A DNA stretch of 64,000 nt from the NCBI RefSeq assembly GCF_900115225.1, contig NZ_FOVR01000006.1, positions 124,001-188,000 of the forward strand, in the 5' to 3' direction. Positions 1 to 64,000 of this stretch are shown here, piece after piece. The position numbers and the translations under genes were made by a program. Below the pieces are notes generated by a model. That model was not told the DNA's origin, did no database searches, and worked only from the letters and a program-made list of their open reading frames with translations. The DNA comes from Cohaesibacter marisflavi (GTDB lineage Bacteria > Pseudomonadota > Alphaproteobacteria > Rhizobiales > Cohaesibacteraceae). The stretch's first letter is position 1, and every line of letters begins with the position of its first letter.

Positions 1-1126
1 CGCCATTGCGGGTAAAGACGCCCGTCACAGAGTCATAATTACCTTCACGCCACCATTGCGAGTTGGTGCAATATTCGTAAGTCCCACCCCAGCGTACACG
101 CTCGCGAGACATGGTTTTTTGAACCATCTCATAACCGGTTTGCGAATATTGCGAGATGGACAAATCATCGACATAACCACTGACCGAAAAACGCAAAAGA
201 GACTTGTATTTCGGCAGGATCATCCCATTGATCTGGGTGATATGCGGATCGATGGAGGAAAAGACACCTAGCTCAGAGATGCCCTCATTCTCAGGAGAGA
301 AGCGAACCCCCTCTTCGAGGCGTGCCATCCATTCCGCATTTTGCGTGTCACTTTCATCCCCATTGAGAAAGTGGTCGGCCCCATAATCCGAATAATCATC
401 AGGAAGGCCAAACCGCTCTTTCAAGCGGGCAACATCACCGGCAATCCCGAACAAATCAGCATTGGTCACAAGACCGCGTGACTTGTTGGCAAGGTTGGCA
501 ACATCAGAGCCAAGGGTCTGAATACGAGGAGACGCCTCTGCCTGAAACTGCTCGACAAGTGTCAAACGAATATCATTTTTCTTTGTCGGGGATAGATCAT
601 CATCAGCATTTGCGGAGATGCTCTCAATGCCAGTTGGCGACAGAATAACAAAGGCCACTGCAATACGATCAAGAGGAATGTTCGGCGATTGAGGGTCACC
701 ACTTTCCATGCCACCAATCGCCGCCAAATGCGCAACGCGCGCGCTCTGGATGTTGATTTGCCGCGCCTCGGTTTCCTCCGTTTCCAGATTGACAACAAAG
801 TCGCGATAAACCGGTTCTTGTTCGACATCGCCACCCCAAACCACGATGGCAACCATTTTCTTATTCGCAACAGGCTGATGCTGCACAAGGTCAAGGCTCA
901 TCGGCGCACGCCGCATATAGGTTTTGCCAGCGTTAAAATAGACACCTTCCCCAATTGTGATGCCAAAGCTGCCATCTTTAGCAACCTCAAACCCACCATA
1001 GACCTGACCATCATGGATGGCATGCTTGACGAGCATATCCACCCCAGACCGCACATGGCCTTGAATGTTCATGAAGTCCTCAGCGGAAACCTCTTGATAG
1101 TCCTTAATTATGACCTGACGATCCAT
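1..1126 (-). CDS. Phage tail/baseplate-region protein, possibly DUF4815-like (3' end outside window)
   Basis: A leftward reading frame begins at an ATG at 1126, preceded by CAGGAG about ten bases upstream, and stays open to the window edge (about 375 residues seen). The start MDRQVIIKDYQEVSAEDFM is followed by a soluble, Gly/Asp-rich protein with no membrane segments. It follows tail protein I, the place where P2-type phages keep the tail fibre gene (H), so a fibre or fibre-attachment role is an inference from position. The sequence reminded me of the DUF4815 phage family, but this was not verified. The carboxyl end is missing. Confidence 0.6.
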   Translation of the reverse strand, partial: MDRQVIIKDYQEVSAEDFMNIQGHVRSGVDMLVKHAIHDGQVYGGFEVAKDGSFGITIGEGVYFNAGKTYMRRAPMSLDLVQHQPVANKKMVAIVVWGGDVEQEPVYRDFVVNLETEETEARQINIQSARVAHLAAIGGMESGDPQSPNIPLDRIAVAFVILSPTGIESISANADDDLSPTKKNDIRLTLVEQFQAEASPRIQTLGSDVANLANKSRGLVTNADLFGIAGDVARLKERFGLPDDYSDYGADHFLNGDESDTQNAEWMARLEEGVRFSPENEGISELGVFSSIDPHITQINGMILPKYKSLLRFSVSGYVDDLSISQYSQTGYEMVQKTMSRERVRWGGTYEYCTNSQWWREGNYDSVTGVFTRNG

Positions 1127-1140
1127 TAACTTAACTCCTG

Positions 1141-2355
1141 TTAGCTTCTGGTCATCTGACCCGCGAGGATCGGTTGACCTGCAAAATGTGGCTGACCGGC
1201 CAAGAAAGGCCGATAGGTCTGACTATTGATCAACACGCAATCAGCCAGCGCTTTGGCTGACCGCATCGCCTCGAAGCTCTCGCTAAGGCGGGCTTTATCC
1301 ACCTTGTTGGCGAAACTGCCAGCAGGCTTGACGCCAGCAAAGAAACCGTGCCGCAGCGATTTGCCAGGCATTGAAACCTTTAGCTCAGCCGTATGCGCTG
1401 GCATTTCCAAAGGCGTAAATGAGGCATAGGCGGTTGAGTTGCGCGGCTCTGGAGGAGCCAGATCACCAGCAAGAGCGATCTGCATGAAATAACGATAGTG
1501 CCCCGTAGGAAACGCAGCGAAACGCCGGAAAAGACGCGCACCGGCAAAGAATGCTCTGCCAATCTTCTTTGGTTCTGAGCCATAGGTTGGCAAGAGACCA
1601 TTCCCAGAACCAGCAGGCCGCAGAGGACGCGCAAGCTTTGGATGCTCAGCCATTTTATCGGCTGCAATCCGGGCAACCTGTTTTGAAGCGGTCGAACGAA
1701 CCGGCACTTGACCGACAAACCGGCCAGCAAAGGCCCGCTTGCCAACGGAGCGCCGCAAATGAACCGTCTGATAACCGTCCGCATCGAAACCAACACCGAT
1801 CTCTTGCGAAATGCCATCCTCGATCAAGACGGCCCGCTGACGAGAGCGCACGGTTGCCGTTGACGGCATCGCCACACGCCGAGCAAGAAAAAAGGGCTTA
1901 ATCGCCCCGCCTGCATAAATCCTCGATCTCTTATTCTGAGGGTGAACATTCCGAAAGATTTTCACTTTCGGCAACCCTTCAAGCCAAGCCAACCTTTGCT
2001 CTAGCGTATCAGACGCCCCGGCAAAAAACTTGAGAGGCGCGCGCCTGACCGAGAGCACCTCGGATCCAGCCAAGACAGCATATGCAGATATCCCCGCAAG
2101 CGTGCCTTTCATTTGGTGATGACGCACCGCCATGCGGATCACAGAACGTTTTTTGCTCTCATCCCAATCCGCGCGCCAGAAGTCCACCGAGAAAGCCGCT
2201 GCTAAATAGGGCAGCATTGGCACCGGACATTTGTCAGGATCCCAAAGCTCTCGAATAGGCACTTCGATCCTAAGCAGCCGCTCCGCCACCAAGGCCATAC
2301 TTTTTTCCAGAGGCGTCGCATTGTTTGGCAACACAGATGCACCATTGAAGGTCAT
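1141..2355 (-). CDS. Phage tail protein I (P2 gpI-like baseplate protein)
   Basis: A 404-residue protein whose first 100 residues carry the gpI pattern: Leu-Pro-rich start (MTFNGASVLPNNATPLEKSM), then PYLAAAFSVDFWRADWDE and a KGTLAGISAYAVLAG segment. In P2 and Mu relatives this protein joins the baseplate wedge next to gpJ. P2 gpI is only about 180 residues, so roughly the last 200 residues here (repeated FFAG/FLAG-type motifs) are an extension with no domain I recognise. The gene overlaps the preceding baseplate J gene by four bases (ATGA), which indicates translational coupling. Confidence 0.85.
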   Translation of the reverse strand: MTFNGASVLPNNATPLEKSMALVAERLLRIEVPIRELWDPDKCPVPMLPYLAAAFSVDFWRADWDESKKRSVIRMAVRHHQMKGTLAGISAYAVLAGSEVLSVRRAPLKFFAGASDTLEQRLAWLEGLPKVKIFRNVHPQNKRSRIYAGGAIKPFFLARRVAMPSTATVRSRQRAVLIEDGISQEIGVGFDADGYQTVHLRRSVGKRAFAGRFVGQVPVRSTASKQVARIAADKMAEHPKLARPLRPAGSGNGLLPTYGSEPKKIGRAFFAGARLFRRFAAFPTGHYRYFMQIALAGDLAPPEPRNSTAYASFTPLEMPAHTAELKVSMPGKSLRHGFFAGVKPAGSFANKVDKARLSESFEAMRSAKALADCVLINSQTYRPFLAGQPHFAGQPILAGQMTRS

Positions 2356-3221
2356 GCCAACACCTCATAGGAAATATCAAAGCCCTCACACCAGAAGACT
2401 TGATCCGCATTCGGAACCAAATCACGAGTTGGCTCAGCGATAACAACGCTTTGCACGTTGGATACGTGAGCCGCTGCAATCAAAGCCGATAGATTGACTG
2501 GCGCGCCGACCGAGTGTCGGTTGCTTGTGATCGTCTCCAGATTGGCCCTTGCCGCCGAAACAAGCTCTTGAGGATCAGGTCCGGCAGGAATGTGCAATAA
2601 GACTTTAACCCGGTATGGAGTCACAATGGCCGGTTTGACTGTGATTGCGACTGTCAGAGGACGGATTGCATCATCGTTGAGCCGTGATCGCACCGCAGAA
2701 ACAACCTCAGCCGATGGCGTTCCATCCCCCTCACGAGACAGAACCGCCACCAGAACCGCCCCCGGACGCGGCACAGAGAGACCAACATCCTTGACCTGAG
2801 AATGAGCCGCTTTTGCATGATAGCGATAGGCTCCGGCTGGCCCAGCAGAGGCGAAGGCCTCAAGCGCCAAGAGAATGCGCTCACGATAGTCAGCATCAGG
2901 CTCATCAGTCAGACGCGAAGTTGCAAAACGCGCGCCAATCGCATCAAGGTCCGAGCCAACCGCATGGGTGATCAAGACAGCCTTTGAAGCATCATTCACC
3001 CGCCCGCGCGTCATCAGCTCAAAATAGGCCTCAACCTCCTGATTGACTTTGAGAGGATCAGTTTCCAAAGATCCGACATCCCACGCGGGAAAGCGTGTGG
3101 ATAGCTCATCAACACGCTCACCGACAAGCGTTTCATAATCTAAATCCTCGATCACATGAGGCGCGGGCAATGCGCTCAAATCCGGTGCGAGAAAGCGATT
3201 TTTCATAGTTGGCCTCTTCAA
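2352..3221 (-). CDS. Baseplate J/gp47 family protein
   Basis: A 289-residue protein of the baseplate J family. The amino end (FLAPDLSALPAPHVIEDLDY) and a central ARFATSRLTDEPDADYRERI stretch match the family pattern, including the typical 'D..YR.RIL.a' segment. A VPRPGAVLVAVLSREGDGTP segment and a V..VRSRLNDDAIRPLTV segment follow, both characteristic of gpJ. The protein forms the wedge of a contractile-tail baseplate. It lies in the conserved V-W-J-I order and overlaps gene I by four bases. Length is normal for gpJ (about 300). Confidence 0.92.
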   Translation of the reverse strand: MKRPTMKNRFLAPDLSALPAPHVIEDLDYETLVGERVDELSTRFPAWDVGSLETDPLKVNQEVEAYFELMTRGRVNDASKAVLITHAVGSDLDAIGARFATSRLTDEPDADYRERILLALEAFASAGPAGAYRYHAKAAHSQVKDVGLSVPRPGAVLVAVLSREGDGTPSAEVVSAVRSRLNDDAIRPLTVAITVKPAIVTPYRVKVLLHIPAGPDPQELVSAARANLETITSNRHSVGAPVNLSALIAAAHVSNVQSVVIAEPTRDLVPNADQVFWCEGFDISYEVLA

Positions 3222-3226
3222 CCGAC

Positions 3227-3601
3227 CTATGCCAAGAACACAGAGACATTATGTTTTTCGACAGTGAAATCACCCAAGTGACCGTGCGGCATGAAATCGC
3301 CAACGACCGCGACCGGCAACCGGCCCTTGCGCCGGGTGGTCACCGCCTCGGCTGGCTTGACACGCTTGACATCAAAACGCGGCTCCCAAAGGTCAATTGC
3401 CAGAGCGATCGCCCAGAACATCAAGAGCGCATTTTCATTGTCGAGATTTTCGCGAAGCAACATCAGGGGAATGAACGAACCAAAATCCTCACGCATCACG
3501 CGCACACCAAAAGGCGTTGGCAAGATGTAATCCCGAATGCTCTGGACCGTGTGATCCCACTCGCTCGCCATCTTGCCAGTATTGCGATCAATCCCCGGCA
3601 T
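3227..3601 (-). CDS. Baseplate GPW/gp25 family protein
   Basis: About 124 residues starting MPGIDRNTGKMASEWDHTVQ. The pattern 'G.....W.hv.qsI.dIL.Tp.G.RvMr.dFGs..p' is the hallmark of the gp25/gpW baseplate wedge family, related to T4 gp25. The frame is open upstream to 3694, but the upstream part is Arg/Lys/Pro-rich and overlaps the previous gene. The ATG at 3601 overlaps that gene by only 14 bases and gives the usual family length. It sits five bases before the baseplate J gene. Confidence 0.9.
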   Translation of the reverse strand: MPGIDRNTGKMASEWDHTVQSIRDYILPTPFGVRVMREDFGSFIPLMLLRENLDNENALLMFWAIALAIDLWEPRFDVKRVKPAEAVTTRRKGRLPVAVVGDFMPHGHLGDFTVEKHNVSVFLA

Positions 3602-3821
3602 TGTCTTTTGCGCGCGCCGCGTCAGGGGCCTTTTCACCCTTGGACGCGGCCTTAGCTTTCGCCTCGGACTTTTCATGCGCCGGGGTGGTGACATGACCGA
3701 GCAACCAAAAATAGTTGAATTGTTTCTCGGTCAGCTCGATTGTCTGCCCCGGTTTGACCGGTGCGCCATTGATACGCTCACCGGCCTTTTCGGTGACCTT
3801 ACATTTCATTGTCTTGGACAT
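3588..3821 (-). CDS. Small phage protein, possibly DUF7210-like
   Basis: A 77-residue protein starting MSKTMKCKVTEKAGERINGA. The first 45 residues read like a compact domain ('...v.pGqtieLtekqf.yf.llGhVt'), which resembles small phage proteins often classed as DUF7210. The last 30 residues are Lys/Ala-rich and probably disordered. It lies between the V and W baseplate genes and overlaps gp25 by 14 bases. The role is unknown; the family guess comes from memory and is weak. Confidence 0.6.
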   Translation of the reverse strand: MSKTMKCKVTEKAGERINGAPVKPGQTIELTEKQFNYFWLLGHVTTPAHEKSEAKAKAASKGEKAPDAARAKDNAGD

Positions 3822-3833
3822 GATTTTAATTCC

Positions 3834-4358
3834 TCACTTTGGATCAAACGTGCGAGATCCGCCCCTCACGACACCGCCATGAGTATGGGTCTCATCAATT
3901 CTCACGCCGTTATTTTTGACATAACCCGCATCATGATCGACATTGCCGACCGTGCGGACCCCTGAGCCTGTCAGCTCCAAAAGCTTGCCATCGACCTCGG
4001 CCAAGATCTGGCCATCCTTGATCCGCAAGGAGGTCGAGCCGACCGTCAGCCTCAGCTCATCAGGACCATCAGAGGGGTTTTTGTTTTCGCCGGTCCAGTC
4101 ACCGGGCAGGAAAAAAGCTTGCCGCGCATCACCATTTAGGCAAAAGAGCGTGACAGGCTCGCCCACACTGGCGGTAATGTTGAGTTTCACCGCACCGGCT
4201 GCAAAGCTTTTCTTTCGCGCGCGGATCGGGTCACCGGGACCGACCGAGATCTCGGCGAAATCACCGTCAACTTTTGTGATCTTGCCCGACCGAATAACCC
4301 GCTCGACCCGCTTCTCAATCGCGCTAAGCCTTGAAAAGATTTCCTGAAAGGGATCCAT
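3834..4358 (-). CDS. Phage baseplate assembly protein V
   Basis: A 174-residue protein. It has an amino-terminal helix (IFSRLSAIEKRVERVI), then an OB-fold-like domain with the typical VGEPVTLFCLNGD and FLPGDW segments, and ends with the ETHTHGGV histidine motif of spike proteins. In P2 this protein is the membrane-piercing baseplate spike; the terminal His-x-His pairs bind metal at the tip in the family. The ATG at 4358 shares one base with the stop of the preceding gene (TGATG), so I prefer it to the TTG one codon upstream. Confidence 0.92.
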   Translation of the reverse strand: MDPFQEIFSRLSAIEKRVERVIRSGKITKVDGDFAEISVGPGDPIRARKKSFAAGAVKLNITASVGEPVTLFCLNGDARQAFFLPGDWTGENKNPSDGPDELRLTVGSTSLRIKDGQILAEVDGKLLELTGSGVRTVGNVDHDAGYVKNNGVRIDETHTHGGVVRGGSRTFDPK

Positions 4359-5122
4359 CAATCCAAAACCTTGTCAGACGGGTCGAGACCAGCGACCGGC
4401 AACCAGACAAAGCCGCCCTCATCCGGCACAAGATCACCAAGCCCCAGCAGTTGAGCCTCACCGCTGCTCATATTGCGCTCAGCCAGCTCAGCCAATTGCG
4501 GCAATGCCGCCGGATCCCCGGCAATATCAGCCCGCAACAAAGCCGCATGGCGTGCCGTCTCAGGGACATTTTCAAGATAGGAGAGCGCCCGATCCACCCA
4601 ACCGGTGGCAGGCTTGTGAGGCGCTGGCTCGGCCAGCATGCGCGCGGTCAGATAGATCTCACGCGCGGCAAACCGCACCCCATCTTTGCGACCACCGCCG
4701 ACCATGCTTTTGCCAGTCACCAGATCCACCCCATCATGAAACAGCTCAGCCGCCTCACTGCTCTCAGGCTGCAAGGCAAATAAGATCCCTCGCTCAAGAC
4801 GCGAGAGATAAATCACCGCTCCCGGATCTGAATACGGTAATTTCCATTTTTGGCGGCTTGGATCATTCGCCGCTTTCTCATCGGCATAAAGCACCGCCAT
4901 CGAAATGAGAAACGTTTGCTCTGATCGCCCCTTGAACACCGAAGGGCTGACCGTGAGTTGTGTATCCTCGGAATTGACGATCACGATAGGAGCGCAATGG
5001 TGCGCCTTATCCTTGATGATATTTCCGATCAGAGCGTCAAACACCCGCTCATGACCCGCAAGGGTATCAGCGGCCTTGATCGCCTGCACAAGCAACATTT
5101 GCAAAATGGATCTGATAATCAT
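4358..5122 (-). CDS. Phage protein of unknown function between neck and baseplate genes
   Basis: A 254-residue protein starting MIIRSILQMLLVQAIKAADT. Residues about 40-110 (PIVIVNSEDTQLTV ... EQTFLISMAVLYA) have an alternating pattern like tail-terminator or tail-completion proteins. The second half, with PATGWVDRALSYLENVPE, is Ala/Leu-rich. It starts within the stop of the preceding gene (ATGA overlap), so it belongs to the structural operon. By position it could be a tail completion protein; I do not recognise a family. Confidence 0.7.
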   Translation of the reverse strand: MIIRSILQMLLVQAIKAADTLAGHERVFDALIGNIIKDKAHHCAPIVIVNSEDTQLTVSPSVFKGRSEQTFLISMAVLYADEKAANDPSRQKWKLPYSDPGAVIYLSRLERGILFALQPESSEAAELFHDGVDLVTGKSMVGGGRKDGVRFAAREIYLTARMLAEPAPHKPATGWVDRALSYLENVPETARHAALLRADIAGDPAALPQLAELAERNMSSGEAQLLGLGDLVPDEGGFVWLPVAGLDPSDKVLD

Positions 5123-5508
5123 GCCACTGACACCTTGACGTTGATCAGGTCATTGGAGGACTGAGGCGCATACTCAACGACATAAGCAGCCCTCTCATGG
5201 TCGAGCTGCTCAATCCGATCCAATTCCTTGAAGGTAAAGCCCGACGGCAAGTCAGCCTTTCGAAACCGGATAAACGGCACCGTCAGGGCGACATCACCCT
5301 TAAAGTTGACGCCGATCCGCTCGCCATCGAGCTTTTGCGAAAACTCTTTATCCAGCGGGACACCCACGCATTCAAAAGGCTCGACCGTCCCACTTTTATC
5401 AGCATTTCCATATTGGTCTCGCACCACCCGACTGATCGAATAGCGTTCACCAAAAACTTGGTTGTTGATGCCAGCGGAAACGGTCGCCATAGCTCGCCGC
5501 AGGGACAT
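5119..5508 (-). CDS. Probable head-tail joining (neck) protein
   Basis: A 129-residue protein placed directly after the capsid decoration gene, the position of gpFII-type head-tail joining proteins. It contains VFGERYSISRVVRDQYGNAD near the start and a beta-rich carboxyl end (LIPxxL absent; ELDRIEQLDHERAAYVVEYA). Size fits the roughly 115-130 residues usual for neck proteins. It begins two bases after the stop of the DUF2190 gene. The assignment rests mainly on position and size. Confidence 0.55.
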   Translation of the reverse strand: MSLRRAMATVSAGINNQVFGERYSISRVVRDQYGNADKSGTVEPFECVGVPLDKEFSQKLDGERIGVNFKGDVALTVPFIRFRKADLPSGFTFKELDRIEQLDHERAAYVVEYAPQSSNDLINVKVSVA

Positions 5509-5510
5509 GA

Positions 5511-5837
5511 TTAAACCACGGACGGGACCAGCACGATCTCGATCCGGCTGTCAGCCGAAGCCGAGACAGCAATGCCCACCAACGTGTTGTCGGTTGCGGC
5601 CCCCGTGAAGGCCTTATCCGCAGCCTTCCAATAAAGCTTTGCACCAACCGAGACGGCATTACCAGTAAAGGGCACATCATATTTGCCGTTGCGCTTAAGC
5701 CCCACCAGTTCACCCTCCTTGGCAGAGGTGACATAGCAACCAAACAGAGAACCAATCTGAGCAAAAGCGCCAGACTTGGCGCCACCCTCTGGCGCAGGCA
5801 CATCAATGACATTGCCATCGGAAAGATAGTTTTTCAT
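5511..5837 (-). CDS. DUF2190 family capsid decoration (cement) protein
   Basis: A 108-residue beta-rich protein. It opens with MKNYLSDGNVIDVPAPEGGA, followed by GSLFGCYVTSAKEGELVGL, a GVGAKLYW-like segment (VSVGAKLYWKAADKAF) and NTLVGIAVSAS. This is the DUF2190 pattern, in which 'G......V.a..GE...l...GV..lp' leads into 'G..vYwd......t'. Members decorate or stabilise the capsid shell next to the major capsid gene, exactly the position found here. A weak AGGA precedes the ATG. Confidence 0.88.
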   Translation of the reverse strand: MKNYLSDGNVIDVPAPEGGAKSGAFAQIGSLFGCYVTSAKEGELVGLKRNGKYDVPFTGNAVSVGAKLYWKAADKAFTGAATDNTLVGIAVSASADSRIEIVLVPSVV

Positions 5838-5915
5838 GATCTTGGATCCTTAAAACGAGCAAAGCCCAGCGCGGTGGCTAGGCTTTTGCTCAAATAGTGG
5901 AATGGATAGGTCTAG

Positions 5916-7835
5916 TTATTGGCCGGGATTTTTGACCGCACCCCGGAAATCAGATGCCGAGACATGGAAATCGAGCACCACGACCAGCTCAACGCCATCA
6001 ACCGGGCTCGACTGATTGCGCATGAAGATCGGCCCCGGATTTTGGCGCAAATATCCGTAGGTCATCACGTCATACATCTCAGGGTTAGCGAACAAGCGCC
6101 AAGATTTATCAATGATCTCAGACTCGACAACCAGCTCCAGCTTGCCGCTAAACGGGTTAAAGTCAGCCTGCTTGGTCGGGGTGACCTGAGCAAGGAACAT
6201 TTCAGCTTTAGTTTCCAGATCGGGGCCAACCAGCAGCTTTTTCGCCGGAATGCTCAAGCGCTGTTTATCTAGGCTCTCCTGCTGCCGCATAGCCTTGCGA
6301 GCAGCAGAGACCCCATCAACACCGAGCGCCGCCGCAGCCAGCAAGTTCTTGTGAGCGTCATCAAACAGTGCCTTGCCATCCGACAGCTTTGGACCATTGC
6401 CGCCGTTGCTCAGCAAGATCTTGTAAGCCAGACCATTCTCAAACAGCAAAACAGCCTGAGCCGCCCGGCGACCAATGTCAGCAAATGCACCCAGATTGTC
6501 ATTGATCAGCATTTGACGAGTGATCGAGACACGCCGCCCGAAGGTTTTAAGCTGGGAGGTTTCCTTGCCTTCCGAGATACCGCCGAAATCAATCTCGCCC
6601 TTTTCCGTCACTTGCTTGAGCGTCGGGAAATCGCCAAGACTGTAAGAGCTGGAGGCCTTGAAATCCTGCAAGTCAGACCGGCGCATGATCTCGCGATAGG
6701 TCGGAGCCGCCCGATCATATTCACGCCGCATGAGCTGGTGATTGACCCCCTCCAGGATCAGCGGAAAATCACCGGTGGTGAGAGCGCGCTGGATGATATC
6801 AACGTCATTGCGCCCGAACGTTGCCCGCTCGCCCATAGAGGTCGCAGCTACATCGACAATCGAATAAGAGGTAAACTGACGCGCCTGATCACTCGGCTGG
6901 CTACCAGCCGCACGCGAGGCCAACGCATCGATCAAGGCCCCGCGCATATTGGCAGGATTGTCGAGCGTGCTTTCATTATGCGTGCCATTGGTCGGGGCCG
7001 AGGTGCGAGCCTGCAAAGCATTGAGTGCAGCATCACGCACCTCTTGCTCAGAGCGACCACCCATAGAGCGCACCCAATCCATTCCAAGGCCAGAGGCTTC
7101 GGCCTGCCCGCAAATATAGTCAATCGTTGCGGCAGAGCGCTCAGACTGAACAGGCGCAGCAGGCTCATTCTGTGCGCCGCGCGTTGCAACATCGGTTGCA
7201 GGATCGCCACCATTGACAGGATCCTGATTGGCGGACTGCCCGGCCCGCTGGTTATCGGTTTGTTTTGGCATGTCGCCATCCTCATTTTCTGGAGTTTCAA
7301 TAGGTTCGCCTTGCGGCAAGGAACGAATATTTGCAGACGGATCGGCAGGAACGGAGACGAGAGACACCTCCAGCAATTCCCACTTTCGCGCCGTCCAGAT
7401 CTCGCGATCATCCTCAACGCCGGTGCGCTCCCAACTATCCACCTTGTAACCGATAGACACACTGGAAAGCTCGCCGCGCTGGACCTGCCCCTCGGCCTCT
7501 CGGCCTGCATCACTATCAGCGAAGGTCAACAGGCCAACAAGCTGGCCATTCTCGACCCGCACATCACTGACGGTGCCAAGAATGGCATTTCGCTCAAACT
7601 GATTATGATGATCGAGGAGCTTGACTTGGCCACCAGCCGCACGGCTCAAATCAATCGCCGCGTCACTGATTTCCAATTCCTCAAAATCATACCAGCGCCG
7701 CACGCGGGATCCCGTTGAGAGGATCGCCTCAACGGATCGGGATCCCTCATCATAGCTTGAAGGCGTAAGATCAGCCGCTCGTGAGAGGCTTTGATTTCCC
7801 GGCTGGAAACGCTTTTGCTCAGTCTTTTTGGGCAT
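5916..7835 (-). CDS. Prohead protease / major capsid protein fusion
   Basis: A 639-residue protein with two parts. Residues about 1-190 resemble HK97-type (U35) prohead proteases: a SRVRRWYDFEE start region, the LLDHHNQ histidine motif, RGELSSVSIGYKVDSW with the presumed catalytic Ser, and ELLEVSLVSVPADP. An Asn/Ala/Pro-rich linker follows, with 'E..DGDMPKQTDNQ' about where a separate capsid start would be. The rest is a major capsid protein (LEGVNHQLM, PTYREIMRRSDLQDF, SYSLGDFPTLK). The protease is expected to clip itself and the scaffold during head maturation. Three consecutive ATGs lie at the start; I chose the last, after AAAGGGG, overlapping the portal gene by 17 bases. Confidence 0.88.
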   Translation of the reverse strand: MPKKTEQKRFQPGNQSLSRAADLTPSSYDEGSRSVEAILSTGSRVRRWYDFEELEISDAAIDLSRAAGGQVKLLDHHNQFERNAILGTVSDVRVENGQLVGLLTFADSDAGREAEGQVQRGELSSVSIGYKVDSWERTGVEDDREIWTARKWELLEVSLVSVPADPSANIRSLPQGEPIETPENEDGDMPKQTDNQRAGQSANQDPVNGGDPATDVATRGAQNEPAAPVQSERSAATIDYICGQAEASGLGMDWVRSMGGRSEQEVRDAALNALQARTSAPTNGTHNESTLDNPANMRGALIDALASRAAGSQPSDQARQFTSYSIVDVAATSMGERATFGRNDVDIIQRALTTGDFPLILEGVNHQLMRREYDRAAPTYREIMRRSDLQDFKASSSYSLGDFPTLKQVTEKGEIDFGGISEGKETSQLKTFGRRVSITRQMLINDNLGAFADIGRRAAQAVLLFENGLAYKILLSNGGNGPKLSDGKALFDDAHKNLLAAAALGVDGVSAARKAMRQQESLDKQRLSIPAKKLLVGPDLETKAEMFLAQVTPTKQADFNPFSGKLELVVESEIIDKSWRLFANPEMYDVMTYGYLRQNPGPIFMRNQSSPVDGVELVVVLDFHVSASDFRGAVKNPGQ

Positions 7836-9321
7836 CATCATCCCCTTTCTTATCATCACCCTCGGCATCATCCGGAGGATCGACAGATGCATTCACATTG
7901 CCTGAATAGTCAAAGCTGATCCCAGCACCCTTGAGCACCTGATCAGCCTCGACAAATTTGGCGACCACATCATCAAAATCACGGCCCCAGCGGGCGGTGA
8001 ATTCTTGCGGCGGCATGGCACCCGCTTTAACGGCCAAAATGTCCGCTTGCATATCCTTGATCGGGTCGAGATTTTCCTGCACCGGTGGCACAAAGTCAGC
8101 GGGATAGCCGCCTTTTCTTGGCTTGAGTTCCCCCTTGAGCACCGCCGCAAAAATGAAAGATTTTTGAACGCGTGAGCAAAAGCGAGGGATGAGCAACAAC
8201 TCTTGCGTTTGCAAAACAAATCGATAGAAGGGCAACCGACCGGCACGCATTGAGCTGTAATTCGCCTTGCGCATATCGCCAGAAACAAGGTCATAAGTCA
8301 TCGAGACGCCGATCCCTACCAACATCAGGATATTGGTGACGAACATCTCAAAGCTGGAATTGCTCGAAGGCGCGACCGCCTTGAACTCCTCCCCCGGCTT
8401 GCCGTCGATGATAACGCCCGGCGAGATCTTGCTCACTGATGGCCCCACGCTCTCACCCTTGTCGCCGGGCCGAAGCGCGCCGCCTGCCTGAGGACGTTGC
8501 CGGAATACAGCAAAGCATGCTTCAATCTTTGCCTTGACCAACGCAGCCTCGAAAAACTCATTGAGATCCTTGAGCGTCGGCAGAACAGGCGCAAGCCAGC
8601 TCACACCATTGATTTGACCGGGCCGGTCCTTGCGATAGAGATGAATAACGTCTTCCGCCAAAAACCGGGTGCTTTGGAACCCTTCATAGGAAATAGCCTC
8701 ACCGGGATGCTCATCATAGATATGATAGGCAACCCGCCGACCATGCCGGTCAAACTCAATTCCCATATCTATGCGCCCACCCTGAGGTAAAGGCCCATCT
8801 TTTGAGTGATCGAGATGATCGATCTCAAGCACCTGCAGCCGCAACGGCAAGATCGGGAAATCTCGATCCCATCGATAGACGATCAGCACAGCACCGCTCT
8901 CAGCCATGGCCCGCACAACAAGCCGCTGGAGACCATAGTAGGTCTCCTCACCGCCAAAATCGGCAACCTCGGCCCATTGGTCAAACAGCTTGTTTGTCTT
9001 TTTGTCGAGCGTCTTGACCCCGGTCCTCGACTTGGTTTTGATCCCGCGCCCGATGAGATAGATCTCAAACAGGCGCACGATCCGCTCAGCGACCGGATTA
9101 TCACGCACCGCCTGACGGGCATTGGCACGCACCGTGCCAGCCGATGGCCTCACCTCGGCATTCGCAGAGGTGCGAGGCGCGACAAACTCTCGAAAGCGCT
9201 TGGCAAGCATCTCGGCAGCATAGGAGCGTTGCCCCATGATCGACCGGCCAACCTGATAGCGCACATATTGGAGCGCCTGCCCTGAGGCAAGCGCTCCCGC
9301 AGCATTCCACAAAAAGCCCAT
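7819..9321 (-). CDS. Phage portal protein, lambda family
   Basis: About 500 residues, matching the lambda gpB-like portal family: RTSANAEVRPSAGTVRANAR and DNPVAERIVRLFEIYLIGRG near the amino end, then VLEIDHLD, EDVIHLYRKDRPGQINGVSW (typical 'H.y...RpGQ.RGvpw'), and NYSSMRAGRLPFYRF. Portals form the dodecameric DNA gate of the head. A Met five codons upstream lacks a ribosome site, while the ATG at 9321 lies shortly after the gpW stop and downstream of GAGAG. An Asp/Lys-rich tail (DDAEGDDKKGDDDAQ) ends the protein. Confidence 0.93.
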   Translation of the reverse strand: MGFLWNAAGALASGQALQYVRYQVGRSIMGQRSYAAEMLAKRFREFVAPRTSANAEVRPSAGTVRANARQAVRDNPVAERIVRLFEIYLIGRGIKTKSRTGVKTLDKKTNKLFDQWAEVADFGGEETYYGLQRLVVRAMAESGAVLIVYRWDRDFPILPLRLQVLEIDHLDHSKDGPLPQGGRIDMGIEFDRHGRRVAYHIYDEHPGEAISYEGFQSTRFLAEDVIHLYRKDRPGQINGVSWLAPVLPTLKDLNEFFEAALVKAKIEACFAVFRQRPQAGGALRPGDKGESVGPSVSKISPGVIIDGKPGEEFKAVAPSSNSSFEMFVTNILMLVGIGVSMTYDLVSGDMRKANYSSMRAGRLPFYRFVLQTQELLLIPRFCSRVQKSFIFAAVLKGELKPRKGGYPADFVPPVQENLDPIKDMQADILAVKAGAMPPQEFTARWGRDFDDVVAKFVEADQVLKGAGISFDYSGNVNASVDPPDDAEGDDKKGDDDAQKD

Positions 9322-9325
9322 GGCG

Positions 9326-9517
9326 CTAACTCTCATAAATTGTATGGATAAAGTCGGATCGAGGTTTCCCGGCGAGATCTCGCTCGATCATGTCTATGAT
9401 CTCTTTCATCTCGCTCAGAGATCTATATTCAACCTCCTCACCGTTGATCTTGGTTTTCTTGGCACCAAGGGCAAAGGCCTTTTTGAGATTGGCCAAATCT
9501 TCTTTCGTCCAGCTCAT
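9326..9517 (-). CDS. Head-tail connector gpW-like protein
   Basis: A 63-residue protein starting MSWTKEDLANLKKAFALGAK. The pattern 'L..lk.A...G......gEeveYRSLsEM..iI..ie..l' is that of the lambda gpW family, which fills the channel below the portal and prepares it for tail joining. The ATG shares one base with the terminase stop codon (TGATG at 9519-9515). The order terminase, gpW, portal is the standard lambda-like order. Confidence 0.88.
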   Translation of the reverse strand: MSWTKEDLANLKKAFALGAKKTKINGEEVEYRSLSEMKEIIDMIERDLAGKPRSDFIHTIYES

Positions 9518-11544
9518 CAGCCCAACCAATCATCATTTTGCCCAAGCCAATCATCCCCGGCAGACAACAATCCATTGTCTGGAGAGTTGCCCTCAGGCTG
9601 AGGATCCGGCTCAGAATCCAGCTCAGGCTTGATCAAGGCTTTGACAGGTTCAGGAGCAAAAAGCTCCTGTTGCGCGCCAACCTCACCAAGCAAGCCATAT
9701 TGTTTTTCAAGATAGTGCCAATTGTGATCCTCAAAGAGAGAGATCTGGAGGATCTCGGCGGATGCAACTGCATAGATCTCGCAGTCGAGCAAGTGGTTGT
9801 CACCGACCGGTTGCCACTTCTGTTTTGGGATCCCCGAAACAACCACATCTTTGAGATATTCGGACGTGATTTGTTTGTAATACCAATCCGGCAAGAAATC
9901 ACCGTGATGACAATATCCGGGCGGATCCTCAGAGGCACCGGAGACAACACCCTCTTTGTGCAAATTGTCGTAAAAGGTCGCCTTGAGGTCCCAAGTCCCG
10001 ACCGCTCGAAGCGTTGCGCCATCCTTGACCCGTCGCCCCTGATAATCATAGGTGACAGGTTTTTCAGGTCCAACCGGAGGCTTGCCCCAGCCATCCACTC
10101 CATGGATCGCTTGCGCCTTGAGGCGCGCACCGCACCAAGTGTAAACCGCCCCAGCCCGGCCACCATCGCCCGCATCAACGCACATCATCTCAATCGGTCT
10201 GAGACAACCGTTCACATCGGGAAATTCTTCCTCATAAACGCGCGCCAGTTTTTTCCAAGCGCCCTCATTGGCGTCCGTTGTGTCACCGTCCAGCCATCTG
10301 GCGGAAATGGTCCAGCTCTGCTTACCACGGCCAAAAGCCTTGATGATGACCCATATCCCCTTGTGCTGCACATCAGCACCGGCAACCAGAATGAGGCCAC
10401 CGCGCGGGATCTGGTTTTCAGGGTAATGTTGCGACCGCTCCATTAGCCTTTTCCACTCAGGAGCGTTGCCTTTCATGGCAAAGGGCAAGCCAAGGACAAG
10501 GTTTTTAAATCCCTTTGGTCCTTTGGATCCGCCCTTCTCAGAGTCGAGATAGTCCTGAGCAATCGCCTCATAACTCATCATCAGAGAGACGAAGGCATCC
10601 ATATGGAAGCCGGGTTCACGCCCCTCATTGCCGCGATGCGCCCGATAATGACCGGCCTTGACGCCCTTCACTCGCTCGGCCTCACTCACATGATGCCCGC
10701 AATGCGGACATTCATATTTTGATTTGTGAGGCGATCTCTCATCGATCACCAAGCCATCAAAATGCTGATAGAACCATTCACCACATTCAGGGCATTGGAT
10801 ATACCAAAAGCGCTGATCAGAAGCGAGAAAGGCCCGGTCAATTCTGCAGTGCCCGACACCCTTGCCGCCTTCCTCGCCCGCATCAAGCTCAGGCGTCGAG
10901 AGCTGGAAAATTTTGTAGGTTTTGGCCCGACGAAAGGCAGTGAAGCGACCAAAGAAAAGTGTTTCCGGATCATCCTCGCCCGAAATATCCTGCCACTTGG
11001 AGACCTCATCCTTGATGCCATATTTCACCGTCTTGGATGAGAGATCCATCGCCGAGTTGGCATTGGCGAATTTGATATATCCGCCGGGAAACTTTTTCAG
11101 AAACTTGGAGGACCCCTCATCCGACCGGCTGGTCATCGGCTTAATGACTTGCCGACCAATTTGATTTTCCCAAGCATCGATCAAAGGCCGGAATTTCTGA
11201 TCACTCATATCCTTGAGCGCATCAATTGACGGCACTGCAAAAAGCGTATTGGCAGGCGTTTGATCTGCGATATAGAGCGCCCACGACAGGGCCAGAATTG
11301 ACGCTCCGGTTTGCTGGCTCTTGCGAATTGTCACCACGTTGCACGGATGCTCAACGCTCAGACATTCAGCAGGCTCAATCAGATAGGGCGCATTCGACCG
11401 GCTCCACAATTGCCCGGCATGATCGCCATCGATCAGAACAATATTCTGCTCAATCCACTCAGGAAATCTTACCGGCAAGGTTGGCCTGATCCCAGACGCA
11501 AGCTCACCGAAGATCAGTTTTTCAGCGCCCGCAAACCAAGCCAT
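9517..11544 (-). CDS. Phage terminase large subunit, GpA family
   Basis: A 675-residue protein of the lambda gpA/TerL family that pumps DNA into the prohead and cuts it. The ATPase domain has an atypical Walker A (RKSQQTGAS, residues 74-82) as in GpA proteins. A zinc-ribbon-like pair (CPECGEWF ... CPHCGHH) lies at about residues 265-300. The nuclease half starts near GGLILVAGADVQ and includes CVDAGDGG. Length is close to lambda gpA (641). The gene ends within the gpW start codon. Confidence 0.94.
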   Translation of the reverse strand: MAWFAGAEKLIFGELASGIRPTLPVRFPEWIEQNIVLIDGDHAGQLWSRSNAPYLIEPAECLSVEHPCNVVTIRKSQQTGASILALSWALYIADQTPANTLFAVPSIDALKDMSDQKFRPLIDAWENQIGRQVIKPMTSRSDEGSSKFLKKFPGGYIKFANANSAMDLSSKTVKYGIKDEVSKWQDISGEDDPETLFFGRFTAFRRAKTYKIFQLSTPELDAGEEGGKGVGHCRIDRAFLASDQRFWYIQCPECGEWFYQHFDGLVIDERSPHKSKYECPHCGHHVSEAERVKGVKAGHYRAHRGNEGREPGFHMDAFVSLMMSYEAIAQDYLDSEKGGSKGPKGFKNLVLGLPFAMKGNAPEWKRLMERSQHYPENQIPRGGLILVAGADVQHKGIWVIIKAFGRGKQSWTISARWLDGDTTDANEGAWKKLARVYEEEFPDVNGCLRPIEMMCVDAGDGGRAGAVYTWCGARLKAQAIHGVDGWGKPPVGPEKPVTYDYQGRRVKDGATLRAVGTWDLKATFYDNLHKEGVVSGASEDPPGYCHHGDFLPDWYYKQITSEYLKDVVVSGIPKQKWQPVGDNHLLDCEIYAVASAEILQISLFEDHNWHYLEKQYGLLGEVGAQQELFAPEPVKALIKPELDSEPDPQPEGNSPDNGLLSAGDDWLGQNDDWLG

Positions 11545-11559
11545 AACAACACCAACGAA

Positions 11560-12156
11560 CTATAGCGGCGGATCTCCTTCAGGGGCCTCAGCAGCAATCG
11601 CTGCCAGCTCTTTGGCTACAAGGTCACAGATCTCAGCCGAATATCCTTTCAACTCCAGCCGCGCCGCATGCGACCCTTTCTCAGCCGCCAGACAAAGGTC
11701 ATCGGCCCTATTCTCCAGCCGGTTAATCCCGGCTTGGATCACCTTGCCCGCCCGCTCCAGAGCGGGCCGCAACAGGTCGAGCCGAACCAGTTGCCCCATC
11801 TCAAGGGCCTCGGCTCGCTTCTTACGATCAATATCAAGCTGTTTTTCTTCCAGCCGCTTATGCTCTAACGATCCCGGCAATGGCCCCAGCGAGCTAGGCA
11901 GGCTATCCACTTGCGTTTTGCCAGCCTCGGGACGCGCCGCCGAAACCTTGATCGGGTCAATCGTCACATTGGCAAGCGCCTCATAATCAGCAACCGGCAC
12001 CCCGACAATATGCCCCCGATCATTTCGCTTTAGCTCCAGCCCAGCAGCCTCAAGTTTTTTGAGGCGTTTGGAGATCGCTGCTTTTGAGACCCCTTCCATC
12101 TCTGCAAGCTCGGTGACCGTCTTGAAAAGCGTCTCGCTGTTAACCTGACCGACCAT
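11560..12156 (-). CDS. Terminase small subunit-like DNA-binding protein
   Basis: A 198-residue protein directly upstream of the large terminase. Residues about 12-60 form a winged-helix-like DNA-binding domain (TVTELAEMEGVSKAAISKRLKKLEAAGLELKR is one continuous helix-turn-helix region). The second half is charged and helical (LDIDRKKRAEALEMGQLVRLD), as expected for oligomerisation. Small terminases recognise the packaging site, usually near their own gene. Three 9-bp repeats containing GTTAAC lie directly upstream of this start codon and are described separately. Confidence 0.75.
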   Translation of the reverse strand: MVGQVNSETLFKTVTELAEMEGVSKAAISKRLKKLEAAGLELKRNDRGHIVGVPVADYEALANVTIDPIKVSAARPEAGKTQVDSLPSSLGPLPGSLEHKRLEEKQLDIDRKKRAEALEMGQLVRLDLLRPALERAGKVIQAGINRLENRADDLCLAAEKGSHAARLELKGYSAEICDLVAKELAAIAAEAPEGDPPL

Positions 12157-12159
12157 TTC

Positions 12160-12186
12160 CGTTAACCCCGTTAACCGCGTTAACCC
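12160..12186. repeat. Three tandem 9-bp repeats, CGTTAACC(C/G)
   Basis: Three abutting 9-mers (CGTTAACCC, CGTTAACCG, CGTTAACCC) each contain the palindrome GTTAAC. A fourth GTTAAC lies at 12139-12144 inside the small terminase gene. They sit three bases before its ATG on the coding strand, covering its ribosome-site region. Iterated short sites beside terS are typical of packaging-site (cos/pac) recognition or of autoregulation. Either use is inference. Confidence 0.6.
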
Positions 12187-12304
12187 AACAAAAACATAGT
12201 TTTAACTAGAAAATCCACGGGAGGTTACAACCCCGCGTGAGGTGCGGGGGCTGGAAGGACCCGCGCGCTTTGAGCAGGTTGACCGGGTTAGCCGAGGGGC
12301 TGGA

Positions 12305-12874
12305 TCAGGTGAAGAGCTGAGCGATCTCTTGTTGTAGGGTAGCATTGAGGGCCTCCTCGCTCTCTTTCTCGAACGTATCCGCAGCCTTGCCGCGTGCGCC
12401 TTCTATTGCCACGTTTGGGCCATAGAGTTGGCGGATCGGCAGGCGGTCCTCAGTCTGGCGAATGAAAACGCCAAGATGAGACTTGTCTGACTTGCCCGCC
12501 TCAACCGTACCGAAGAAAGACCCGGCAAAGATTTGACGCGAGCCCCAAGGGCTGGCCTCGATCCCCTCATCGGTTTGGGCCGGGCTAAACTCGGTCAGGT
12601 AAGACCACTCTGCTCGCACGCGAATCTCATAGATGAATTCCCCCGCGCTTGCGTAACTCTTGGTCTTGGTTGAGCGTTGGATCTTGCGCGCCTTGACGCC
12701 TGCCTGCTTGGCAGTGGCCTGACGCCATGGCGTCATAGCTCGCCGCCCCGCTTGGCGGACTGTTGCTTGCAGCATCCGGGGTGACTTGTTGCCCATCGTC
12801 TGGATGAGGTCGAGCGTCTTCTCGAAGTTGGATAGATCTACATCAATCACATCGCGTTGCTCCAAATCGGCCAT
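12305..12874 (-). CDS. Minor tail protein Z (GpZ)-like
   Basis: About 189 residues. The RQAGRRAMTPWRQATAKQ segment and especially the carboxyl-side RLPIRQLYGPNVA motif are characteristic of prophage minor tail protein Z (HK97 gp10-like), which helps finish the tail tube. The ATG at 12874 lies after a hairpin; a TTG eight codons upstream is an alternative start. In most phages this gene lies after the neck genes, so its place upstream of the terminase is unusual. A 148-base gap holding the GTTAAC repeats and a GC-rich hairpin (CCCCGC/GCGGGG, about 12,226-12,246) separates it from terS. Confidence 0.75.
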   Translation of the reverse strand: MADLEQRDVIDVDLSNFEKTLDLIQTMGNKSPRMLQATVRQAGRRAMTPWRQATAKQAGVKARKIQRSTKTKSYASAGEFIYEIRVRAEWSYLTEFSPAQTDEGIEASPWGSRQIFAGSFFGTVEAGKSDKSHLGVFIRQTEDRLPIRQLYGPNVAIEGARGKAADTFEKESEEALNATLQQEIAQLFT

Positions 12875-12940
12875 GAGAAAACCCGCCCGGACAATCAAGC
12901 CAGAGCGGGTTCACCTCACCACAAGGAACGCCAACAAAAA

Positions 12941-12972
12941 ACCCGCGCTTGCTACGTGAGCAAATCGCGGGT
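12941..12972 (-). terminator. Rho-independent terminator, leftward
   Basis: ACCCGCG at 12941-12947 pairs with CGCGGGT at 12966-12972, with a second inner stem (TTGCT/AGCAA). Read on the minus strand, the stem is followed by a run of six T. It follows the 12,997-13,755 gene and separates it from the GpZ-like gene. A further inverted repeat, AACCCGC (12880-12886) with GCGGGTT (12905-12911), lies in the GpZ leader and could structure its start region. Confidence 0.75.
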
Positions 12973-12996
12973 GATTTTCGACTATTAAAAGCTATG

Positions 12997-13755
12997 TCAA
13001 ACGATTTGATTACACAACCCATAAAGTGAGCCTTCAACCGGATCCGGCGTCCGTTTGACGAATGGCGGCAGCTCGAAGGGCTTGAGTATCCAACGATGCA
13101 GACGCGGGATCATGGCATGGATCTCCTCAAGGCCACAGGCCCAAATCTCCCACTTTTTCAATTCGTTGGCATGGGTTGCATGATCGCGGGAAAAGGCAAT
13201 ATCACAGGCCTGCCCCTTGCGGATATATGGCCCGTCATAGCCTGCAGGCTTGCGCAACATGTTGCTGGGGATAAAACTCAACCGCTGGTCATCGGCCCAA
13301 TAACTACACTTGTTCAGATCATAGCAGCGCAAAGGCGGCAACTCGCAGAGCACACCCGGCTCAAACCCGGCACGCGCATAGAGAACCACGGCACCCGCCC
13401 GCATGGCCTGCTCTTGCCCCTTGCCCGCATAATCGCAAACCGTCTCATGGACAGCCAGCGCCGCCGGATCCAGATCTTGCCCAACAGGGCCGGAGCCGGA
13501 GATCATAACGCCCATTTCTTCGATCCGGTCAAAAGTGCCGTTGGCATTGGCAAAACCCAAGACCGCATCATCTGCCTGATAGCCAATTACTCGATCAGCC
13601 TTCTGATCGCCATAGACCCACCGCAGGAGGCCAACAATACCGATAGGCTTAGGCGCTGCACTCTCCTGACGAACTTGGACGGCAGGCGCGTGATAATAAA
13701 CCTTAGCGTTTGCATTGGACGGTAAGACCGGACCGGATTTGTAAATTTCAACCAT
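12997..13755 (-). CDS. Phage protein of unknown function
   Basis: A 252-residue soluble protein starting MVEIYKSGPVLPSNANAKVY. It contains the segments PIGIVGLLRWVYGDQKADRV, VCDYAGKGQEQAMRAGAVVL and IWACGLEEIHAMIPRLHRWI and three Cys spread over the second half. I do not recognise a family. It has its own terminator downstream and a repeat-rich leader upstream, so it may be a separately controlled leftward unit between the replication and packaging genes. The start is an ATG seven codons after an alternative TTG. Confidence 0.7.
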   Translation of the reverse strand: MVEIYKSGPVLPSNANAKVYYHAPAVQVRQESAAPKPIGIVGLLRWVYGDQKADRVIGYQADDAVLGFANANGTFDRIEEMGVMISGSGPVGQDLDPAALAVHETVCDYAGKGQEQAMRAGAVVLYARAGFEPGVLCELPPLRCYDLNKCSYWADDQRLSFIPSNMLRKPAGYDGPYIRKGQACDIAFSRDHATHANELKKWEIWACGLEEIHAMIPRLHRWILKPFELPPFVKRTPDPVEGSLYGLCNQIV

Positions 13756-14051
13756 GTTTCGAGCCTTTATTGTCAAATCTTACAAGGACGATAGTTTTTC
13801 GACGGTCAATTGACAGTCAAAAAGAAAACCGTCGGACCGTTTTATTTAAATATTTCAATTCCCTACCTAAATGGGTAGACAGTTAAGACAGTTATATGAG
13901 GTTAAAAGGTTACGCACATACACCCACACACCCACATGAGCCTTGTTGCCGCCAAAACCCTCGCAACTATCGCAGCCCTCTACGCAGCATTGAAAAGACT
14001 GCATTTTCCAAATCGACAGTTATTTGAGAGTTGGCGACAGTTGCGCCCCTT
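13756..14051. other. Intergenic control region with GACAGTT repeats and inverted repeats
   Basis: No gene seen. The octamer GACAGTTA occurs at 13878-13885, 13887-13894 and 14015-14022, with GACAGTTG at 14036-14043. The perfect palindrome GTCAATTGAC lies at 13805-13814, inside a larger inverted repeat CGACGGT (13800-13806) / ACCGTCG (13828-13834). A C/A-rich stretch (about 13,918-13,936) follows. The region precedes the leftward 252-residue gene and follows the primase stop. It could hold a late promoter, activator sites or a replication origin; none is proven. Confidence 0.5.
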
Positions 14052-16688
14052 TTAGCCGTTGTAATCCTCCACACTTTGCGGCACAGGCGGCACAGGTGGA
14101 CCATCATGCACGTTGCCAGCATCGGGCATGACATAATCCAACCGGATATTGAGATAGCTCACCGTGCGCTTTTTGCGCTTCTCCAGACCACGCTCCACCA
14201 TGGCGCGGCCAAAGCCCGTCATTTTATAGATCGGTGCCTCATTCAACCGCGCCCATGAGCAATAGGCCTCATAGAGGGTGGTGGCATTGACCTCCTCGCC
14301 CGGAGCGCGCTCGATACAGTCGGCAATGAAGCGCCCAAGCGGGTCACTATCCTCCTTATAGTTTTGGGTTTCTTTGGTAATCACGTCAGGCACCTGCAAA
14401 CCATCCTCCAGATAGCGCCTGACGCCATCCAGCAGCCAATTGAGGATCCCGCTACGCTCTTGCCATAGCTTGTCGGGCAAGCCCTTGTCCTGTTGATCCT
14501 CAGGGATATTTTGATCCCAATGGAACAACACCACGCGCCGCCAGATGCCTCGGTCAGCCGAGCGGATCGAGGGCCGATGATTGCCCGAAACCATGAGCTT
14601 GAATTGCGGGAAAAATTCAAAAAAATCCTCACGCAACTTGCGCACCTGCAAAGGCTCTCCACCGGTGATTTCCTTGATGACCGCCTCGGCCAAGACCGAT
14701 CCACGCTCAGGCTCAGAGGCCTTGACCAATCGCTTACCGGGCAACCGGGCAAGATCAGGCGTCGCCTCGGAGCCGCGCTTGCGGTCATCCTTTAAAAGGG
14801 TCGAAAAGTTGATTGTCGCCGCATAGGGCCCCATCATCTTGGCCAGCAAATCCATAAACACGGATTTGCCGTTGCCACCCTCCCCGAAATTGAAAACGAA
14901 TTTCTGCTCTCGCGTCAGGCCGGTCAGACAGAGGCCCGCCCAGACCTGCAGGAAGGCTTGCTTTTTCTTGCATGGGATCGCCGTATCCATGAATCGCTGA
15001 AACACTTCACACCGCGCCTCAGGGTCATACCTAACTGGCATCACTTTTGCCAATCGATCCTCACGCCTATGCGGTTTCAAGGTCTCGCACGCGCCCTCAA
15101 GCCGCATCGACCCATTTTCCAGATTGATGACCATGAGATCGGCATCCATTTCAGAGGGCTCAACCGTCATGTAATTCTGAGCCGTGGCGATCATGTTGGC
15201 GATCCGTCCGGCATTGCCGCAGGAAATGGCAAAGCCAAAATGACTATTGGCAAATTCGGAGATCTCCTCCTCATTCTCTAGCCATTCAGGAGGCTCAAAA
15301 CGCAAGGCGGTTGCCTCATCCTGCATTGCCCTTGCGGTTTCATGCGCGCGTTTGTGAACATGCTCAAGTGCACCATCCTCGGTCCAATGCGAGCCGCACC
15401 AATGGTGCCAACCAATATCGCGCACATAGAGCAAATCCTGCCCGAAACGGGCCTGTAGCCGCTCACCATTGCCCAGATCATTGCGCTCCAGCTCGGCCAG
15501 CTCACGATCCAAGGCCGAATAAAGCGCCGATCCATCAGAGCGTTTTGGTGGAGCGGAAAAGGATGATTTCTTTTTGCGCTTCTTTTTAGCCTTATTGGCG
15601 CCCGCATCCTCCTGGCTAGTTTCCGCCGCTTGGTCCGGCTTATCAGGCTGAATTTCCTCACCCTTAGCGCCGCCGTCATCCTCGGCAAATCCGCCATAAT
15701 CATCAGGGCTTGGCGCTGGAGGATAAGACCCGGAGCGAGCAGCCCGCCGCGCGGCCTTGGCGCGGATCTCAGACAGGTCTCGCGGGTGATTGGCCCCGTC
15801 ATTCAGCCCGCTATTGATTGTTGCTTGGACGGCCTTAGCGCCATCATCTTTCATCAGACCATTGCTTTGCGCCGCATCCTGCAACACGCCAAAGGCCATC
15901 GCGCGCGACACCACCTGAGCGCCGACCAATTGACCGATAGCAAAGGCCGCTTTGTTGAGCTGAGTATTGCGCCCGCCCTTGCCACAACTGCGCACCGCAT
16001 GACACTCGCCATCCATCGCCGCCAGCGCATATTTGCGGACAGCCTCATCCTCCTTGGCCAAGGTCGATTGAAAGTCACCCATTGCCGCCGGAGGGGCACC
16101 GCCCTCAGGCCCCTCCTGCTCGACTGGCTTGATCACCAGATCCAACAGGCTCTCAGGAGCCTCAACAGGATCGTTATTAACGGCCCAACGATAGACCGCA
16201 CCGTCAGCCCGCACCGAAGGCGGCACGATGACATATCCCCCCTCACCCCTGACATCAATATTTTCCATCAGCGGGTTGCGGTTGCGCACCTCCCGACCAT
16301 CGCCCGGCATGCGGTAAAAGAAGTGCCGCCCGCCCCTTGGTGTTGCGGTTGCTAGTGTCTCAGGCAAAGGCTCACCGATAGCCGCCTCGACAATAGCGAT
16401 CAAATCCGTGATCTCGATCACTTCACCGGTCGCCTCATCGACCTTTGCATCAAGGTCCAAGACCCACAAATCACAGCCCCAGCCAGTCGGAGCGCCGATC
16501 AACGCACGCGGCCACCGCGCCCACCATTGGCGGATCTGATCGGGATCTTTGGTGGCATTTTCCTGCCAAGCCTTGATGAGTGACTTCTTGTTGCTTGGGT
16601 TGGCTGGAAAGACAGCGAAGCCCCTCTCGGCCAGCGCCAAGGCATGTTCCAGCATTGACGGCGGCAACGTAGTTTCCTTGTCTGTCAT
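14052..16688 (-). CDS. P4-type phage primase/helicase (prim-pol plus SF3 helicase)
   Basis: An 878-residue replication protein. Residues about 10-190 are a bifunctional primase-polymerase domain with the metal-binding LDLD (77-80) and GGRHFFY motifs. A variable, Lys-rich linker (KAKKKRKKKSSFSAPPKR) follows. Next come a D5-type region and a superfamily 3 helicase with Walker A (GEGGNGKS) and KLMVSGNHRPS. It should prime and unwind phage DNA at the origin. Its ATG overlaps the stop of the upstream zinc-finger-like gene (ATGA). Length is typical for fused phage or plasmid primases. Confidence 0.93.
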   Translation of the reverse strand: MTDKETTLPPSMLEHALALAERGFAVFPANPSNKKSLIKAWQENATKDPDQIRQWWARWPRALIGAPTGWGCDLWVLDLDAKVDEATGEVIEITDLIAIVEAAIGEPLPETLATATPRGGRHFFYRMPGDGREVRNRNPLMENIDVRGEGGYVIVPPSVRADGAVYRWAVNNDPVEAPESLLDLVIKPVEQEGPEGGAPPAAMGDFQSTLAKEDEAVRKYALAAMDGECHAVRSCGKGGRNTQLNKAAFAIGQLVGAQVVSRAMAFGVLQDAAQSNGLMKDDGAKAVQATINSGLNDGANHPRDLSEIRAKAARRAARSGSYPPAPSPDDYGGFAEDDGGAKGEEIQPDKPDQAAETSQEDAGANKAKKKRKKKSSFSAPPKRSDGSALYSALDRELAELERNDLGNGERLQARFGQDLLYVRDIGWHHWCGSHWTEDGALEHVHKRAHETARAMQDEATALRFEPPEWLENEEEISEFANSHFGFAISCGNAGRIANMIATAQNYMTVEPSEMDADLMVINLENGSMRLEGACETLKPHRREDRLAKVMPVRYDPEARCEVFQRFMDTAIPCKKKQAFLQVWAGLCLTGLTREQKFVFNFGEGGNGKSVFMDLLAKMMGPYAATINFSTLLKDDRKRGSEATPDLARLPGKRLVKASEPERGSVLAEAVIKEITGGEPLQVRKLREDFFEFFPQFKLMVSGNHRPSIRSADRGIWRRVVLFHWDQNIPEDQQDKGLPDKLWQERSGILNWLLDGVRRYLEDGLQVPDVITKETQNYKEDSDPLGRFIADCIERAPGEEVNATTLYEAYCSWARLNEAPIYKMTGFGRAMVERGLEKRKKRTVSYLNIRLDYVMPDAGNVHDGPPVPPVPQSVEDYNG

Positions 16689-16990
16689 AGCAAAACCCCT
16701 TGTTGTTTCTTAAAATTGCGCTCACGCCGTGCCTTGCGAGCGCGGACGGGTTGCGGCAACAAATAGTCAGGAATGTCGGAAGGCTTACGGGTTTCAGTGC
16801 AGAGCTGTTTATGCGCCTGAGCAATATGCTCAGAGCAAAACCATTGCCCCGGCTTGCCCGCTTTGAATGAGGCCCCGATGCCGAATGCGCCCCAATTGGA
16901 GCAGCCCCTGGCCATGCAAAAATGTTTCACGCATGCCTCGTTGCTTCTATATCGAGTTGGCTTTTTGGATTGATCGATGAGGAGGGTCAT
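16685..16990 (-). CDS. Small Cys/His-rich phage protein upstream of primase
   Basis: A 101-residue protein starting MTLLIDQSKKPTRYRSNEAC. Four Cys and two His are arranged C-x3-H-x-C-x4-C ... WFCSEH, which suggests a zinc-binding fold. The carboxyl end is Arg/Lys-rich (VRARKARRERNFKKQQ). It overlaps the primase by four bases, so it is probably co-translated and could assist replication or bind DNA. I do not recognise a named family. Confidence 0.7.
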   Translation of the reverse strand: MTLLIDQSKKPTRYRSNEACVKHFCMARGCSNWGAFGIGASFKAGKPGQWFCSEHIAQAHKQLCTETRKPSDIPDYLLPQPVRARKARRERNFKKQQGVLL

Positions 16991-17049
16991 TGCGCGACCC
17001 TCGCAACCTTTGATAAGCAGAACCAAGAATGGCAAAGAGGCAATGTCCA

Positions 17050-17748
17050 ATGAGCAAACTCAGCAACGTCCACGTCACTATTGATAGCCGCACGATGTGG
17101 GGCATATCTATCGGCAGTTTCTCCTGCCTCCTCGTAGTCTTGTATGTAGGTTATCTCATTGGTTGGTTCGATACATTCTGTACCGGAACATCGGATAAGT
17201 CTGATTTGCCTGCAGCAACCTGCCTCAGGGAATGGGCTTCCGCTCTCTCTGGCTGGATAGCGGCAATAGTGGCTCTGATAACGCTTAGTTGGCTTAAACT
17301 GCAGGCTCGGATACCAGAGTTCAAAGATGAGCGGCAAGAGATCAACGAAATATTGAGTTCTATCAGGACCGGCCAGAAGGCGGTAAAAGAGCTCGATTTC
17401 CGACCAGAATTCGGCGGTTTTTTTGCTGATACTGCCAAGCTCAATCTGCTTGAACGCACCGAAAAGCATTTCAAAGAAGTCCAATCGAAATTCCTCGAAA
17501 CAAAACCACCAAAAAGAAGCGATATCTGGAACGACCTTAAGAGCGAAATCGAGGAACTTGCTCTCACCAAGTTGAGAGAACTCGAAGAAAAAGCAAATAT
17601 CGCGAACAGGGCCTCCTTCGAGGAAGCGGAGAAAGTTGCAGAGAGCTTTCTCAGGTTGTTCGAGAAATTGATCGAGGATAAGGCTTCCGAGCTTAAAAAC
17701 CGGAAACTGGAAATCGAAGAAGCTATTCAACGATATAGGATGAAATAG
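17050..17748 (+). CDS. Two-TM membrane protein with long coiled coil; probable prophage cargo gene
   Basis: About 232 residues. Two hydrophobic segments (about residues 16-40 and 62-84) are followed by a Lys/Glu-rich heptad-like region (about 95-232; LTKLRELEEKANIANRASF, LRLFEKLIEDKASELKNRK) expected to lie in the cytoplasm as a coiled coil. It is oriented against the leftward early operon on both sides, which marks it as an independently acquired 'moron'. Morons often alter the host surface or exclude other phages; that role is only inferred here. An in-frame ATG at 17029 is an alternative start. Confidence 0.7.
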   Translation: MSKLSNVHVTIDSRTMWGISIGSFSCLLVVLYVGYLIGWFDTFCTGTSDKSDLPAATCLREWASALSGWIAAIVALITLSWLKLQARIPEFKDERQEINEILSSIRTGQKAVKELDFRPEFGGFFADTAKLNLLERTEKHFKEVQSKFLETKPPKRSDIWNDLKSEIEELALTKLRELEEKANIANRASFEEAEKVAESFLRLFEKLIEDKASELKNRKLEIEEAIQRYRMK

Positions 17749-17765
17749 CAACGAGCCTACAATCA

Positions 17766-18053
17766 TCAAACGCCCCCCTCTACATGGAGTCGGGCTTGCT
17801 CATCGAGAAAAGCCTCAAGCTCTTCCTCATTAGACAGGAAAATCCCATAGATCACACCACCGGCAGACATGTTGACGAGGGTGACATCATCACCAAACAC
17901 AACGCCAGCACAGACCTCACCCATGCGGGTCAGCTCTTTGGCCAGTTGTTTTGAGAGAAAGAGTCTTGGATGCGGATGGACGCTCTCACACATTGCATTG
18001 CAATGTGTTGGCGCTTGCTTTGACGGCACTAGCTTTGCTCGCTTGTCGGGCAT
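17766..18053 (-). CDS. Small phage protein of unknown function
   Basis: A 95-residue protein starting MPDKRAKLVPSKQAPTHCNA. The second half (VCAGVVFGDDVTLVNMSAGG ... NEEELEAFLDEQARL) looks like a compact alpha/beta domain with an acidic end. Its ATG directly abuts the stop codon of the upstream gene (TAGATG), so it belongs to the leftward early operon. No family recognised. Confidence 0.6.
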   Translation of the reverse strand: MPDKRAKLVPSKQAPTHCNAMCESVHPHPRLFLSKQLAKELTRMGEVCAGVVFGDDVTLVNMSAGGVIYGIFLSNEEELEAFLDEQARLHVEGGV

Positions 18054-18554
18054 CTATTCGCCCTCCTCAACGCGCGCCGTGTAACGCGCCTCAAGGGTCA
18101 TACAAACCCGCGCCAAGGCCTGCAGTTTGCCGCATAGATCCTGATCAACAATCTCTTGAGCACTGACCTTGCCATCATCCGCGAGCGCCTCAGATAGGGC
18201 CTTAACCAGACCGGCGAACTCCTCTGTGACAGCACAGAATGCAGCATGGCCGCGCCCCACCTGACAGCCGTCAGGCTTGGGGATAGCGATCATGCCAGCA
18301 AGATCGGCAAGACGCTTGACCCCGTTGTTAGATCGCCCCTCACTGAAAAGGATGATCTCAGCCAAGACGAGCAAAGACATGCTTTGTTGACGACTGGGAT
18401 CATCCGGCTCTTTCGGGCGCGCCATCCGGTCGAGGGATTGGGCGCGATAGCCGGTAATTTCCGAGACAGCCTCCGCACCGCCCGCCGCATCGAGATCTAG
18501 GCGGCTAGCTGCCAAAAGAGCACTGATTTTCTTGTTGGAAAGCGCATAAGTCAT
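18054..18554 (-). CDS. Probable phage early regulator
   Basis: A 166-residue protein starting MTYALSNKKISALLAASRLD. Residues about 8-50 (AASRLDLDAAGGAEAVSEIT ... QSLDRMA) have the pattern of an HTH-like region that senses a gene-dosage or cII-type signal in phage regulators. The rest (VLAEIILFSEGRSNNGVKRL; EEFAGLVKALSEALADDGKV) is helical. It is the second gene of the leftward early operon after the Cro-like gene, where CII-type regulators usually lie. The function is inferred from position and fold impression only. Confidence 0.55.
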   Translation of the reverse strand: MTYALSNKKISALLAASRLDLDAAGGAEAVSEITGYRAQSLDRMARPKEPDDPSRQQSMSLLVLAEIILFSEGRSNNGVKRLADLAGMIAIPKPDGCQVGRGHAAFCAVTEEFAGLVKALSEALADDGKVSAQEIVDQDLCGKLQALARVCMTLEARYTARVEEGE

Positions 18555-18634
18555 GAGCAAGGACCCCGCGAAAAAACATGGACCGAGGCTGACCAGTCTT
18601 GCAGACTGGTCATCAACCACAGGAGATCAAGGCA

Positions 18635-18790
18635 ATGAAAAACAACCGGAATAAAGACGACCCGGCAGACCTGAGAGAGATGAGCGCCGAGACTTTCCGG
18701 CAGGAAGCCACAACCCTCGGCCAAAAGCTGGCCAGACAGGGCGAAAAACTGGCTAATCATCGACGTCATCCGCCGCCCGCCTCCAATTGA
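18635..18790 (+). CDS. Possible small ORF opposite the early operon
   Basis: A 51-codon frame starting MKNNRNKDDPADLREMSAET is preceded by AGGAGATCAAGGCA, a strong ribosome site at good spacing. The product is short, charged and predicted helical. It lies in the 198-base gap between the Cro-like gene and the next leftward gene, on the opposite strand, and overlaps the 3' end of the Cro-like gene by 38 bases. No plus-strand promoter is obvious. It may be real or chance. Confidence 0.35.
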   Translation: MKNNRNKDDPADLREMSAETFRQEATTLGQKLARQGEKLANHRRHPPPASN

Positions 18791-18968
18791 ATAGCCTGTC
18801 AGGCACCACAACGCCCTTTTCTTGCCCCAGATTTCGCAACTCGCGATACCATGCAGCAGGAAACTGACCGGAAGAAACGGCATTACTAATGGCGGGTAGC
18901 TTTACTCCTAGGCGCTCAGCGACCTCACGAGAGCCCAACGAAGATATGATATTGCGAGCATGTTCCAT
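18753..18968 (-). CDS. Cro/YdaS-like HTH regulator
   Basis: A 71-residue protein starting MEHARNIISSLGSREVAERL. The GSREVAERLGVKLPAISNAV helix-turn-helix followed by 'G..PAAWYRELRNLGQE' matches the short YdaS/Cro-like regulators of lambdoid-style switches. It is divergently transcribed from the CI-like gene across an 86-base operator region, and its ATG follows GAGG. It probably lowers repressor expression and promotes lytic growth. Confidence 0.8.
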   Translation of the reverse strand: MEHARNIISSLGSREVAERLGVKLPAISNAVSSGQFPAAWYRELRNLGQEKGVVVPDRLFNWRRAADDVDD

Positions 18969-18973
18969 GCCTC

Positions 18974-19003
18974 AATAAATTCATTAAAAGTGAATTTAGT
19001 CAA
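18974..19003 (-). promoter_or_regulatory. Leftward early promoter with embedded operator
   Basis: On the minus strand, TTGACT (19003-18998) and TTTATT (18979-18974) are 18 bases apart and could be -35 and -10. The spacer contains the 17-bp palindrome ATTCA-N7-TGAAT at 18979-18995. A repressor bound there would block the promoter of the Cro-like gene. Assigned by eye. Confidence 0.6.
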
Positions 19004-19020
19004 GATTAGTTTTTAGAAAT

Positions 19021-19037
19021 ATTCATTTTTTGTGAAT
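19021..19037. promoter_or_regulatory. Operator-like palindrome upstream of CI-like gene
   Basis: ATTCATTTTTTGTGAAT is a second copy of the ATTCA-N7-TGAAT element, 42 bases from the first and 18 bases before the CI-like ATG. It probably mediates autoregulation of the repressor. Confidence 0.65.
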
Positions 19038-19054
19038 TGTGCAAAATAAGCGCT

Positions 19055-19369
19055 ATGAAAACACCAGACGAAGCATCCATGGAAAAAGTCGCAGAGCGAG
19101 TCAAATGGCTGAGAGACCATTTGAACCTAAAGCAGAAGGATTTCGCATCGAGCGTCGAAATTTTGCCTACCCAGCTAAATAACTGGGAAAAAGGCAACCA
19201 ACGCTTATCACTTCAAGGTGCTCTAAAAATCAGCAAGGTCTATGGGGTGTCACTCGACTTTTTGTTTTTAGGGAGAGCCGATACATTACCACAACAAATG
19301 CGGGTAGCTTGGGCGTCCAGACCACGCGTGAGCAACTCCAACACATCAAGCGAAAACCCCGACACATAA
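19055..19369 (+). CDS. CI-like XRE-family repressor
   Basis: About 104 residues starting MKTPDEASMEKVAERVKWLR. An XRE helix-turn-helix (NLKQKDFASSVEILPTQLNN, WEKGNQRLSLQGALKI) occupies the first 75 residues. The rest is a short Ser/Asn-rich tail, so the self-cleavage domain of classic lambda CI is absent and induction must work differently. It faces the Cro-like gene across shared operators, the usual layout of a lysogeny switch. An ATG six codons upstream at 19037 is an alternative start. Confidence 0.82.
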   Translation: MKTPDEASMEKVAERVKWLRDHLNLKQKDFASSVEILPTQLNNWEKGNQRLSLQGALKISKVYGVSLDFLFLGRADTLPQQMRVAWASRPRVSNSNTSSENPDT

Positions 19370-19586
19370 CAAGCCTCTAACATCAACTTCAATCTCAACT
19401 CATCACTCATTTTACACTCTTAAGTCTCCCCTCCCTTACAATGAGAACAAAATAAGAACAAATCAAGATTTTCTTTACTTTTCAACCTATATGCACAACA
19501 CAACCGCATTCACACCTAAAAAACCCCATTCCCCCAAACAACCAGAACAAGATAGAAATAGATCGCCACAACCACAATTATAAGTT
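19370..19586 (+). other. G-poor, C/A-rich intergenic stretch (possible Rho site)
   Basis: No gene seen. From about 19,381 to 19,560 the plus strand has only about ten G in 180 bases but is rich in C and A. In transcripts, such unstructured C-over-G regions are the usual signature of Rho utilisation sites. It directly follows the CI-like gene and precedes the rightward early promoter, so it could end the repressor transcript before the early genes. Confidence 0.45.
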
Positions 19587-19639
19587 ATTCACTTTTTGTG
19601 AATTTTTTTGTTGACTATTCACTTTTTGTGAATTTCAAT
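19587..19639 (+). promoter_or_regulatory. Rightward early promoter with two identical operators
   Basis: The identical 17-mer ATTCACTTTTTGTGAAT occurs at 19587-19603 and 19617-19633, with centres 30 bases apart. TTGACT (19611-19616) and TTCAAT (19634-19639) flank the second copy with exactly 17 bases between them, so the operator fills the spacer of a sigma-70-type promoter. The CI-like protein is the natural candidate to bind. Confidence 0.7.
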
Positions 19640-19670
19640 AATGCAAAGAACTTTACCCGGACTTTGCAGA

Positions 19671-19958
19671 ATGACAGTCACAAATCTATCGGCGACAGCC
19701 AGCCCCTATCTTCACCAAGGCACCACCGCAATCATCAATAGCCGCACCTATCGTTGGCCTTCCAACTATCAGTGGAAGCTGCTCAGCAAGCGCCGCAATG
19801 AGGATGAGCTTGATGCCATTCGCAGCACACTGGAAGACTGGTTTAGCAACAGCCCGGTGACAATCAAGCTTGAACAGGAAATCGCGGACAACGCCCTCAG
19901 CGCCTTTGACGCATCCGGCCAAGCCTTCGCCCTTTTGAGGCGCGCAAGCGGACGTTAG
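19671..19958 (+). CDS. First rightward early phage gene, unknown function
   Basis: A 95-residue protein starting MTVTNLSATASPYLHQGTTA. It has YRWPSNYQWKLLSKRRNEDE and a helical acidic end. If the operator-embedded promoter just upstream is right, transcription starts near 19,646. That rules out the earlier in-frame ATG at 19,641 and favours this one, although its ribosome site is weak. No family recognised. Confidence 0.55.
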   Translation: MTVTNLSATASPYLHQGTTAIINSRTYRWPSNYQWKLLSKRRNEDELDAIRSTLEDWFSNSPVTIKLEQEIADNALSAFDASGQAFALLRRASGR

Positions 19959-19974
19959 GAGGAGGCCTCCCCAC

Positions 19975-20008
19975 CTCACCCCTTATCTAGCGACGAGCGA
20001 GGGGTGAG
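19975..20008. repeat. Inverted repeat between early genes
   Basis: CTCACCCCT (19975-19983) pairs perfectly with AGGGGTGAG (20000-20008) across a 16-base loop. No T run follows, so it is more likely an attenuator, processing site or protein-binding site than a simple terminator. Confidence 0.45.
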
Positions 20009-20093
20009 CACCTGAGGGGTGGATTGGTGATTTCTCCTCCCAATCGCAACGGATCCGCCCCTCCTTTCTATCCCATCAGAAAAGGCTCACACC

Positions 20094-20177
20094 ATGATCA
20101 TTCGGGACATTCTCGCTCTTGGCAGCTTGATCACCTTTATGACGATGATTGGCGTATGGGCCTCCATTCTCTTTTGA
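20094..20177 (+). CDS. 27-residue membrane micro-peptide (candidate)
   Basis: The frame encodes MIIRDILALGSLITFMTMIG followed by VWASILF. Apart from the first four residues it is almost entirely hydrophobic, which fits a single transmembrane helix. It lies between two rightward early phage genes. An AAGG element lies 13 bases upstream. Small phage membrane peptides are common but poorly conserved, so the call rests on composition and position. Confidence 0.45.
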   Translation: MIIRDILALGSLITFMTMIGVWASILF

Positions 20178-20205
20178 ACCATTCGCCCCATACAGAGAAA
20201 CCACG

Positions 20206-20805
20206 ATGACACTGCATTTTATTCTCCCTGAGCGCCGCTCTATGCCGCAATTGCCAGAGCCGCACGACATCGATTTCCGCCTGCTCGGCAGGCTCCTCGC
20301 CCTCAAGCCTTGGATGCCGTTGCTTTTCGGTGGTCACTATAGCTTTGCCGATCATCTGCTCAACCTCGCCGAGATCGCGCCAACCGATTTCCAGCTTGAG
20401 GCCCTGCTGCTCTTTGCACATTCGGCCTTTGATGAGCCAGTCATGGCGCTGATCGAGGAGCTGGACGACAGCCACCGCTTTAGCGCCAACATCAAGCCAA
20501 TTGGGCAGGATGATCCATACATTACCCGGATACGGTCCTCGATACGCTTTGCCGCAGGGCTTGAGCGTCATCCAGACGTTGGCACCCTTCGTTTTTTGAT
20601 CGCAGCACAGAGCGCAACCATTCAAGCGGAATTGCGCGACATGGGCAGCGGCCATGCAAGCAGCGTGACCAAAGGCGCGGCGATCACCAAGCACCCCATC
20701 ATGCCACGCGCACCCGAAAGCGCAGCCGCTCTTTGGGCTGACCGGGTGGAGCAGCATATCCCTGACCGCATGGCGGAACGCAACCCCGAACGGGCTGCAA
20801 GTTAG
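20206..20805 (+). CDS. Rightward early phage protein of unknown function
   Basis: A 199-residue protein starting [20 protein letters not shown]. It is largely helical ([40 protein letters not shown]) with a charged carboxyl end. It lies 14 bases before ssb, so a replication or recombination role is possible. I recognise no motif or family. The frame is open further upstream to an ATG at 20149; 20206 avoids overlap with the micro-peptide. Confidence 0.65.
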
Positions 20806-20819
20806 AGAGGAGCCATCCA

Positions 20820-21275
20820 ATGGCTGGATCAGTCAATAAAGTCATCCTTGTGGGCAATCTAGGGCAAGACCCTGAGATCCGCCGCACCCAAGACGGTCGC
20901 CCCGTCTGTACCCTGTCCCTTGCCACAGGCGAAAGCTGGAAGGACAAAAACACCGGCGAGCGGAAAGAAAAAACCGAATGGCACCGGGTTGTCATTTTCG
21001 CCGAAGGCCTTTGCAAGATCGCCGAGCAATATCTCAAGAAAGGCTCGAAGGTTTATCTTGAGGGCAAGCTCATGACCCGCAAGTGGCAAGACCAGAGCGG
21101 TCAGGACCGTTACACCACCGAGGTGGTGTTGCAGGGCTACAACGCCGCCCTAACCATGCTGGAGAAGGTTGGAGCAGGCGGGCCACCACCAGCCGAGCCG
21201 GACAGCTATGGCGATCAACCAACCGGCCCAGACAGCCGCACCCGCGACGATCTGGACGACGATATCCCATTCTAG
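20820..21275 (+). CDS. ssb: Single-stranded DNA-binding protein
   Basis: A 151-residue SSB. The OB-fold begins [20 protein letters not shown], with the familiar [20 protein letters not shown] and [20 protein letters not shown] segments. The carboxyl tail is acidic and ends DDDIPF, the docking tip for partner proteins. It is slightly shorter than chromosomal SSBs (about 170-180), as usual for phage copies. AGAGGAG precedes the ATG. It protects single strands during phage replication or recombination. Confidence 0.95.
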
Positions 21276-21333
21276 GGAATTGCCCGGCAATTCCCGACCG
21301 CACCACTGTCCACCTCACCACAGGAGCACAATA

Positions 21334-21444
21334 ATGGATCGCCTGATCATCCCAATCGCAGTCACCCTTTCCGCCCTCGGCTTCGGCACCTATCTCGCTA
21401 TCATGAAAGCCGCGACCATCATCACACCAATGATCGCCAGTTGA
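21334..21444 (+). CDS. 36-residue membrane micro-peptide
   Basis: The frame encodes MDRLIIPIAVTLSALGFGTY then LAIMKAATIITPMIAS. It has a single hydrophobic segment and begins six bases after CAGGAG, a good ribosome site. It lies between ssb and the small gene before the integrase, and is about 10 bases from the latter. No family recognised; it is the second such peptide in this operon. Confidence 0.55.
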   Translation: MDRLIIPIAVTLSALGFGTYLAIMKAATIITPMIAS

Positions 21445-21454
21445 GGAGGCTGCC

Positions 21455-21658
21455 ATGGGCGCTGCAAGCAAAAGAACCGGCAACATTACGCAACCACAGA
21501 TCGAGCGTGCCATCAAAGCAGCCAAGGGCCAAGGCCTTGGCATTTCAGAGATGCACATTGAGCCAAAACAAGTCAGGCTTGTGTTTGGCAACGGCGAGAT
21601 CCAGAATGTTGCCAGTAAAGACACGCCGAGCAATCCGCAACTCAAGGGATGGGATTAA
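21455..21658 (+). CDS. Small phage protein upstream of integrase
   Basis: A 67-residue protein starting MGAASKRTGNITQPQIERAI. The ITQPQIERAIKAAKG ... EMHIEPKQVRLVFGNGEI pattern, one helix then strands, occurs in small genes just upstream of integrases in alphaproteobacterial prophages. GAGGAGG precedes the ATG. It could influence excision, but it lacks a clear winged-helix excisionase motif, so the role is open. It ends six bases before the integrase. Confidence 0.65.
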   Translation: MGAASKRTGNITQPQIERAIKAAKGQGLGISEMHIEPKQVRLVFGNGEIQNVASKDTPSNPQLKGWD

Positions 21659-21664
21659 GCCCTC

Positions 21665-22735
21665 ATGATGAAACTGCGCTATACCGGCTTGACAAAAGAG
21701 ACCCTGCCGACAGGTGAAACACGATATCGTGTGAGGGTTGAGGGCAACCCGAATAAAAAGATCACACTAAAGGCAGGGCCAGAACACAAAGAATTTTCTG
21801 AGCTGTATCTAGCGGCGCGCAAGGGCATCCAGCTATCCCCAACCACCCCAGTAGAAGAAAGAGCGATACGCGGCTCTCTGGCTTGGCTAACCCACCTTTA
21901 TCAAGAGCAACTTGAAAAAGAGGTTGAGGCAGGTCTTAAATCGAAATACACGCTCGCGCAGCAAAAATCCTTCCTTATCCGACTGCGCACCGCATATCCT
22001 GACAAAGTGCTCGCCATGCCAAAAAAGGCGGTTGTCGAGATCCGCGACAACATGATGAAGACCCCCGGCGCGGCGGACAACATGGTCAAGACAATACGCA
22101 CCATGTACAATTGGGGCATTGAAAAAGGGATTTGCTTTGATAATCCGGCTGTTGGCGTGACCAAACTAAACAGGAAGCCAACAAGCGGAGCTACTCCGTG
22201 GTCTATTGAAGACCTCCAGCAATACCGATCAACCCACCAACTCGGAACAACTGCCCATTTGTATCTCACTCTGCTCATGTTCACAGCATGCAGGATCGGG
22301 GATGCCATATGGCTCGGCAGAGGACAAGAATTCGATCTTGACGGCAGGAAATGGCTTGGTTGGCAACCACGTAAGAAAAACTCGACTTATGTTGAGATCC
22401 CAATGCTGCCACCACTCTTAAAGGCGATCCGCACGCAGACCGTTCAAGGCAAAACATACATCCTGACGGAACACGGCAGAGCCTTCAAATCAGAGAAAGC
22501 GCTTGGCAACCGAATGAGAAAATGGTGCGACCAAGCTGGATTGCACCACCTCTCAAGCCATGGCGTCAGAAAAGCCGCTGGAGAGCTGCTCGCGTGTGAG
22601 GGATGCACTAATTACGAGATCATGGCAATCCTTGGTCACAGCGATACCAAGACGTCAGAAGTCTATACAAAAGGTGCAGAACGCAGACGACTCGCCATGA
22701 GCGCAGTAAGCAAAATTGAGTCGATGGAGTGGTAA
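21665..22735 (+). CDS. int: Tyrosine recombinase / phage integrase
   Basis: A 356-residue integrase. The amino half carries arm- and core-binding domains (SLAWLTHLYQ, AADNMVKTIRTMYNWGIEKG). The catalytic domain shows Arg210 in FTACRIGDA, His299 and Arg302 in SSHGVRKAAGE, His325 in AILGHSD and the nucleophile Tyr334 in SEVYTKGAE. It is the last rightward gene, 75 bases from the 3' end of a tRNA gene, the standard site for this class. It inserts and excises the prophage. Confidence 0.95.
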   Translation: MMKLRYTGLTKETLPTGETRYRVRVEGNPNKKITLKAGPEHKEFSELYLAARKGIQLSPTTPVEERAIRGSLAWLTHLYQEQLEKEVEAGLKSKYTLAQQKSFLIRLRTAYPDKVLAMPKKAVVEIRDNMMKTPGAADNMVKTIRTMYNWGIEKGICFDNPAVGVTKLNRKPTSGATPWSIEDLQQYRSTHQLGTTAHLYLTLLMFTACRIGDAIWLGRGQEFDLDGRKWLGWQPRKKNSTYVEIPMLPPLLKAIRTQTVQGKTYILTEHGRAFKSEKALGNRMRKWCDQAGLHHLSSHGVRKAAGELLACEGCTNYEIMAILGHSDTKTSEVYTKGAERRRLAMSAVSKIESMEW

Positions 22736-22736
22736 A

Positions 22737-22767
22737 GTGGACCAGAGGCTTAAAAAATCTGGTCCAC
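22737..22767. terminator. Perfect 10-bp inverted repeat after integrase
   Basis: GTGGACCAGA (22737-22746) pairs with TCTGGTCCAC (22758-22767), starting one base after the integrase stop codon. There is no T run, so it may end integrase transcription weakly or be a protein-binding arm of the attachment site. Confidence 0.5.
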
Positions 22768-22810
22768 AATTCAACTAAGTGATTGAGGAACAATCGTAAA
22801 ACAGGTGAGG

Positions 22811-22860
22811 TGGTGGGCCCGGAGGGACTCGAACCCCCAACCAGACCGTTATGAGCGGTC
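22811..22860. other. Probable prophage attachment site core (within tRNA 3' half)
   Basis: Integrase gene and phage block end beside the 3' end of a tRNA gene, which stays complete. tRNA-targeting integrases typically carry a copy of the tRNA 3' end at the far end of the element. The exact core cannot be delimited because the other copy lies left of the window. Confidence 0.55.
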
Positions 22861-22887
22861 GGCTCTAACCAATTGAGCTACAGGCCC
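22811..22887 (-). tRNA. tRNA with CAU anticodon (Ile2 or elongator Met)
   Basis: A 77-base cloverleaf reads on the minus strand from GGGCCTGTAGCTC (22887) to the encoded CCA end (22811). The acceptor stem pairs GGGCCTG with CGGGCCC with one G-T wobble, and the anticodon stem GACCG/CGGTC holds the loop CTCATAA. The T-arm GGGGG-TTCGAGT-CCCTC is intact. CAU anticodons serve initiator, elongator Met or, after lysidine modification, Ile(AUA). The paired first base excludes an initiator, but Met and Ile2 cannot be separated safely by eye. Confidence 0.95.
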
Positions 22888-23131
22888 TGAATTTCAGGTG
22901 CATTTCAACTATACTGAATTGTCTTTGCAGGCAAGCCCCGACAAAGCGATCAGTGGATAGCCACCGCATTCTTGCACCTTCTAATACACAAGCCCGCTCC
23001 CTACCCTACTCCGGCCACAAAGCTGGAAAAAGATGGCCCTCTTTATCAAACCACCTGCCAGAGACAGCCGGACCTACCGGCATTCTGACTATCAAGGCAG
23101 GGTCCTATTTATTTTGGGGAGCCCCAGTATC

Positions 23132-23848
23132 ATGAACAAAAGCCTGATCGCATTGACCACTCTTCTTTTCCTGACTGCACTGCCCGCAGGCGCCGAAGAG
23201 ACGAATACCGGAACCATCTCTGTATCCGGCACAGGCAGCCTGAGCGCCGCTCCTGATATGGCCATCCTGTCGGCAGGTGTGGAATCCAGAGCCAAGGACG
23301 CCAAGTCTGCTCTGGCAGACAACAATGACAAGATGGCAAAGCTGATGGCAGAGTTGAAAAAGGCAGGCATTGAAGAAAAGAATATTCAAACCTCCAACTT
23401 CAACATTCATCCACAACTGGTCTATCCTGATAGCAGCACCCAGCCCCGCGCACCGGAAGTGGTCGGCTATGTCGTCAGCAATCGGGCAACCCTGCGCATC
23501 CATGATCTGGGATCGGTCGGTACGGTGTTGACGGCACTGGTCAATGCGGGCGCCAATGATATTTCCGGCCTCAACTTCGACATCTCCAACAAGGATGAGC
23601 TGCTCGACGAAGCCCGCAAGGAAGCCCTGTCCGATGCGCGTCATAAGGCCGAGCTCTATGCCAAGCAACTTGGCACCGATCTCTCTTCTCTTCAGAGCCT
23701 CTCGGAGTCAGGTGGTTTCAGAAGCCCTCAGCCGATGATGATGCGCGCGGCCAAAATGGAAGCCGTTGACTCTGCCGTCCCCGTCGCAAAGGGCGAGATG
23801 GAAATCACCATCACGGTGAATGCCAGCTGGTTCCTCAAGGACGACTAA
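23132..23848 (+). CDS. SIMPL domain-containing (DUF541) periplasmic protein
   Basis: A 238-residue protein. A signal peptide (MNKSLIALTTLLFLTALPAG, cleavage after AGA) is followed by ISVSGTGSLSAAPDMAILSA and GIEEKNIQTSNFNIHPQLVY, the hallmark of the DUF541/SIMPL family. The carboxyl part keeps ARKEALSDARHKAELYAKQL. Family members are periplasmic or outer-membrane proteins linked to oxidative stress in some bacteria; the molecular role is poorly known. GGGGAG precedes the ATG. The convergent neighbour rpoD shares the downstream gap. Confidence 0.88.
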   Translation: MNKSLIALTTLLFLTALPAGAEETNTGTISVSGTGSLSAAPDMAILSAGVESRAKDAKSALADNNDKMAKLMAELKKAGIEEKNIQTSNFNIHPQLVYPDSSTQPRAPEVVGYVVSNRATLRIHDLGSVGTVLTALVNAGANDISGLNFDISNKDELLDEARKEALSDARHKAELYAKQLGTDLSSLQSLSESGGFRSPQPMMMRAAKMEAVDSAVPVAKGEMEITITVNASWFLKDD

Positions 23849-23977
23849 CCAACCTGAATCCTTTTGTGAACAAGCGGACTCTCTTGTGAAACTTAAAGCC
23901 AGAAGAGAGCTGTCTTTTCAAGGCTGATCGCACATGACATTCGGCCTGAAATCACTTCAAGAAAGCCCCAAAAAACA

Positions 23978-24005
23978 AAGCCCGGACAATGACTTGTCCG
24001 GGCTT
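23978..24005 (-). terminator. rpoD terminator
   Basis: AAGCCCGGACAA pairs with TTGTCCGGGCTT around a four-base loop. On the minus strand the stem is followed by TGTTTTTT, a classical terminator 28 bases after the rpoD stop. Confidence 0.85.
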
Positions 24006-24033
24006 CGTGATTCAGATTGATAGTCAGTTGATT

Positions 24034-26085
24034 CTAGCTATCAAGGAAGCTGCGCAGCTTGCGGCTGCGGCTTGGATGCTTGAGTTTTCGCAGCGCCTTG
24101 GCTTCGATCTGACGAATACGTTCGCGCGTCACGGAGAACTGCTGACCAACCTCTTCCAGAGTGTGGTCGGTGTTCATGCCGATGCCGAAACGCATACGCA
24201 ACACGCGTTCTTCACGCGGCGTCAGGGAAGCCAGAACGCGGGTCGTGGTCTCTCTGAGGTTCGCCTGAATGGCTGCATCGATGGGCAGGATCGCATTCTT
24301 GTCCTCGATGAAATCGCCCAGATGAGAATCTTCCTCGTCCCCGATCGGGGTTTCCAGAGAGATTGGCTCCTTGGCAATTTTCAAGACTTTGCGCACCTTC
24401 TCAAGCGGCATCTGCAATTTGTCAGAGAGCTCTTCCGGTGTTGGTTCGCGACCGATCTCATGCAGCATCTGACGCGACGTCCGCACGATCTTGTTGATCG
24501 TCTCTATCATATGCACAGGAATACGGATCGTACGGGCCTGGTCCGCAATCGAGCGGGTGATCGCCTGACGAATCCACCATGTGGCATAAGTCGAGAATTT
24601 GTAACCGCGGCGATACTCGAACTTGTCGACCGCCTTCATCAGGCCAATATTGCCTTCCTGAATAAGATCGAGGAACTGCAGACCACGGTTGGTATATTTC
24701 TTGGCAATGGAGATAACCAGACGCAGGTTGGCTTCCACCATTTCCTTCTTGGCCTGACGGGCTTCGCGCTCGCCTTTCTGCACGGAGGATACGATGCGGC
24801 GGAATTCGCCAATCTCCAGACCGGTCTCGGTAGAGAGCACCTGAATGTCTTCGCGCAGATCCTGAATCCGATCGCCTTCGTGATGGACAAATTCTTTCCA
24901 GCCACGGCTCGTCAACTGGGAAACGCGTTCGATCCAGTTCGGATCCAGCTCGTTGCCCTGATAGTTCTTGAGGAACTCGGACCGATTGACGCCATAGGCT
25001 TCAGCCAGACGCAGAAGACGTCCTTCGCGGCCAACCAGCTGCTTGTTGATTTCATAGAGCTGGGAGACCAGAGCATCAATACGATTCTGATTCAAGGACA
25101 GGCTCTTGACCTCGACAATGATGTCTTCCTTGAGCTTGTCGTAGCGACGCTCCTGGCTGGGAGACAGAGACTTGTTGGCCATACGCTGCTCGACAAGCTG
25201 ATCCTGCAAACGACGCAGCTTTTTGTAATCTTCAGCAATCTGGTCAAAAATGATCAGAACCTTAGGCTTCAGCTCGGCTTCCATTGCGGCAAGAGAGAGG
25301 TTGTTTTCGAGATCATCCTCGTCATCCTCATCATCATCACCCTCGCCTTCCCCTTCGGCCTTTTCTTCCTCATCGTTGGCAGGCTTCTGCCCGGCGACAG
25401 CGGCAGGCTTGGCGGCTGCCTCAACCACAGGGGTCGCTGCTGCACTTTCCTCTTCGCCATCTGCTTCATCGTCGGAATCGTCCTCCTCTTCGTCCTCGTT
25501 GCCGGGGCCGGCGTAGGTCGCTTCCAAATCGATAATATCGCGCAGAAGAATGTTGCCCTCAAGCAATTCATCACGCCAGATGATGATAGCCTGAAAGGTC
25601 AGAGGGCTTTCGCACAAACCGGCAATCATAGCCTCGCGGCCGGCTTCTATGCGCTTGGCAATAGCGATTTCGCCTTCGCGCGACAAAAGCTCCACCGAGC
25701 CCATCTCGCGCAAATACATGCGCACAGGGTCGTCGGTCCGATCTGTCGGTTCCTTGCTGGTTGTCGTCTTAGCAACAGCGGTCGAGCTCTTGGCTTCGAC
25801 CAGATCCTTTGAATTGCTTTCCGACTCGTTGTCTTCAGCTTCCTCTGACTCGATCACATTGATCCCCATGTCAGATAGCATGGACATCGTGTCTTCGATT
25901 TGTTCAGATGAAACTTCTTCCGACGGCAAAACTTCGTTCAACTCATCATAAGTGACGTAACCGCGTTTCTTGGCGGTTTTGATCATCTGCTTGACAGCAG
26001 TGTCCGTCATATCCAACAGCGGCGCGTCCGAATTGGAGCTTTCGCTGTTGGTCTTGTCGTCGTTTTGCATTGCCTTTGTTGCCAT
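24034..26085 (-). CDS. rpoD: RNA polymerase primary sigma factor RpoD (sigma-70)
   Basis: A 683-residue protein starting [20 protein letters not shown]. Region 1.1 ([20 protein letters not shown]), region 1.2 ([20 protein letters not shown]) and an acidic non-conserved insert (runs of Glu/Asp) come first. Region 2 ([34 protein letters not shown]), region 3 and region 4 ([34 protein letters not shown]) complete it. It directs RNA polymerase to housekeeping promoters. The chosen ATG follows GGAGACAGGA; the open frame upstream of it is not conserved. It lies downstream of dnaG, as in the macromolecular synthesis operon, but without rpsU. Confidence 0.98.
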
Positions 26086-26569
26086 TCCTGTCTCCAAAGA
26101 CACCCGGTTTAGTGGGGCGTCTGCTTCGGCATCCACTCGTACGAACGGTAGGTCATGCAATTATGCCGGTGCTCGCAACAACCGCATGATGTTCAGGACT
26201 CACGTACATTCATATAGATGGGTTCGTTAAACGCCTCTTAACCCAAGCCTGCTTGGTGCAGTCACAACGATCCCCTGCACATATATCCACAAAAACAGGC
26301 CGGTTAGACGGCAAAGTCCCCGGCTTCAGATCACGTTCGATTATCCGCAGCATAAATCACTTCTTCGCCAACTTGACATTTGGCGCATGGGGCTGTCGGA
26401 ACTAGATATTTAGCGCAGCGATTCGATTCGGCAACCCCCAAGAGCAGAAAAAACATTGTTTTGGGAGACTTTTCGAATCATTTTTACGGTTTTTATTCTC
26501 AAATCCGCAAAAAACAGGACAAAACCCGACGCGTGCATCTGATTCGCCAGAAATACGAATCAGATAGAC
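26086..26569. other. Intergenic region between dnaG and rpoD
   Basis: No gene seen in 484 bases. A perfect 10-bp inverted repeat, ATCTGATTCG (26537-26546) with CGAATCAGAT (26556-26565), lies four bases past the dnaG stop; it has no T run. CGCCAA (26367-26372) and TTGGCG (26381-26386) form a second dyad. The length and these structures suggest that rpoD has its own promoter here in addition to read-through from dnaG. Confidence 0.5.
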
Positions 26570-28582
26570 TCAGGCGCTTTCATCGACCGGCGCAGCCAAT
26601 TGCAGCAGCACCTCTTCCAGAGAAACCCTTTCGCTGCCGCTTTTCATCTGGTCGTAAAGCTCGCTGAGTTCCTGCTCCTCGCGCAGATTTTCTTCCCTGC
26701 GCCGATGCAATTCGTTGGTCAGATACTGGATGCGATGAAACGCCCCCTCGTCCACTCCGGCAGAAAGAGTAGCCATCTCCCTTTCCAGATCCTTCTCTGT
26801 CTCTCGCACTTCGAGTACATTGAGATAGGATTGGAAAAGCCGTTCCAGAAACAACCGGCTGGGCTTATAGACCAGTTGATGCACCCTGCGGCGTCCAGCA
26901 AGACGCCAACCCCATGGATGGATGACCTTGCCATTACCATCACGCACCTCAACCCCATGCATATCATCAAGCAGCTCCCGCAGATTGTCCGGGCACTGAT
27001 CATAGATATCCTTGTAGGTGCGCGCCTTCTGGTCAAAGATAATGTGCGAGAGCACAAACTTGAAGGCTTCGAGGCTCTCCTTCTGAAATGGCACGGACAG
27101 AACCTGCTCGGCAAACTGTTCAAACAGGTAGGGCATATGAATAGAGAGCCCGATGAGGCAATATTCATATTCCGTCGACTGCCCGATCTCTGGCGCACGG
27201 GACACATTACCCGAAGCCTGTAGAGCGCTGGAGGGTCCGGCCCCCTTGCCCGCACGGGCACCGCCACCGGTAAAGAAGCGGTTGCGGTTCTGATCGCGGC
27301 GATCGCGCTCCTGCTGCCAGAAAAAATTCGACAAAGCCGACTTGAAGCTCATCTGATACTGACGCTGCACGCGCTCATCCTTGATCAGACGCACCAGATC
27401 CTCGATGCGCTTTTCAAGAGCGGCCTTGCGTTCGGGTGTATCTGCCGGTTGGGCTTCCAGTTCCCGCTCCCAGATCACGTCAAATAGGCTGCGCGCCTGC
27501 CCCAAAACCGGGGCAAAGGCATCCGCGCCGCCTTCGCGCACCAGATCATCGGGGTCCTGACCATTGGGCAGAAAGACAAACTGGAAGGAATAACCAGCCT
27601 TCAGGTTGGGCAGAATGCGTTCAATCGAGCGATGAGCCGCCTGCCGACCGGCGCGGTCACCGTCAAAGCAGATATAGGGCTCATTGGAAAAGCGCCACAT
27701 GCGTGCAATCTGCTGCTCGGTGAAGGCCGTCCCCAGAGACGCAACCACATGACGAATTCCGGCCTGATAGAGCGCAATGGCATCCATATAGCCTTCCACG
27801 ACGATTGCCGAGCCCGCTTCATAGGCCGCCTGCCGCGCCCGATGGGCGTTGAACACCATATTGCCCTTGAAGAAGAGGCGCGTTTCCGGAGAGTTGAGAT
27901 ATTTCGGCTTGCCATCCTTGTCCAGAATACGACCACCAAAAGCCACGACCCGTCCGCGTTCATCCTCAATGGGGATCATCAGACGATTGCGGAAGCGGTC
28001 GTAGGTGGGGCGGCCATCATCAGGCTTGATGATCAGGCCAGTGTCCAGCATATCCTGTTCACTGACGCCATGCTCAAGCAAATAGCTCTTCAGGTGATCC
28101 CGGCTGTTGGGAGCAAATCCCATACGGAACGTCCGCATGGTTTCCTCTGTCAGTCGCCGGTTGTTGGCGTAAGTGCGCGCCTCGCGCCCCAGTTCCGAAT
28201 GAAACTGAAGCTGGAAAAACTTGGTCGCCATCTCCATGACGTCATAGAGACTGGCCCGCTCGCGCTCGCGCTTTTGCACCTGCGGGTCCGGATCGGGTAG
28301 CGGAACCCCAGCCTGCCCTGCCAGCATCTCGACGGCCTCAGGAAAGCTCAGCCCTTCGGTTTCCATCAAGAATTTGAAGATATCACCATGCTTGCCAGAG
28401 GAAAAACAATGATAAAACTGCTTCTGGTCATTGACGAAGAAGCTGGGTGTCTTTTCCTTGTTAAAGGGCGAAAGACCGGCATATTCCCGCCCCTGACGAC
28501 GCAATTTAACCTTGCGCCCGACCACGTCGGACACAGGAATGCGTTCTCTTATTTCTTCCAGCAGACTTTGCGGAAATTTCAT
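26570..28582 (-). CDS. dnaG: DNA primase DnaG
   Basis: A 670-residue primase starting MKFPQSLLEEIRERIPVSDV. The zinc-binding domain is degenerate: the usual CPFH reads SPFN and the usual CFGC reads CFSS, so only one of four ligands remains. The catalytic core has EGYMDAIALYQAG (TOPRIM Glu) and CFDGDRAGR (TOPRIM Asp pair). The carboxyl region (LEREMATLSAGVD) should bind the replicative helicase. The same loss of ligands is, as I recall, common in many alphaproteobacterial primases, so it is not a sign of decay. A TTG two codons upstream is an alternative start. Confidence 0.97.
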   Translation of the reverse strand: MKFPQSLLEEIRERIPVSDVVGRKVKLRRQGREYAGLSPFNKEKTPSFFVNDQKQFYHCFSSGKHGDIFKFLMETEGLSFPEAVEMLAGQAGVPLPDPDPQVQKRERERASLYDVMEMATKFFQLQFHSELGREARTYANNRRLTEETMRTFRMGFAPNSRDHLKSYLLEHGVSEQDMLDTGLIIKPDDGRPTYDRFRNRLMIPIEDERGRVVAFGGRILDKDGKPKYLNSPETRLFFKGNMVFNAHRARQAAYEAGSAIVVEGYMDAIALYQAGIRHVVASLGTAFTEQQIARMWRFSNEPYICFDGDRAGRQAAHRSIERILPNLKAGYSFQFVFLPNGQDPDDLVREGGADAFAPVLGQARSLFDVIWERELEAQPADTPERKAALEKRIEDLVRLIKDERVQRQYQMSFKSALSNFFWQQERDRRDQNRNRFFTGGGARAGKGAGPSSALQASGNVSRAPEIGQSTEYEYCLIGLSIHMPYLFEQFAEQVLSVPFQKESLEAFKFVLSHIIFDQKARTYKDIYDQCPDNLRELLDDMHGVEVRDGNGKVIHPWGWRLAGRRRVHQLVYKPSRLFLERLFQSYLNVLEVRETEKDLEREMATLSAGVDEGAFHRIQYLTNELHRRREENLREEQELSELYDQMKSGSERVSLEEVLLQLAAPVDESA

Positions 28583-28829
28583 AAGCAAGGCTCGAACTCA
28601 AAAACCGCATGTGGTTAGACCATGTCAGACCAACAGCAGGCATATTCCAGAACAAGATACCCGCACGGATCTCTTGCGACATCCCTACAGGCTAACACGA
28701 TCCGATGATAATATCAGATTTTCCAAAAGCACAAAGGTCACTTCAACGCAACCATTGAACCATAGACGGTTTCGGGGCCTCCTTTAAAGAGGCCTCAGAA
28801 GAAAGCGATAAACTGTTGTGATGGTAGCG

Positions 28830-29279
28830 CTAGAGCAACAAGCCCTTGACGATGCAGCTTGCCTTGCCGAAATCCATCTGCCCCGGATAGGTGGCTTTGA
28901 GGTGGTTCATCACCTTGCCCATATCCCTCAGGCCATCAGCATCAAGTTCTTCTACGGCCTTGGCGCAAGTCTGGGAGACTTCCTCTTCCCCCATCTGCTG
29001 GGGCAGGAATTCCTTGATGATTTCGGCTTCCTCGCGTTCCTGCTGGGCGAGTTCTTCCCGTCCGGCTTCTTCATAAACACGGATGGATTCTTCACGTTGT
29101 TTGATCATTTTGGCAAGGATCTGCAAAATGTCGTCGTCCGAGACCCCTTCCTTACCTTGACCGCGTGCATCGACGTCGCGGTCCTTGATAGCGGCGGTCA
29201 CCAGACGCAGGGTTGCCATACGGCGTTTGTCCTGAGCCTTGATTGCCTCTGTCAGGCTTTCGGTAATCTGCTCACGCAT
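28830..29279 (-). CDS. GatB/YqeY domain-containing protein
   Basis: A 149-residue protein with the YqeY pattern: REQITESLTEAIKAQDKRRM near the start, ATLRLVTAAIKDRDVDARGQ, KMIKQREESIRVYEEAGREE, IIKEFLPQQM and MGKVMNHLKATYPGQMDFGK. The fold matches the tail domain of the GatB amidotransferase subunit, which contacts tRNA, but the function of stand-alone YqeY is not settled. It stands between dnaG and carA, an arrangement common in Rhizobiales, and is transcribed divergently from carA. Confidence 0.92.
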   Translation of the reverse strand: MREQITESLTEAIKAQDKRRMATLRLVTAAIKDRDVDARGQGKEGVSDDDILQILAKMIKQREESIRVYEEAGREELAQQEREEAEIIKEFLPQQMGEEEVSQTCAKAVEELDADGLRDMGKVMNHLKATYPGQMDFGKASCIVKGLLL

Positions 29280-30128
29280 ATTGCTGGCCTCTCATCTCTG
29301 TTGGCCTTTCATTGCCAGGAATCATAAAACGCTCTCGGCAAGAAAGCGGATCCCGTTTTGAAGGCCAAGAGCAAAATTCCTGTAAAGCGGCGCAATTTCG
29401 CCACTATATCGGCAGTTTCCAGCCACGTTAGCATGGCTTTGCCACCGAAAAAACTTAATGTTTGATACAGTGACTTTCAATGTTAGGCAAGTCGGCATTG
29501 CACTTACGTCTTAGTCCGCCACTTGTTTGGCAAAGCGTTAACAAAGAATGAACAGCGCAAAAACATGGAGAATTCCAGCGCGTTCCTAGCGTTACACCGC
29601 CCCGCGCCCCTATTTCTTCACAGCGCCTCCACTGTTGAAAGGTGAGAGCAGGACCTACGCTCCTCAGAACCCTATCTATGTAGAATTGCATAAAAGCCAC
29701 GGCTAACCAATAAGATAAAGCCGACACTTTGAAAGTCCCCATTGCGAAAGAGACAGCCTCAGACAGACCAACAGAGGCCAGGCATTTGGCCAGCTATGCA
29801 GGGCTCCGCTAAAGAACGGACAATATGCTGCTACGGCGCATAGCATGGGGAAAAAGCCAGCACCATCACCGCATAATATGCATAAGAGGAATACAAAACC
29901 TCAAAACAGCACAAAATTTTGAAATCGCATCATTTTGAAAAATATTTTTTCGAATTATTTATCCCAGACTCATTGACGCTCGAGCACTTTTGTCATAGAT
30001 CATCACCTCTGAGAACAAGCATTTCCCTGTCTCCATCCTCGTTGCAATTCACGCAGTGCCCAAAGGGCTCCAGCGGACGAGAACGGGCACAGAAATCAGA
30101 CAAACAGCATTTTCAGGACACCCACGGC
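29280..30128. other. Long intergenic region upstream of carA
   Basis: 849 bases between the divergent YqeY and carA genes. I see no convincing gene; short frames here lack ribosome sites and familiar composition. The part near 29,900-29,960 is AT-rich and could hold the carA promoter. The long leader (about 150-200 bases) could host pyrimidine or arginine control, but no attenuator hairpin with a T run was found. Confidence 0.4.
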
Positions 30129-31352
30129 ATGGCTCACCCCGCTACTTCACCGGCTCAGACGACACCGGCCCCTTGGGACGACTTCAAACCGACCGCTCTC
30201 CTGGTTTTGGCAGACGGCACTGTCATTGAAGGACAGGGAATCGGCACTACCGGCTCCGCCGTCGCGGAAGTCTGTTTTAATACGGCAATGACCGGCTATG
30301 AGGAAATCCTCACCGATCCTTCCTATGCAGGCCAGATTGTCACCTTCACCTTCCCTCATATCGGTAATGTCGGCACCAATGAGGAAGATGTAGAAACCAT
30401 CGATCTCGATAATGATGCAGGCGTCCGAGGCGCCGTCATCAAGACGGACATCACCGAGCCCTCCAACTACCGCGCAACGCGCCATTTCGACGCGTGGCTG
30501 AAGTCGCGCGGCATTGTTGGCATCGCTGGTGTGGACACCCGCGCACTAACGGGTCTGATCCGTGAAAAAGGTCTGGCCAATGCGGTTATCGCCCATTCGC
30601 CTGACGGCAAGTTCGATGTCGAGGCTCTCAAGCGCGAAGCGGCAGGCTGGAACGGCTTGGTCGGCGCAGATCTTGCCAAGGATGTCACCGCCAACAAGAC
30701 CTTCGAGTGGGATGAAAGCACCTGGGTCTGGGATGAAGGCTACGGCAAGCTCAAGGATCCACAGTTCCATGTGGTCGCTATTGACTATGGCCTAAAGCGC
30801 AACATCCTGCGTCTGCTCGCCGATCAGGGCTGCAAACTCACAGTCCTGCCTGCCACGGCAACCGGCGAAGACATTCTGGCACTGAAGCCCGATGGGGTTT
30901 TCCTCTCCAACGGTCCGGGCGACCCGGCCGCTACCGGCAGCTATTCGGTAGATGCCATCAAAGCAGTGATTGAGGCAGACATTCCTCTGTTCGGCATTTG
31001 CCTTGGCCACCAGATGCTGGCACTGGCCCTTGGAGGCAAGACCACCAAGATGCATCAGGGGCACCATGGCGCCAACCATCCGGTTCAGGACAAAACCACA
31101 GGCAAAGTGGAAATCACCTCCATGAACCATGGCTTTGCTGTAGACGGCGAAAGCCTGCCAGAAGGCATCGAGGAAACCCATATTTCCCTGTTCGACGGGT
31201 CTAACTGTGGTCTGGCTGTAAAAGGCAAACCAATCTTCTCGGTTCAGTTCCATCCGGAAGCCTCTCCGGGACCGAAAGACAGCCACTATCTCTTTACCCG
31301 CTTCACCAATCTGATGCGGGAACGCAAGGGCATCGAACAAGTCGCAGAGTAA
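30129..31352 (+). CDS. carA: Carbamoyl-phosphate synthase small subunit
   Basis: A 407-residue glutaminase subunit. The amino domain has ALLVLADGTVIEGQGIGTTG and EVCFNTAMTGYEEILTDPSY. The class I amidotransferase domain has the nucleophile Cys in FGICLGHQMLALALGG and the His/Glu pair in VQFHPEASPGPKDS. It releases ammonia from glutamine for the large subunit CarB, feeding pyrimidine and arginine synthesis. The ATG at 30129 gives the usual length and the normal alphaproteobacterial start; the open frame upstream is not conserved. carB lies 1.2 kb downstream. Confidence 0.97.
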   Translation: MAHPATSPAQTTPAPWDDFKPTALLVLADGTVIEGQGIGTTGSAVAEVCFNTAMTGYEEILTDPSYAGQIVTFTFPHIGNVGTNEEDVETIDLDNDAGVRGAVIKTDITEPSNYRATRHFDAWLKSRGIVGIAGVDTRALTGLIREKGLANAVIAHSPDGKFDVEALKREAAGWNGLVGADLAKDVTANKTFEWDESTWVWDEGYGKLKDPQFHVVAIDYGLKRNILRLLADQGCKLTVLPATATGEDILALKPDGVFLSNGPGDPAATGSYSVDAIKAVIEADIPLFGICLGHQMLALALGGKTTKMHQGHHGANHPVQDKTTGKVEITSMNHGFAVDGESLPEGIEETHISLFDGSNCGLAVKGKPIFSVQFHPEASPGPKDSHYLFTRFTNLMRERKGIEQVAE

Positions 31353-31386
31353 GAGCGGCTTTTAAAAATCTTCATATCAATAAAAC

Positions 31387-31424
31387 AAAGCCCGCCCCAT
31401 GGAAATCATGGTGGCGGGCTTTTT
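31387..31424 (+). terminator. carA terminator
   Basis: AAAGCCCGCC (31387-31396) pairs with GGCGGGCTTTT (31413-31424 region), with an inner CATG/CATG pairing, and ends in a T run on the plus strand. It lies 35 bases after the carA stop and separates carA from carB. Confidence 0.85.
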
Positions 31425-31489
31425 GGTTCGCTTACGTCTTATCGTCAGCCCCTCACTCAAAAACAGACAGATCTCTGCCTTTGAGCCAA

Positions 31490-31526
31490 AAAGAAACGGC
31501 CCGATAATCCATCGGGCCGTTTCTTT
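31490..31526 (-). terminator. Strong terminator, probably bidirectional
   Basis: The 16-base arm AAAGAAACGGCCCGAT (31490-31505) pairs perfectly with 31511-31526 around a five-base loop. T-rich ends occur on both strands. It follows the short leftward ORF at 31,589-31,708, and may also catch plus-strand read-through from carA. Confidence 0.8.
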
Positions 31527-31588
31527 GGGAGACTTGATTTTTTAATCCCGGGCCATTCCGCATTACAGCAAGAATTGGCTCCTATTCG

Positions 31589-31708
31589 TTACGCGCCAAA
31601 GTCCTTGAACACGCGTGCAAGATAGCAACGAAGCTGGGCAAATCTGTGAACGTCGCAGCGACGACGAACGCCCAGTGTTTCGCGACTTACCATGAGGTCG
31701 ACTAACAT
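31589..31708 (-). CDS. 39-residue candidate small protein
   Basis: The frame begins MLVDLMVSRETLGVRRRCDV and ends VFKDFGA. It is Arg-rich and has two Cys. A GGAG lies about 12 bases before the ATG, and a strong terminator follows about 60 bases after the stop, so a short leftward transcript is likely. The transcript could also be a non-coding RNA. No family recognised. Confidence 0.4.
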   Translation of the reverse strand: MLVDLMVSRETLGVRRRCDVHRFAQLRCYLARVFKDFGA

Positions 31709-31823
31709 TGGGGGCACTCCATATAATGGGTTCCTGTCGGGATCCCGGTTTTCATCACACTCTTATGCAGCATCAACCATTGACCTTATTGCGAAGGTAG
31801 GTTTTAAATAAGCTGAACGGACT

Positions 31824-31898
31824 GCACTCAGTGCGCTTATGTCAGTAAATATGCGCACTAAGTGCATCAATGTCAACAGTAAGGCGCACTTTTTGCGC
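31824..31898. promoter_or_regulatory. Three evenly spaced operator-like palindromes
   Basis: GCACTCAGTGC (31824-31834) and GCACTAAGTGC (31855-31865) are perfect palindromes. GCACTTTTTGC (31886-31896), inside GCGCACTTTTTGCGC, is a degenerate third. Their centres (31829, 31860, 31891) are exactly 31 bases apart, about three helical turns, so bound dimers would sit on one face of the DNA. A possible promoter (TTGACC at 31780-31785, TTAAAT at 31804-31809) lies just upstream. The adjacent XRE gene is the likely binder. Confidence 0.65.
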
Positions 31899-31913
31899 AA
31901 AAAGAAGTAAGCC

Positions 31914-32279
31914 GTGGCAAAATCTGAACAAAAACAAGACGATGAACCCATGTCCGCGCAGCAATTTCGCGCGTGGAGAAAAGAAATGGGGCTAAAACAG
32001 AAAGACGCAGCAGACTTGCTCGGCTTGAAAAAGCGCATGATTCAGTATTACGAGAAGGGCAATCGGGATGGAAAGGCAGTCACGATTCCCAAGTCGGTCC
32101 GCCTTGCCTGTTATGCGCTGACAATCGGTATTTCCGACTTTGACGGCACTACGGTCAGCAAATTCGACCCAGCCATATTTAAAGACAAGACCGACGACCA
32201 AGGCGAAGAGCAAGGTGTGGAGCAACAGCCTTTCTCGCAGGAAGACGAGACGCCCCCTTCCGATCAGGGAGCCCTCTGA
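31914..32279 (+). CDS. Small XRE-family transcriptional regulator
   Basis: A 121-residue protein read from GTG. The XRE helix-turn-helix lies at about residues 15-55 (SAQQFRAWRKEMGLKQKDAA, GLKKRMIQYYEKGNRDG). An acidic, Gln/Glu-rich tail follows (DQGEEQGVEQQPFSQEDETP). It stands alone between carA and carB and directly follows three regularly spaced palindromes, so autoregulation is likely. Its target beyond itself is unknown; carB, which starts 290 bases downstream, is a possibility only by position. An ATG at 31950 is an alternative start. Confidence 0.8.
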   Translation: MAKSEQKQDDEPMSAQQFRAWRKEMGLKQKDAADLLGLKKRMIQYYEKGNRDGKAVTIPKSVRLACYALTIGISDFDGTTVSKFDPAIFKDKTDDQGEEQGVEQQPFSQEDETPPSDQGAL

Positions 32280-32569
32280 CAGGACCGGGTGGCCCTTTCT
32301 TCCGTCCTAGTGAGTCGTCATTACGTATTTTCCCCAGACTCTGCGGGACATGCCTCAATCCTGACAAGAAAACGGCTATCTGTTGACACCAGCCAAACAA
32401 TCATCCGAAAAAGTGCTAGATAGAGACAAAAAAACTTCCTTTCCCTATGGCAATATGGGCAATATTTCGCTATAGCGATCCAAATCTCATCTGCACACCC
32501 CGACCAGCAACGGCCAGGCTCCTCTTCAAGACAAGGGTGAGCGGTGCCTCGACGTGAGCGCGAAGAACG

Positions 32570-35500
32570 ATGCCAAAGCGGACAGACATAAAATCCATCC
32601 TTATTATCGGTGCCGGACCCATCATTATCGGTCAGGCCTGCGAGTTCGACTATTCCGGAACACAAGCTTGCAAGGCTCTCCGAGAAGAAGGCTACCGCAT
32701 CATTCTGGTCAACTCGAACCCGGCGACGATCATGACCGATCCGGACATGGCGGACGCAACCTACATCGAGCCGATCACTCCGGAAATCGTAGCCAAGATC
32801 ATCGAGAAGGAACGCCCTGACGCCCTGCTCCCGACCATGGGTGGCCAGACGGCACTCAACTGCGCTCTTTCCCTGCGCAAAATGGGCGTTTTGGAAAAAT
32901 ACAATGTCGAGATGATCGGCGCGACGGCTGAAGCCATCGATAAGGCTGAAGACCGCGAACTGTTCCGCGAAGCGATGAACAAGATCGGTCTCGACACACC
33001 GGTTTCCCGGTTGGCCCACAACATTCCCGAGGCGCTTGAAGCGCTCGAAGTTGTTGGCCTGCCCGCCATCATGCGTCCATCCTTCACCATGGGCGGCACC
33101 GGCGGTGGCGTAGCCTATAACCGCGAAGAATATCTCGAAATCATCGAGCGTGGCCTTGATGCCTCTCCAACCACCGAAGTGTTGGTGGAAGAAAGCATCA
33201 TCGGCTGGAAAGAATATGAGATGGAGGTCGTTCGCGACAAGAACGACAACTGCATAATCATCTGCTCCATCGAAAACCTTGACCCGATGGGCGTGCATAC
33301 CGGCGATTCGATCACAATCGCACCAGCCCTGACGCTGACGGACAAGGAATACCAGATCATGCGCGACGCCTCTCTGGCGGTTCTGCGCGAGATCGGGGTG
33401 GAGACCGGCGGCTCCAACGTGCAGTTCTCCGTCAATCCGGAAAACGGCCGCCTGATCGTGATCGAAATGAACCCGCGTGTGTCCCGTTCCTCGGCTCTGG
33501 CATCCAAGGCGACCGGCTTCCCGATTGCCAAAGTCGCCGCCAAGCTGGCTGTCGGCTACACACTGGACGAACTGGCCAACGACATCACCGGTGGCGCAAC
33601 GCCGGCTTCCTTTGAGCCATCCATCGACTATGTGGTCACCAAGATCCCTCGCTTTGCGTTTGAGAAATTCCCGGGCGCAGAGCCTTCCCTGACCACTGCC
33701 ATGAAGTCGGTTGGCGAAGTGATGGCCATTGGTCGTACCTTCCAGGAATCCCTTCAGAAAGCCCTGCGTGGCTTGGAGACGGGCCTTACCGGCCTCAATG
33801 AGGTGGAAATCGAAGGGCTGGATCAGGGCGATGACAAGAACGCTATTCGCGCGGCGCTCGCCAAGGCGACTCCGGACCGTTTGCTCAAGATCGCACAGGC
33901 CATCCGCCTTGGCGTCAGCCACGAGCAGATTTTCGAGACCTGTAAATATGATCCATGGTTCCTTGAGCAGCTTCAGGGCATCATCGACATGGAAGAGAGG
34001 GTACGGGCTTACGGCCTTCCGAAGGATGCGCACAATATGCGCAAGCTCAAGAGCATGGGCTTCTCAGATGTGCGCCTTGCAGAGCTGGCTGGCACCTCGG
34101 CCAAGAAAGTCGCTGCCCTTCGCAAGGATCTTGACGTGCGCCCGGTCTACAAGCGCATTGACACCTGCGCTGCCGAGTTTGCGTCACCAACCGCCTACAT
34201 GTATTCCAGCTACGAGATGCCATTCAACGGTGCTCCGGCCTGTGAAGCCAATCCTTCGGAGCGCAAGAAGGTTGCCATTCTCGGCGGTGGTCCAAACCGT
34301 ATTGGTCAGGGTATCGAGTTCGATTATTGCTGCTGTCACGCCTGCTTTGCCATGAGCGAAGCCGGGTATGAGACCATCATGATCAACTGCAACCCCGAAA
34401 CGGTCTCTACTGACTATGACACCTCCGATCGTCTCTATTTCGAGCCGCTGACCGCTGAGGATGTCATCGAGATTCTACGCAAGGAACAGGAAACAGGCGA
34501 ACTCATCGGCGTCATCGTGCAGTTTGGTGGCCAGACGCCACTGAAACTGGCTCAGGCGCTTCAGGATGCAGATATTCCGATCCTTGGCACCTCTCCGGAC
34601 GCCATCGACCTGGCCGAAGACCGCGATCGCTTCCAGAAGCTTCTGCATAAGCTCGACCTTATGCAGCCACGCAATGGCATTGCCTATTCCATCGAACAGG
34701 CCCGCATCGTGGCTGATCTGATCGGTTTCCCTGTTGTCGTGCGCCCATCCTACGTGTTGGGCGGCCGCGCCATGGAAATCGTGCGCACCCCGGAAGCGTT
34801 CGAGAAATATATCCAGCTGACGTTGGCCGAACTGGTCCCACCAGATATCCGCCTCAAATACCCGAATGACAAAACCGGCCAGATCAACGCCGTTCTCGCC
34901 CAGAATGCCCTGCTGTTCGACAGCTACCTTTCCGGAGCCATTGAGGTTGACGTGGATTGCTTGTGCGATGGAAAGGAAGTGGTGATCGCAGGTATCATGG
35001 AGCATATCGAGGAAGCCGGCATTCACTCCGGTGACTCCGCCTGTTCCCTGCCACCTTACTCTTTGTCTCAGGACGTTCAGGATGAACTGGCGCGCCAGAC
35101 CAAGGAAATGGCGCTTGCCCTCAATGTGGTCGGCCTGATGAACGTGCAGTTCGCAGTCAAGGATGGCGACATCTATGTCATCGAGGTCAACCCGCGTGCA
35201 TCCCGTACCGTACCGTTCGTGGCCAAGACTGTTGGTAAACCGATCGCCAGCATTGCCTCGCGCGTCATGACCGGCGAACCGCTTTCCGATCAGGACGTCA
35301 AACATGACAAACTTGACCATATCGCTGTCAAGGAAGCCGTATTCCCATTCGCCCGCTTCCCTGGCGTCGACACCATTCTCGGCCCGGAAATGCGCTCGAC
35401 TGGTGAGGTCATGGGATTGGACAAGGACTTCCCGGTTGCCTTTGCCAAGTCACAGCTGGGCAGTGGCACAAAGGTTCCAAGCAAGGGCACAGCCTTTATT

Positions 35501-35878
35501 TCGGTCAAGGATGACGACAAGCCGGCGATTCTGCCTGCCGTCCGCCGCCTCAAGAATGTCGGTTTCCGCATCATCGCGACCGGTGGTACACAGCGTTATC
35601 TGTCTGAAAACGGGATAGAGTGCGAAAAAATCAATAAAATGCTTGAGGGCCGCCCCCATATCGTTGATGCTCTCAAGAATGGCGAAGTGCACCTGGTCTT
35701 CAACACAACCAAGGGCGCCAAGGCAATTTCCGACAGCCGGGATTTGCGCCGCGCTGCACTTTTGCATAAGGTACCCTACTACACGACTGTTGCCGGAGCA
35801 TTGGCAGCAGCTCAGGGCATTGAAGCTTATAAGAAGGGAGATATTGAAGTCCGGCCTCTGCAGGACTATTTCTCCTGA
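32570..35878 (+). CDS. carB: Carbamoyl-phosphate synthase large subunit
   Basis: A 1,102-residue protein starting [20 protein letters not shown]. Two homologous ATP-grasp halves are visible. The first carries [20 protein letters not shown] and [13 protein letters not shown]; the second starts near [20 protein letters not shown] and has [15 protein letters not shown]. The last 140 residues are the MGS-like allosteric domain ([15 protein letters not shown]). It joins bicarbonate, ammonia from CarA and two ATP into carbamoyl phosphate. Length is normal. The 290 bases upstream hold no gene or terminator I can identify. Confidence 0.98.
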
Positions 35879-36002
35879 TTGGCAAGACCAACACCGTCTT
35901 GCATAGAACATTCATGTGCGTCTCGAGGGCACGAAACCCTCGGGACGCTAAACTTTTTTGTGGGGCCTCGTACCCCGTTTAACAGGAGGCTTTCCGAAGG
36001 CA

Positions 36003-36476
36003 ATGGAAAAAATCCCAATGACGCCTGCCGGATATCAGGCTCTTAGTGAAGAATTGAAACAGCGCAGCAGCGAAGAACGCCCGCGGATTATCGCAGCGAT
36101 CTCCGAAGCGCGTGCCCATGGCGATTTGTCCGAAAACGCCGAATATCATGCTGCAAAGGAACAGCAGAGCCTGAATGAAGGCCGTATCTCCGAGCTCGAA
36201 GACAAGCTTTCGCGTGCGGAAGTCATCGACGTAACCAAGATGAGTGGCAACACCATCAAGTTTGGCGCCACAGTGACCATGGTCGATGAAGACACCGATG
36301 AAGAGAAAACCTATCAGATCGTTGGCGATGTCGAAGCTGATCTGAAAAAAGGCAAGATTTCCCTGTCCTCCCCGATCGCACGTGCACTGATCGGCAAACA
36401 GGTTGAAGATTCCGTAGAAGTCATGGCCCCCGGCGGGTCGAAATCCTACGAGATCCTCGAAATCAAATATATCTAA
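36003..36476 (+). CDS. greA: Transcription elongation factor GreA
   Basis: A 157-residue protein starting [20 protein letters not shown]. The coiled-coil tip [20 protein letters not shown] with the acidic DLSENAEY residues is diagnostic of Gre factors. The carboxyl domain includes [20 protein letters not shown] and [14 protein letters not shown]. It enters the RNA polymerase channel and triggers cleavage of backtracked RNA. GAAGG lies about nine bases before the ATG. It follows carB by 124 bases. Confidence 0.97.
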
Positions 36477-36559
36477 CAGGTCTTTGGACTTGTTCCTTCC
36501 CGAAAACTGTCAGCTTAACAAGCTGCTCAGATCCAATGGAAGACATTCATAGCCAATAA

Positions 36560-36595
36560 AAAAGCGCATCGGCGTTGCTCCCGCCATGCGCTTTT
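36560..36595. terminator. Bidirectional terminator between greA and the Lrp gene
   Basis: AAAAGCGCAT (36560-36569) pairs with ATGCGCTTTT (36586-36595), with an inner GGCG/CGCC. T runs lie on both strands, as expected between the convergent genes. Confidence 0.85.
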
Positions 36596-36626
36596 AAACA
36601 ATCGCTGCTCTTCCGTCTGTATCGCG

Positions 36627-37157
36627 TCAGTCACCCAGATTGATCGGAACGTTCGGCGCATTCTTGCTCAAGCGGATGGTCAGCGATGTACGCACGCTAT
36701 CCACGTTGGGCGCAGACGTCAGTTCATTAATGACGAAAGACTGAAAAGCTTGCAAATCAGGCGACACACAGCGCAGAACAAAGTCGATATCCCCGGAAAG
36801 CATGTAGCATTCCCGGACTTGCGGCCATGCTCTGACACGCTCCTCAAAGGCCACCAAATCGGCTTCAGCCTGACTATGCAACCCGACCATAGCAATCGCT
36901 GTTACGTCAAAGCCGATCTGCTTTTCGTCAACAATGGCACGATAGCCTTTGATGATTCCGGCTTCTTCCAGCGCGCGAACGCGGCGCAGGCATGGAGGCG
37001 CAGAAATACCAACGCGACGCGCCAGTTCTACGTTTGTGATACGACCATCATCCTGAAGCTCTTTCAGGATTTTCCAGTCAATTGGATCAAGTCTTGCTTT
37101 CAAGGCGAAAGGTCTCTTATTTTCGAGAAGCTCATGGGAACCTGAGCTGTTGTCCAT
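36627..37157 (-). CDS. Lrp/AsnC family transcriptional regulator
   Basis: A 176-residue regulator starting MDNSSGSHELLENKRPFALK. The AsnC-type HTH (LDPIDWKILKELQDDGRITN; ELARRVGISAPPCLRRVRAL) is followed by the RAM ligand-binding domain (ERVRAWPQVRECYMLSGDID; LTSAPNVDSVRTSLTIRLSK). Family members sense amino acids and control amino-acid metabolism. It is divergent from the ELM1-family gene across 146 bases, and the carB-greA-Lrp-trxB order is typical for Rhizobiales. An ATG 11 codons upstream is an alternative start. Confidence 0.93.
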   Translation of the reverse strand: MDNSSGSHELLENKRPFALKARLDPIDWKILKELQDDGRITNVELARRVGISAPPCLRRVRALEEAGIIKGYRAIVDEKQIGFDVTAIAMVGLHSQAEADLVAFEERVRAWPQVRECYMLSGDIDFVLRCVSPDLQAFQSFVINELTSAPNVDSVRTSLTIRLSKNAPNVPINLGD

Positions 37158-37303
37158 ACCAAGGTATAGCGCGCAGCGACACACGATCATAGCGCTAATT
37201 GGACAAATCTGGAAAGTTTAGACATATTTCTGTGCCCATTTAGGACACAGAACGCCGTTTCGGTGAATTATTTGGAAAGATCACCCCTCCAGGAGAGTCG
37301 AAA

Positions 37304-38281
37304 GTGGTAGCCATAACAGGCATGAAAATCTGGGTTCTGAGCGATGGCAAGCCTGGCGACGAGAATCAATGCCTCAGCGTTGCTGAGCGATTGGGCGGCT
37401 CCATAGAACTGCGTCATGTGGCCCCGTCAGCACCATGGGTCTGGCTCATGCCGCATGGGCCGATACCGCCATCGGACAGCCCCAAAAATCCAGCCTCCCC
37501 CATTTATGGTCCCTTTCCCGATGTGGCCATAGCATCAGGCCGCCGGACCGTAGCTTATCTGAGAAAGCTCAAGAAAGTCAGCCCGCAAACCATAACGGTC
37601 TTCCTCAAAGATCCACGCCTTACCTCTTTCAATGCGGATCTTGTCTGGGTTCCCTTCCACGACAAACGCCGGGATTCTCGCACAATCGTCTCACTGACAG
37701 GCCCGACCCGCATCACGCCGAGCCAGCTGACCGCAGCAAGAACCAAGGCACCTCAGGCCCTGCTTCATCTGCCAGCCCCGCGCGTGGCGCTTATTCTGGG
37801 CGGCGATACGGCAAAGGAGAAGTTCGGCGAGCAAGCATCGAAACGGCTTGCGCACTATCTAAGCCACGAGCTGCCCCCCCATGTTTCCGTGATGGTCACC
37901 CCCTCCAGACGAACGCCGGACCACTTGAAAACCGCCGTTAAGAAGGCGCTCATCGGACACCCTCACTGGATCTGGGATGAGCAGGGTGACAATCCCTATT
38001 TCTCGATGCTCGCCCTCGCCGATGTGATCATCGTTACAGCTGATTCCCATTCCATGCTTTCCGATGTCCTATCGTGCGAAGTTCCTGTTTACATTTTTGA
38101 GCCGGATGCCTATCCAAAGAAGCTGAAACGGACGATCAATCAACTCGTCCAACACCCTTTTGTACAACTTCTCCCCGCCCCTCTTGAAACGGGAGCCCGG
38201 CCCGCCATAGATTCAACAGAACTGATAGCAGAGGAAATCCGGCTTCTGCTCAACCCGACCCCTCTTGAAGGATCTCAATGA
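37304..38281 (+). CDS. ELM1/GtrOC1-family protein (mitochondrial fission ELM1-like)
   Basis: A 325-residue protein starting at a GTG nine bases after AGGAG. Diagnostic segments are WVLSDGKPGDENQCLSVAER, PDVAIASGRRTVAYLRKLKK, FLKDPRLTSFNADLVWVPFH, LILGGDTAKEKFG and VIIVTADSHSMLSDVLSCEV. This is the family annotated as 'mitochondrial fission ELM1', which in bacteria resembles nucleoside-diphosphate-sugar epimerases or glycosyltransferases (GT-B fold). The bacterial function is not established. It lies 48 bases before trxB. Confidence 0.88.
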   Translation: MVAITGMKIWVLSDGKPGDENQCLSVAERLGGSIELRHVAPSAPWVWLMPHGPIPPSDSPKNPASPIYGPFPDVAIASGRRTVAYLRKLKKVSPQTITVFLKDPRLTSFNADLVWVPFHDKRRDSRTIVSLTGPTRITPSQLTAARTKAPQALLHLPAPRVALILGGDTAKEKFGEQASKRLAHYLSHELPPHVSVMVTPSRRTPDHLKTAVKKALIGHPHWIWDEQGDNPYFSMLALADVIIVTADSHSMLSDVLSCEVPVYIFEPDAYPKKLKRTINQLVQHPFVQLLPAPLETGARPAIDSTELIAEEIRLLLNPTPLEGSQ

Positions 38282-38329
38282 AGCGGAGACCGCTCCCCTT
38301 CATGGCCATCATCAAAGAAAGATAATCCG

Positions 38330-39274
38330 ATGCATAGCAAAGTCTTGATCATTGGCTCTGGACCAGCAGGGTACACAGCCGCCATTTATGCTGCCCGTGC
38401 CATGCTTGAGCCGACGCTTGTTGCCGGTATGCAGGAAGGCGGTCAGTTGACCATCACCTCCGAGCTGGAAAACTATCCCGGCTTCGCTGAAGAAATTCAG
38501 GGCCCATGGCTGATGGAGCAAATGAAGGCTCAAGCCAAGAATGTTGGCACCAACCTTGTTTCGGATATTATCACCGACGTGGATCTCACCGCACGCCCTT
38601 TTAAGGCAAAAGGCGATTCCGGCGCGGACTATACGGCCGACAGTATCATCATCGCCACAGGCGCACAGGCGCGTTGGCTGGGCATGGAAACCGAAGAGAA
38701 ATTCAAGGGCTTCGGCATCTCCGCCTGCGCCACATGTGACGGCTTCTTCTATCGTGGCAAGGAAGTGCTGGTCATCGGCGGCGGCAACACCGCTGTGGAA
38801 GAGGCGCTCTATCTCACGCACCATGCAAGCAAGGTGACGGTCATCCATCGCCGCGATGAATTCCGGGCCGAGAAGATCCTGCAAAACCGCCTGGAAAAGA
38901 ACCCGAAAATCGAAGTGATCTGGGATTCCGTGGTTGAAGAATTCATCGGCAAGGAAGGATTCCCGCCAAGCGTGACCGGTGCCAAGCTGCGCAATGTCAA
39001 AACCGGTGAGATGACAGATATCACCGCAGACGGCATTTTCGTTGCCATTGGCCATGCGCCCGCCGTCGAGCTGTTCAAGGACACGCTGAAAATGAAGGAA
39101 AACGGCTATATCTGGACCGCACCTGATTCGACAGTGACCTCAATTCCAGGCGTTTTTGCCGCAGGAGACGTCACCGATGACAAGTATCGGCAGGCCGTAA
39201 CGGCTGCCGGTTTGGGCTGCATGGCCGCTTTGGAAGCAGAACGCTTCCTTGCAGAACAAGAAGACGCTGAATAA
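38330..39274 (+). CDS. trxB: Thioredoxin-disulfide reductase
   Basis: A 314-residue flavoprotein. The FAD motif is LIIGSGPAGYTAAIYAARA, the redox-active disulfide is CATCDG, the NADPH motif is VIGGGNTAVEEALYL and the final FAD motif is GVFAAGDVTDDKYRQAV. It reduces thioredoxin with NADPH in the cytoplasm. Length matches E. coli TrxB. It may be transcribed with the ELM1-family gene (48-base gap). The 211-base gap to the LysR gene shows no clear structure. Confidence 0.97.
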   Translation: MHSKVLIIGSGPAGYTAAIYAARAMLEPTLVAGMQEGGQLTITSELENYPGFAEEIQGPWLMEQMKAQAKNVGTNLVSDIITDVDLTARPFKAKGDSGADYTADSIIIATGAQARWLGMETEEKFKGFGISACATCDGFFYRGKEVLVIGGGNTAVEEALYLTHHASKVTVIHRRDEFRAEKILQNRLEKNPKIEVIWDSVVEEFIGKEGFPPSVTGAKLRNVKTGEMTDITADGIFVAIGHAPAVELFKDTLKMKENGYIWTAPDSTVTSIPGVFAAGDVTDDKYRQAVTAAGLGCMAALEAERFLAEQEDAE

Positions 39275-39485
39275 TAACGGGTTTTGCCCAGAAATAACGT
39301 CCTAAGACCTCCGGCTACCTTGTTTTGCGTTTGAAACTTATTAGACTAAGGGCTACGCTTGAATCCGCATATCTGGCGTAGCCCAAACGCATAACATGGG
39401 CAGCGTCCACTACGGCTAGTCAAGGCTCGTTAAGAATCAGACATTAGCATGGATTGCAGGACCAGCAATTCAGCCGGAGGAAACT

Positions 39486-40376
39486 ATGGATTGGGACAAA
39501 CTACGCATTTTTCATGCGGCCGCCGACGCTGGCAGCTTCACGCACGCTGGCGACAAATTGCATATGAGCCAATCCGCGATTTCCCGACAGGTTAGCGCTC
39601 TGGAATCGGACCTCGGGGTCACGTTGTTCCATCGACATGCACGCGGTCTAATCCTGACCGAACAGGGCGAACTGCTTTACCGCACAGCCCATGACGTGCT
39701 CATGAAGCTGGAAACCGTCCGCACCCATTTGACTGACTCCAAGGAAAAGCCGACCGGCGAGTTGCGCGTTACCACGACGGTGGGGCTTGGGTCAGCCTGG
39801 CTGACCTCGCATCTGGCCGAGTTCATGGAGCTTTACCCCGGCATCGCGCTCACGCTCTTGCTGGAGAACGAGGATCTCGACCTTGGCATGCGACAGGCCG
39901 ACGTGGCCATCCGACTGCACCAGCCGACACAGCCAGACCTCATTCAGCGCAAGCTCTTCACCGTGCATTTCCATATGTATGCCTCAGCCAGCTATCTTAA
40001 GAAATTCAGCCAGCCCCGCTCCATGGATGAACTGGAGCAGCATCGCCTGATCTGCTTTGGTGACAACCACCCCAACTATCTCAAGGACGTCAACTGGCTC
40101 GAAACAGCCCAGATGCCCCCGGGCAAAAAACGTCAAATGGCGCTGAAGGTAAACAACCTGCTAGGCATTCGCCATGCGGTTATGCGTGGTGCAGGCATCG
40201 CGATTCTGCCAGATTACGTGGTTCATCCACGCGATGAGATGATTCAGTTGCTTCCAAGTGTGGAAATGCCAAGCTTTGAAACCTATTTTGTTTATGCGGC
40301 GGAGCTCAGAAATTCGATGCGCATTAATGCCGTACGCGATTTTCTGCTGTCAAAGGCAGCCAGCTGGCATTATTAA
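39486..40376 (+). CDS. LysR family transcriptional regulator
   Basis: A 296-residue regulator. The winged HTH (LRIFHAAADAGSFTHAGDKL; SQSAISRQVSALESDLGVTL) leads into the effector-binding domain with LRVTTTVGLGSAWLTSHLAE and VKVNNLLGIRHAVMRGAGIA-like ALKVNNLLGIRHAVMRGAGI. CCGGAGGAA gives a strong ribosome site. The gene follows trxB in many Rhizobiales, where it is thought to be conserved as a core regulator. Target genes are not known from this sequence. A terminator at 40,411-40,438 ends it. Confidence 0.95.
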   Translation: MDWDKLRIFHAAADAGSFTHAGDKLHMSQSAISRQVSALESDLGVTLFHRHARGLILTEQGELLYRTAHDVLMKLETVRTHLTDSKEKPTGELRVTTTVGLGSAWLTSHLAEFMELYPGIALTLLLENEDLDLGMRQADVAIRLHQPTQPDLIQRKLFTVHFHMYASASYLKKFSQPRSMDELEQHRLICFGDNHPNYLKDVNWLETAQMPPGKKRQMALKVNNLLGIRHAVMRGAGIAILPDYVVHPRDEMIQLLPSVEMPSFETYFVYAAELRNSMRINAVRDFLLSKAASWHY

Positions 40377-40410
40377 GCTCTAACTCAGGTCTTTTTGGAA
40401 GATATATTGC

Positions 40411-40438
40411 GCCCATGAGTTTCGGCTCATGGGCTTTT
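40411..40438 (+). terminator. Terminator after LysR gene
   Basis: GCCCATGAG (40411-40419) pairs with CTCATGGGC (40426-40434) around a six-base loop and is followed by four T. Confidence 0.85.
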
Positions 40439-40439
40439 A

Positions 40440-40667
40440 CGTATTTAAACGTATATTTATGCACGAAACGCATAACAGAACTGCATCTGCGAACATTGAA
40501 AACCGTCTATTTAATAGGCATATATGCCTCAGCTGAAGGCAATAATCGTTGCTAACCTCCTCCCTGCGACGATGTTTGTAGCCAGCTGTTCCCCTCTGGA
40601 AGGTGATTGCTCCGCACTTTTGTGCGGAATAAACTTTATAAGCCGGACTTTTGTCCGGCTTTTTTTC
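40440..40667 (+). ncRNA. Candidate small RNA or short-ORF transcript with tandem hairpins
   Basis: The 606-base gap 40,377-40,982 has no recognised gene but is rich in structure. The palindrome AGGCATATATGCCT (40516-40529) comes first. Hairpin TCCGCAC/GTGCGGA (40611-40628) follows. A textbook terminator, AGCCGGAC/GTCCGGCT plus seven T, ends it at 40641-40667. A terminator without an upstream gene implies a short plus-strand transcript. A frame from ATG 40524 starts MPQLKAIIVANLLPATMFVA and could encode a lipoprotein-like micro-peptide, but it has no ribosome site. Another repeat, AAATAATAG/CTATTATTT, lies at 40706-40729. Confidence 0.45.
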
Positions 40668-40982
40668 TTTCCACCTGCTTTTTCGATTATTACCAAAATT
40701 TGTTTAAATAATAGGCATGGCTATTATTTATTCAACGCGCGCTATGCGCTTTTGTGAATTCTTCCCATGAAATCCCACGCGCGAGCCCTTGAAAAAATAC
40801 TTATTCTCGCGGCCATTGAAATAGATCAGCTCTCCTTTTGACCCTCTCCTAGTCCACCGCGCAATGACGACGACAATCCTGTAGGATACGCAAACAAAAG
40901 GGCTGGCACGCGCGGACATACCACACAGTACCAGCCCATTTAAACGACCAGCCCCCTCAGAGCCGATGCTGTAGAAGCGATA

Positions 40983-41696
40983 TCAGGCAAAAATGGTTGC
41001 CCAGCCCCATGAGATTGGCATGACAATCCAGAGCGCCGGGATCATGTTGGCCACAGGAAACTGCTTGATGCCGCAAATGCGCATCCCCACAGCCAGCATG
41101 ATACAGCCACCACAAGCCGAGAAGTCAGCCAGCATATCCGGCGTAGTCAGGGGAATAATCAGCACCGAAGCGAAAAAGAACAGCGCCTGAACGATAAGCT
41201 GCGGCACCGCCAGCAGCGCGATGATATAGCCCATCGTCGCTGCAAAGATCATGGCGGTGAAAAGGTCCAAGATGGCCTTGACGACCAACAGGGTCGTATC
41301 CCCGGTCATGCCTTCCACCATCGCACCATAAATGCCCGTCGCACTCATGGAGAACAGCACCAGCAGGGCCACAAACCGGTTTAGGAATTCATCCTGTGGC
41401 AACGCACCGTCAGATGGTGTCAGTTTGGACAGGAGGCTCTTGGTCTTGAAAGACATTTTGTGAATGGACTTTTCGAGGTCGAAAATCTCGCCCACCAGCG
41501 AGCCGACGATCAATGCAAGCACCACCGGAGCCAAGGCCACCACCTTACCAGCCATCGCAACCCCGAGCCCCATGGAGGCAATGCCGAATACCATCGGCAT
41601 ATTCTGTTTTACATTTTCCTTGATTTTGGCACCGATGAAAGCGCCGACCATGGAGCCAACCACAATTGCGGCACCGTTGATGAGAGGACCTATCAT
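40983..41696 (-). CDS. DUF554 family membrane protein (YdfK-like)
   Basis: A 237-residue, highly hydrophobic protein with about six membrane segments. The start MIGPLINGAAIVVGSMVGAF and the segments ALIVGSLVGEIFDLE, SMSATGIYGAMVEGMTGDTT and LADFSACGGCIMLAVGMRIC are those of the DUF554 family. It is an inner-membrane protein; a transport role is often assumed but not shown. It runs toward the tandem-hairpin region downstream. Confidence 0.9.
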   Translation of the reverse strand: MIGPLINGAAIVVGSMVGAFIGAKIKENVKQNMPMVFGIASMGLGVAMAGKVVALAPVVLALIVGSLVGEIFDLEKSIHKMSFKTKSLLSKLTPSDGALPQDEFLNRFVALLVLFSMSATGIYGAMVEGMTGDTTLLVVKAILDLFTAMIFAATMGYIIALLAVPQLIVQALFFFASVLIIPLTTPDMLADFSACGGCIMLAVGMRICGIKQFPVANMIPALWIVMPISWGWATIFA

Positions 41697-41866
41697 TATT
41701 TTTTCCTTTTGTGGCTTATGATTGCCACTGCAAATGGCTCAGATTGCCATTGATTTACTGGTTTTTGACAGCGCACGCCACCAGCGAAGGCAAAGTCCTC
41801 CCAACCACCTTCGCATAGACTAACACTTTAAGAGCCTAACAAAGCAATATCGCCTCGCCAGCTCTT

Positions 41867-42190
41867 TTATAATTCTTCCGAAGTGAAACCGAATTCGATT
41901 TCTTCCTTGGTGAAAAACACCTTCAGATCATTCGACCTCATGAGCGCAAAAAACGCATCACATTCGCTGGCTGTCACCGCCATGGTCAATCTCTGCGGCG
42001 GATCTTGCATATCGAAATAGCCGTTGGAATGGTAGCGACCATCATGGCCGAACCCTTCTTGGGCCGTAGACAGCGTTGCACCACGAATGCCCAACTGCAT
42101 AGCCTGATCAATAATCCAGCGTGCAAGAGGGCGATCTTCATGCTCTCGGCTACGCTGCATAAATAGGGTAATAAGAAATCCTTTAGTCAT
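41867..42190 (-). CDS. DUF190 family protein
   Basis: A 107-residue protein. The pattern FLITLFMQRSREHEDRPLAR, DQAMQLGIRGATLSTAQEGF and FGHDGRYHSNGYFDMQDPPQ fits the DUF190 family, whose fold resembles PII-like signalling proteins. Family members often lie next to fluoride or other ion channels, which is not the case here. It is 170 bases from the DUF554 gene on the same strand. Confidence 0.8.
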   Translation of the reverse strand: MTKGFLITLFMQRSREHEDRPLARWIIDQAMQLGIRGATLSTAQEGFGHDGRYHSNGYFDMQDPPQRLTMAVTASECDAFFALMRSNDLKVFFTKEEIEFGFTSEEL

Positions 42191-42413
42191 GAGACCCCAG
42201 ACGCCAATTTATAATGTTTATTGTTTGCGAGAACTTCTTGCTCGTTTGGGCGGCTTGGATAAACCATGCTCAACTGCGGGCAGGTCAATTGTCTTTGCGC
42301 CAGGCAAAGACAAGATCGTGAAAGAAGCTCCAACACTATCGGACTTCAAAAGCCAAAAGGCAACAAAAAATCTGACAAAAGTCTGATTATTGTCACTGGT
42401 AATATTATCAATA

Positions 42414-42441
42414 GGAAAACGGAGCCGCAGCCCCGTTTTCC
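42414..42441 (-). terminator. Terminator after EF-G-like gene
   Basis: GGAAAACGG (42414-42422) pairs with CCGTTTTCC (42433-42441). It lies 19 bases past the stop of the leftward EF-G-like gene. The rest of the 270-base gap to the DUF190 gene holds no convincing gene. Confidence 0.7.
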
Positions 42442-42460
42442 GACATGACGATTGTCTCTA

Positions 42461-44515
42461 TCAAGCTTCCTTGGCTGCCTCGAGCACGAGGTCGGCCTGT
42501 CGCCCCGTCAGCTCCTGCATGTGATCGAAGGAAGCTTCATAAGAGGCAACACCGGCGGAGATAGATCTCAACTCGATGATCAGATCACTGATCTCGGATT
42601 GCGGCATCAGACTTTCCACGACGTCCCAGCCTTCCCAACCGGGCCGGGCATCATAGCCCATCAACTGACCACGCCTGCCAGCCACGATAGTGTTGACCTT
42701 GGGCGTTACATCATTGGGCACAGCGATCTTCACATTCACGATTGGCTCCAGCAGCACCGGGCTACATTGCGGCAGCCCCTCACGCATGGCCAACGTGCCT
42801 GCCGAGCGGAAGGCCTGATCGGAGCTATCCACGGTATGGTAGGACCCGTCACTAAGATTGACCGCCAGGTCGACAACTTCAAAGCCCAGCGGTCCCTTGA
42901 TCAACGCATCCTTGATGCCATTCTCGACAGAGCCGAAATACTGCTTGGGCACAACGCCCCCAGTGATGCTCTCGCTAAACTGAAAGCCCTCTCCACTGGA
43001 CAAGGGTTTGATCTCGATAACCACATCCCCAAACTGGCCATGGCCACCAGACTGCTTCTTGTGGCGCCCACGCACCGATGTTCCTTTGCGGATTGTCTCC
43101 TTGTAGGGAATGGCCGGAACATGGCTTTCGATATTGATCGAATATTTCCCCTGCAATCGCTCAAGAGCCACACGCAAATGCATCTCGCCCTGCCCGCGCA
43201 AGATCGTCTCGCTGCTATCTTGATTTTGCTCGACGATCAGAGAAGGATCCTCTTCAACCAGCTTTTGCAAGGTGGCATAGAGCTTGACCTCATCGCGATG
43301 TTCCTTGGGCCTAACGGCCATGGCAAACACCGGAGATGGCGCTTCATACATGTCGAGCTGTGCGACACCTTCCTTCGCCGTTGTCAGGGTCATGCCCGTG
43401 TGAGCATCATCCAGTTTGCCCAAGGCGATGACCTCACCAACGCCGGCAGAGCTCTCCTTGATGGTTTTCTGTCCCTGCACATGGAAGAGACCTGACACGC
43501 GGCCGATTTCCTCGCCTGCGCTTGCGAAAAAGACATCGCCATCCTTCACCGAGCCTTTCAGCACCCGCGATATGGACAGCTTGCCACCATGAGAGGTGTG
43601 AATGCTTTTCATCACCTGCAACACAGGCTCGCCATTGGGCATTTCAGGGCAACCAAGACGCTCCGCCGTATAGCCGACACCGAGCCCTTCGTGGCGCAGA
43701 ACCTTCAACAGGCGCGTCACACCATTTTCCTGTTCGGCAGCCCCGATCAGCACCGGCATGACCTGCCCCTCGCGCATTTCCTTCACCAGATCGGTAAAGA
43801 CCTGCTCCTTGGAGGGCTCCATATCCTCCAGCAGCATCTCCATGAGCTTATCGTCATGATCGGAAAGCGTTTCGAGCATGGAATAGCGGGCTTCCCATTC
43901 GCGCTCCTGATCATCCGCGCTCATGTCCACCAGCTCGCTGGGCGCATGCTCCTTGTAAAGGAAGGATCGTTCCAGAGCCAGATCGATATAGCCTATGGCC
44001 TGTTCGCCCTTCCAGATCGGGATCTGACGCAGCAGAAGCGGCGTGTTGGAGGCATGCTGCAAGGCCTCGACGACAGAACGCACCCGTGTCGTGCATTTGT
44101 CCAGTTTATTGATAAAGAGAATTCTGGGAATGTTGCGCTCTTCAAGCTGCCTGAGAATAACCTGCAAGGCTGGAATTTTTTTCTCGTCCGGTTCGCAAAC
44201 GACGATTGCGAGATCGACGGCGGAGAGCGCTGGAAGACTTTCAAACTGAAATTCGACTGAGCCAGGGCAATCAACGAAGATATAGGGATCTCCAAGAAAT
44301 TCCGTTTCGGCGATATTGGCTTCCACCGACATATGGTGCGCGCGTGCTTCCTCGGATGCATCGCCAACAGACCCTCCACTGTCGACTGATCCGAACTTGT
44401 TGATTGCACCGGTTCGCGCCAATAAGGCTTCAAGGAGAGTTGTCTTACCGCTACCAAAGGGCCCGACGATGGCTACGCAACGTGGACCCTCGACTCTTCT
44501 GCCAGCTTGTCCCAT
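42461..44515 (-). CDS. Elongation factor G paralogue (EF-G-like GTPase)
   Basis: A 684-residue translational GTPase. G1 is GPFGSGKT (18-25), G4 is NKLD (136-139) and the EF-G domain order is intact to the end (KKQSGGHGQFGDVVIEIKPL; YHTVDSSDQAFRSAGTLAMR; ISAGVASYEASFDHMQEL). G3 reads DCPGS (82-86) where true EF-G has DTPGH, so the catalytic His is replaced by Ser. EF-G2-type paralogues in other bacteria have weak or no GTPase-driven translocation and may act in stress. It stands apart from the ribosomal operon where the main fusA normally lies. The substrate role is inferred. Confidence 0.9.
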   Translation of the reverse strand: MGQAGRRVEGPRCVAIVGPFGSGKTTLLEALLARTGAINKFGSVDSGGSVGDASEEARAHHMSVEANIAETEFLGDPYIFVDCPGSVEFQFESLPALSAVDLAIVVCEPDEKKIPALQVILRQLEERNIPRILFINKLDKCTTRVRSVVEALQHASNTPLLLRQIPIWKGEQAIGYIDLALERSFLYKEHAPSELVDMSADDQEREWEARYSMLETLSDHDDKLMEMLLEDMEPSKEQVFTDLVKEMREGQVMPVLIGAAEQENGVTRLLKVLRHEGLGVGYTAERLGCPEMPNGEPVLQVMKSIHTSHGGKLSISRVLKGSVKDGDVFFASAGEEIGRVSGLFHVQGQKTIKESSAGVGEVIALGKLDDAHTGMTLTTAKEGVAQLDMYEAPSPVFAMAVRPKEHRDEVKLYATLQKLVEEDPSLIVEQNQDSSETILRGQGEMHLRVALERLQGKYSINIESHVPAIPYKETIRKGTSVRGRHKKQSGGHGQFGDVVIEIKPLSSGEGFQFSESITGGVVPKQYFGSVENGIKDALIKGPLGFEVVDLAVNLSDGSYHTVDSSDQAFRSAGTLAMREGLPQCSPVLLEPIVNVKIAVPNDVTPKVNTIVAGRRGQLMGYDARPGWEGWDVVESLMPQSEISDLIIELRSISAGVASYEASFDHMQELTGRQADLVLEAAKEA

Positions 44516-44958
44516 GGCAGATCCTCCTTTCTGTTTTCTGCATGATGTCCGGCACCAGCCTGATCAACTGCTCTCATGGGATCAGCCATCAGCTCCTCCT
44601 GGTGTTTTCTTGTAAGTTTGACCCTACTCCTCTTGCCTTGAATAAACGCGCCAAACTGTCAAAAAGCGCGGACAGTACTCTTTCAGCTTAAACGAGATTT
44701 GCCCTGTCTGTTTGATCAAACGCAAAAGAATCCGAGATTGCATTATGGACTCACTGCAATTTGACGGTTTGATGACAGCCCTTCGTCTAAGACTAATCTT
44801 TCGTCTATAAGACGAATTATCTAGTTGAATTAAAAAGGAAATATCGCTTCAGCATCGAGCCCGAATCCGCTCTCAAGCCCAGAGCTGACAGCAGGAACAG
44901 ACAGCCGACGCAACCGAAAGCCTCGAACCGACTGAGCCGAGTGGCTCACATAAACAAA
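44516..44958. other. Intergenic region with TTCGTCT/AGACGAA palindromes
   Basis: No gene seen. TTCGTCT-ATA-AGACGAA at 44800-44816 is a perfect 17-base palindrome. An imperfect partner, TTCGTCT-A-AGACTAA, lies at 44782-44796, 19 bases away centre to centre. This looks like a tandem operator about 270 bases upstream of the EF-G-like start. The binding protein is unknown. Confidence 0.5.
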
Positions 44959-44980
44959 AAGGGGCACCTAGGTGCCCCTT
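44959..44980 (-). terminator. Aminotransferase terminator
   Basis: AAGGGGCACCTAGGTGCCCC is the core of a perfect 22-base palindrome. On the minus strand it ends in TTTTTG, 46 bases past the aminotransferase stop. Confidence 0.85.
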
Positions 44981-45026
44981 CTCGATATCAAAGATCAATT
45001 TTGGCCAGTCTCCCTGGCAGCATCCC

Positions 45027-46732
<1,706 letters not shown>

Positions 46733-48451
46733 ATGACGGACCATGCAGCCTTTAGGGGCTTGGGAATTGCCTTCAGACATCTGTCTGCGGCAATCCTGCT
46801 GACTGCACTAGCATCCATATCAGGACCGGTGATTGGATGGAGCAACGCCAATGCTTCCCCCACCGCCGCAAACAAAACAGAAAGCACAAATCAATCTGCC
46901 GAAAAGCAGATCACGGGCAAGAAGCCCGGTGAAACCGCTGACCACAGCAAATTTGAAATTCTGCAACAGGATTTCAAAAGTGGCCCCGAGGTCACCAAGG
47001 CCTGCCTCTCCTGCCACACCGAAGCGGCCACTCAGGTGCATGATTCCATTCACTGGAAATGGGAATATGACAACGAGAAAACCGGCCAGAAGCTCGGCAA
47101 GCGTTATGTCATCAATGCCTTTTGCGGCAATGTCGCCTCCAACGAGGCCCGTTGCACCTCTTGCCATGCAGGGTATGGCTGGAAAGACATGCGCGAAAAT
47201 CCCCCTTCCGCACCGGAAGCGGTGGATTGCCTCGTCTGCCATGCAGACACGCAATATTACAAGAAGTTCCCCACCAAGGCCGGTCTGCCGGTCACCGAAC
47301 CAACCATGTTTGGTGGCAAGCCCTTCAAGGTCTCCAACCTGATTGAAGCGGCCCAGTCCGTCAGTCTGCCCCAGCGCGACAATTGCGGCTCCTGCCATTA
47401 TTATGGCGGCGGCGGCGATGGCGTCAAACATGGTGATATCGACAGTTCGCTGGACAATCCATCCGTTGATCTGGACGTACATATGGCGGCTGATGGCGGC
47501 AACATGGCCTGCTCAGCCTGCCATTCCGGCTCTGGCCATGTCTGGCCCGGCTCTCGCTATGACATGGATGCCAAACCGCAGGCTCGCGACGAAGAAGGCA
47601 AGAAGCTTCCTTCCTTCGCCATGCGCCGGATGAATGAAACCGCTTCCTGTGAGAGCTGCCACACAGACGCTCCTCATCAGGGCAAGACGCTGGAAGCCAT
47701 CAAGCTGAACAACCACACCGATACGGTCGCCTGCCAGACCTGTCACATTCCCGAATTCGCACGCGGTGGCGTTGCCACCAAGATGCTCTGGGACTGGTCA
47801 ACGGCAGGCAAGCTGAAAGACGGCAAACCATTCGCGATCAAGGATGACAAGGGCCACCCCAGCTACGATTCCAAGAAGGGTGACTTCATCTATGAAGAGA
47901 ATGTCCAGCCGACCTACAGCTGGTTCAACGGCAAGGTCAACTATGTCACCGACGAGGATAGGCTTGATACGACCCAACCGGTGGTGCTGAACGCTCTTGG
48001 CGGCAGCGCGGAAGACGAGAATGCCCGCATCTGGCCCTTCAAGCTGATGCATACCAAACAACCCATCGACGCTGAAAACAAGAAGCTGGTCTATATGCAT
48101 CTGTTCGGCAAGGACGCCAATGCCTTCTGGAAGAATTTCGATTGGGCGAAGGCCATTCAGGGCGGTCAGGACTATATGGGCAAGGACTATTCGGGCAAAT
48201 TCGAGTTTATCGAAACCCGCATGTGGTGGCCCATCACTCACATGGTTGCCCCCGCGAACAAGGCCGTCCAGTGTGACGAATGCCACGTCAAGGGTGGACG
48301 CCTTGAGAATATAGAAGGGGTCTATATTCCGGGGCGCGACGACCTTCCTCTGATCAGCTGGCTGGGCTACGGCCTGATCATCCTGACCATTCTGGGCGTT
48401 GCTATCCACACCATCTTCCGCTTCGCCACGCGCAAACAGCGCAATCATTAA
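46733..48451 (+). CDS. Octaheme c-type cytochrome, tetrathionate reductase (OTR) family, copy 1
   Basis: A 572-residue exported cytochrome. A signal or anchor segment spans about residues 12-36. Eight CxxCH heme sites follow: CLSCH (91-95), CTSCH (141-145), CLVCH (166-170), CGSCH (218-222), CSACH (260-264), CESCH (306-310), CQTCH (334-338) and CDECH near the end. A carboxyl-terminal membrane helix (LGYGLIILTILGVAIHTIF) anchors it facing the periplasm. Shewanella OTR reduces tetrathionate, nitrite and hydroxylamine in vitro; its in vivo substrate is uncertain. A cytochrome b gene follows after 13 bases. A second copy lies 1 kb downstream. Confidence 0.92.
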   Translation: MTDHAAFRGLGIAFRHLSAAILLTALASISGPVIGWSNANASPTAANKTESTNQSAEKQITGKKPGETADHSKFEILQQDFKSGPEVTKACLSCHTEAATQVHDSIHWKWEYDNEKTGQKLGKRYVINAFCGNVASNEARCTSCHAGYGWKDMRENPPSAPEAVDCLVCHADTQYYKKFPTKAGLPVTEPTMFGGKPFKVSNLIEAAQSVSLPQRDNCGSCHYYGGGGDGVKHGDIDSSLDNPSVDLDVHMAADGGNMACSACHSGSGHVWPGSRYDMDAKPQARDEEGKKLPSFAMRRMNETASCESCHTDAPHQGKTLEAIKLNNHTDTVACQTCHIPEFARGGVATKMLWDWSTAGKLKDGKPFAIKDDKGHPSYDSKKGDFIYEENVQPTYSWFNGKVNYVTDEDRLDTTQPVVLNALGGSAEDENARIWPFKLMHTKQPIDAENKKLVYMHLFGKDANAFWKNFDWAKAIQGGQDYMGKDYSGKFEFIETRMWWPITHMVAPANKAVQCDECHVKGGRLENIEGVYIPGRDDLPLISWLGYGLIILTILGVAIHTIFRFATRKQRNH

Positions 48452-48464
48452 GGAGGACAGACTC

Positions 48465-49181
48465 ATGACGGACATCTCTTCTGCCTCTGGCCCTGCGGCA
48501 AGCAAAGCCAAAGAGGCAAAATCCAAGGTCTTTCATCGCAAGGTGAAAAACTACAGCCGATATGAACGCTTCTGGCACTGGTCGCAGGCGATCCTCATTT
48601 TCGTGCTGGCCTTCTCCGGCTTTACGGTGCATGGAACGATCCGCTTCATTCCCTTCCACTCTGCGGTCATGATGCATGACATCGCTGCCTTTGTTCTGAT
48701 CTTCCTGTGGCTGTTTACAGCCTTCTGGACCTTCACCACAGGACAGTGGCGTCACTTTGTGCCAACCAACGCAGGGCTATGGGAAGTCATCATGCATTAT
48801 CTCGTTGGCATGATGCGCGGCCAGCCCCATCCCTATAAACGGACTCTCAGCCGCAAGCAGAACCCGCTGCAGTCCTTTGCATACTTCTCCATCATGACGT
48901 TGGTCGGGCCACTCCTCTGGCTCTCCGGGCTTGCCTATATGTTTTATAGCTTCTGGGCTGGGAACTCCGGCAACCACGAGATCTTCAGCCTCGTGGTGCT
49001 GCTCCACCTCATAGGAGCGTTCCTGATGGTCGCTTTCGTGATTGGTCATATCTATATGGTCACCACGGGCAAAACCTTGATCCACTATACCAAGGCCATG
49101 ATCACCGGCTTTGAGGATATGGAACTGACCGAAGCAGAAGTCACCTACCTGGAAGCACATGAACCAGACCGCATCAAATAG
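48465..49181 (+). CDS. Cytochrome b/b6-domain membrane subunit, copy 1
   Basis: A 238-residue protein with about four membrane helices. It matches the gamma-subunit/b561-type family (RYERFWHWSQAILIFVLAFS with His38; HGTIRF; HDIAAFVLIFLWLFTAFW with His71; VVLLHLIGAFLMVAFVIGHI). His residues in helices should bind two b hemes that take electrons from quinol. AGGAGG precedes the ATG, 13 bases after the octaheme stop, so both are translated from one message. Together they look like a quinol-to-periplasm electron path. A terminator follows. Confidence 0.9.
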   Translation: MTDISSASGPAASKAKEAKSKVFHRKVKNYSRYERFWHWSQAILIFVLAFSGFTVHGTIRFIPFHSAVMMHDIAAFVLIFLWLFTAFWTFTTGQWRHFVPTNAGLWEVIMHYLVGMMRGQPHPYKRTLSRKQNPLQSFAYFSIMTLVGPLLWLSGLAYMFYSFWAGNSGNHEIFSLVVLLHLIGAFLMVAFVIGHIYMVTTGKTLIHYTKAMITGFEDMELTEAEVTYLEAHEPDRIK

Positions 49182-49206
49182 CGGCGTAGCACCGAGCAAA
49201 CTTTCA

Positions 49207-49238
49207 AAGGCCGTGGGCGCACCCTGCGGCCTTTTCTT
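49207..49238 (+). terminator. Terminator between the two cytochrome modules
   Basis: AAGGCCG (49207-49213) pairs with CGGCCTT (49227-49233) and is followed by TTCTT. It lies 25 bases past copy 1 of the cytochrome b gene, so the second module needs its own promoter in the next 200 bases. Confidence 0.75.
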
Positions 49239-49444
49239 ACATGCGCAAAAATACCTACAACTTACCGCGCGTGACAACATGTCTCATCTACTTAATTCGA
49301 ATATCCAAAATAAGCATTTTATAGTCTTGTTTAAAGAGACCTGTCGGAACCGGTCCGGAGCCGATTCCGCATTTTACGACAACCAGATCAGTTTCTGCCG
49401 GGAAAACTGATCTTCTTGCCTTTTGCATTTGTTCGGAGGACCAC

Positions 49445-51199
49445 ATGGCGAACTTTGCATCTAAGGGCAGACGGCCGCATATCAAAGCCCTCAGAGGCCT
49501 TGTTATGGCCGTGTCTGCCCTTTCTTTTGTATCATTGCTATCCCTGTCCAACATCGAAGCCCTTGCGGCATCCGGACAGGAAACACTCCCCCATTCCCCC
49601 GTTAATGCAGATGCCAAGGCGTCAGCATTGCAACTGTCCGGCAAACCAGCTGGCGGCACGGCAGACCATTCCAAGTTTGAAATTCTGCAACAGGATTTCA
49701 AATCCGGCCCTGAGGTCACCAAGGCTTGCCTCTCCTGCCACACGGAAGCAGCCGATCAGGTGCAGCACACCCTGCACTGGAAATGGGAAACCAAGAATGA
49801 GGCCACTGGCCAGACCCTCGGCAAGCGCACCGTCATCAACAGCTTTTGCGGCAATGTCGCCTCAAACGAGCCGCGCTGCACATCCTGCCATGCAGGGTAT
49901 GGCTGGGAGGATATGCGCCAGCCTCCCCCTTCCGACCCCGAAGCAGTCGATTGCCTCGTCTGTCATGCGGATACAGCGCTTTACAAGAAATTCCCCACCA
50001 AGGCCGGTCACCCGCTTTATGAACCGACCCCGTGGAACGGCAAGATCGTCCAGCCGCCAAATCTCAGCATGGCAGCTCAGTCGGTCACCAATCCGCAACG
50101 TGAGAATTGCGGCTCCTGCCACTATTATGGCGGCGGCGGTGACGGCGTCAAACATGGGGATCTGGACAGTTCCCTGAACCATCCCGATGCTGCCCTTGAC
50201 GTGCATATGAATGCAGACGGCCTCAACATGGCCTGCACAGCCTGCCATTCAGGCTCCGGCCACCAATGGCCCGGCTCGCGCTACAGCACCGAGGCAAAAC
50301 CCACTACAATCACCAACGATGGTGAGGAAACCAAGACCGCCAAAATCCGCTCCCTCGATCAGCATGCCGGCCTGATGGAACCGTCCGCCTCCTGCGAGAG
50401 CTGCCATTCGGCGCGCCCGCATGATGGGAATGACATCATGGGCATCAAGCTCAATGATCATACCGACACGGTCGCCTGCCAGACCTGCCATGTGCCCGAA
50501 TTCGCTCGAGGGGGTGTTGCCACCAAAACCCTTTGGGACTGGTCAACGGCTGGCAAGTTGAAGGATGGCAAGCCCTACAAGGTCATGGATGAGCATGGCC
50601 ATCCCAGCTACATGTCCGAGAAGGGCGATTTTGAATATGCCGAGAATGTCCAGCCATTCTATTCATGGTTCAATGGCGAGACGACATGGACCCTGCTCGA
50701 CGACACAATCGACCCGACCAAGGTTGTCGAGATCAACGCCCTTGGCGGATCAGCCACCGATGGCAAATCCCGCATCTGGCCATTCAAACGCATGCATTCG
50801 CGTCAGCCATATGACAAGGCAAACAATCAGCTGGTCTATAACCATGTCTTCGGCAAGGACGACACGGCTCTCTGGACCAATTTCGACTGGGACAAATCGG
50901 TGCCTGCTGCCATGGAGTTCATCGGCAAGGACTTCTCCGGCGAGTTGGGCTTTGTCGATACCTACATGTATTGGCCGATCACCCATATGGTCGCCCCCAA
51001 AGAACAGGCTGTGCGCTGCACCGAATGCCACGCCAAGGAAGGACGGCTCGACGGCATCACCGGAATCTACATGCCGGGACGTGACAATTTCAAATGGCTC
51101 GACTGGATTGGTTATGCCGCCTTCGGGCTGACTTTGCTGGGCGTTCTGATCCACGCCTTGCTGCGCATCATCTTTCGCAATCGCAAGACACAGGCTTGA
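49445..51199 (+). CDS. Octaheme c-type cytochrome, tetrathionate reductase family, copy 2
   Basis: A 584-residue paralogue of the octaheme gene at 46,733. It has the same eight heme sites in order (CLSCH, CTSCH, CLVCH, CGSCH, CTACH, CESCH, CQTCH, CTECH), an amino-terminal signal (VMAVSALSFVSLLSLS) and a carboxyl-terminal helix (IGYAAFGLTLLGVLIHALLR). Coding DNA is still close: a 27-base run at 49,676-49,702 is identical to 46,952-46,978. An insert of about 13 residues before the sixth heme (TNDGEETKTAKIRSLDQHAG) distinguishes it. GGAGGACC precedes the ATG. Confidence 0.92.
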   Translation: MANFASKGRRPHIKALRGLVMAVSALSFVSLLSLSNIEALAASGQETLPHSPVNADAKASALQLSGKPAGGTADHSKFEILQQDFKSGPEVTKACLSCHTEAADQVQHTLHWKWETKNEATGQTLGKRTVINSFCGNVASNEPRCTSCHAGYGWEDMRQPPPSDPEAVDCLVCHADTALYKKFPTKAGHPLYEPTPWNGKIVQPPNLSMAAQSVTNPQRENCGSCHYYGGGGDGVKHGDLDSSLNHPDAALDVHMNADGLNMACTACHSGSGHQWPGSRYSTEAKPTTITNDGEETKTAKIRSLDQHAGLMEPSASCESCHSARPHDGNDIMGIKLNDHTDTVACQTCHVPEFARGGVATKTLWDWSTAGKLKDGKPYKVMDEHGHPSYMSEKGDFEYAENVQPFYSWFNGETTWTLLDDTIDPTKVVEINALGGSATDGKSRIWPFKRMHSRQPYDKANNQLVYNHVFGKDDTALWTNFDWDKSVPAAMEFIGKDFSGELGFVDTYMYWPITHMVAPKEQAVRCTECHAKEGRLDGITGIYMPGRDNFKWLDWIGYAAFGLTLLGVLIHALLRIIFRNRKTQA

Positions 51200-51211
51200 G
51201 GAGACATTATC

Positions 51212-51931
51212 ATGACTGACATACCGTCTTCTGCCCAATCAGAAGAATTGGCCAACAAGCCCGACGTCAAAAAGCGGGCCGTGAAAATCTATACGCGCTA
51301 TGAGCGTTTCTGGCATTGGTCCCAGGCCCTGCTGATCTTCATTCTGGCCTTTTCGGGCTTCAATCTGCACGGCTCACTCACGCTGGTACCTTTTCCGCTG
51401 GCGGTCATGGTCCACACCTATGCAGCCATTTTGTTGCTGCTCTTGTGGCTCTTCACCACCTTCTGGAACTTCACCACAGGGCAGTGGCGCCACTATCTGC
51501 CCCAGAACAAGGGACTGTTCGCGGTGATCAAATTCTATGCCTATGGCATCATCACCGGCGCCCCGCACCCCTACTCGAAGAGCCTTAATCGCAAGCAGAA
51601 TGCCCTGCAGTCTTTGGCCTACCTGACCTTCATGGTCATCATCGGCCCGGCCCTGTGGCTCTCGGGCATTGCCTATCTGCTCTACGGCCTTTGGGAAAAC
51701 ATCCAGAATGGCCAGCAGATCTTCACTCTGGTGGCCTTTGTGCATACGGCAGCAGCCTTCGCGATGATCACCTTTGTCGTCATCCATGTTTATATGACGA
51801 CCACAGGCAAAACGGTGTTCCACTATATCAAGACCATGATCACCGGCTACGAGAAGATCGAACTGACACCCGCAGAAGAAGCCTATCTGGAAGAGCAGCA
51901 GCCGGGCATGCTGAAAAAAGACACCCAATAG
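51212..51931 (+). CDS. Cytochrome b/b6-domain membrane subunit, copy 2
   Basis: A 239-residue paralogue of the cytochrome b at 48,465. The same His-bearing helices are present (RYERFWHWSQALLIFILAFS; HTYAAILLLLLWLFTTFWNF; VHTAAAFAMITFVVIHVYMT), and it ends with TGKTVFHYIKTMITGYEKIE. GAGGAGAC precedes the ATG, 12 bases after the octaheme stop. The pair repeats the gene order, spacing and size of the first module, so the whole two-gene unit was duplicated. A terminator follows. Confidence 0.9.
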   Translation: MTDIPSSAQSEELANKPDVKKRAVKIYTRYERFWHWSQALLIFILAFSGFNLHGSLTLVPFPLAVMVHTYAAILLLLLWLFTTFWNFTTGQWRHYLPQNKGLFAVIKFYAYGIITGAPHPYSKSLNRKQNALQSLAYLTFMVIIGPALWLSGIAYLLYGLWENIQNGQQIFTLVAFVHTAAAFAMITFVVIHVYMTTTGKTVFHYIKTMITGYEKIELTPAEEAYLEEQQPGMLKKDTQ

Positions 51932-51960
51932 CCAAAGCAAAAACCCAAGGCAAAATAACC

Positions 51961-51998
51961 AAAGAAAAAGCCGCAGCGAATGCCGCGGCTTTTTCTTT
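51961..51998. terminator. Bidirectional terminator after second cytochrome module
   Basis: AAAGAAAAAGCCGC (51961-51974) pairs with GCGGCTTTTTCTTT (51985-51998). T runs on both strands serve the cytochrome b gene and the convergent DUF2892 gene. Confidence 0.85.
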
Positions 51999-52043
51999 GG
52001 ATTGAGTGATCAAGGCATCGAGCGATGCCTCGTCCTTGTTGCA

Positions 52044-52247
52044 TCATTCAAAGGCTGTGCCGGGCTTGACGCCGATTTTCTTCAAAATCATGGCGGCCGG
52101 ACAAAAACCGGTAAAAGCAGACTGCATCATGTTGGCGCCAACGAAGACCGTCAGCCAGATAAACAGCGGATGAACATAGACCGTCAGAACGACGGACAGC
52201 AGGACCATGAAGCCTGCAAATGCGAGAATGGAACGATCGAGCGACAT
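52044..52247 (-). CDS. DUF2892 (YgaP-like) membrane protein
   Basis: A 67-residue protein starting MSLDRSILAFAGFMVLLSVV. Two membrane segments flank a short loop, and the carboxyl end carries TGFCPAAMILKKIGVKPG, the conserved 'G.CP....L...G' motif of DUF2892. In YgaP the same domain is fused to a rhodanese that handles sulfane sulfur; here it stands alone. A sulfur link is therefore tentative, though it suits the nearby tetrathionate-reductase-type and sulfide:quinone genes. GGAG precedes the ATG. Confidence 0.88.
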   Translation of the reverse strand: MSLDRSILAFAGFMVLLSVVLTVYVHPLFIWLTVFVGANMMQSAFTGFCPAAMILKKIGVKPGTAFE

Positions 52248-52503
52248 TTTAGAACTCCATTAAATTAGAACTTGCGAATATACATAACAAACAACGTCCA
52301 TAAGGTAAAGAGGAAAGATCAGGGAAGCTGCTGAGGCAAGCTGTCGCGCCCATCCAAAGGTCTCATAGCCATCACATACAATTGTACCAAGCGCCCCGAA
52401 ATTGTCACAATATTGATCCCTTTGCGCCCTCTTTCACGCAAATCCGGGCCGCAATCCCGTGAGACAGTATCATTGGACCAACCCTGCCACGGGATTTAAA
52501 ACA

Positions 52504-55041
52504 ATGACATTGCCTGACACCAACGCAAATGACCGGACAAGCGACAGGAAAAGAAAGCGCCATACAATAGAACTGAGCGCCTATGCCGAACGCAAAAGTC
52601 CCATTTCAAGAATTTTTAAGCTCTGGATCGGAGCCTATGCATTTGCGATCTGTGCAGCTCTCGTCATAGCCTTCGGAAAGCCAGCCCATTCGGCCCCTTC
52701 ACAAATATCTACCGTGCAGGACACCCCCACGGCGCAGCCACTGCTTCTCACCCCCGATGACATGCAATCGGGCGGCTTGTTGTTCAAGGCCAAGGAAGCG
52801 GGCAAATATATCGAGGCGCCGAAGGTGGCGACCGACATCAAGATCGATGTCACCGGACCGATCGCCCGCGCTGTGGTTACGCAGAAATTCCTCAACCCGA
52901 GCGACGCCTGGGTCGAGGGCATCTATGTTTTCCCCCTGCCAGACACCGCCGCCGTGGATGAATTGCGAATGAAAATCGGCGAGCGCATGATCGAAGGCCA
53001 GATCAAGCCCAAAGAAGAAGCCCGCCAGATTTACGAAACCGCCAAACAGCAAGGCAAGAAAGCCAGCCTGCTGGAGCAGCATCGCCCCAATCTCTTCACA
53101 AACGCTGTCGCCAATATAGGTCCGAGGGATTCCATTACCATCCAGATCGAGTATCAGCAGAGCATTCCGCGCAAGGATGAAGAATTCTCCCTGCGTGTGC
53201 CGCTGGTCGTCGCGCCGCGTTACAATCCCCTCGACAATCCCCTCGACAAGCCCCTCAAGCCCGTCATTGATCTCAAGCCCAACCAGTCCGACAATGCGAG
53301 CGGCTGGGGTACGACAGATCCGGTTCCTGATCGCGAGGCGATCACCGCCCCCGTGCTGGACCCGAAAACAGAGGGCAAGAGCAATCCTGTTACACTCAGC
53401 ATCAAGCTGAAGGCCGGTTTCCCTCTCGATAATGTCGTCAGCCACTATCATGATGTGGTGGTAAAGCCCGAAGGCAGCGACACCATGACCCTCTCGCTAA
53501 AGGGTGAAGCCGTACCAGCCGACAAGGACTTCCTGCTCACATGGAGTGGCAAGCCAAGTGAAACGCCCAATCTTGGCCTCTTTACCCAGACCCTCAAAGA
53601 CGACCCCAACCAGCGGCAGACCGGCGATGGGCAAAGCAAGGACGCCAGAGATGAAAATGAGGAAGAGGAAAGCCTGCTGGAAAGCGAAGCAGAACAGTAT
53701 CTGCTGGCCTATATCACTCCACCTTACAAACTGGCGACCGAGCTTAAGGTACCCCCACGCGAAGTGATTTTCGTCATCGACCAATCTGGCTCCATGGATG
53801 GCCCCTCCATCCGGCAGGCACGCGAGAGCCTGATCGAAGCGCTGGGCCAGCTCAAGCCGGAAGACACCTTCCAGATCATCCGTTTCAACAATGACATGGC
53901 GCAGCTCTTCCCTTCGCCCCAACCGGCAGATAAAGAGCATATTGCCACCGCGCGCTATTGGGTGGCAGCAATTGAAGCAAACGGCGGCACGGAAATGTTG
54001 CCCGCCATGCAGGCCGCCCTAAAGGATCAAAATCCCGATTCACCGACCCTGCGTCAGGTTATTTTCCTCACCGACGGTGCCATCGGCAACGAGCGCCAGC
54101 TGTTTGAAACCGTCAAATCCGGCATGGGCCGCTCTCGCATCTTCACGGTCGGCATCGGATCTGCCCCGAACAGCTTCTTCATGTCCCGCGCAGCAGAAGT
54201 CGGACGCGGCACCTTCACCCAGATCGGCAATATCACCGAAGTGAAGAGCAAGATGGCAGAGCTTTTCACCCAGCTCACCACGCCAGTCGCCACCGACCTC
54301 AGCATCACCTTTGCTAACGGCAAGGATATCGAGGCCTCTCCGAGTGCGTTGCCAGATCTCTATAAGGGAGAGCCGGTTGTGGTTGCCTTCAAGGGCAAAG
54401 ATCTGGGTCAGGAACTGACCCTTACAGGCCGTTTTGACAACCAGCCATGGTCTATGACTGTCGACATCACCAAGGCTGCCCCATCCGATGCAATCGATAA
54501 ATTGTGGGCCCGAGGCAAGATCCGCCAGTTGGAGAATGAACGCCTGCTTGCGACAGATCCGGCGTCTTTCGACAAGGGGATCGAAGCCCTCGGACTCACA
54601 CATCATCTGGTCACGCGCCTGACGAGCCTCGTCGCCGTCGACGTCACCCCATCACGCCCGCAAAATCAGACATTGGACAGCAAGAAGGTTCCACTGAATC
54701 TCCCCGATGGCTGGAAAATGGAAAGCGTGTTTGGTGAGAGTGCTCCGATGATGGACACCGGCATTGATGCTGCCATTGCCCCGGCACCTCAGGCAGGCAA
54801 CCGCACGGCCGGTCTGATGACGCTTGCTCCCGCCGCCATGAAGGCCATGAAAGTGGCTTCAGCCCCCCAGAGCGGCCCCGCTCAGGTTGCCCTTGCCCCG
54901 ACCGGCGGCAACCAGATTCTTCTCCCCAAGACCGCAACGCGGTCGGATCTTCTCATCCTCCTGGGTATCGCCCTGCTGACCCTGGCCGGTGTCCTGATGG
55001 CATGGATACAATGGCGGAAGATCCGACCGGAGTTGCGCTAG
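52504..55041 (+). CDS. Marine proteobacterial sortase target protein (VIT and VWA domains, LPKTA signal)
   Basis: An 845-residue protein. A long charged leader precedes a signal segment (WIGAYAFAICAALVIAF). A VIT domain (VVTQKFLNPSDAWVEGIYVF; KEEARQIYETAKQQGKKASL) and a von Willebrand A domain with MIDAS (FVIDQSGSMDG; LTDGAIGNE) follow. The end carries a sorting signal: LPKTA, a hydrophobic helix and a positive tail (WRKIRPELR). This domain set is the known single substrate of class-GN sortases in marine proteobacteria. The protein is expected at the cell envelope, perhaps in adhesion. A GTG 15 codons upstream is an alternative start. The sortase follows after 90 bases. Confidence 0.92.
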   Translation: MTLPDTNANDRTSDRKRKRHTIELSAYAERKSPISRIFKLWIGAYAFAICAALVIAFGKPAHSAPSQISTVQDTPTAQPLLLTPDDMQSGGLLFKAKEAGKYIEAPKVATDIKIDVTGPIARAVVTQKFLNPSDAWVEGIYVFPLPDTAAVDELRMKIGERMIEGQIKPKEEARQIYETAKQQGKKASLLEQHRPNLFTNAVANIGPRDSITIQIEYQQSIPRKDEEFSLRVPLVVAPRYNPLDNPLDKPLKPVIDLKPNQSDNASGWGTTDPVPDREAITAPVLDPKTEGKSNPVTLSIKLKAGFPLDNVVSHYHDVVVKPEGSDTMTLSLKGEAVPADKDFLLTWSGKPSETPNLGLFTQTLKDDPNQRQTGDGQSKDARDENEEEESLLESEAEQYLLAYITPPYKLATELKVPPREVIFVIDQSGSMDGPSIRQARESLIEALGQLKPEDTFQIIRFNNDMAQLFPSPQPADKEHIATARYWVAAIEANGGTEMLPAMQAALKDQNPDSPTLRQVIFLTDGAIGNERQLFETVKSGMGRSRIFTVGIGSAPNSFFMSRAAEVGRGTFTQIGNITEVKSKMAELFTQLTTPVATDLSITFANGKDIEASPSALPDLYKGEPVVVAFKGKDLGQELTLTGRFDNQPWSMTVDITKAAPSDAIDKLWARGKIRQLENERLLATDPASFDKGIEALGLTHHLVTRLTSLVAVDVTPSRPQNQTLDSKKVPLNLPDGWKMESVFGESAPMMDTGIDAAIAPAPQAGNRTAGLMTLAPAAMKAMKVASAPQSGPAQVALAPTGGNQILLPKTATRSDLLILLGIALLTLAGVLMAWIQWRKIRPELR

Positions 55042-55131
55042 GTCTGTCCTTAGAGTAGCAGCCTGCGCGTGGGCTTCGGTCCACGCGCCTTTTTCTCACA
55101 TTCTCAAAAAAACGCACACACCAAGGACAGT

Positions 55132-55746
55132 ATGGAAAAACCAGCCCCCAGCCCCACGCAGTTTAAAATAGGCGCAGTCAGCGCCATGGCTCTTGGACTG
55201 CTGGGGCTGGGGTTACTCATTTGGGGAAGCTGGATCCCCGTCAAGGCCGAACTCGCTCAATATCTGCTGGAGAGGGCGTGGCAGCAGAGCAAGAGCGATG
55301 GCGCGCCCCACAAGGCATGGCCATGGGCAGACAGCTGGCCAGTTGCCAAACTGACCATCCCGGACCTTGATTTTGAAGCGATCATTCTCAAGGAATCCGG
55401 CGGCGAAGGCCTCGCCTTCGGTCCGGTTCTGCTAGATCAGTCCGCCCCGCTGGGCCAACGGGGAACGAGCGTCATTTCGGCGCACAGAGATACCCATTTC
55501 AAGGCTCTTGCCAATTTGCAAGTTGGCATGCAGGTGTCGCTGGAGCCAATGCACGGCCCGACTTTGCATTACACCATCGATGCCAGCCGCATCGCCCGCT
55601 GGGATCAATCCGGCCTTGTCAGGAATACGCTGAGTTCTTCACTCGTCCTCTCTTCCTGCTGGCCATTTGATGGCCTTACCAGCGGCCCCTTGCGCTTCAT
55701 CGCCGAGGCCACGCCAGACCGTAAAACAGCTCAGTTGATCCGCTAA
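55132..55746 (+). CDS. Class-GN sortase
   Basis: A 204-residue transpeptidase. An amino-terminal membrane anchor (VSAMALGLLGLGLLIWGSWI) precedes the catalytic domain. Catalytic His lies in VISAHRDTHF, the nucleophile Cys in LVLSSCWPFDG and Arg in GPLRFIAEA. It cuts the LPKTA signal of the preceding protein and joins it to an unknown acceptor, since Gram-negative peptidoglycan linkage has not been shown for this class. The two genes form one unit. AAGGACAG precedes the ATG. Confidence 0.92.
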   Translation: MEKPAPSPTQFKIGAVSAMALGLLGLGLLIWGSWIPVKAELAQYLLERAWQQSKSDGAPHKAWPWADSWPVAKLTIPDLDFEAIILKESGGEGLAFGPVLLDQSAPLGQRGTSVISAHRDTHFKALANLQVGMQVSLEPMHGPTLHYTIDASRIARWDQSGLVRNTLSSSLVLSSCWPFDGLTSGPLRFIAEATPDRKTAQLIR

Positions 55747-55916
55747 AACGCAGCAGTTTGAACGGGCGGCAGCATGCCAAGCCAATCCATCAAAATTCTT
55801 GCTTGATTGATGAATAGAATTCGGTTGCAGTGGTGAGACTCTTGCCTTAGAAATCGGTCATTCTTGCTGGCGCCACGCCCGCATTTCCCCCTCCTCACAC
55901 TGGAAAGCTGCAATCA

Positions 55917-56855
55917 ATGCCAAGAATGACCGCCAACCTGTTGTTGCTGACCGCTGCCATCGTTTGGGGTGCGGCCTTTGTCGCCCAGTCCACTGCGATG
56001 GAGTCCATCGGTCCGATGAACTTCACAGGCGTGCGCTTCCTTCTTGCGACCTTGGCTGTAGCACCCTTTGCCTATTTCGAACGGCGTAGGGTGAGCAATC
56101 CGATCCCTCTGCCGGTGATCGGCAAGGGCATTCTGGTGGGCGTTGTATTCTTTTCTGGCATGGCGTTCCAGCAATTCGGCTTTGCCACGACATCGGTCAC
56201 CAACGCAGGCTTTCTCACAGCTCTCTATGTTCCCCTGACACCGGTCATCGGTGTTCTGATTTTCCGCAGTTGGCCAACCCCGATCATCTGGCCGATTGTA
56301 GCCATCTCTGTGCTTGGTGCCTATTTGCTGGCAGGCAGTCTGGAAACCATGAAAGAGGGCGACATTCTTATGCTGTTCAGCGCTCTGTCATGGGCGTTGC
56401 AGATCATCTTCGTGGGACGCATGGTCAGCAAATATGGCAACCCGTTGGCTTTTGCCTTCCTGCAGTTTGCCACCGCTGGCGTACTCGGCTTCCTTGGTGG
56501 ATTGCCTTTTGAGACAATGGACCTGTCCAGCCTTCAGGGCGCCTGGTTCCAGATCATCTATACCGGCGTTTTCTCCGGTGCCCTTGCTTTCGGTCTGCAA
56601 GCCATCGGGCAGCGCTACACGCCGCCTGCGGACGCCGCAATCATCCTGTCCGGCGAGAGTGTATTTGCCGCCATCTTCGGCGCTCTGTTGTTGAGCGAAC
56701 GCCTGACGTCAACCCAGTATCTGGGCTGCTTCCTGATCTTCTCCTGCATTCTGCTGGTCGAGCTTTTGCCGCAGATCCAGAAGCGCCTGCGTCGCGCAAA
56801 AAAGAAAACCGAAGCCACGGACACAACAGAAGCCTCAGCCGACATTCCGGCCTGA
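55917..56855 (+). CDS. DMT family transporter (EamA domains)
   Basis: A 312-residue inner-membrane protein of about ten helices. Two EamA repeats are visible (LLLTAAIVWGAAFVAQSTAM; FTGVRFLLATLAVAP; and later MLFSALSWALQIIFVGRMVS; AAIILSGESVFAAIFGALLL). The second repeat ends with LGCFLIFSCILLVELLPQIQ and a charged tail. Such carriers export metabolites or amino acids; the substrate is not predictable. It follows the sortase by 170 bases. Confidence 0.92.
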   Translation: MPRMTANLLLLTAAIVWGAAFVAQSTAMESIGPMNFTGVRFLLATLAVAPFAYFERRRVSNPIPLPVIGKGILVGVVFFSGMAFQQFGFATTSVTNAGFLTALYVPLTPVIGVLIFRSWPTPIIWPIVAISVLGAYLLAGSLETMKEGDILMLFSALSWALQIIFVGRMVSKYGNPLAFAFLQFATAGVLGFLGGLPFETMDLSSLQGAWFQIIYTGVFSGALAFGLQAIGQRYTPPADAAIILSGESVFAAIFGALLLSERLTSTQYLGCFLIFSCILLVELLPQIQKRLRRAKKKTEATDTTEASADIPA

Positions 56856-56899
56856 CGCAAATCGCTCAATCAAAGCAAACAAGAGACAGACAACAAAAA

Positions 56900-56925
56900 G
56901 ACCGCTGCTCAAAAGAACAGCGGCC
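56900..56925 (-). terminator. Terminator after sulfide:quinone oxidoreductase gene
   Basis: CCGCTG (56902-56907) pairs with CAGCGG (56918-56923). On the minus strand the stem is followed by CTTTTTG. It lies about 40 bases past the stop. Confidence 0.8.
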
Positions 56926-56964
56926 AAGGATGCCTTCCACACGGGAAACCAGGAGGTTGGTTAC

Positions 56965-58236
56965 TCAGTTCTTGATCTTGGCGATGTCCAGCAGACTCAA
57001 AACGGCCTTTTCATAATATGGCTCGGTCTCGCCCTTACGGATTTTGCGCAGGAAATATTTCTCAAAGGCGATCTTGGCCAGATGCACCCATTTACCCTGC
57101 CCTGAATAGTTGGTGTTGCGCGGCGGAATCTGCGGCATGGCCACAAAGGCCAGCCCTGAATCGCCAAAGTCGGCAAGACAGATCGCGTTCCAGGTCGCTT
57201 CATGGGTCGGCTCTTTATCCGCCAGAATTTCACCCAGATTCTTGGCCGATGCCGTGACCATAGATTCGATCATGTAACCGGTTTTCGGCACACCCACCGG
57301 CACCGGGGTCGCCTCATAAGGCGGAATGGCGATGCAAACGCCGATGCCGAAAATATTGGGATATTTCGGATTGCGCTGATGTTTGTCGACAATGACAAAG
57401 CCGCGCGGATTGACCAGCCCTTCGATACCTCGCAGCGCTGGAATACCGCGGAAAGCTGGCAGCATCATGGAATGCTTGAAGGGCAACTCATGCTTTTTCT
57501 TCTCGTTCCCGTCAGCGTCAACCTCGGTGACATACATCATGCCTTCTTCGATCTTGTCGACCTTGGCATTGGTGATCCATTTCACGGTCCGGTCGCGCAT
57601 GGCCGATTCCAGCATGCCCTTGGTGTCACCCACGCCGCCAAGGCCCAGGTGGCCCACATAAGGCTCCGAGGTCACAAAAGTCATGGGCACCTTGTCACGG
57701 ATTTTGCGCTTGCGCAGATCGGTGTCGAAAATCATGGCTGTTTCATAGGCGGGGCCATAGCAGGATGCCCCCTGCACGGCACCCACCACAATCGGGCCAG
57801 GATCAGCACAGAAGGCTTCCCATTTCTCATGCCCTGCGGTCGCGTGGTCAACATCGCAAACAGAAATGGTGTTGCCCTCTGGGCCCAAGCCCTCGATCTC
57901 GTCAAAGGCAAGCTCAGGACCCGTTGCGATCACCAGATAATCATAGGAAACCGATGAGCCATCTTCCAGACCGACAGTGTTATTCTCAGGATCAAGGCTC
58001 GTGGCGGCGGAGCAGATGAAGTCCACCTTATTCTTTGGCAAAACCGTTGCCAGATCGAGTGTGATGTCCTTCTTCTTGCGCCATCCCACGGCGACCCATG
58101 GATTGGATGGTGTGAACTGGAAAAACGGCTTGTTTGAAATCACGGTCACCTTACCAGCCTTCGACAGTTGCTGGCGGATCTCATAAGCTGCTGAAAGGCC
58201 GCCCAGGCCTCCTCCCAAAACCACTACATGCGTCAT
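56965..58236 (-). CDS. sqr: Sulfide:quinone oxidoreductase-type flavoprotein
   Basis: A 423-residue FAD protein. The Rossmann motif VVVLGGGLGGLSAAYEIRQQ starts it and FQFTPSNPWVAVGWRKKKDI follows. Diagnostic SQR segments are QGASCYGPAYE (redox Cys about residue 161), EPYVGHLGLGGVGDTKGML, NPKYPNIFGIGVCIAIPPYE and PVPVGVPKTGYMIESM. It would oxidise sulfide to sulfane sulfur and reduce quinone at the inner membrane. Which Cys forms the second redox partner (SVCD or GVCI) cannot be fixed by eye. GGGAGAG precedes the ATG. It is divergent from uvrB. Confidence 0.85.
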   Translation of the reverse strand: MTHVVVLGGGLGGLSAAYEIRQQLSKAGKVTVISNKPFFQFTPSNPWVAVGWRKKKDITLDLATVLPKNKVDFICSAATSLDPENNTVGLEDGSSVSYDYLVIATGPELAFDEIEGLGPEGNTISVCDVDHATAGHEKWEAFCADPGPIVVGAVQGASCYGPAYETAMIFDTDLRKRKIRDKVPMTFVTSEPYVGHLGLGGVGDTKGMLESAMRDRTVKWITNAKVDKIEEGMMYVTEVDADGNEKKKHELPFKHSMMLPAFRGIPALRGIEGLVNPRGFVIVDKHQRNPKYPNIFGIGVCIAIPPYEATPVPVGVPKTGYMIESMVTASAKNLGEILADKEPTHEATWNAICLADFGDSGLAFVAMPQIPPRNTNYSGQGKWVHLAKIAFEKYFLRKIRKGETEPYYEKAVLSLLDIAKIKN

Positions 58237-58472
58237 ATTCTCTCCCTTTCAGCACCCTTCCCCCCGGAATGAGGCGCTCCTCGCAATCAATTGCATCCCT
58301 TTTATTTTAGTTATTTCGAATATTAGGACTATTTAATACAAAGAGAAATAATCAATTCGGCTGATGTGCTTTGGAGGGACAAAAGGGCCATCGGAAAAAT
58401 TTTGCCAAGCCCCCTTCATATTCTCGCTTTGTTCCCTTACATTGTGCTTAAACAGCTCCGAGAGGTAAGCAC

Positions 58473-61163
58473 ATGGCGTCCAAGAAACAGGAAGAGGCTG
58501 ATAAGCAAAGTGGGTTGGGCGAAGCGCCTCAAGCCTCCTTTGAAGGAGCCCCGCTTTCTGACTCGATTGCAGACTGGGCTGACGAAATCGCTCAGGCCGC
58601 CAATCTGGATGCCAAGCCCAAACCAGCACCGAAGCCTAAGAGCGCCAGCAAAAAGCCCGCTGCCAAGCGCAGCAAGAAAGCTGACGACCAGAAGGCCTCC
58701 GCCCGAGACCGCGCTGCCGGCGGGCTGAATCCGGTTGCCGGTCTAGACATCTCGCTCGAGAAAGCTGAAGAGCTGGAACGTGTCACCAAGGAGCGCAAGA
58801 AGGCCCAGAAGAAAAAGGGCAAGAATGACGACCGCTCGGGCGTCACAGAGACCGTGCGCGCGCTGGAATCCCTCATCGAGCATGGCCGACCGGAATTCAT
58901 GGATTCTGAACCATGGCGCCCTCACCGTCCGGATCGTCCGGAAAAATCGGAAGGCGGCGTTTCCTTCGAGTTGAAAACCGAATATGAACCGGCGGGCGAC
59001 CAGCCAACTGCAATTGCCGATCTGCTGGAAGGCATCGGTGATGGCGAAGCAACGCAGGTTTTGCTCGGCGTTACCGGTTCGGGCAAGACCTTCACCATGG
59101 CGCAGGTGATCGCCCAGACCAACCGCCCTGCTCTGATCCTTGCGCCCAACAAGACCCTTGCAGCCCAGCTCTATGGAGAGTTCAAGAGCTTCTTCCCCAA
59201 CAACGCGGTGGAATATTTCGTTTCCTACTACGATTATTACCAGCCGGAAGCCTATGTGCCGCGCACCGACACCTTCATCGAGAAAGAAAGCACGGTCAAC
59301 GAACAGATCGACCGTATGCGCCACTCGGCGACCCGCGCCGTGCTCGAGCGCGACGACGTGATCATCATCGCCTCGGTCTCCTGTATCTACGGTATCGGCT
59401 CGGTGGAAACCTACACCGAAATGAGCTTCAAGATCGAGACCGGCGACGAGATCGACCAGAGCCAGCTGATGGCCGATCTGGTGGCGCTGCAATATAAGCG
59501 CAACGACATGGATTTCCATCGCGGCTCATTCCGGGTGAATGGCGATGTGGTCGAGATTTTCCCGGCCCACTATGAAGACCGTGCCTGGCGCATTTCCTTC
59601 TTCGGTGACGAGGTTGAGGAAATCAAGGAATTCGACCCGCTGACCGGTCAGAAAATGGGCGAGCTTGAGATGATCAAGCTCTACGCCAACTCGCACTATG
59701 TGACCCCGCGCCCGACGCTTAATCAGGCGATCAAGAGCATCAAAAAGGAGCTCAACGAGCGCCTTGCCGAGCTGGAAGCCCATGGCCGCCTACTAGAAGC
59801 CCAGCGTCTTGAGCAGCGCACCCGCTTTGATCTGGAAATGATGGAAGCAACCGGCGCCTGTCAGGGCATCGAGAACTATTCACGCTATCTCACAGGCCGC
59901 CTGCCCGGAGAGCCACCGCCAACCCTGTTTGAATATCTGCCCGACAACGCGCTCATCTTTGTCGATGAGAGCCACGTGACCATCGGCCAGCTCGGCGCCA
60001 TGTATCGCGGCGACTTCCGCCGCAAGGCAACGCTGGCCGAATATGGCTTCCGCCTGCCAAGCTGCATGGACAACCGTCCCTTGCGCTTTGAGGAATGGGA
60101 CGCCATGCGTCCACAGACTGTGGCGGTTTCCGCAACGCCGGGCAACTGGGAAATGGAAGAAGCCGGTGGCGTCTTTGCCGAACAGGTCATTCGCCCCACC
60201 GGCCTGACCGATCCGATCATCGAAATCCGCCCCGCAAAGACGCAGGTTGACGATCTGCTCGGCGAGGTCAAGGAAAAGGCGGCGCAGGGCTACCGAACGT
60301 TGGTGACGACCCTCACAAAGCGCATGGCTGAGGATCTTACCGAATATCTGCATGAGCAGGGCGTGCGCGTGCGCTACATGCATTCCGACGTCGACACCAT
60401 CGAGCGCATCGAAATCATTCGCGATTTGCGCCTTGGGGCCTTCGACGTGCTCGTGGGCATCAACCTGCTGCGCGAGGGTCTCGACATTCCCGAATGTGCC
60501 CTCGTCGCTATTCTGGACGCCGACAAGGAAGGCTTCCTCAGATCGGAAACCTCGCTCATCCAGACCATCGGCCGTGCCGCTCGTAACGCCGACGGCAAAG
60601 TCATTCTCTATGCGGACAAGATGACCGGGTCCATGGACCGCGCCATCTCCGAGACCAATCGCCGTCGTGAAAAGCAGCTTGCCTACAACGAAGAGCATGG
60701 CATCACGCCGCAGACGGTCAAGAAGAATATCGGCGACATTCTCGGATCGGTCTATGAAAGCGATCATGTCACCGTCGACAAAGGCCTGGCCGAAGAAACA
60801 GAGGCTGGCATCGGGCACAATCTGGAAGCCCATATCGAGGATCTGGAAAGCCGCATGAAGGACGCCGCTGCCAACCTCGAATTCGAGGAAGCCGCTCGTT
60901 TGCGAGACGAAGTCAAGCGCCTGCGCGAAACCGAGCTGGCCATTGCCGATGACCCATTGGCTCGCCAGTCGGCAGTCGACGGGAAGACCGGTGGCTATCG
61001 CGGCGAACGCAAATATGGCACCTCGGCGAATATGCCGAAATCAGGCTCCAGCAAAGGAAGCCGTATCCAGCAGCCCGATCTGGACGATATGGGCCCAGGC
61101 ACAGACATGCCCCGTCCCAAAGGCGCCAGCAAGGCTCCGCGCCCCAAGCGCCCAAAGAGCTGA
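58473..61163 (+). CDS. uvrB: UvrABC system protein B
   Basis: An 896-residue excision-repair helicase. Residues about 1-155 are an Ala/Lys-rich, disordered extension ([35 protein letters not shown]) absent from E. coli UvrB (673 residues). The core starts near [11 protein letters not shown], with Walker A GVTGSGKT, the beta-hairpin [20 protein letters not shown] and helicase motifs [20 protein letters not shown] and [10 protein letters not shown]. The carboxyl UVR domain is [20 protein letters not shown]. Extended UvrB forms occur in related alphaproteobacteria as I recall. Confidence 0.97.
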
Positions 61164-61193
61164 CCCGTAATCGGCAGATAAATAGTCAAAAGA

Positions 61194-61227
61194 AAAGGCC
61201 CCGCTTCACTCTGAAAGCGGGGCCTTT
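61194..61227. terminator. uvrB terminator, bidirectional
   Basis: AAAGGCCCCGCTT (61194-61206) pairs perfectly with AAGCGGGGCCTTT (61215-61227) between the convergent uvrB and C4-dicarboxylate transporter genes. Confidence 0.85.
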
Positions 61228-61260
61228 CTCATTCATCGCGTCACCCAAACGAGGCGTCCA

Positions 61261-62589
61261 TCAGCCAATCACAATCTCGGCCAGCAGGAAGCCAACGACC
61301 GAACCGGTAACCACGGCAATCAAGCCAACTGCCATGAAGGAGTGGTTGAAGTACCATTTTCCGATCTTCGTTGTACCGGACACATCGAAGTTGACGGTGG
61401 CAATGTCGGATGGATAGTTCGGGATGAAGAAATAGCCATAAACTGCAGGCATCAACCCGATCAGCAGCGCAGGCTCCAAGCCTAGCCCCAGACCAACCGG
61501 CAACATCATGCGCGCCGTCACGGCCTGAGAGTTCACCACAACAGACACGATGAACAGCGCCAGTGCGAAGGTCCACGGATATTGGGTCACCATATCAACG
61601 ATACCAGCCTGGAACTGCGGCATGGCATATTTGAAATAGGTGTCCGACATCCAAGCAATACCGAAAATGGCAATCGCGGCAACCATGCCCGACTTGAACA
61701 CGACCCCGTCAGGCACCGTGCGCGGATGCGTCTTTGTGGCCAACATGATGATACCGCCAAAGCACAGCATCATCATCTGGATGACAACGGACATGCTGAT
61801 CGGCTTCTCAGCTCCGGCGACAGTTCTCACCTCGGGCACCATGGCGATGAAGACAATCGTCAGAATGGCGAGGACAAACAGAAGCACGGCGTTGCGTGCG
61901 GAAGTTGGCAGAGCCTCGTTGAGAGAGGTCGCCGTGGTAGATTTGATCCGTTCCGCCCACGCTGGATCCTGCAGACGTCGCTGATATTCCGGATCTTCAT
62001 TCAGTTCCTTGCCGCGACGCATGCTATAAAGCGCCATGGCAAGCGTCCCGCACAAGGTGGCTGGAACGGTAACCATCAGAATGGAAAGCAGCGTGATATC
62101 AGGATTGATATCTGACAACTGTGCCAGGTAATAGACGACCGCAGCAGAGATCGGCGAGGCTGTAATACCAACCTGAGAAGCAACCGACGCGGCTGCCATG
62201 GGGCGTTCCGGGCGGATACCATTTTTCAGAGCTACGTCACCGATAATCGGCATGATGGAATAAACCGCATGGCCCGTGCCCAACATGAAGGTCATGGTGT
62301 AGGTTACAAACGGAGCGATCAGCGTAACGCGCTTCGGGTTAGAGCGAAGCATGCGCTCGGCGACCTGCAGCATGTATTTCAAGCCACCGGCGGCTTCCAG
62401 GATAGAGGCACAGGTCACCACTGCCAGGATGATCAACATGACGGTGATGGGTGGAGACGTTGGCGGCATCTGAAAGATGAAGACTTCGATGACCAGGCCA
62501 ATGCCGGACACCACGCCCAGACCGATCCCGCCAAAACGGGAGCCGATATAGAGCATGACCAGCAAAAACAGGAATTCAAGATAAAGCAT
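61261..62589 (-). CDS. dcuA: Anaerobic C4-dicarboxylate transporter, DcuA family
   Basis: A 442-residue membrane protein. The start LYLEFLFLLVMLYIGSRFGG, the segments FVTYTMTFMLGTGHAVYSIM, RPMAAASVASQVGITASPIS and PAVYGYFFIPNYPSDIATVN are those of DcuA/DcuB. About ten membrane helices fit the family. Dcu carriers exchange fumarate, malate or aspartate for succinate during fumarate respiration, mostly without oxygen. No dcuB, fumarase or sensor gene is near. Family is clear; A versus B assignment is from resemblance. Confidence 0.92.
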   Translation of the reverse strand: MLYLEFLFLLVMLYIGSRFGGIGLGVVSGIGLVIEVFIFQMPPTSPPITVMLIILAVVTCASILEAAGGLKYMLQVAERMLRSNPKRVTLIAPFVTYTMTFMLGTGHAVYSIMPIIGDVALKNGIRPERPMAAASVASQVGITASPISAAVVYYLAQLSDINPDITLLSILMVTVPATLCGTLAMALYSMRRGKELNEDPEYQRRLQDPAWAERIKSTTATSLNEALPTSARNAVLLFVLAILTIVFIAMVPEVRTVAGAEKPISMSVVIQMMMLCFGGIIMLATKTHPRTVPDGVVFKSGMVAAIAIFGIAWMSDTYFKYAMPQFQAGIVDMVTQYPWTFALALFIVSVVVNSQAVTARMMLPVGLGLGLEPALLIGLMPAVYGYFFIPNYPSDIATVNFDVSGTTKIGKWYFNHSFMAVGLIAVVTGSVVGFLLAEIVIG

Positions 62590-62996
62590 CTGACGGGGTC
62601 CTTTCGGCGGCCAAATCAGGCATAGATTTCGCTGGCGATCCGCTATAAACGACTAACTTGCAACCATGCCAGCGCGTGAGACAAATGAGAATCTCAAGCG
62701 ATCTCTGCAATTTTCATTTCATGTTTGCGTCGCATTAAGCGGAGATACGAGAATTTTACCAGCCGGTCTTTTACGTACATAGAAAGACTATCCACGATTA
62801 TCATACGCATCGTCATTTTTTACAAGACATACGCTGAATAATGTAGCAAATCTGCAACAGTTCCGCCTTTTTCTGCTCTCAGGGCGTCCAAATCACGCAT
62901 CGATTGAAAATGGCCATGTTTCGATCACACTCCCGCCCATAAGACAGATGACAAGGAGCCTCAAACGCGAGACCGACCAAGCGCAACAAACAAAGA
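62590..62996. other. Divergent intergenic region
   Basis: 407 bases between the leftward Dcu gene and the RlpA-like gene. I see no gene. It is AT-rich between 62,700 and 62,860 and presumably contains both promoters. No clear regulator box was found. Confidence 0.35.
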
Positions 62997-63380
62997 GTGA
63001 GAAAATCAAGCGTGAACAAGATTGCATCAACCGGCATAGGCCTTATCGCGGCCACCCTGTTCCTTATGGTATTGCAGGATGTAAGCCACGCTGCAGACAA
63101 GAGCCACTGCGGGACGGCATCCTGGTATCAATTAACGACGAGAACAGCATCGGGCGAAATGGCCAACCCCACCAAGATGACGGCGGCCCATCGTTCTATT
63201 CGGTTTGGCCAGAAAATCGAAGTGACAAATATGCGCAATGGCAAAAAGGTCATTGTTCGGGTCAATGACCGCGGCCCCTTTATCAAGGGGCGCATTTTGG
63301 ATGTCAGCCGTCAGGCGGCCAAGCGTCTGGGCTTCAAGAATGCCGGTACCACTAAGGTCTGCATCCGGAACGCATCATAA
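62997..63380 (+). CDS. RlpA-like double-psi beta-barrel protein
   Basis: A 127-residue exported protein read from GTG; a second GTG at 63012 is possible. A signal peptide (IGLIAATLFLMVLQDVSHA) is followed by the RlpA-type double-psi beta-barrel: GTASWYQLTTRTASGEMANP, KMTAAHRSIRFGQKIEVTNM, VRVNDRGPFIKGRILDVSRQ and AAKRLGF. In RlpA this domain is a lytic transglycosylase acting on denuded septal glycan. This protein has no SPOR domain, so it is a minimal form whose location is unknown. Confidence 0.88.
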   Translation: MRKSSVNKIASTGIGLIAATLFLMVLQDVSHAADKSHCGTASWYQLTTRTASGEMANPTKMTAAHRSIRFGQKIEVTNMRNGKKVIVRVNDRGPFIKGRILDVSRQAAKRLGFKNAGTTKVCIRNAS

Positions 63381-63457
63381 GGCGCCCCAAGTAATGCCAC
63401 CATGGCTGGCTTCCACTAGATTGTATTTTGAAAAACAGATCCGAGCGAACGAGCAGG

Positions 63458-64000
63458 CTACTGACGCGCATTCGCCTGCTTGATGCGCTTCTTAGCCCCC
63501 CCGGCTTCGTCGACCAGAGCCACCAGCTCTTCTGCCTTGTCGTTGACGAGCCAGCCGTAATAATTCTCTTGGGGCCAGACTGTGCGACCGGATTTCTTCC
63601 GTTTCTCGCGCAGTTCACGAGCATGGATATCGGAATCACCGATATTGTAGAGTGTCGCCGTAATTCCAGGATTTTGCGAAATATCGACACCTGCGATGCT
63701 GCGGTAATCATCGATGGCCTTGCGGATCATCGCGGCCATAAAGGCCAGAGAAATATCCGGTTTCATGATCGCATTGTAGACCCCGGCAGCATTGTCGGCA
63801 TCCAGCTTGCGAATACCAGACTTCTGATGCACCAGATCGGAAAGTTTGAGCGCCGTTAGCGGGCTGATCTGCCCCAGGCCGAAGGTCTGGCCAGCATAAA
63901 TGGGCTGGAAGAACACCTTGCTGAAACGATCTCTCGGGAAGGTCTTCCCGTCCACTTTCTTGCCCTGAAAGTCCTTTTTCCAGACCGCCTGACGGCAGGA
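63458..64000 (-). CDS. DUF1402 family protein (5' end outside window)
   Basis: The last 181 residues of a leftward protein. The segments FQPIYAGQTFGLGQISPLTA, DPDxS-like KPDISLAFMAAMIRKAIDDY, DISQNPGITATLYNIGDSDI and PQENYYGWLVNDKAEEL match the DUF1402 family of Rhizobiales, which resembles lysozyme-like transglycosylases. Members carry a signal peptide and probably act on the envelope; the function is not established. The reading frame is open through the window edge, so the start is not seen. Confidence 0.85.
   Translation of the reverse strand, partial: SCRQAVWKKDFQGKKVDGKTFPRDRFSKVFFQPIYAGQTFGLGQISPLTALKLSDLVHQKSGIRKLDADNAAGVYNAIMKPDISLAFMAAMIRKAIDDYRSIAGVDISQNPGITATLYNIGDSDIHARELREKRKKSGRTVWPQENYYGWLVNDKAEELVALVDEAGGAKKRIKQANARQ

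Follow-up and report, generated by a model that had tools for sequence, protein, structure and literature searches.

In NrfHA, a membrane quinol dehydrogenase supplies a periplasmic multiheme reductase. The 1SP3 octaheme tetrathionate reductase (OTR) system is described as soluble and periplasmic (PMC6449678) and was shown to bind STC, a carrier supplied by CymA (PMC4484225). Membrane-linked arrangements of OTR are also in print. In Ignavibacteriae Ch128a, an OTR is combined with a cytochrome b561 with transmembrane helices, and electron acceptance at the cytoplasmic membrane has been proposed for this Otr cluster (PMC7509429). In Beggiatoaceae, the OTR BOGUAY_2386 (582 aa) has a thiosulfate reductase-type cytochrome b gene downstream (PMC6449678).

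The stretch of DNA analysed here (the window) spans 64,000 nucleotides of Cohaesibacter marisflavi. At 46733-51931 it carries two complete OTR–cytochrome b units lying head to tail, as a preliminary description had proposed, and all four genes are intact. The features of the region are:

46733..48451, plus strand: OTR copy 1 (OTR1), 572 aa, intact gene
48465..49181, plus strand: cytochrome b copy 1 (cytochrome b1, PF01292), 238 aa, intact gene
49206..49234, plus strand: hairpin 3' of unit 1, probable terminator, -19 kcal/mol, z -2.5 (moderate)
49265..49345, plus strand: non-coding block 5' of copy 2, candidate control region, kept in most of 10 aligned genus genomes (G003 89% identical over 49178-49444)
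49445..51199, plus strand: OTR copy 2 (OTR2), 584 aa, intact gene
51212..51931, plus strand: cytochrome b copy 2 (cytochrome b2, PF01292), 239 aa, intact gene
51959..52000, no strand assigned: strong hairpin terminator 3' of unit 2, -29.8 kcal/mol, z -5.7
52044..52247, minus strand: YgaP-like transmembrane protein (PF11127), 50.4 bits

The gaps between OTR and cytochrome b measure 13 bases in unit 1 and 12 bases in unit 2, in agreement with the 12-13 bases given earlier. Each unit had been said to have its own terminator, and a hairpin suited to termination does follow each of them; the one after unit 2 is the stronger and possibly serves both strands. Upstream of their start codons, the two units have only the last 21 bases in common. 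No FNR box with fewer than two mismatches was found 5' of either unit in the window; upstream of copy 1, the box is exact in genome G016 and carries one mismatch in G008.

Both OTR proteins match the TIGR04315 profile over positions 1-440 of 440, with scores of 611.1 (OTR1) and 609.9 bits (OTR2), both at E about 1e-183, against a curated cut-off of 375 bits, and both match all 104 columns that are conserved at 95% or more in OTR. Eight CxxCH motifs are present in each, so that the reported 16 intact heme motifs in the same order were recovered. As in 1SP3, to which about 450 residues align (E 5e-100), the eight motifs are accompanied by the invariant lysine at position 153, which is Lys in 79 of 79 alignment rows and which we take to be the axial lysine of the catalytic heme. 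Lys232 and Cys131 of OTR1 align with Lys153 and Cys64 of 1SP3, and the OTR2 equivalents are Lys236 and Cys135. A further report states a lysine ligand outside the motif (PMC12285233), and the aligned residue would provide this ligation in both copies. The N-terminus of OTR1 resembles a signal peptide, as judged by eye. In line with the preliminary description, both proteins keep a C-terminal membrane helix; it contains a histidine (His559 in OTR1, His570 in OTR2) that was found in 76 of 76 aligned helix-bearing OTR proteins. OTR1 and OTR2 are 61% identical (567 codons). The extra segment ascribed to copy 2 before heme six exists, but it amounts to 7 residues instead of about 13 (heme 5-6 spacing 53 versus 46). 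This spacing is 46, 50 or 53 in the genus, compared to 27-39 in every non-genus row (77 rows).

The membrane subunits score 90.6 (cytochrome b1) and 86.5 bits (cytochrome b2) with the PF01292 (Ni_hydr_CYTB) profile, for which the cut-off is 30.1 bits, and are 55% identical to each other (235 codons). For both, the best model is thiosulfate reductase cytochrome B, at sub-threshold scores of 119.5 and 119.8 bits (cut-off 204). Cytochrome b2 gave no match to solved structures at E up to 1. Four transmembrane histidines (His38, His71, His181 and His195 in cytochrome b1; His35, His68, His178 and His192 in cytochrome b2) are each kept in 64-66 of 66 rows, a count that excludes the nine of 75 rows of 330 aa or more, and these residues are likely heme ligands. 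Family and gene context point to cytochrome b as a quinol dehydrogenase feeding OTR.

Across the examined loci, helix and cytochrome b go together. Of 116 helix-bearing OTR genes having readable downstream DNA, 111 adjoin a cytochrome b gene, four are fused to one and a single gene (L150) has neither, whereas none of the seven OTR genes without the helix adjoins a cytochrome b. Both window copies combine the helix with an adjacent PF01292 gene and thus belong with the membrane-bound OTR plus cytochrome b561 type. A paired, membrane-anchored layout had been put forward as new; instead, it is the rule in the examined loci and already in print (PMC7509429, PMC6449678). The Ch128a cluster has the same two-gene, membrane-linked layout, although it is a single cluster in another phylum and no duplication is mentioned in the passage concerned. 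Similarly, BOGUAY_2386 has a thiosulfate reductase-type cytochrome b 3' of OTR; however, as far as that account extends, there is one copy and further thiosulfate/polysulfide reductase genes follow, none of which stand beside the units in the window. What sets the window OTRs apart from the 1SP3 system is their C-terminal membrane helix, the cytochrome b dedicated to each of them and the presence of two units in tandem. The membrane-bound OTR is the common form in the examined loci, with the well-studied soluble Shewanella enzyme as the exception, and since this form is common, most OTRs probably receive their electrons from a cytochrome b and not by a CymA-type route. One natural fusion (L041) encodes OTR and cytochrome b as a single 740-aa protein. 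An AlphaFold model of it (mixed alignment, 62 sequences) was considered as support for a complex and set aside: the OTR half was poor (mean pLDDT 62.8, pTM 0.46), the better predicted parts being only cytochrome b and the linking helix.

Tandem duplication of the whole unit, as originally proposed, is borne out by the OTR trees, in which both copies fall not in distant clades but within a Cohaesibacter-only clade (support 100; 97/99 in a second tree); the copy 1 clade has support of 100/100. The best cytochrome b tree contains the identical genus clade, with weak support (71/61). The adjacent copies are thus tandem duplicates within one lineage-restricted clade. Because both copies occur in both main lineages of the genus, the duplication is older than these lineages and is placed in the common ancestor of the Cohaesibacter genomes sampled. 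Among 105 loci outside the genus, no close OTR pair was found: the doubling is seen only in Cohaesibacter, while the single OTR–cytochrome b unit occurs widely and has been described before. Some single copies are less readily assigned. Those of G010 and G017 are placed with neither copy (the AU test gives p 0.42 for a grouping with copy 2, whereas the best tree joins them to copy 1 at 70/31), and their heme 5-6 spacing is 50 in G010 and 53 in G017, the latter pointing to copy 2. G012 and G015 group weakly with copy 2 (64/52), and a grouping with copy 1 is rejected (p 0.04). The 27-base identical run that had been cited as a sign of common origin is real (starts at 46952 and 49676), but since the coding sequence around it is conserved, it says little alone. 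Gene conversion as its cause was not supported, with no clear sign of recent conversion: along most of the alignment, paralogues from one genome have about the same third-position identity as paralogues from different genomes, a few segments showing a modest within-genome excess (for example 0.61 versus 0.48 and 0.71 versus 0.64).

Taken from sequence comparison, the units are probably membrane-bound quinol:tetrathionate/nitrite/hydroxylamine reductases that were tandem-duplicated in the genus ancestor, with copy 1 as an optional isoenzyme. Each unit would form one membrane-bound respiratory complex. Its cytochrome b, with four transmembrane helices and probably two hemes b, would oxidise membrane quinol and pass electrons to the periplasmic octaheme OTR, which would be tethered by the C-terminal helix soon after heme eight. 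Along the heme chain they would then reach heme two, the catalytic heme with its lysine ligand, which may reduce tetrathionate or else nitrite or hydroxylamine. Since the doubling, copy 2 has been the one usually retained, and copy 1 would be an optional isoenzyme that has diverged, is preceded by a separate upstream region and is paired with a cytochrome b that evolves faster. The working principle would be that of NrfHA, except that the membrane partner there is a NapC/NrfH multiheme protein and here a cytochrome b.

Copy 1 was lost in G003, G013, G006 and G015 (four losses) and is frame-broken in G011, compared to a single loss of copy 2, in G008. Deletion scars are left in G003 and in G013. 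The repeated losses indicate that copy 1 is dispensable, and they would also fit redundant copies, of which copy 1 is decaying and adds dosage at most. We consider this possible but doubtful. Where intact, copy 1 is constrained comparably with copy 2 (dN/dS 0.02-0.18), and both copies look to be under purifying selection; copy 1 keeps all conserved columns, across six genomes the two copies show fixed differences at 60 columns, 56 of them substitutions and 4 of them gaps, and copy 1 alone persists in G008. The cytochrome b copies differ in rate past the 5% level with 4 of 5 outgroups; for the OTR copies the asymmetry is outgroup-dependent, passing that level with G031a only. Separate upstream regions and deep divergence of the paralogues are compatible with the specialisation of the copies, in expression or in substrate, that the preliminary description had put forward. 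With genomes that have both copies (as in C. haloalkalitolerans, locus L003), copy 1 only, copy 2 only or a recent deletion, Cohaesibacter amounts to a natural experiment, so that the role of each isoenzyme is directly testable.

The genome has NarG, but no NrfA was found in it and no NapC/NrfH-family protein or SoxB scored over the cut-off; the NapC/NrfH result is in line with cytochrome b as the quinol dehydrogenase. Sulfur genes neighbour OTR in some other loci, which favours the reductase reading. Even so, the natural substrate may be something other than tetrathionate, and the direction of electrons could be reversed. Multiheme enzymes are often reversible and PF01292 cytochromes b in other complexes operate both ways, so an oxidative complex, in which for example thiosulfate or hydroxylamine is oxidised and electrons pass to the quinone pool, is conceivable. 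It is nevertheless unlikely: besides the negative SoxB search, a PhsA-like reductase gene stands near OTR in L043, with similar genes in L047, L051 and L101, and the activities reported for OTR relatives are reductive (PMC6449678, PMC4484225), one purified relative reducing tetrathionate at 93 umol/min/mg and nitrite also (PMC6449678). Several further neighbour-gene clusters were discarded, as they resemble open frames read from the opposite strand of GC-rich DNA.

In relatives, cytochrome b bears a receiver-like domain in 18 loci of 14 genomes and two PAS domains in 4 loci. The helix histidine and these fusions are leads on membrane coupling and possibly on signalling. We would entertain, as a speculation only, that OTR–cytochrome b is a modular transmembrane redox conduit that serves in respiration and, where receiver or PAS domains are fused to the cytochrome b, also provides an input to cytoplasmic signalling, and that Cohaesibacter copy 1 moved to a second job with another quinone, acceptor or direction. 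That the units themselves act as redox sensors, instead of or besides respiratory enzymes, finds a parallel in the same fusions but is improbable, since the window cytochromes b stop 23 and 27 residues past the PF01292 match without such a domain, and neither the active-site lysine nor any conserved column has been lost. Horizontal acquisition of a second unit into the same place might be suspected from the patchy occurrence of OTR (3 of 385 genomes of the class) and the weakly held cytochrome b clade, yet it is highly improbable given the genus-only OTR clade, the conserved synteny of both copies and heme 5-6 loops longer in both than in any non-genus row.

We retain the tandem-duplicated quinol-dependent reductase as the probable reading of the locus. 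Beside the OTR module, the YgaP-like gene recurs in 15 of 16 OTR-bearing genus genomes, which is an association only.

We found that 46733-51931 consists of two units arranged head to tail, as the preliminary description had proposed. In each, an octaheme cytochrome of the octaheme tetrathionate reductase (OTR) family is followed by a b-type cytochrome.

46733-48451, OTR1, octaheme cytochrome of unit 1 (copy 1)
48465-49181, cytochrome b1, b-type cytochrome of unit 1
49445-51199, OTR2, octaheme cytochrome of unit 2 (copy 2)
51212-51931, cytochrome b2, b-type cytochrome of unit 2

OTR1 and OTR2 score 611.1 and 609.9 bits with TIGR04315 (cut-off 375), residues 75-525 of OTR1 match the Shewanella OTR structure 1SP3 (E 5e-100), and the cytochromes b score 90.6 and 86.5 bits with PF01292. 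Cytochrome b follows OTR after 13 bases in unit 1 and 12 bases in unit 2. The closest named relative of the genome found by the search was Cohaesibacter haloalkalitolerans (L003, 89% identical to OTR1), and a search of the C. marisflavi genome itself (G000) found no third OTR gene. All heme spacings agree between the copies except that of hemes 5 and 6 (46 in copy 1, 53 in copy 2); the extra segment before heme six of copy 2 thus comprises 7 residues instead of the roughly 13 first reported. As also described, a hairpin able to act as a terminator lies 3' of both units, that after unit 2 being much stronger than that after unit 1. The two upstream regions have only the 21 bases before the start codon in common. 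Upstream of copy 1 in two other Cohaesibacter genomes an FNR-like box was seen, exact at 233 bases in G016 (locus L090) and with one mismatch at 224 bases in G008 (L099); these boxes are not present in the window. Elsewhere in the window, 52459-55746 codes for two proteins that exceed their cut-offs, a marine sortase target protein (773 bits with TIGR03788) and after it a class GN sortase (174 bits with TIGR03784), and 56965-58236 (minus strand) encodes a pyridine nucleotide-disulfide oxidoreductase that is similar to sulfide:quinone reductases but scores well under the curated cut-off.

A careful OTR tree (23 Cohaesibacter rows, 7 outgroups) placed both copies within a Cohaesibacter clade with support 97/99, which bears out duplication as opposed to separate acquisition. 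Within it, copy 1 forms a clade (100/100) on a long stem (1.01). A quick tree of 78 rows agreed in keeping Cohaesibacter together. Both trees omit the two halves of a broken copy 1 (G011), genes that are short or incomplete (L053, L055, L105), and L004, which is the same contig as G015. In a cytochrome b tree (24 genus rows, 8 others), copy 1 was again a clade (100/100, stem 2.47), and the whole genus was weakly supported (71/61). Among 77 OTR rows with exactly eight motifs, the heme 5-6 loop was 46 in 8/8 copy 1 rows, 53 in 14 rows (copy 2 of the seven two-copy genomes, and G003, G006, G011, G012, G013, G015 and G017), 50 in G010 and 27-39 in every row from outside Cohaesibacter. This lengthening, specific to the genus, is a second sign that the copies share an origin.

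OTR was present in 16 of the 18 Cohaesibacter genomes searched; the two without it are 64% and 90% complete. Seven genomes have two intact copies, an eighth (G011) combines an intact copy 2 with a copy 1 split over two frames, possibly by sequencing error, and eight have one copy. In a species tree of two neighbouring genes from 16 genomes, there are two main lineages, one with the two-copy genomes G000, G001, G002, G004, G007 and G014, the other with two copies in G016 and copy 1 alone in G008. Since both copies are found in each lineage, the duplication would be older than their common ancestor, provided that this two-gene tree is correct. For the lone OTR genes of G010 and G017, the best tree favours copy 1 at low support (70/31) and the AU test does not reject copy 2 (p 0.42). 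In G012 and G015 the lone gene groups weakly with copy 2 (64/52), the copy 1 alternative having an AU p of 0.04. The G012 copy sits elsewhere in its genome.

Copy 2 is kept in G003, G006 and G013. In G003, DNA matching 46336-46469 is followed by 46 unmatched bases and then by a match to 49178-49444; therefore the entire unit 1 was deleted and its 3' flank left. In G013, the start of copy 1 remains before the deletion (like 46711-46803, 77%, E 1e-13). Counted from synteny and trees, and omitting G010 and G017, copy 1 was lost four times (G003, G013, G006, G015) with one further frame break (G011), and copy 2 once (G008).

No second OTR gene was seen in 105 loci from outside the genus, whose flanks of 1.5 to 8 kb are often cut by contig ends. 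OTR occurs in 3/385 genomes of the class, G000 included, and in 45/398 of the phylum. In the other nine phylum genomes with more than one OTR (two or three), the genes lie on different contigs or far apart, and copy numbers may run higher, as the survey took the best four candidates per genome and many assemblies are drafts. We found no earlier report of a tandem OTR duplication in the openly licensed papers searched. OTR relatives of 54-55% identity lie on large Paracoccus plasmids (NZ_CP038196.1, CP038202.1, NZ_CP035287.1, NZ_CP038206.1); two of five plasmid records matched were predicted to be conjugative.

Between species, pairwise dN/dS was 0.02-0.18 for all four genes; the values are approximate, since for some genes the start was set at that of a longer reading frame. 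Within a genome the two paralogues are separated by a dN of 0.32-0.39, and their synonymous sites are close to saturation. At all 104 columns where 95% or more of the 79 aligned rows agree, both copies carry the consensus residue. Invariant in 79/79 rows is the lysine aligned with Lys153 of 1SP3, which we take to be the lysine ligand of the active-site heme. Passages of PMC12285233 describe ligation of that heme in the Shewanella enzyme by a lysine outside the CxxCH motif. Over six genomes, 60 columns are fixed differently between the copies, 4 of them gap columns. Cytochrome b1 changes faster than b2 with 4/5 outgroups (53 vs 14 unique changes with outgroup G031a); the rate difference between OTR copies passes the 5% level with G031a only. 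The separate hairpins, distinct upstream regions, old divergence and purifying selection speak for two functions, the second of them optional, since copy 1 was repeatedly lost. Conditional specialisation of the copies seems more likely than pure redundancy.

The paired, membrane-anchored layout, which had been noted as perhaps undescribed for Shewanella OTR, proved to be the rule in the loci examined and is already in print: passages of PMC7509429 report OTR with cytochrome b561 and passages of PMC6449678 OTR with a downstream cytochrome b. After removal of repeated loci, the fetched loci gave 126 different OTR sequences with at least seven heme motifs; the count excludes frames with fewer (L087 twice, L053, L055) and fragments below 150 bits (L105 among them), and treats L101 and L142, with nine CxxCH motifs and a C-terminal helix, as helix-bearing. 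Where OTR ends in a histidine-bearing helix, cytochrome b starts within about 250 bases in 111 cases, is fused in 4, is cut off by the contig end in 3 and is missing in 1 (L150); none of the 7 OTRs lacking the helix has an adjacent cytochrome b. Many genomes are kin, so these counts are not independent events. The fusions are a 740-aa protein (L041, by Pfam) and proteins that add a receiver domain (L135 and L136 by Pfam, L137 by sequence). The helix histidine is present in 76/76 aligned helix-bearing rows. Cytochrome b already has four histidines of the kind expected, each strongly conserved (64-66 of 66 rows), so two hemes could probably be ligated without that of OTR; our guess is that the OTR histidine acts near the inner heme or quinone site. 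In L101 (G033, same order), OTR and cytochrome b adjoin a molybdopterin oxidoreductase gene.

Shewanella STC takes electrons from CymA and interacts with OTR, according to passages of PMC4484225. In G000, no NapC/NrfH-family protein scored above cut-off, the sole weak match being OTR1. Because of this, and because nearly every membrane-anchored OTR is paired with cytochrome b, the latter would on the simplest reading be the quinol dehydrogenase. About 20-25 residues separate the heme eight motif from the start of the OTR helix, which should put heme eight nearest the membrane. Electrons would then enter at heme VIII, which fits the positive surface regions that passages of PMC4484225 place near hemes II and VIII.

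As to substrate, a purified relative reduced tetrathionate (93 umol/min/mg) and nitrite, according to passages of PMC6449678. In some other OTR loci the neighbouring genes point towards sulfur. Upstream of OTR in L043 lie PhsA-like, iron-sulfur, NrfD-like and thiosulfate-transporter-like proteins, none of which reaches its model cut-off. Rhodanese domains occur in L043 and L054, and PF04143 (sulphur transport) in L030, L035 and L054. By clustering, a PF04143-like gene is present in 7/57 loci compared and absent from most. Commoner neighbours, in Rhodocyclaceae-type loci such as L046 and L048, are cytochrome bd oxidase genes (by clustering, subunit I in 10 loci and subunit II in 6; Pfam on L046 and L048). 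The window's only sulfur-linked sign is a hint from a YgaP-like membrane protein that adjoins the module here and in 15/16 OTR-bearing genomes of the genus. Nitrite is another possible candidate, because G000 has NarG (2174 bits), without NrfA and without NapA above cut-off. No SoxB above cut-off was found in G000.

Receiver and PAS fusions and a second multiheme arrangement in relatives widen this picture, with no bearing on the window's own proteins. In L052, L054, L140 and L157, a soluble OTR precedes a large second multiheme protein in which several CxxCH motifs are combined with a membrane helix and a fused cytochrome b (Pfam match in L052 and L157). We found no report of receiver or PAS fusions to an OTR-linked cytochrome b in the literature searched. 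A receiver-like C-terminal tail occurs on OTR-adjacent or OTR-fused cytochrome b in 18 loci from 14 genomes of the phylum (L135, L136 and L137, fused; L129, L132, L134, L143-L149, L151-L154 and L160), and exceeded the cut-off in all loci run with Pfam (L132, L134, L135, L136, L144, L149). The three single-protein forms range from 811 (incomplete) to 950 aa. Four Bacteroidota/Chlorobiota loci (L042, L043, L047, L051; Pfam run on L042) carry PAS domains on cytochrome b.
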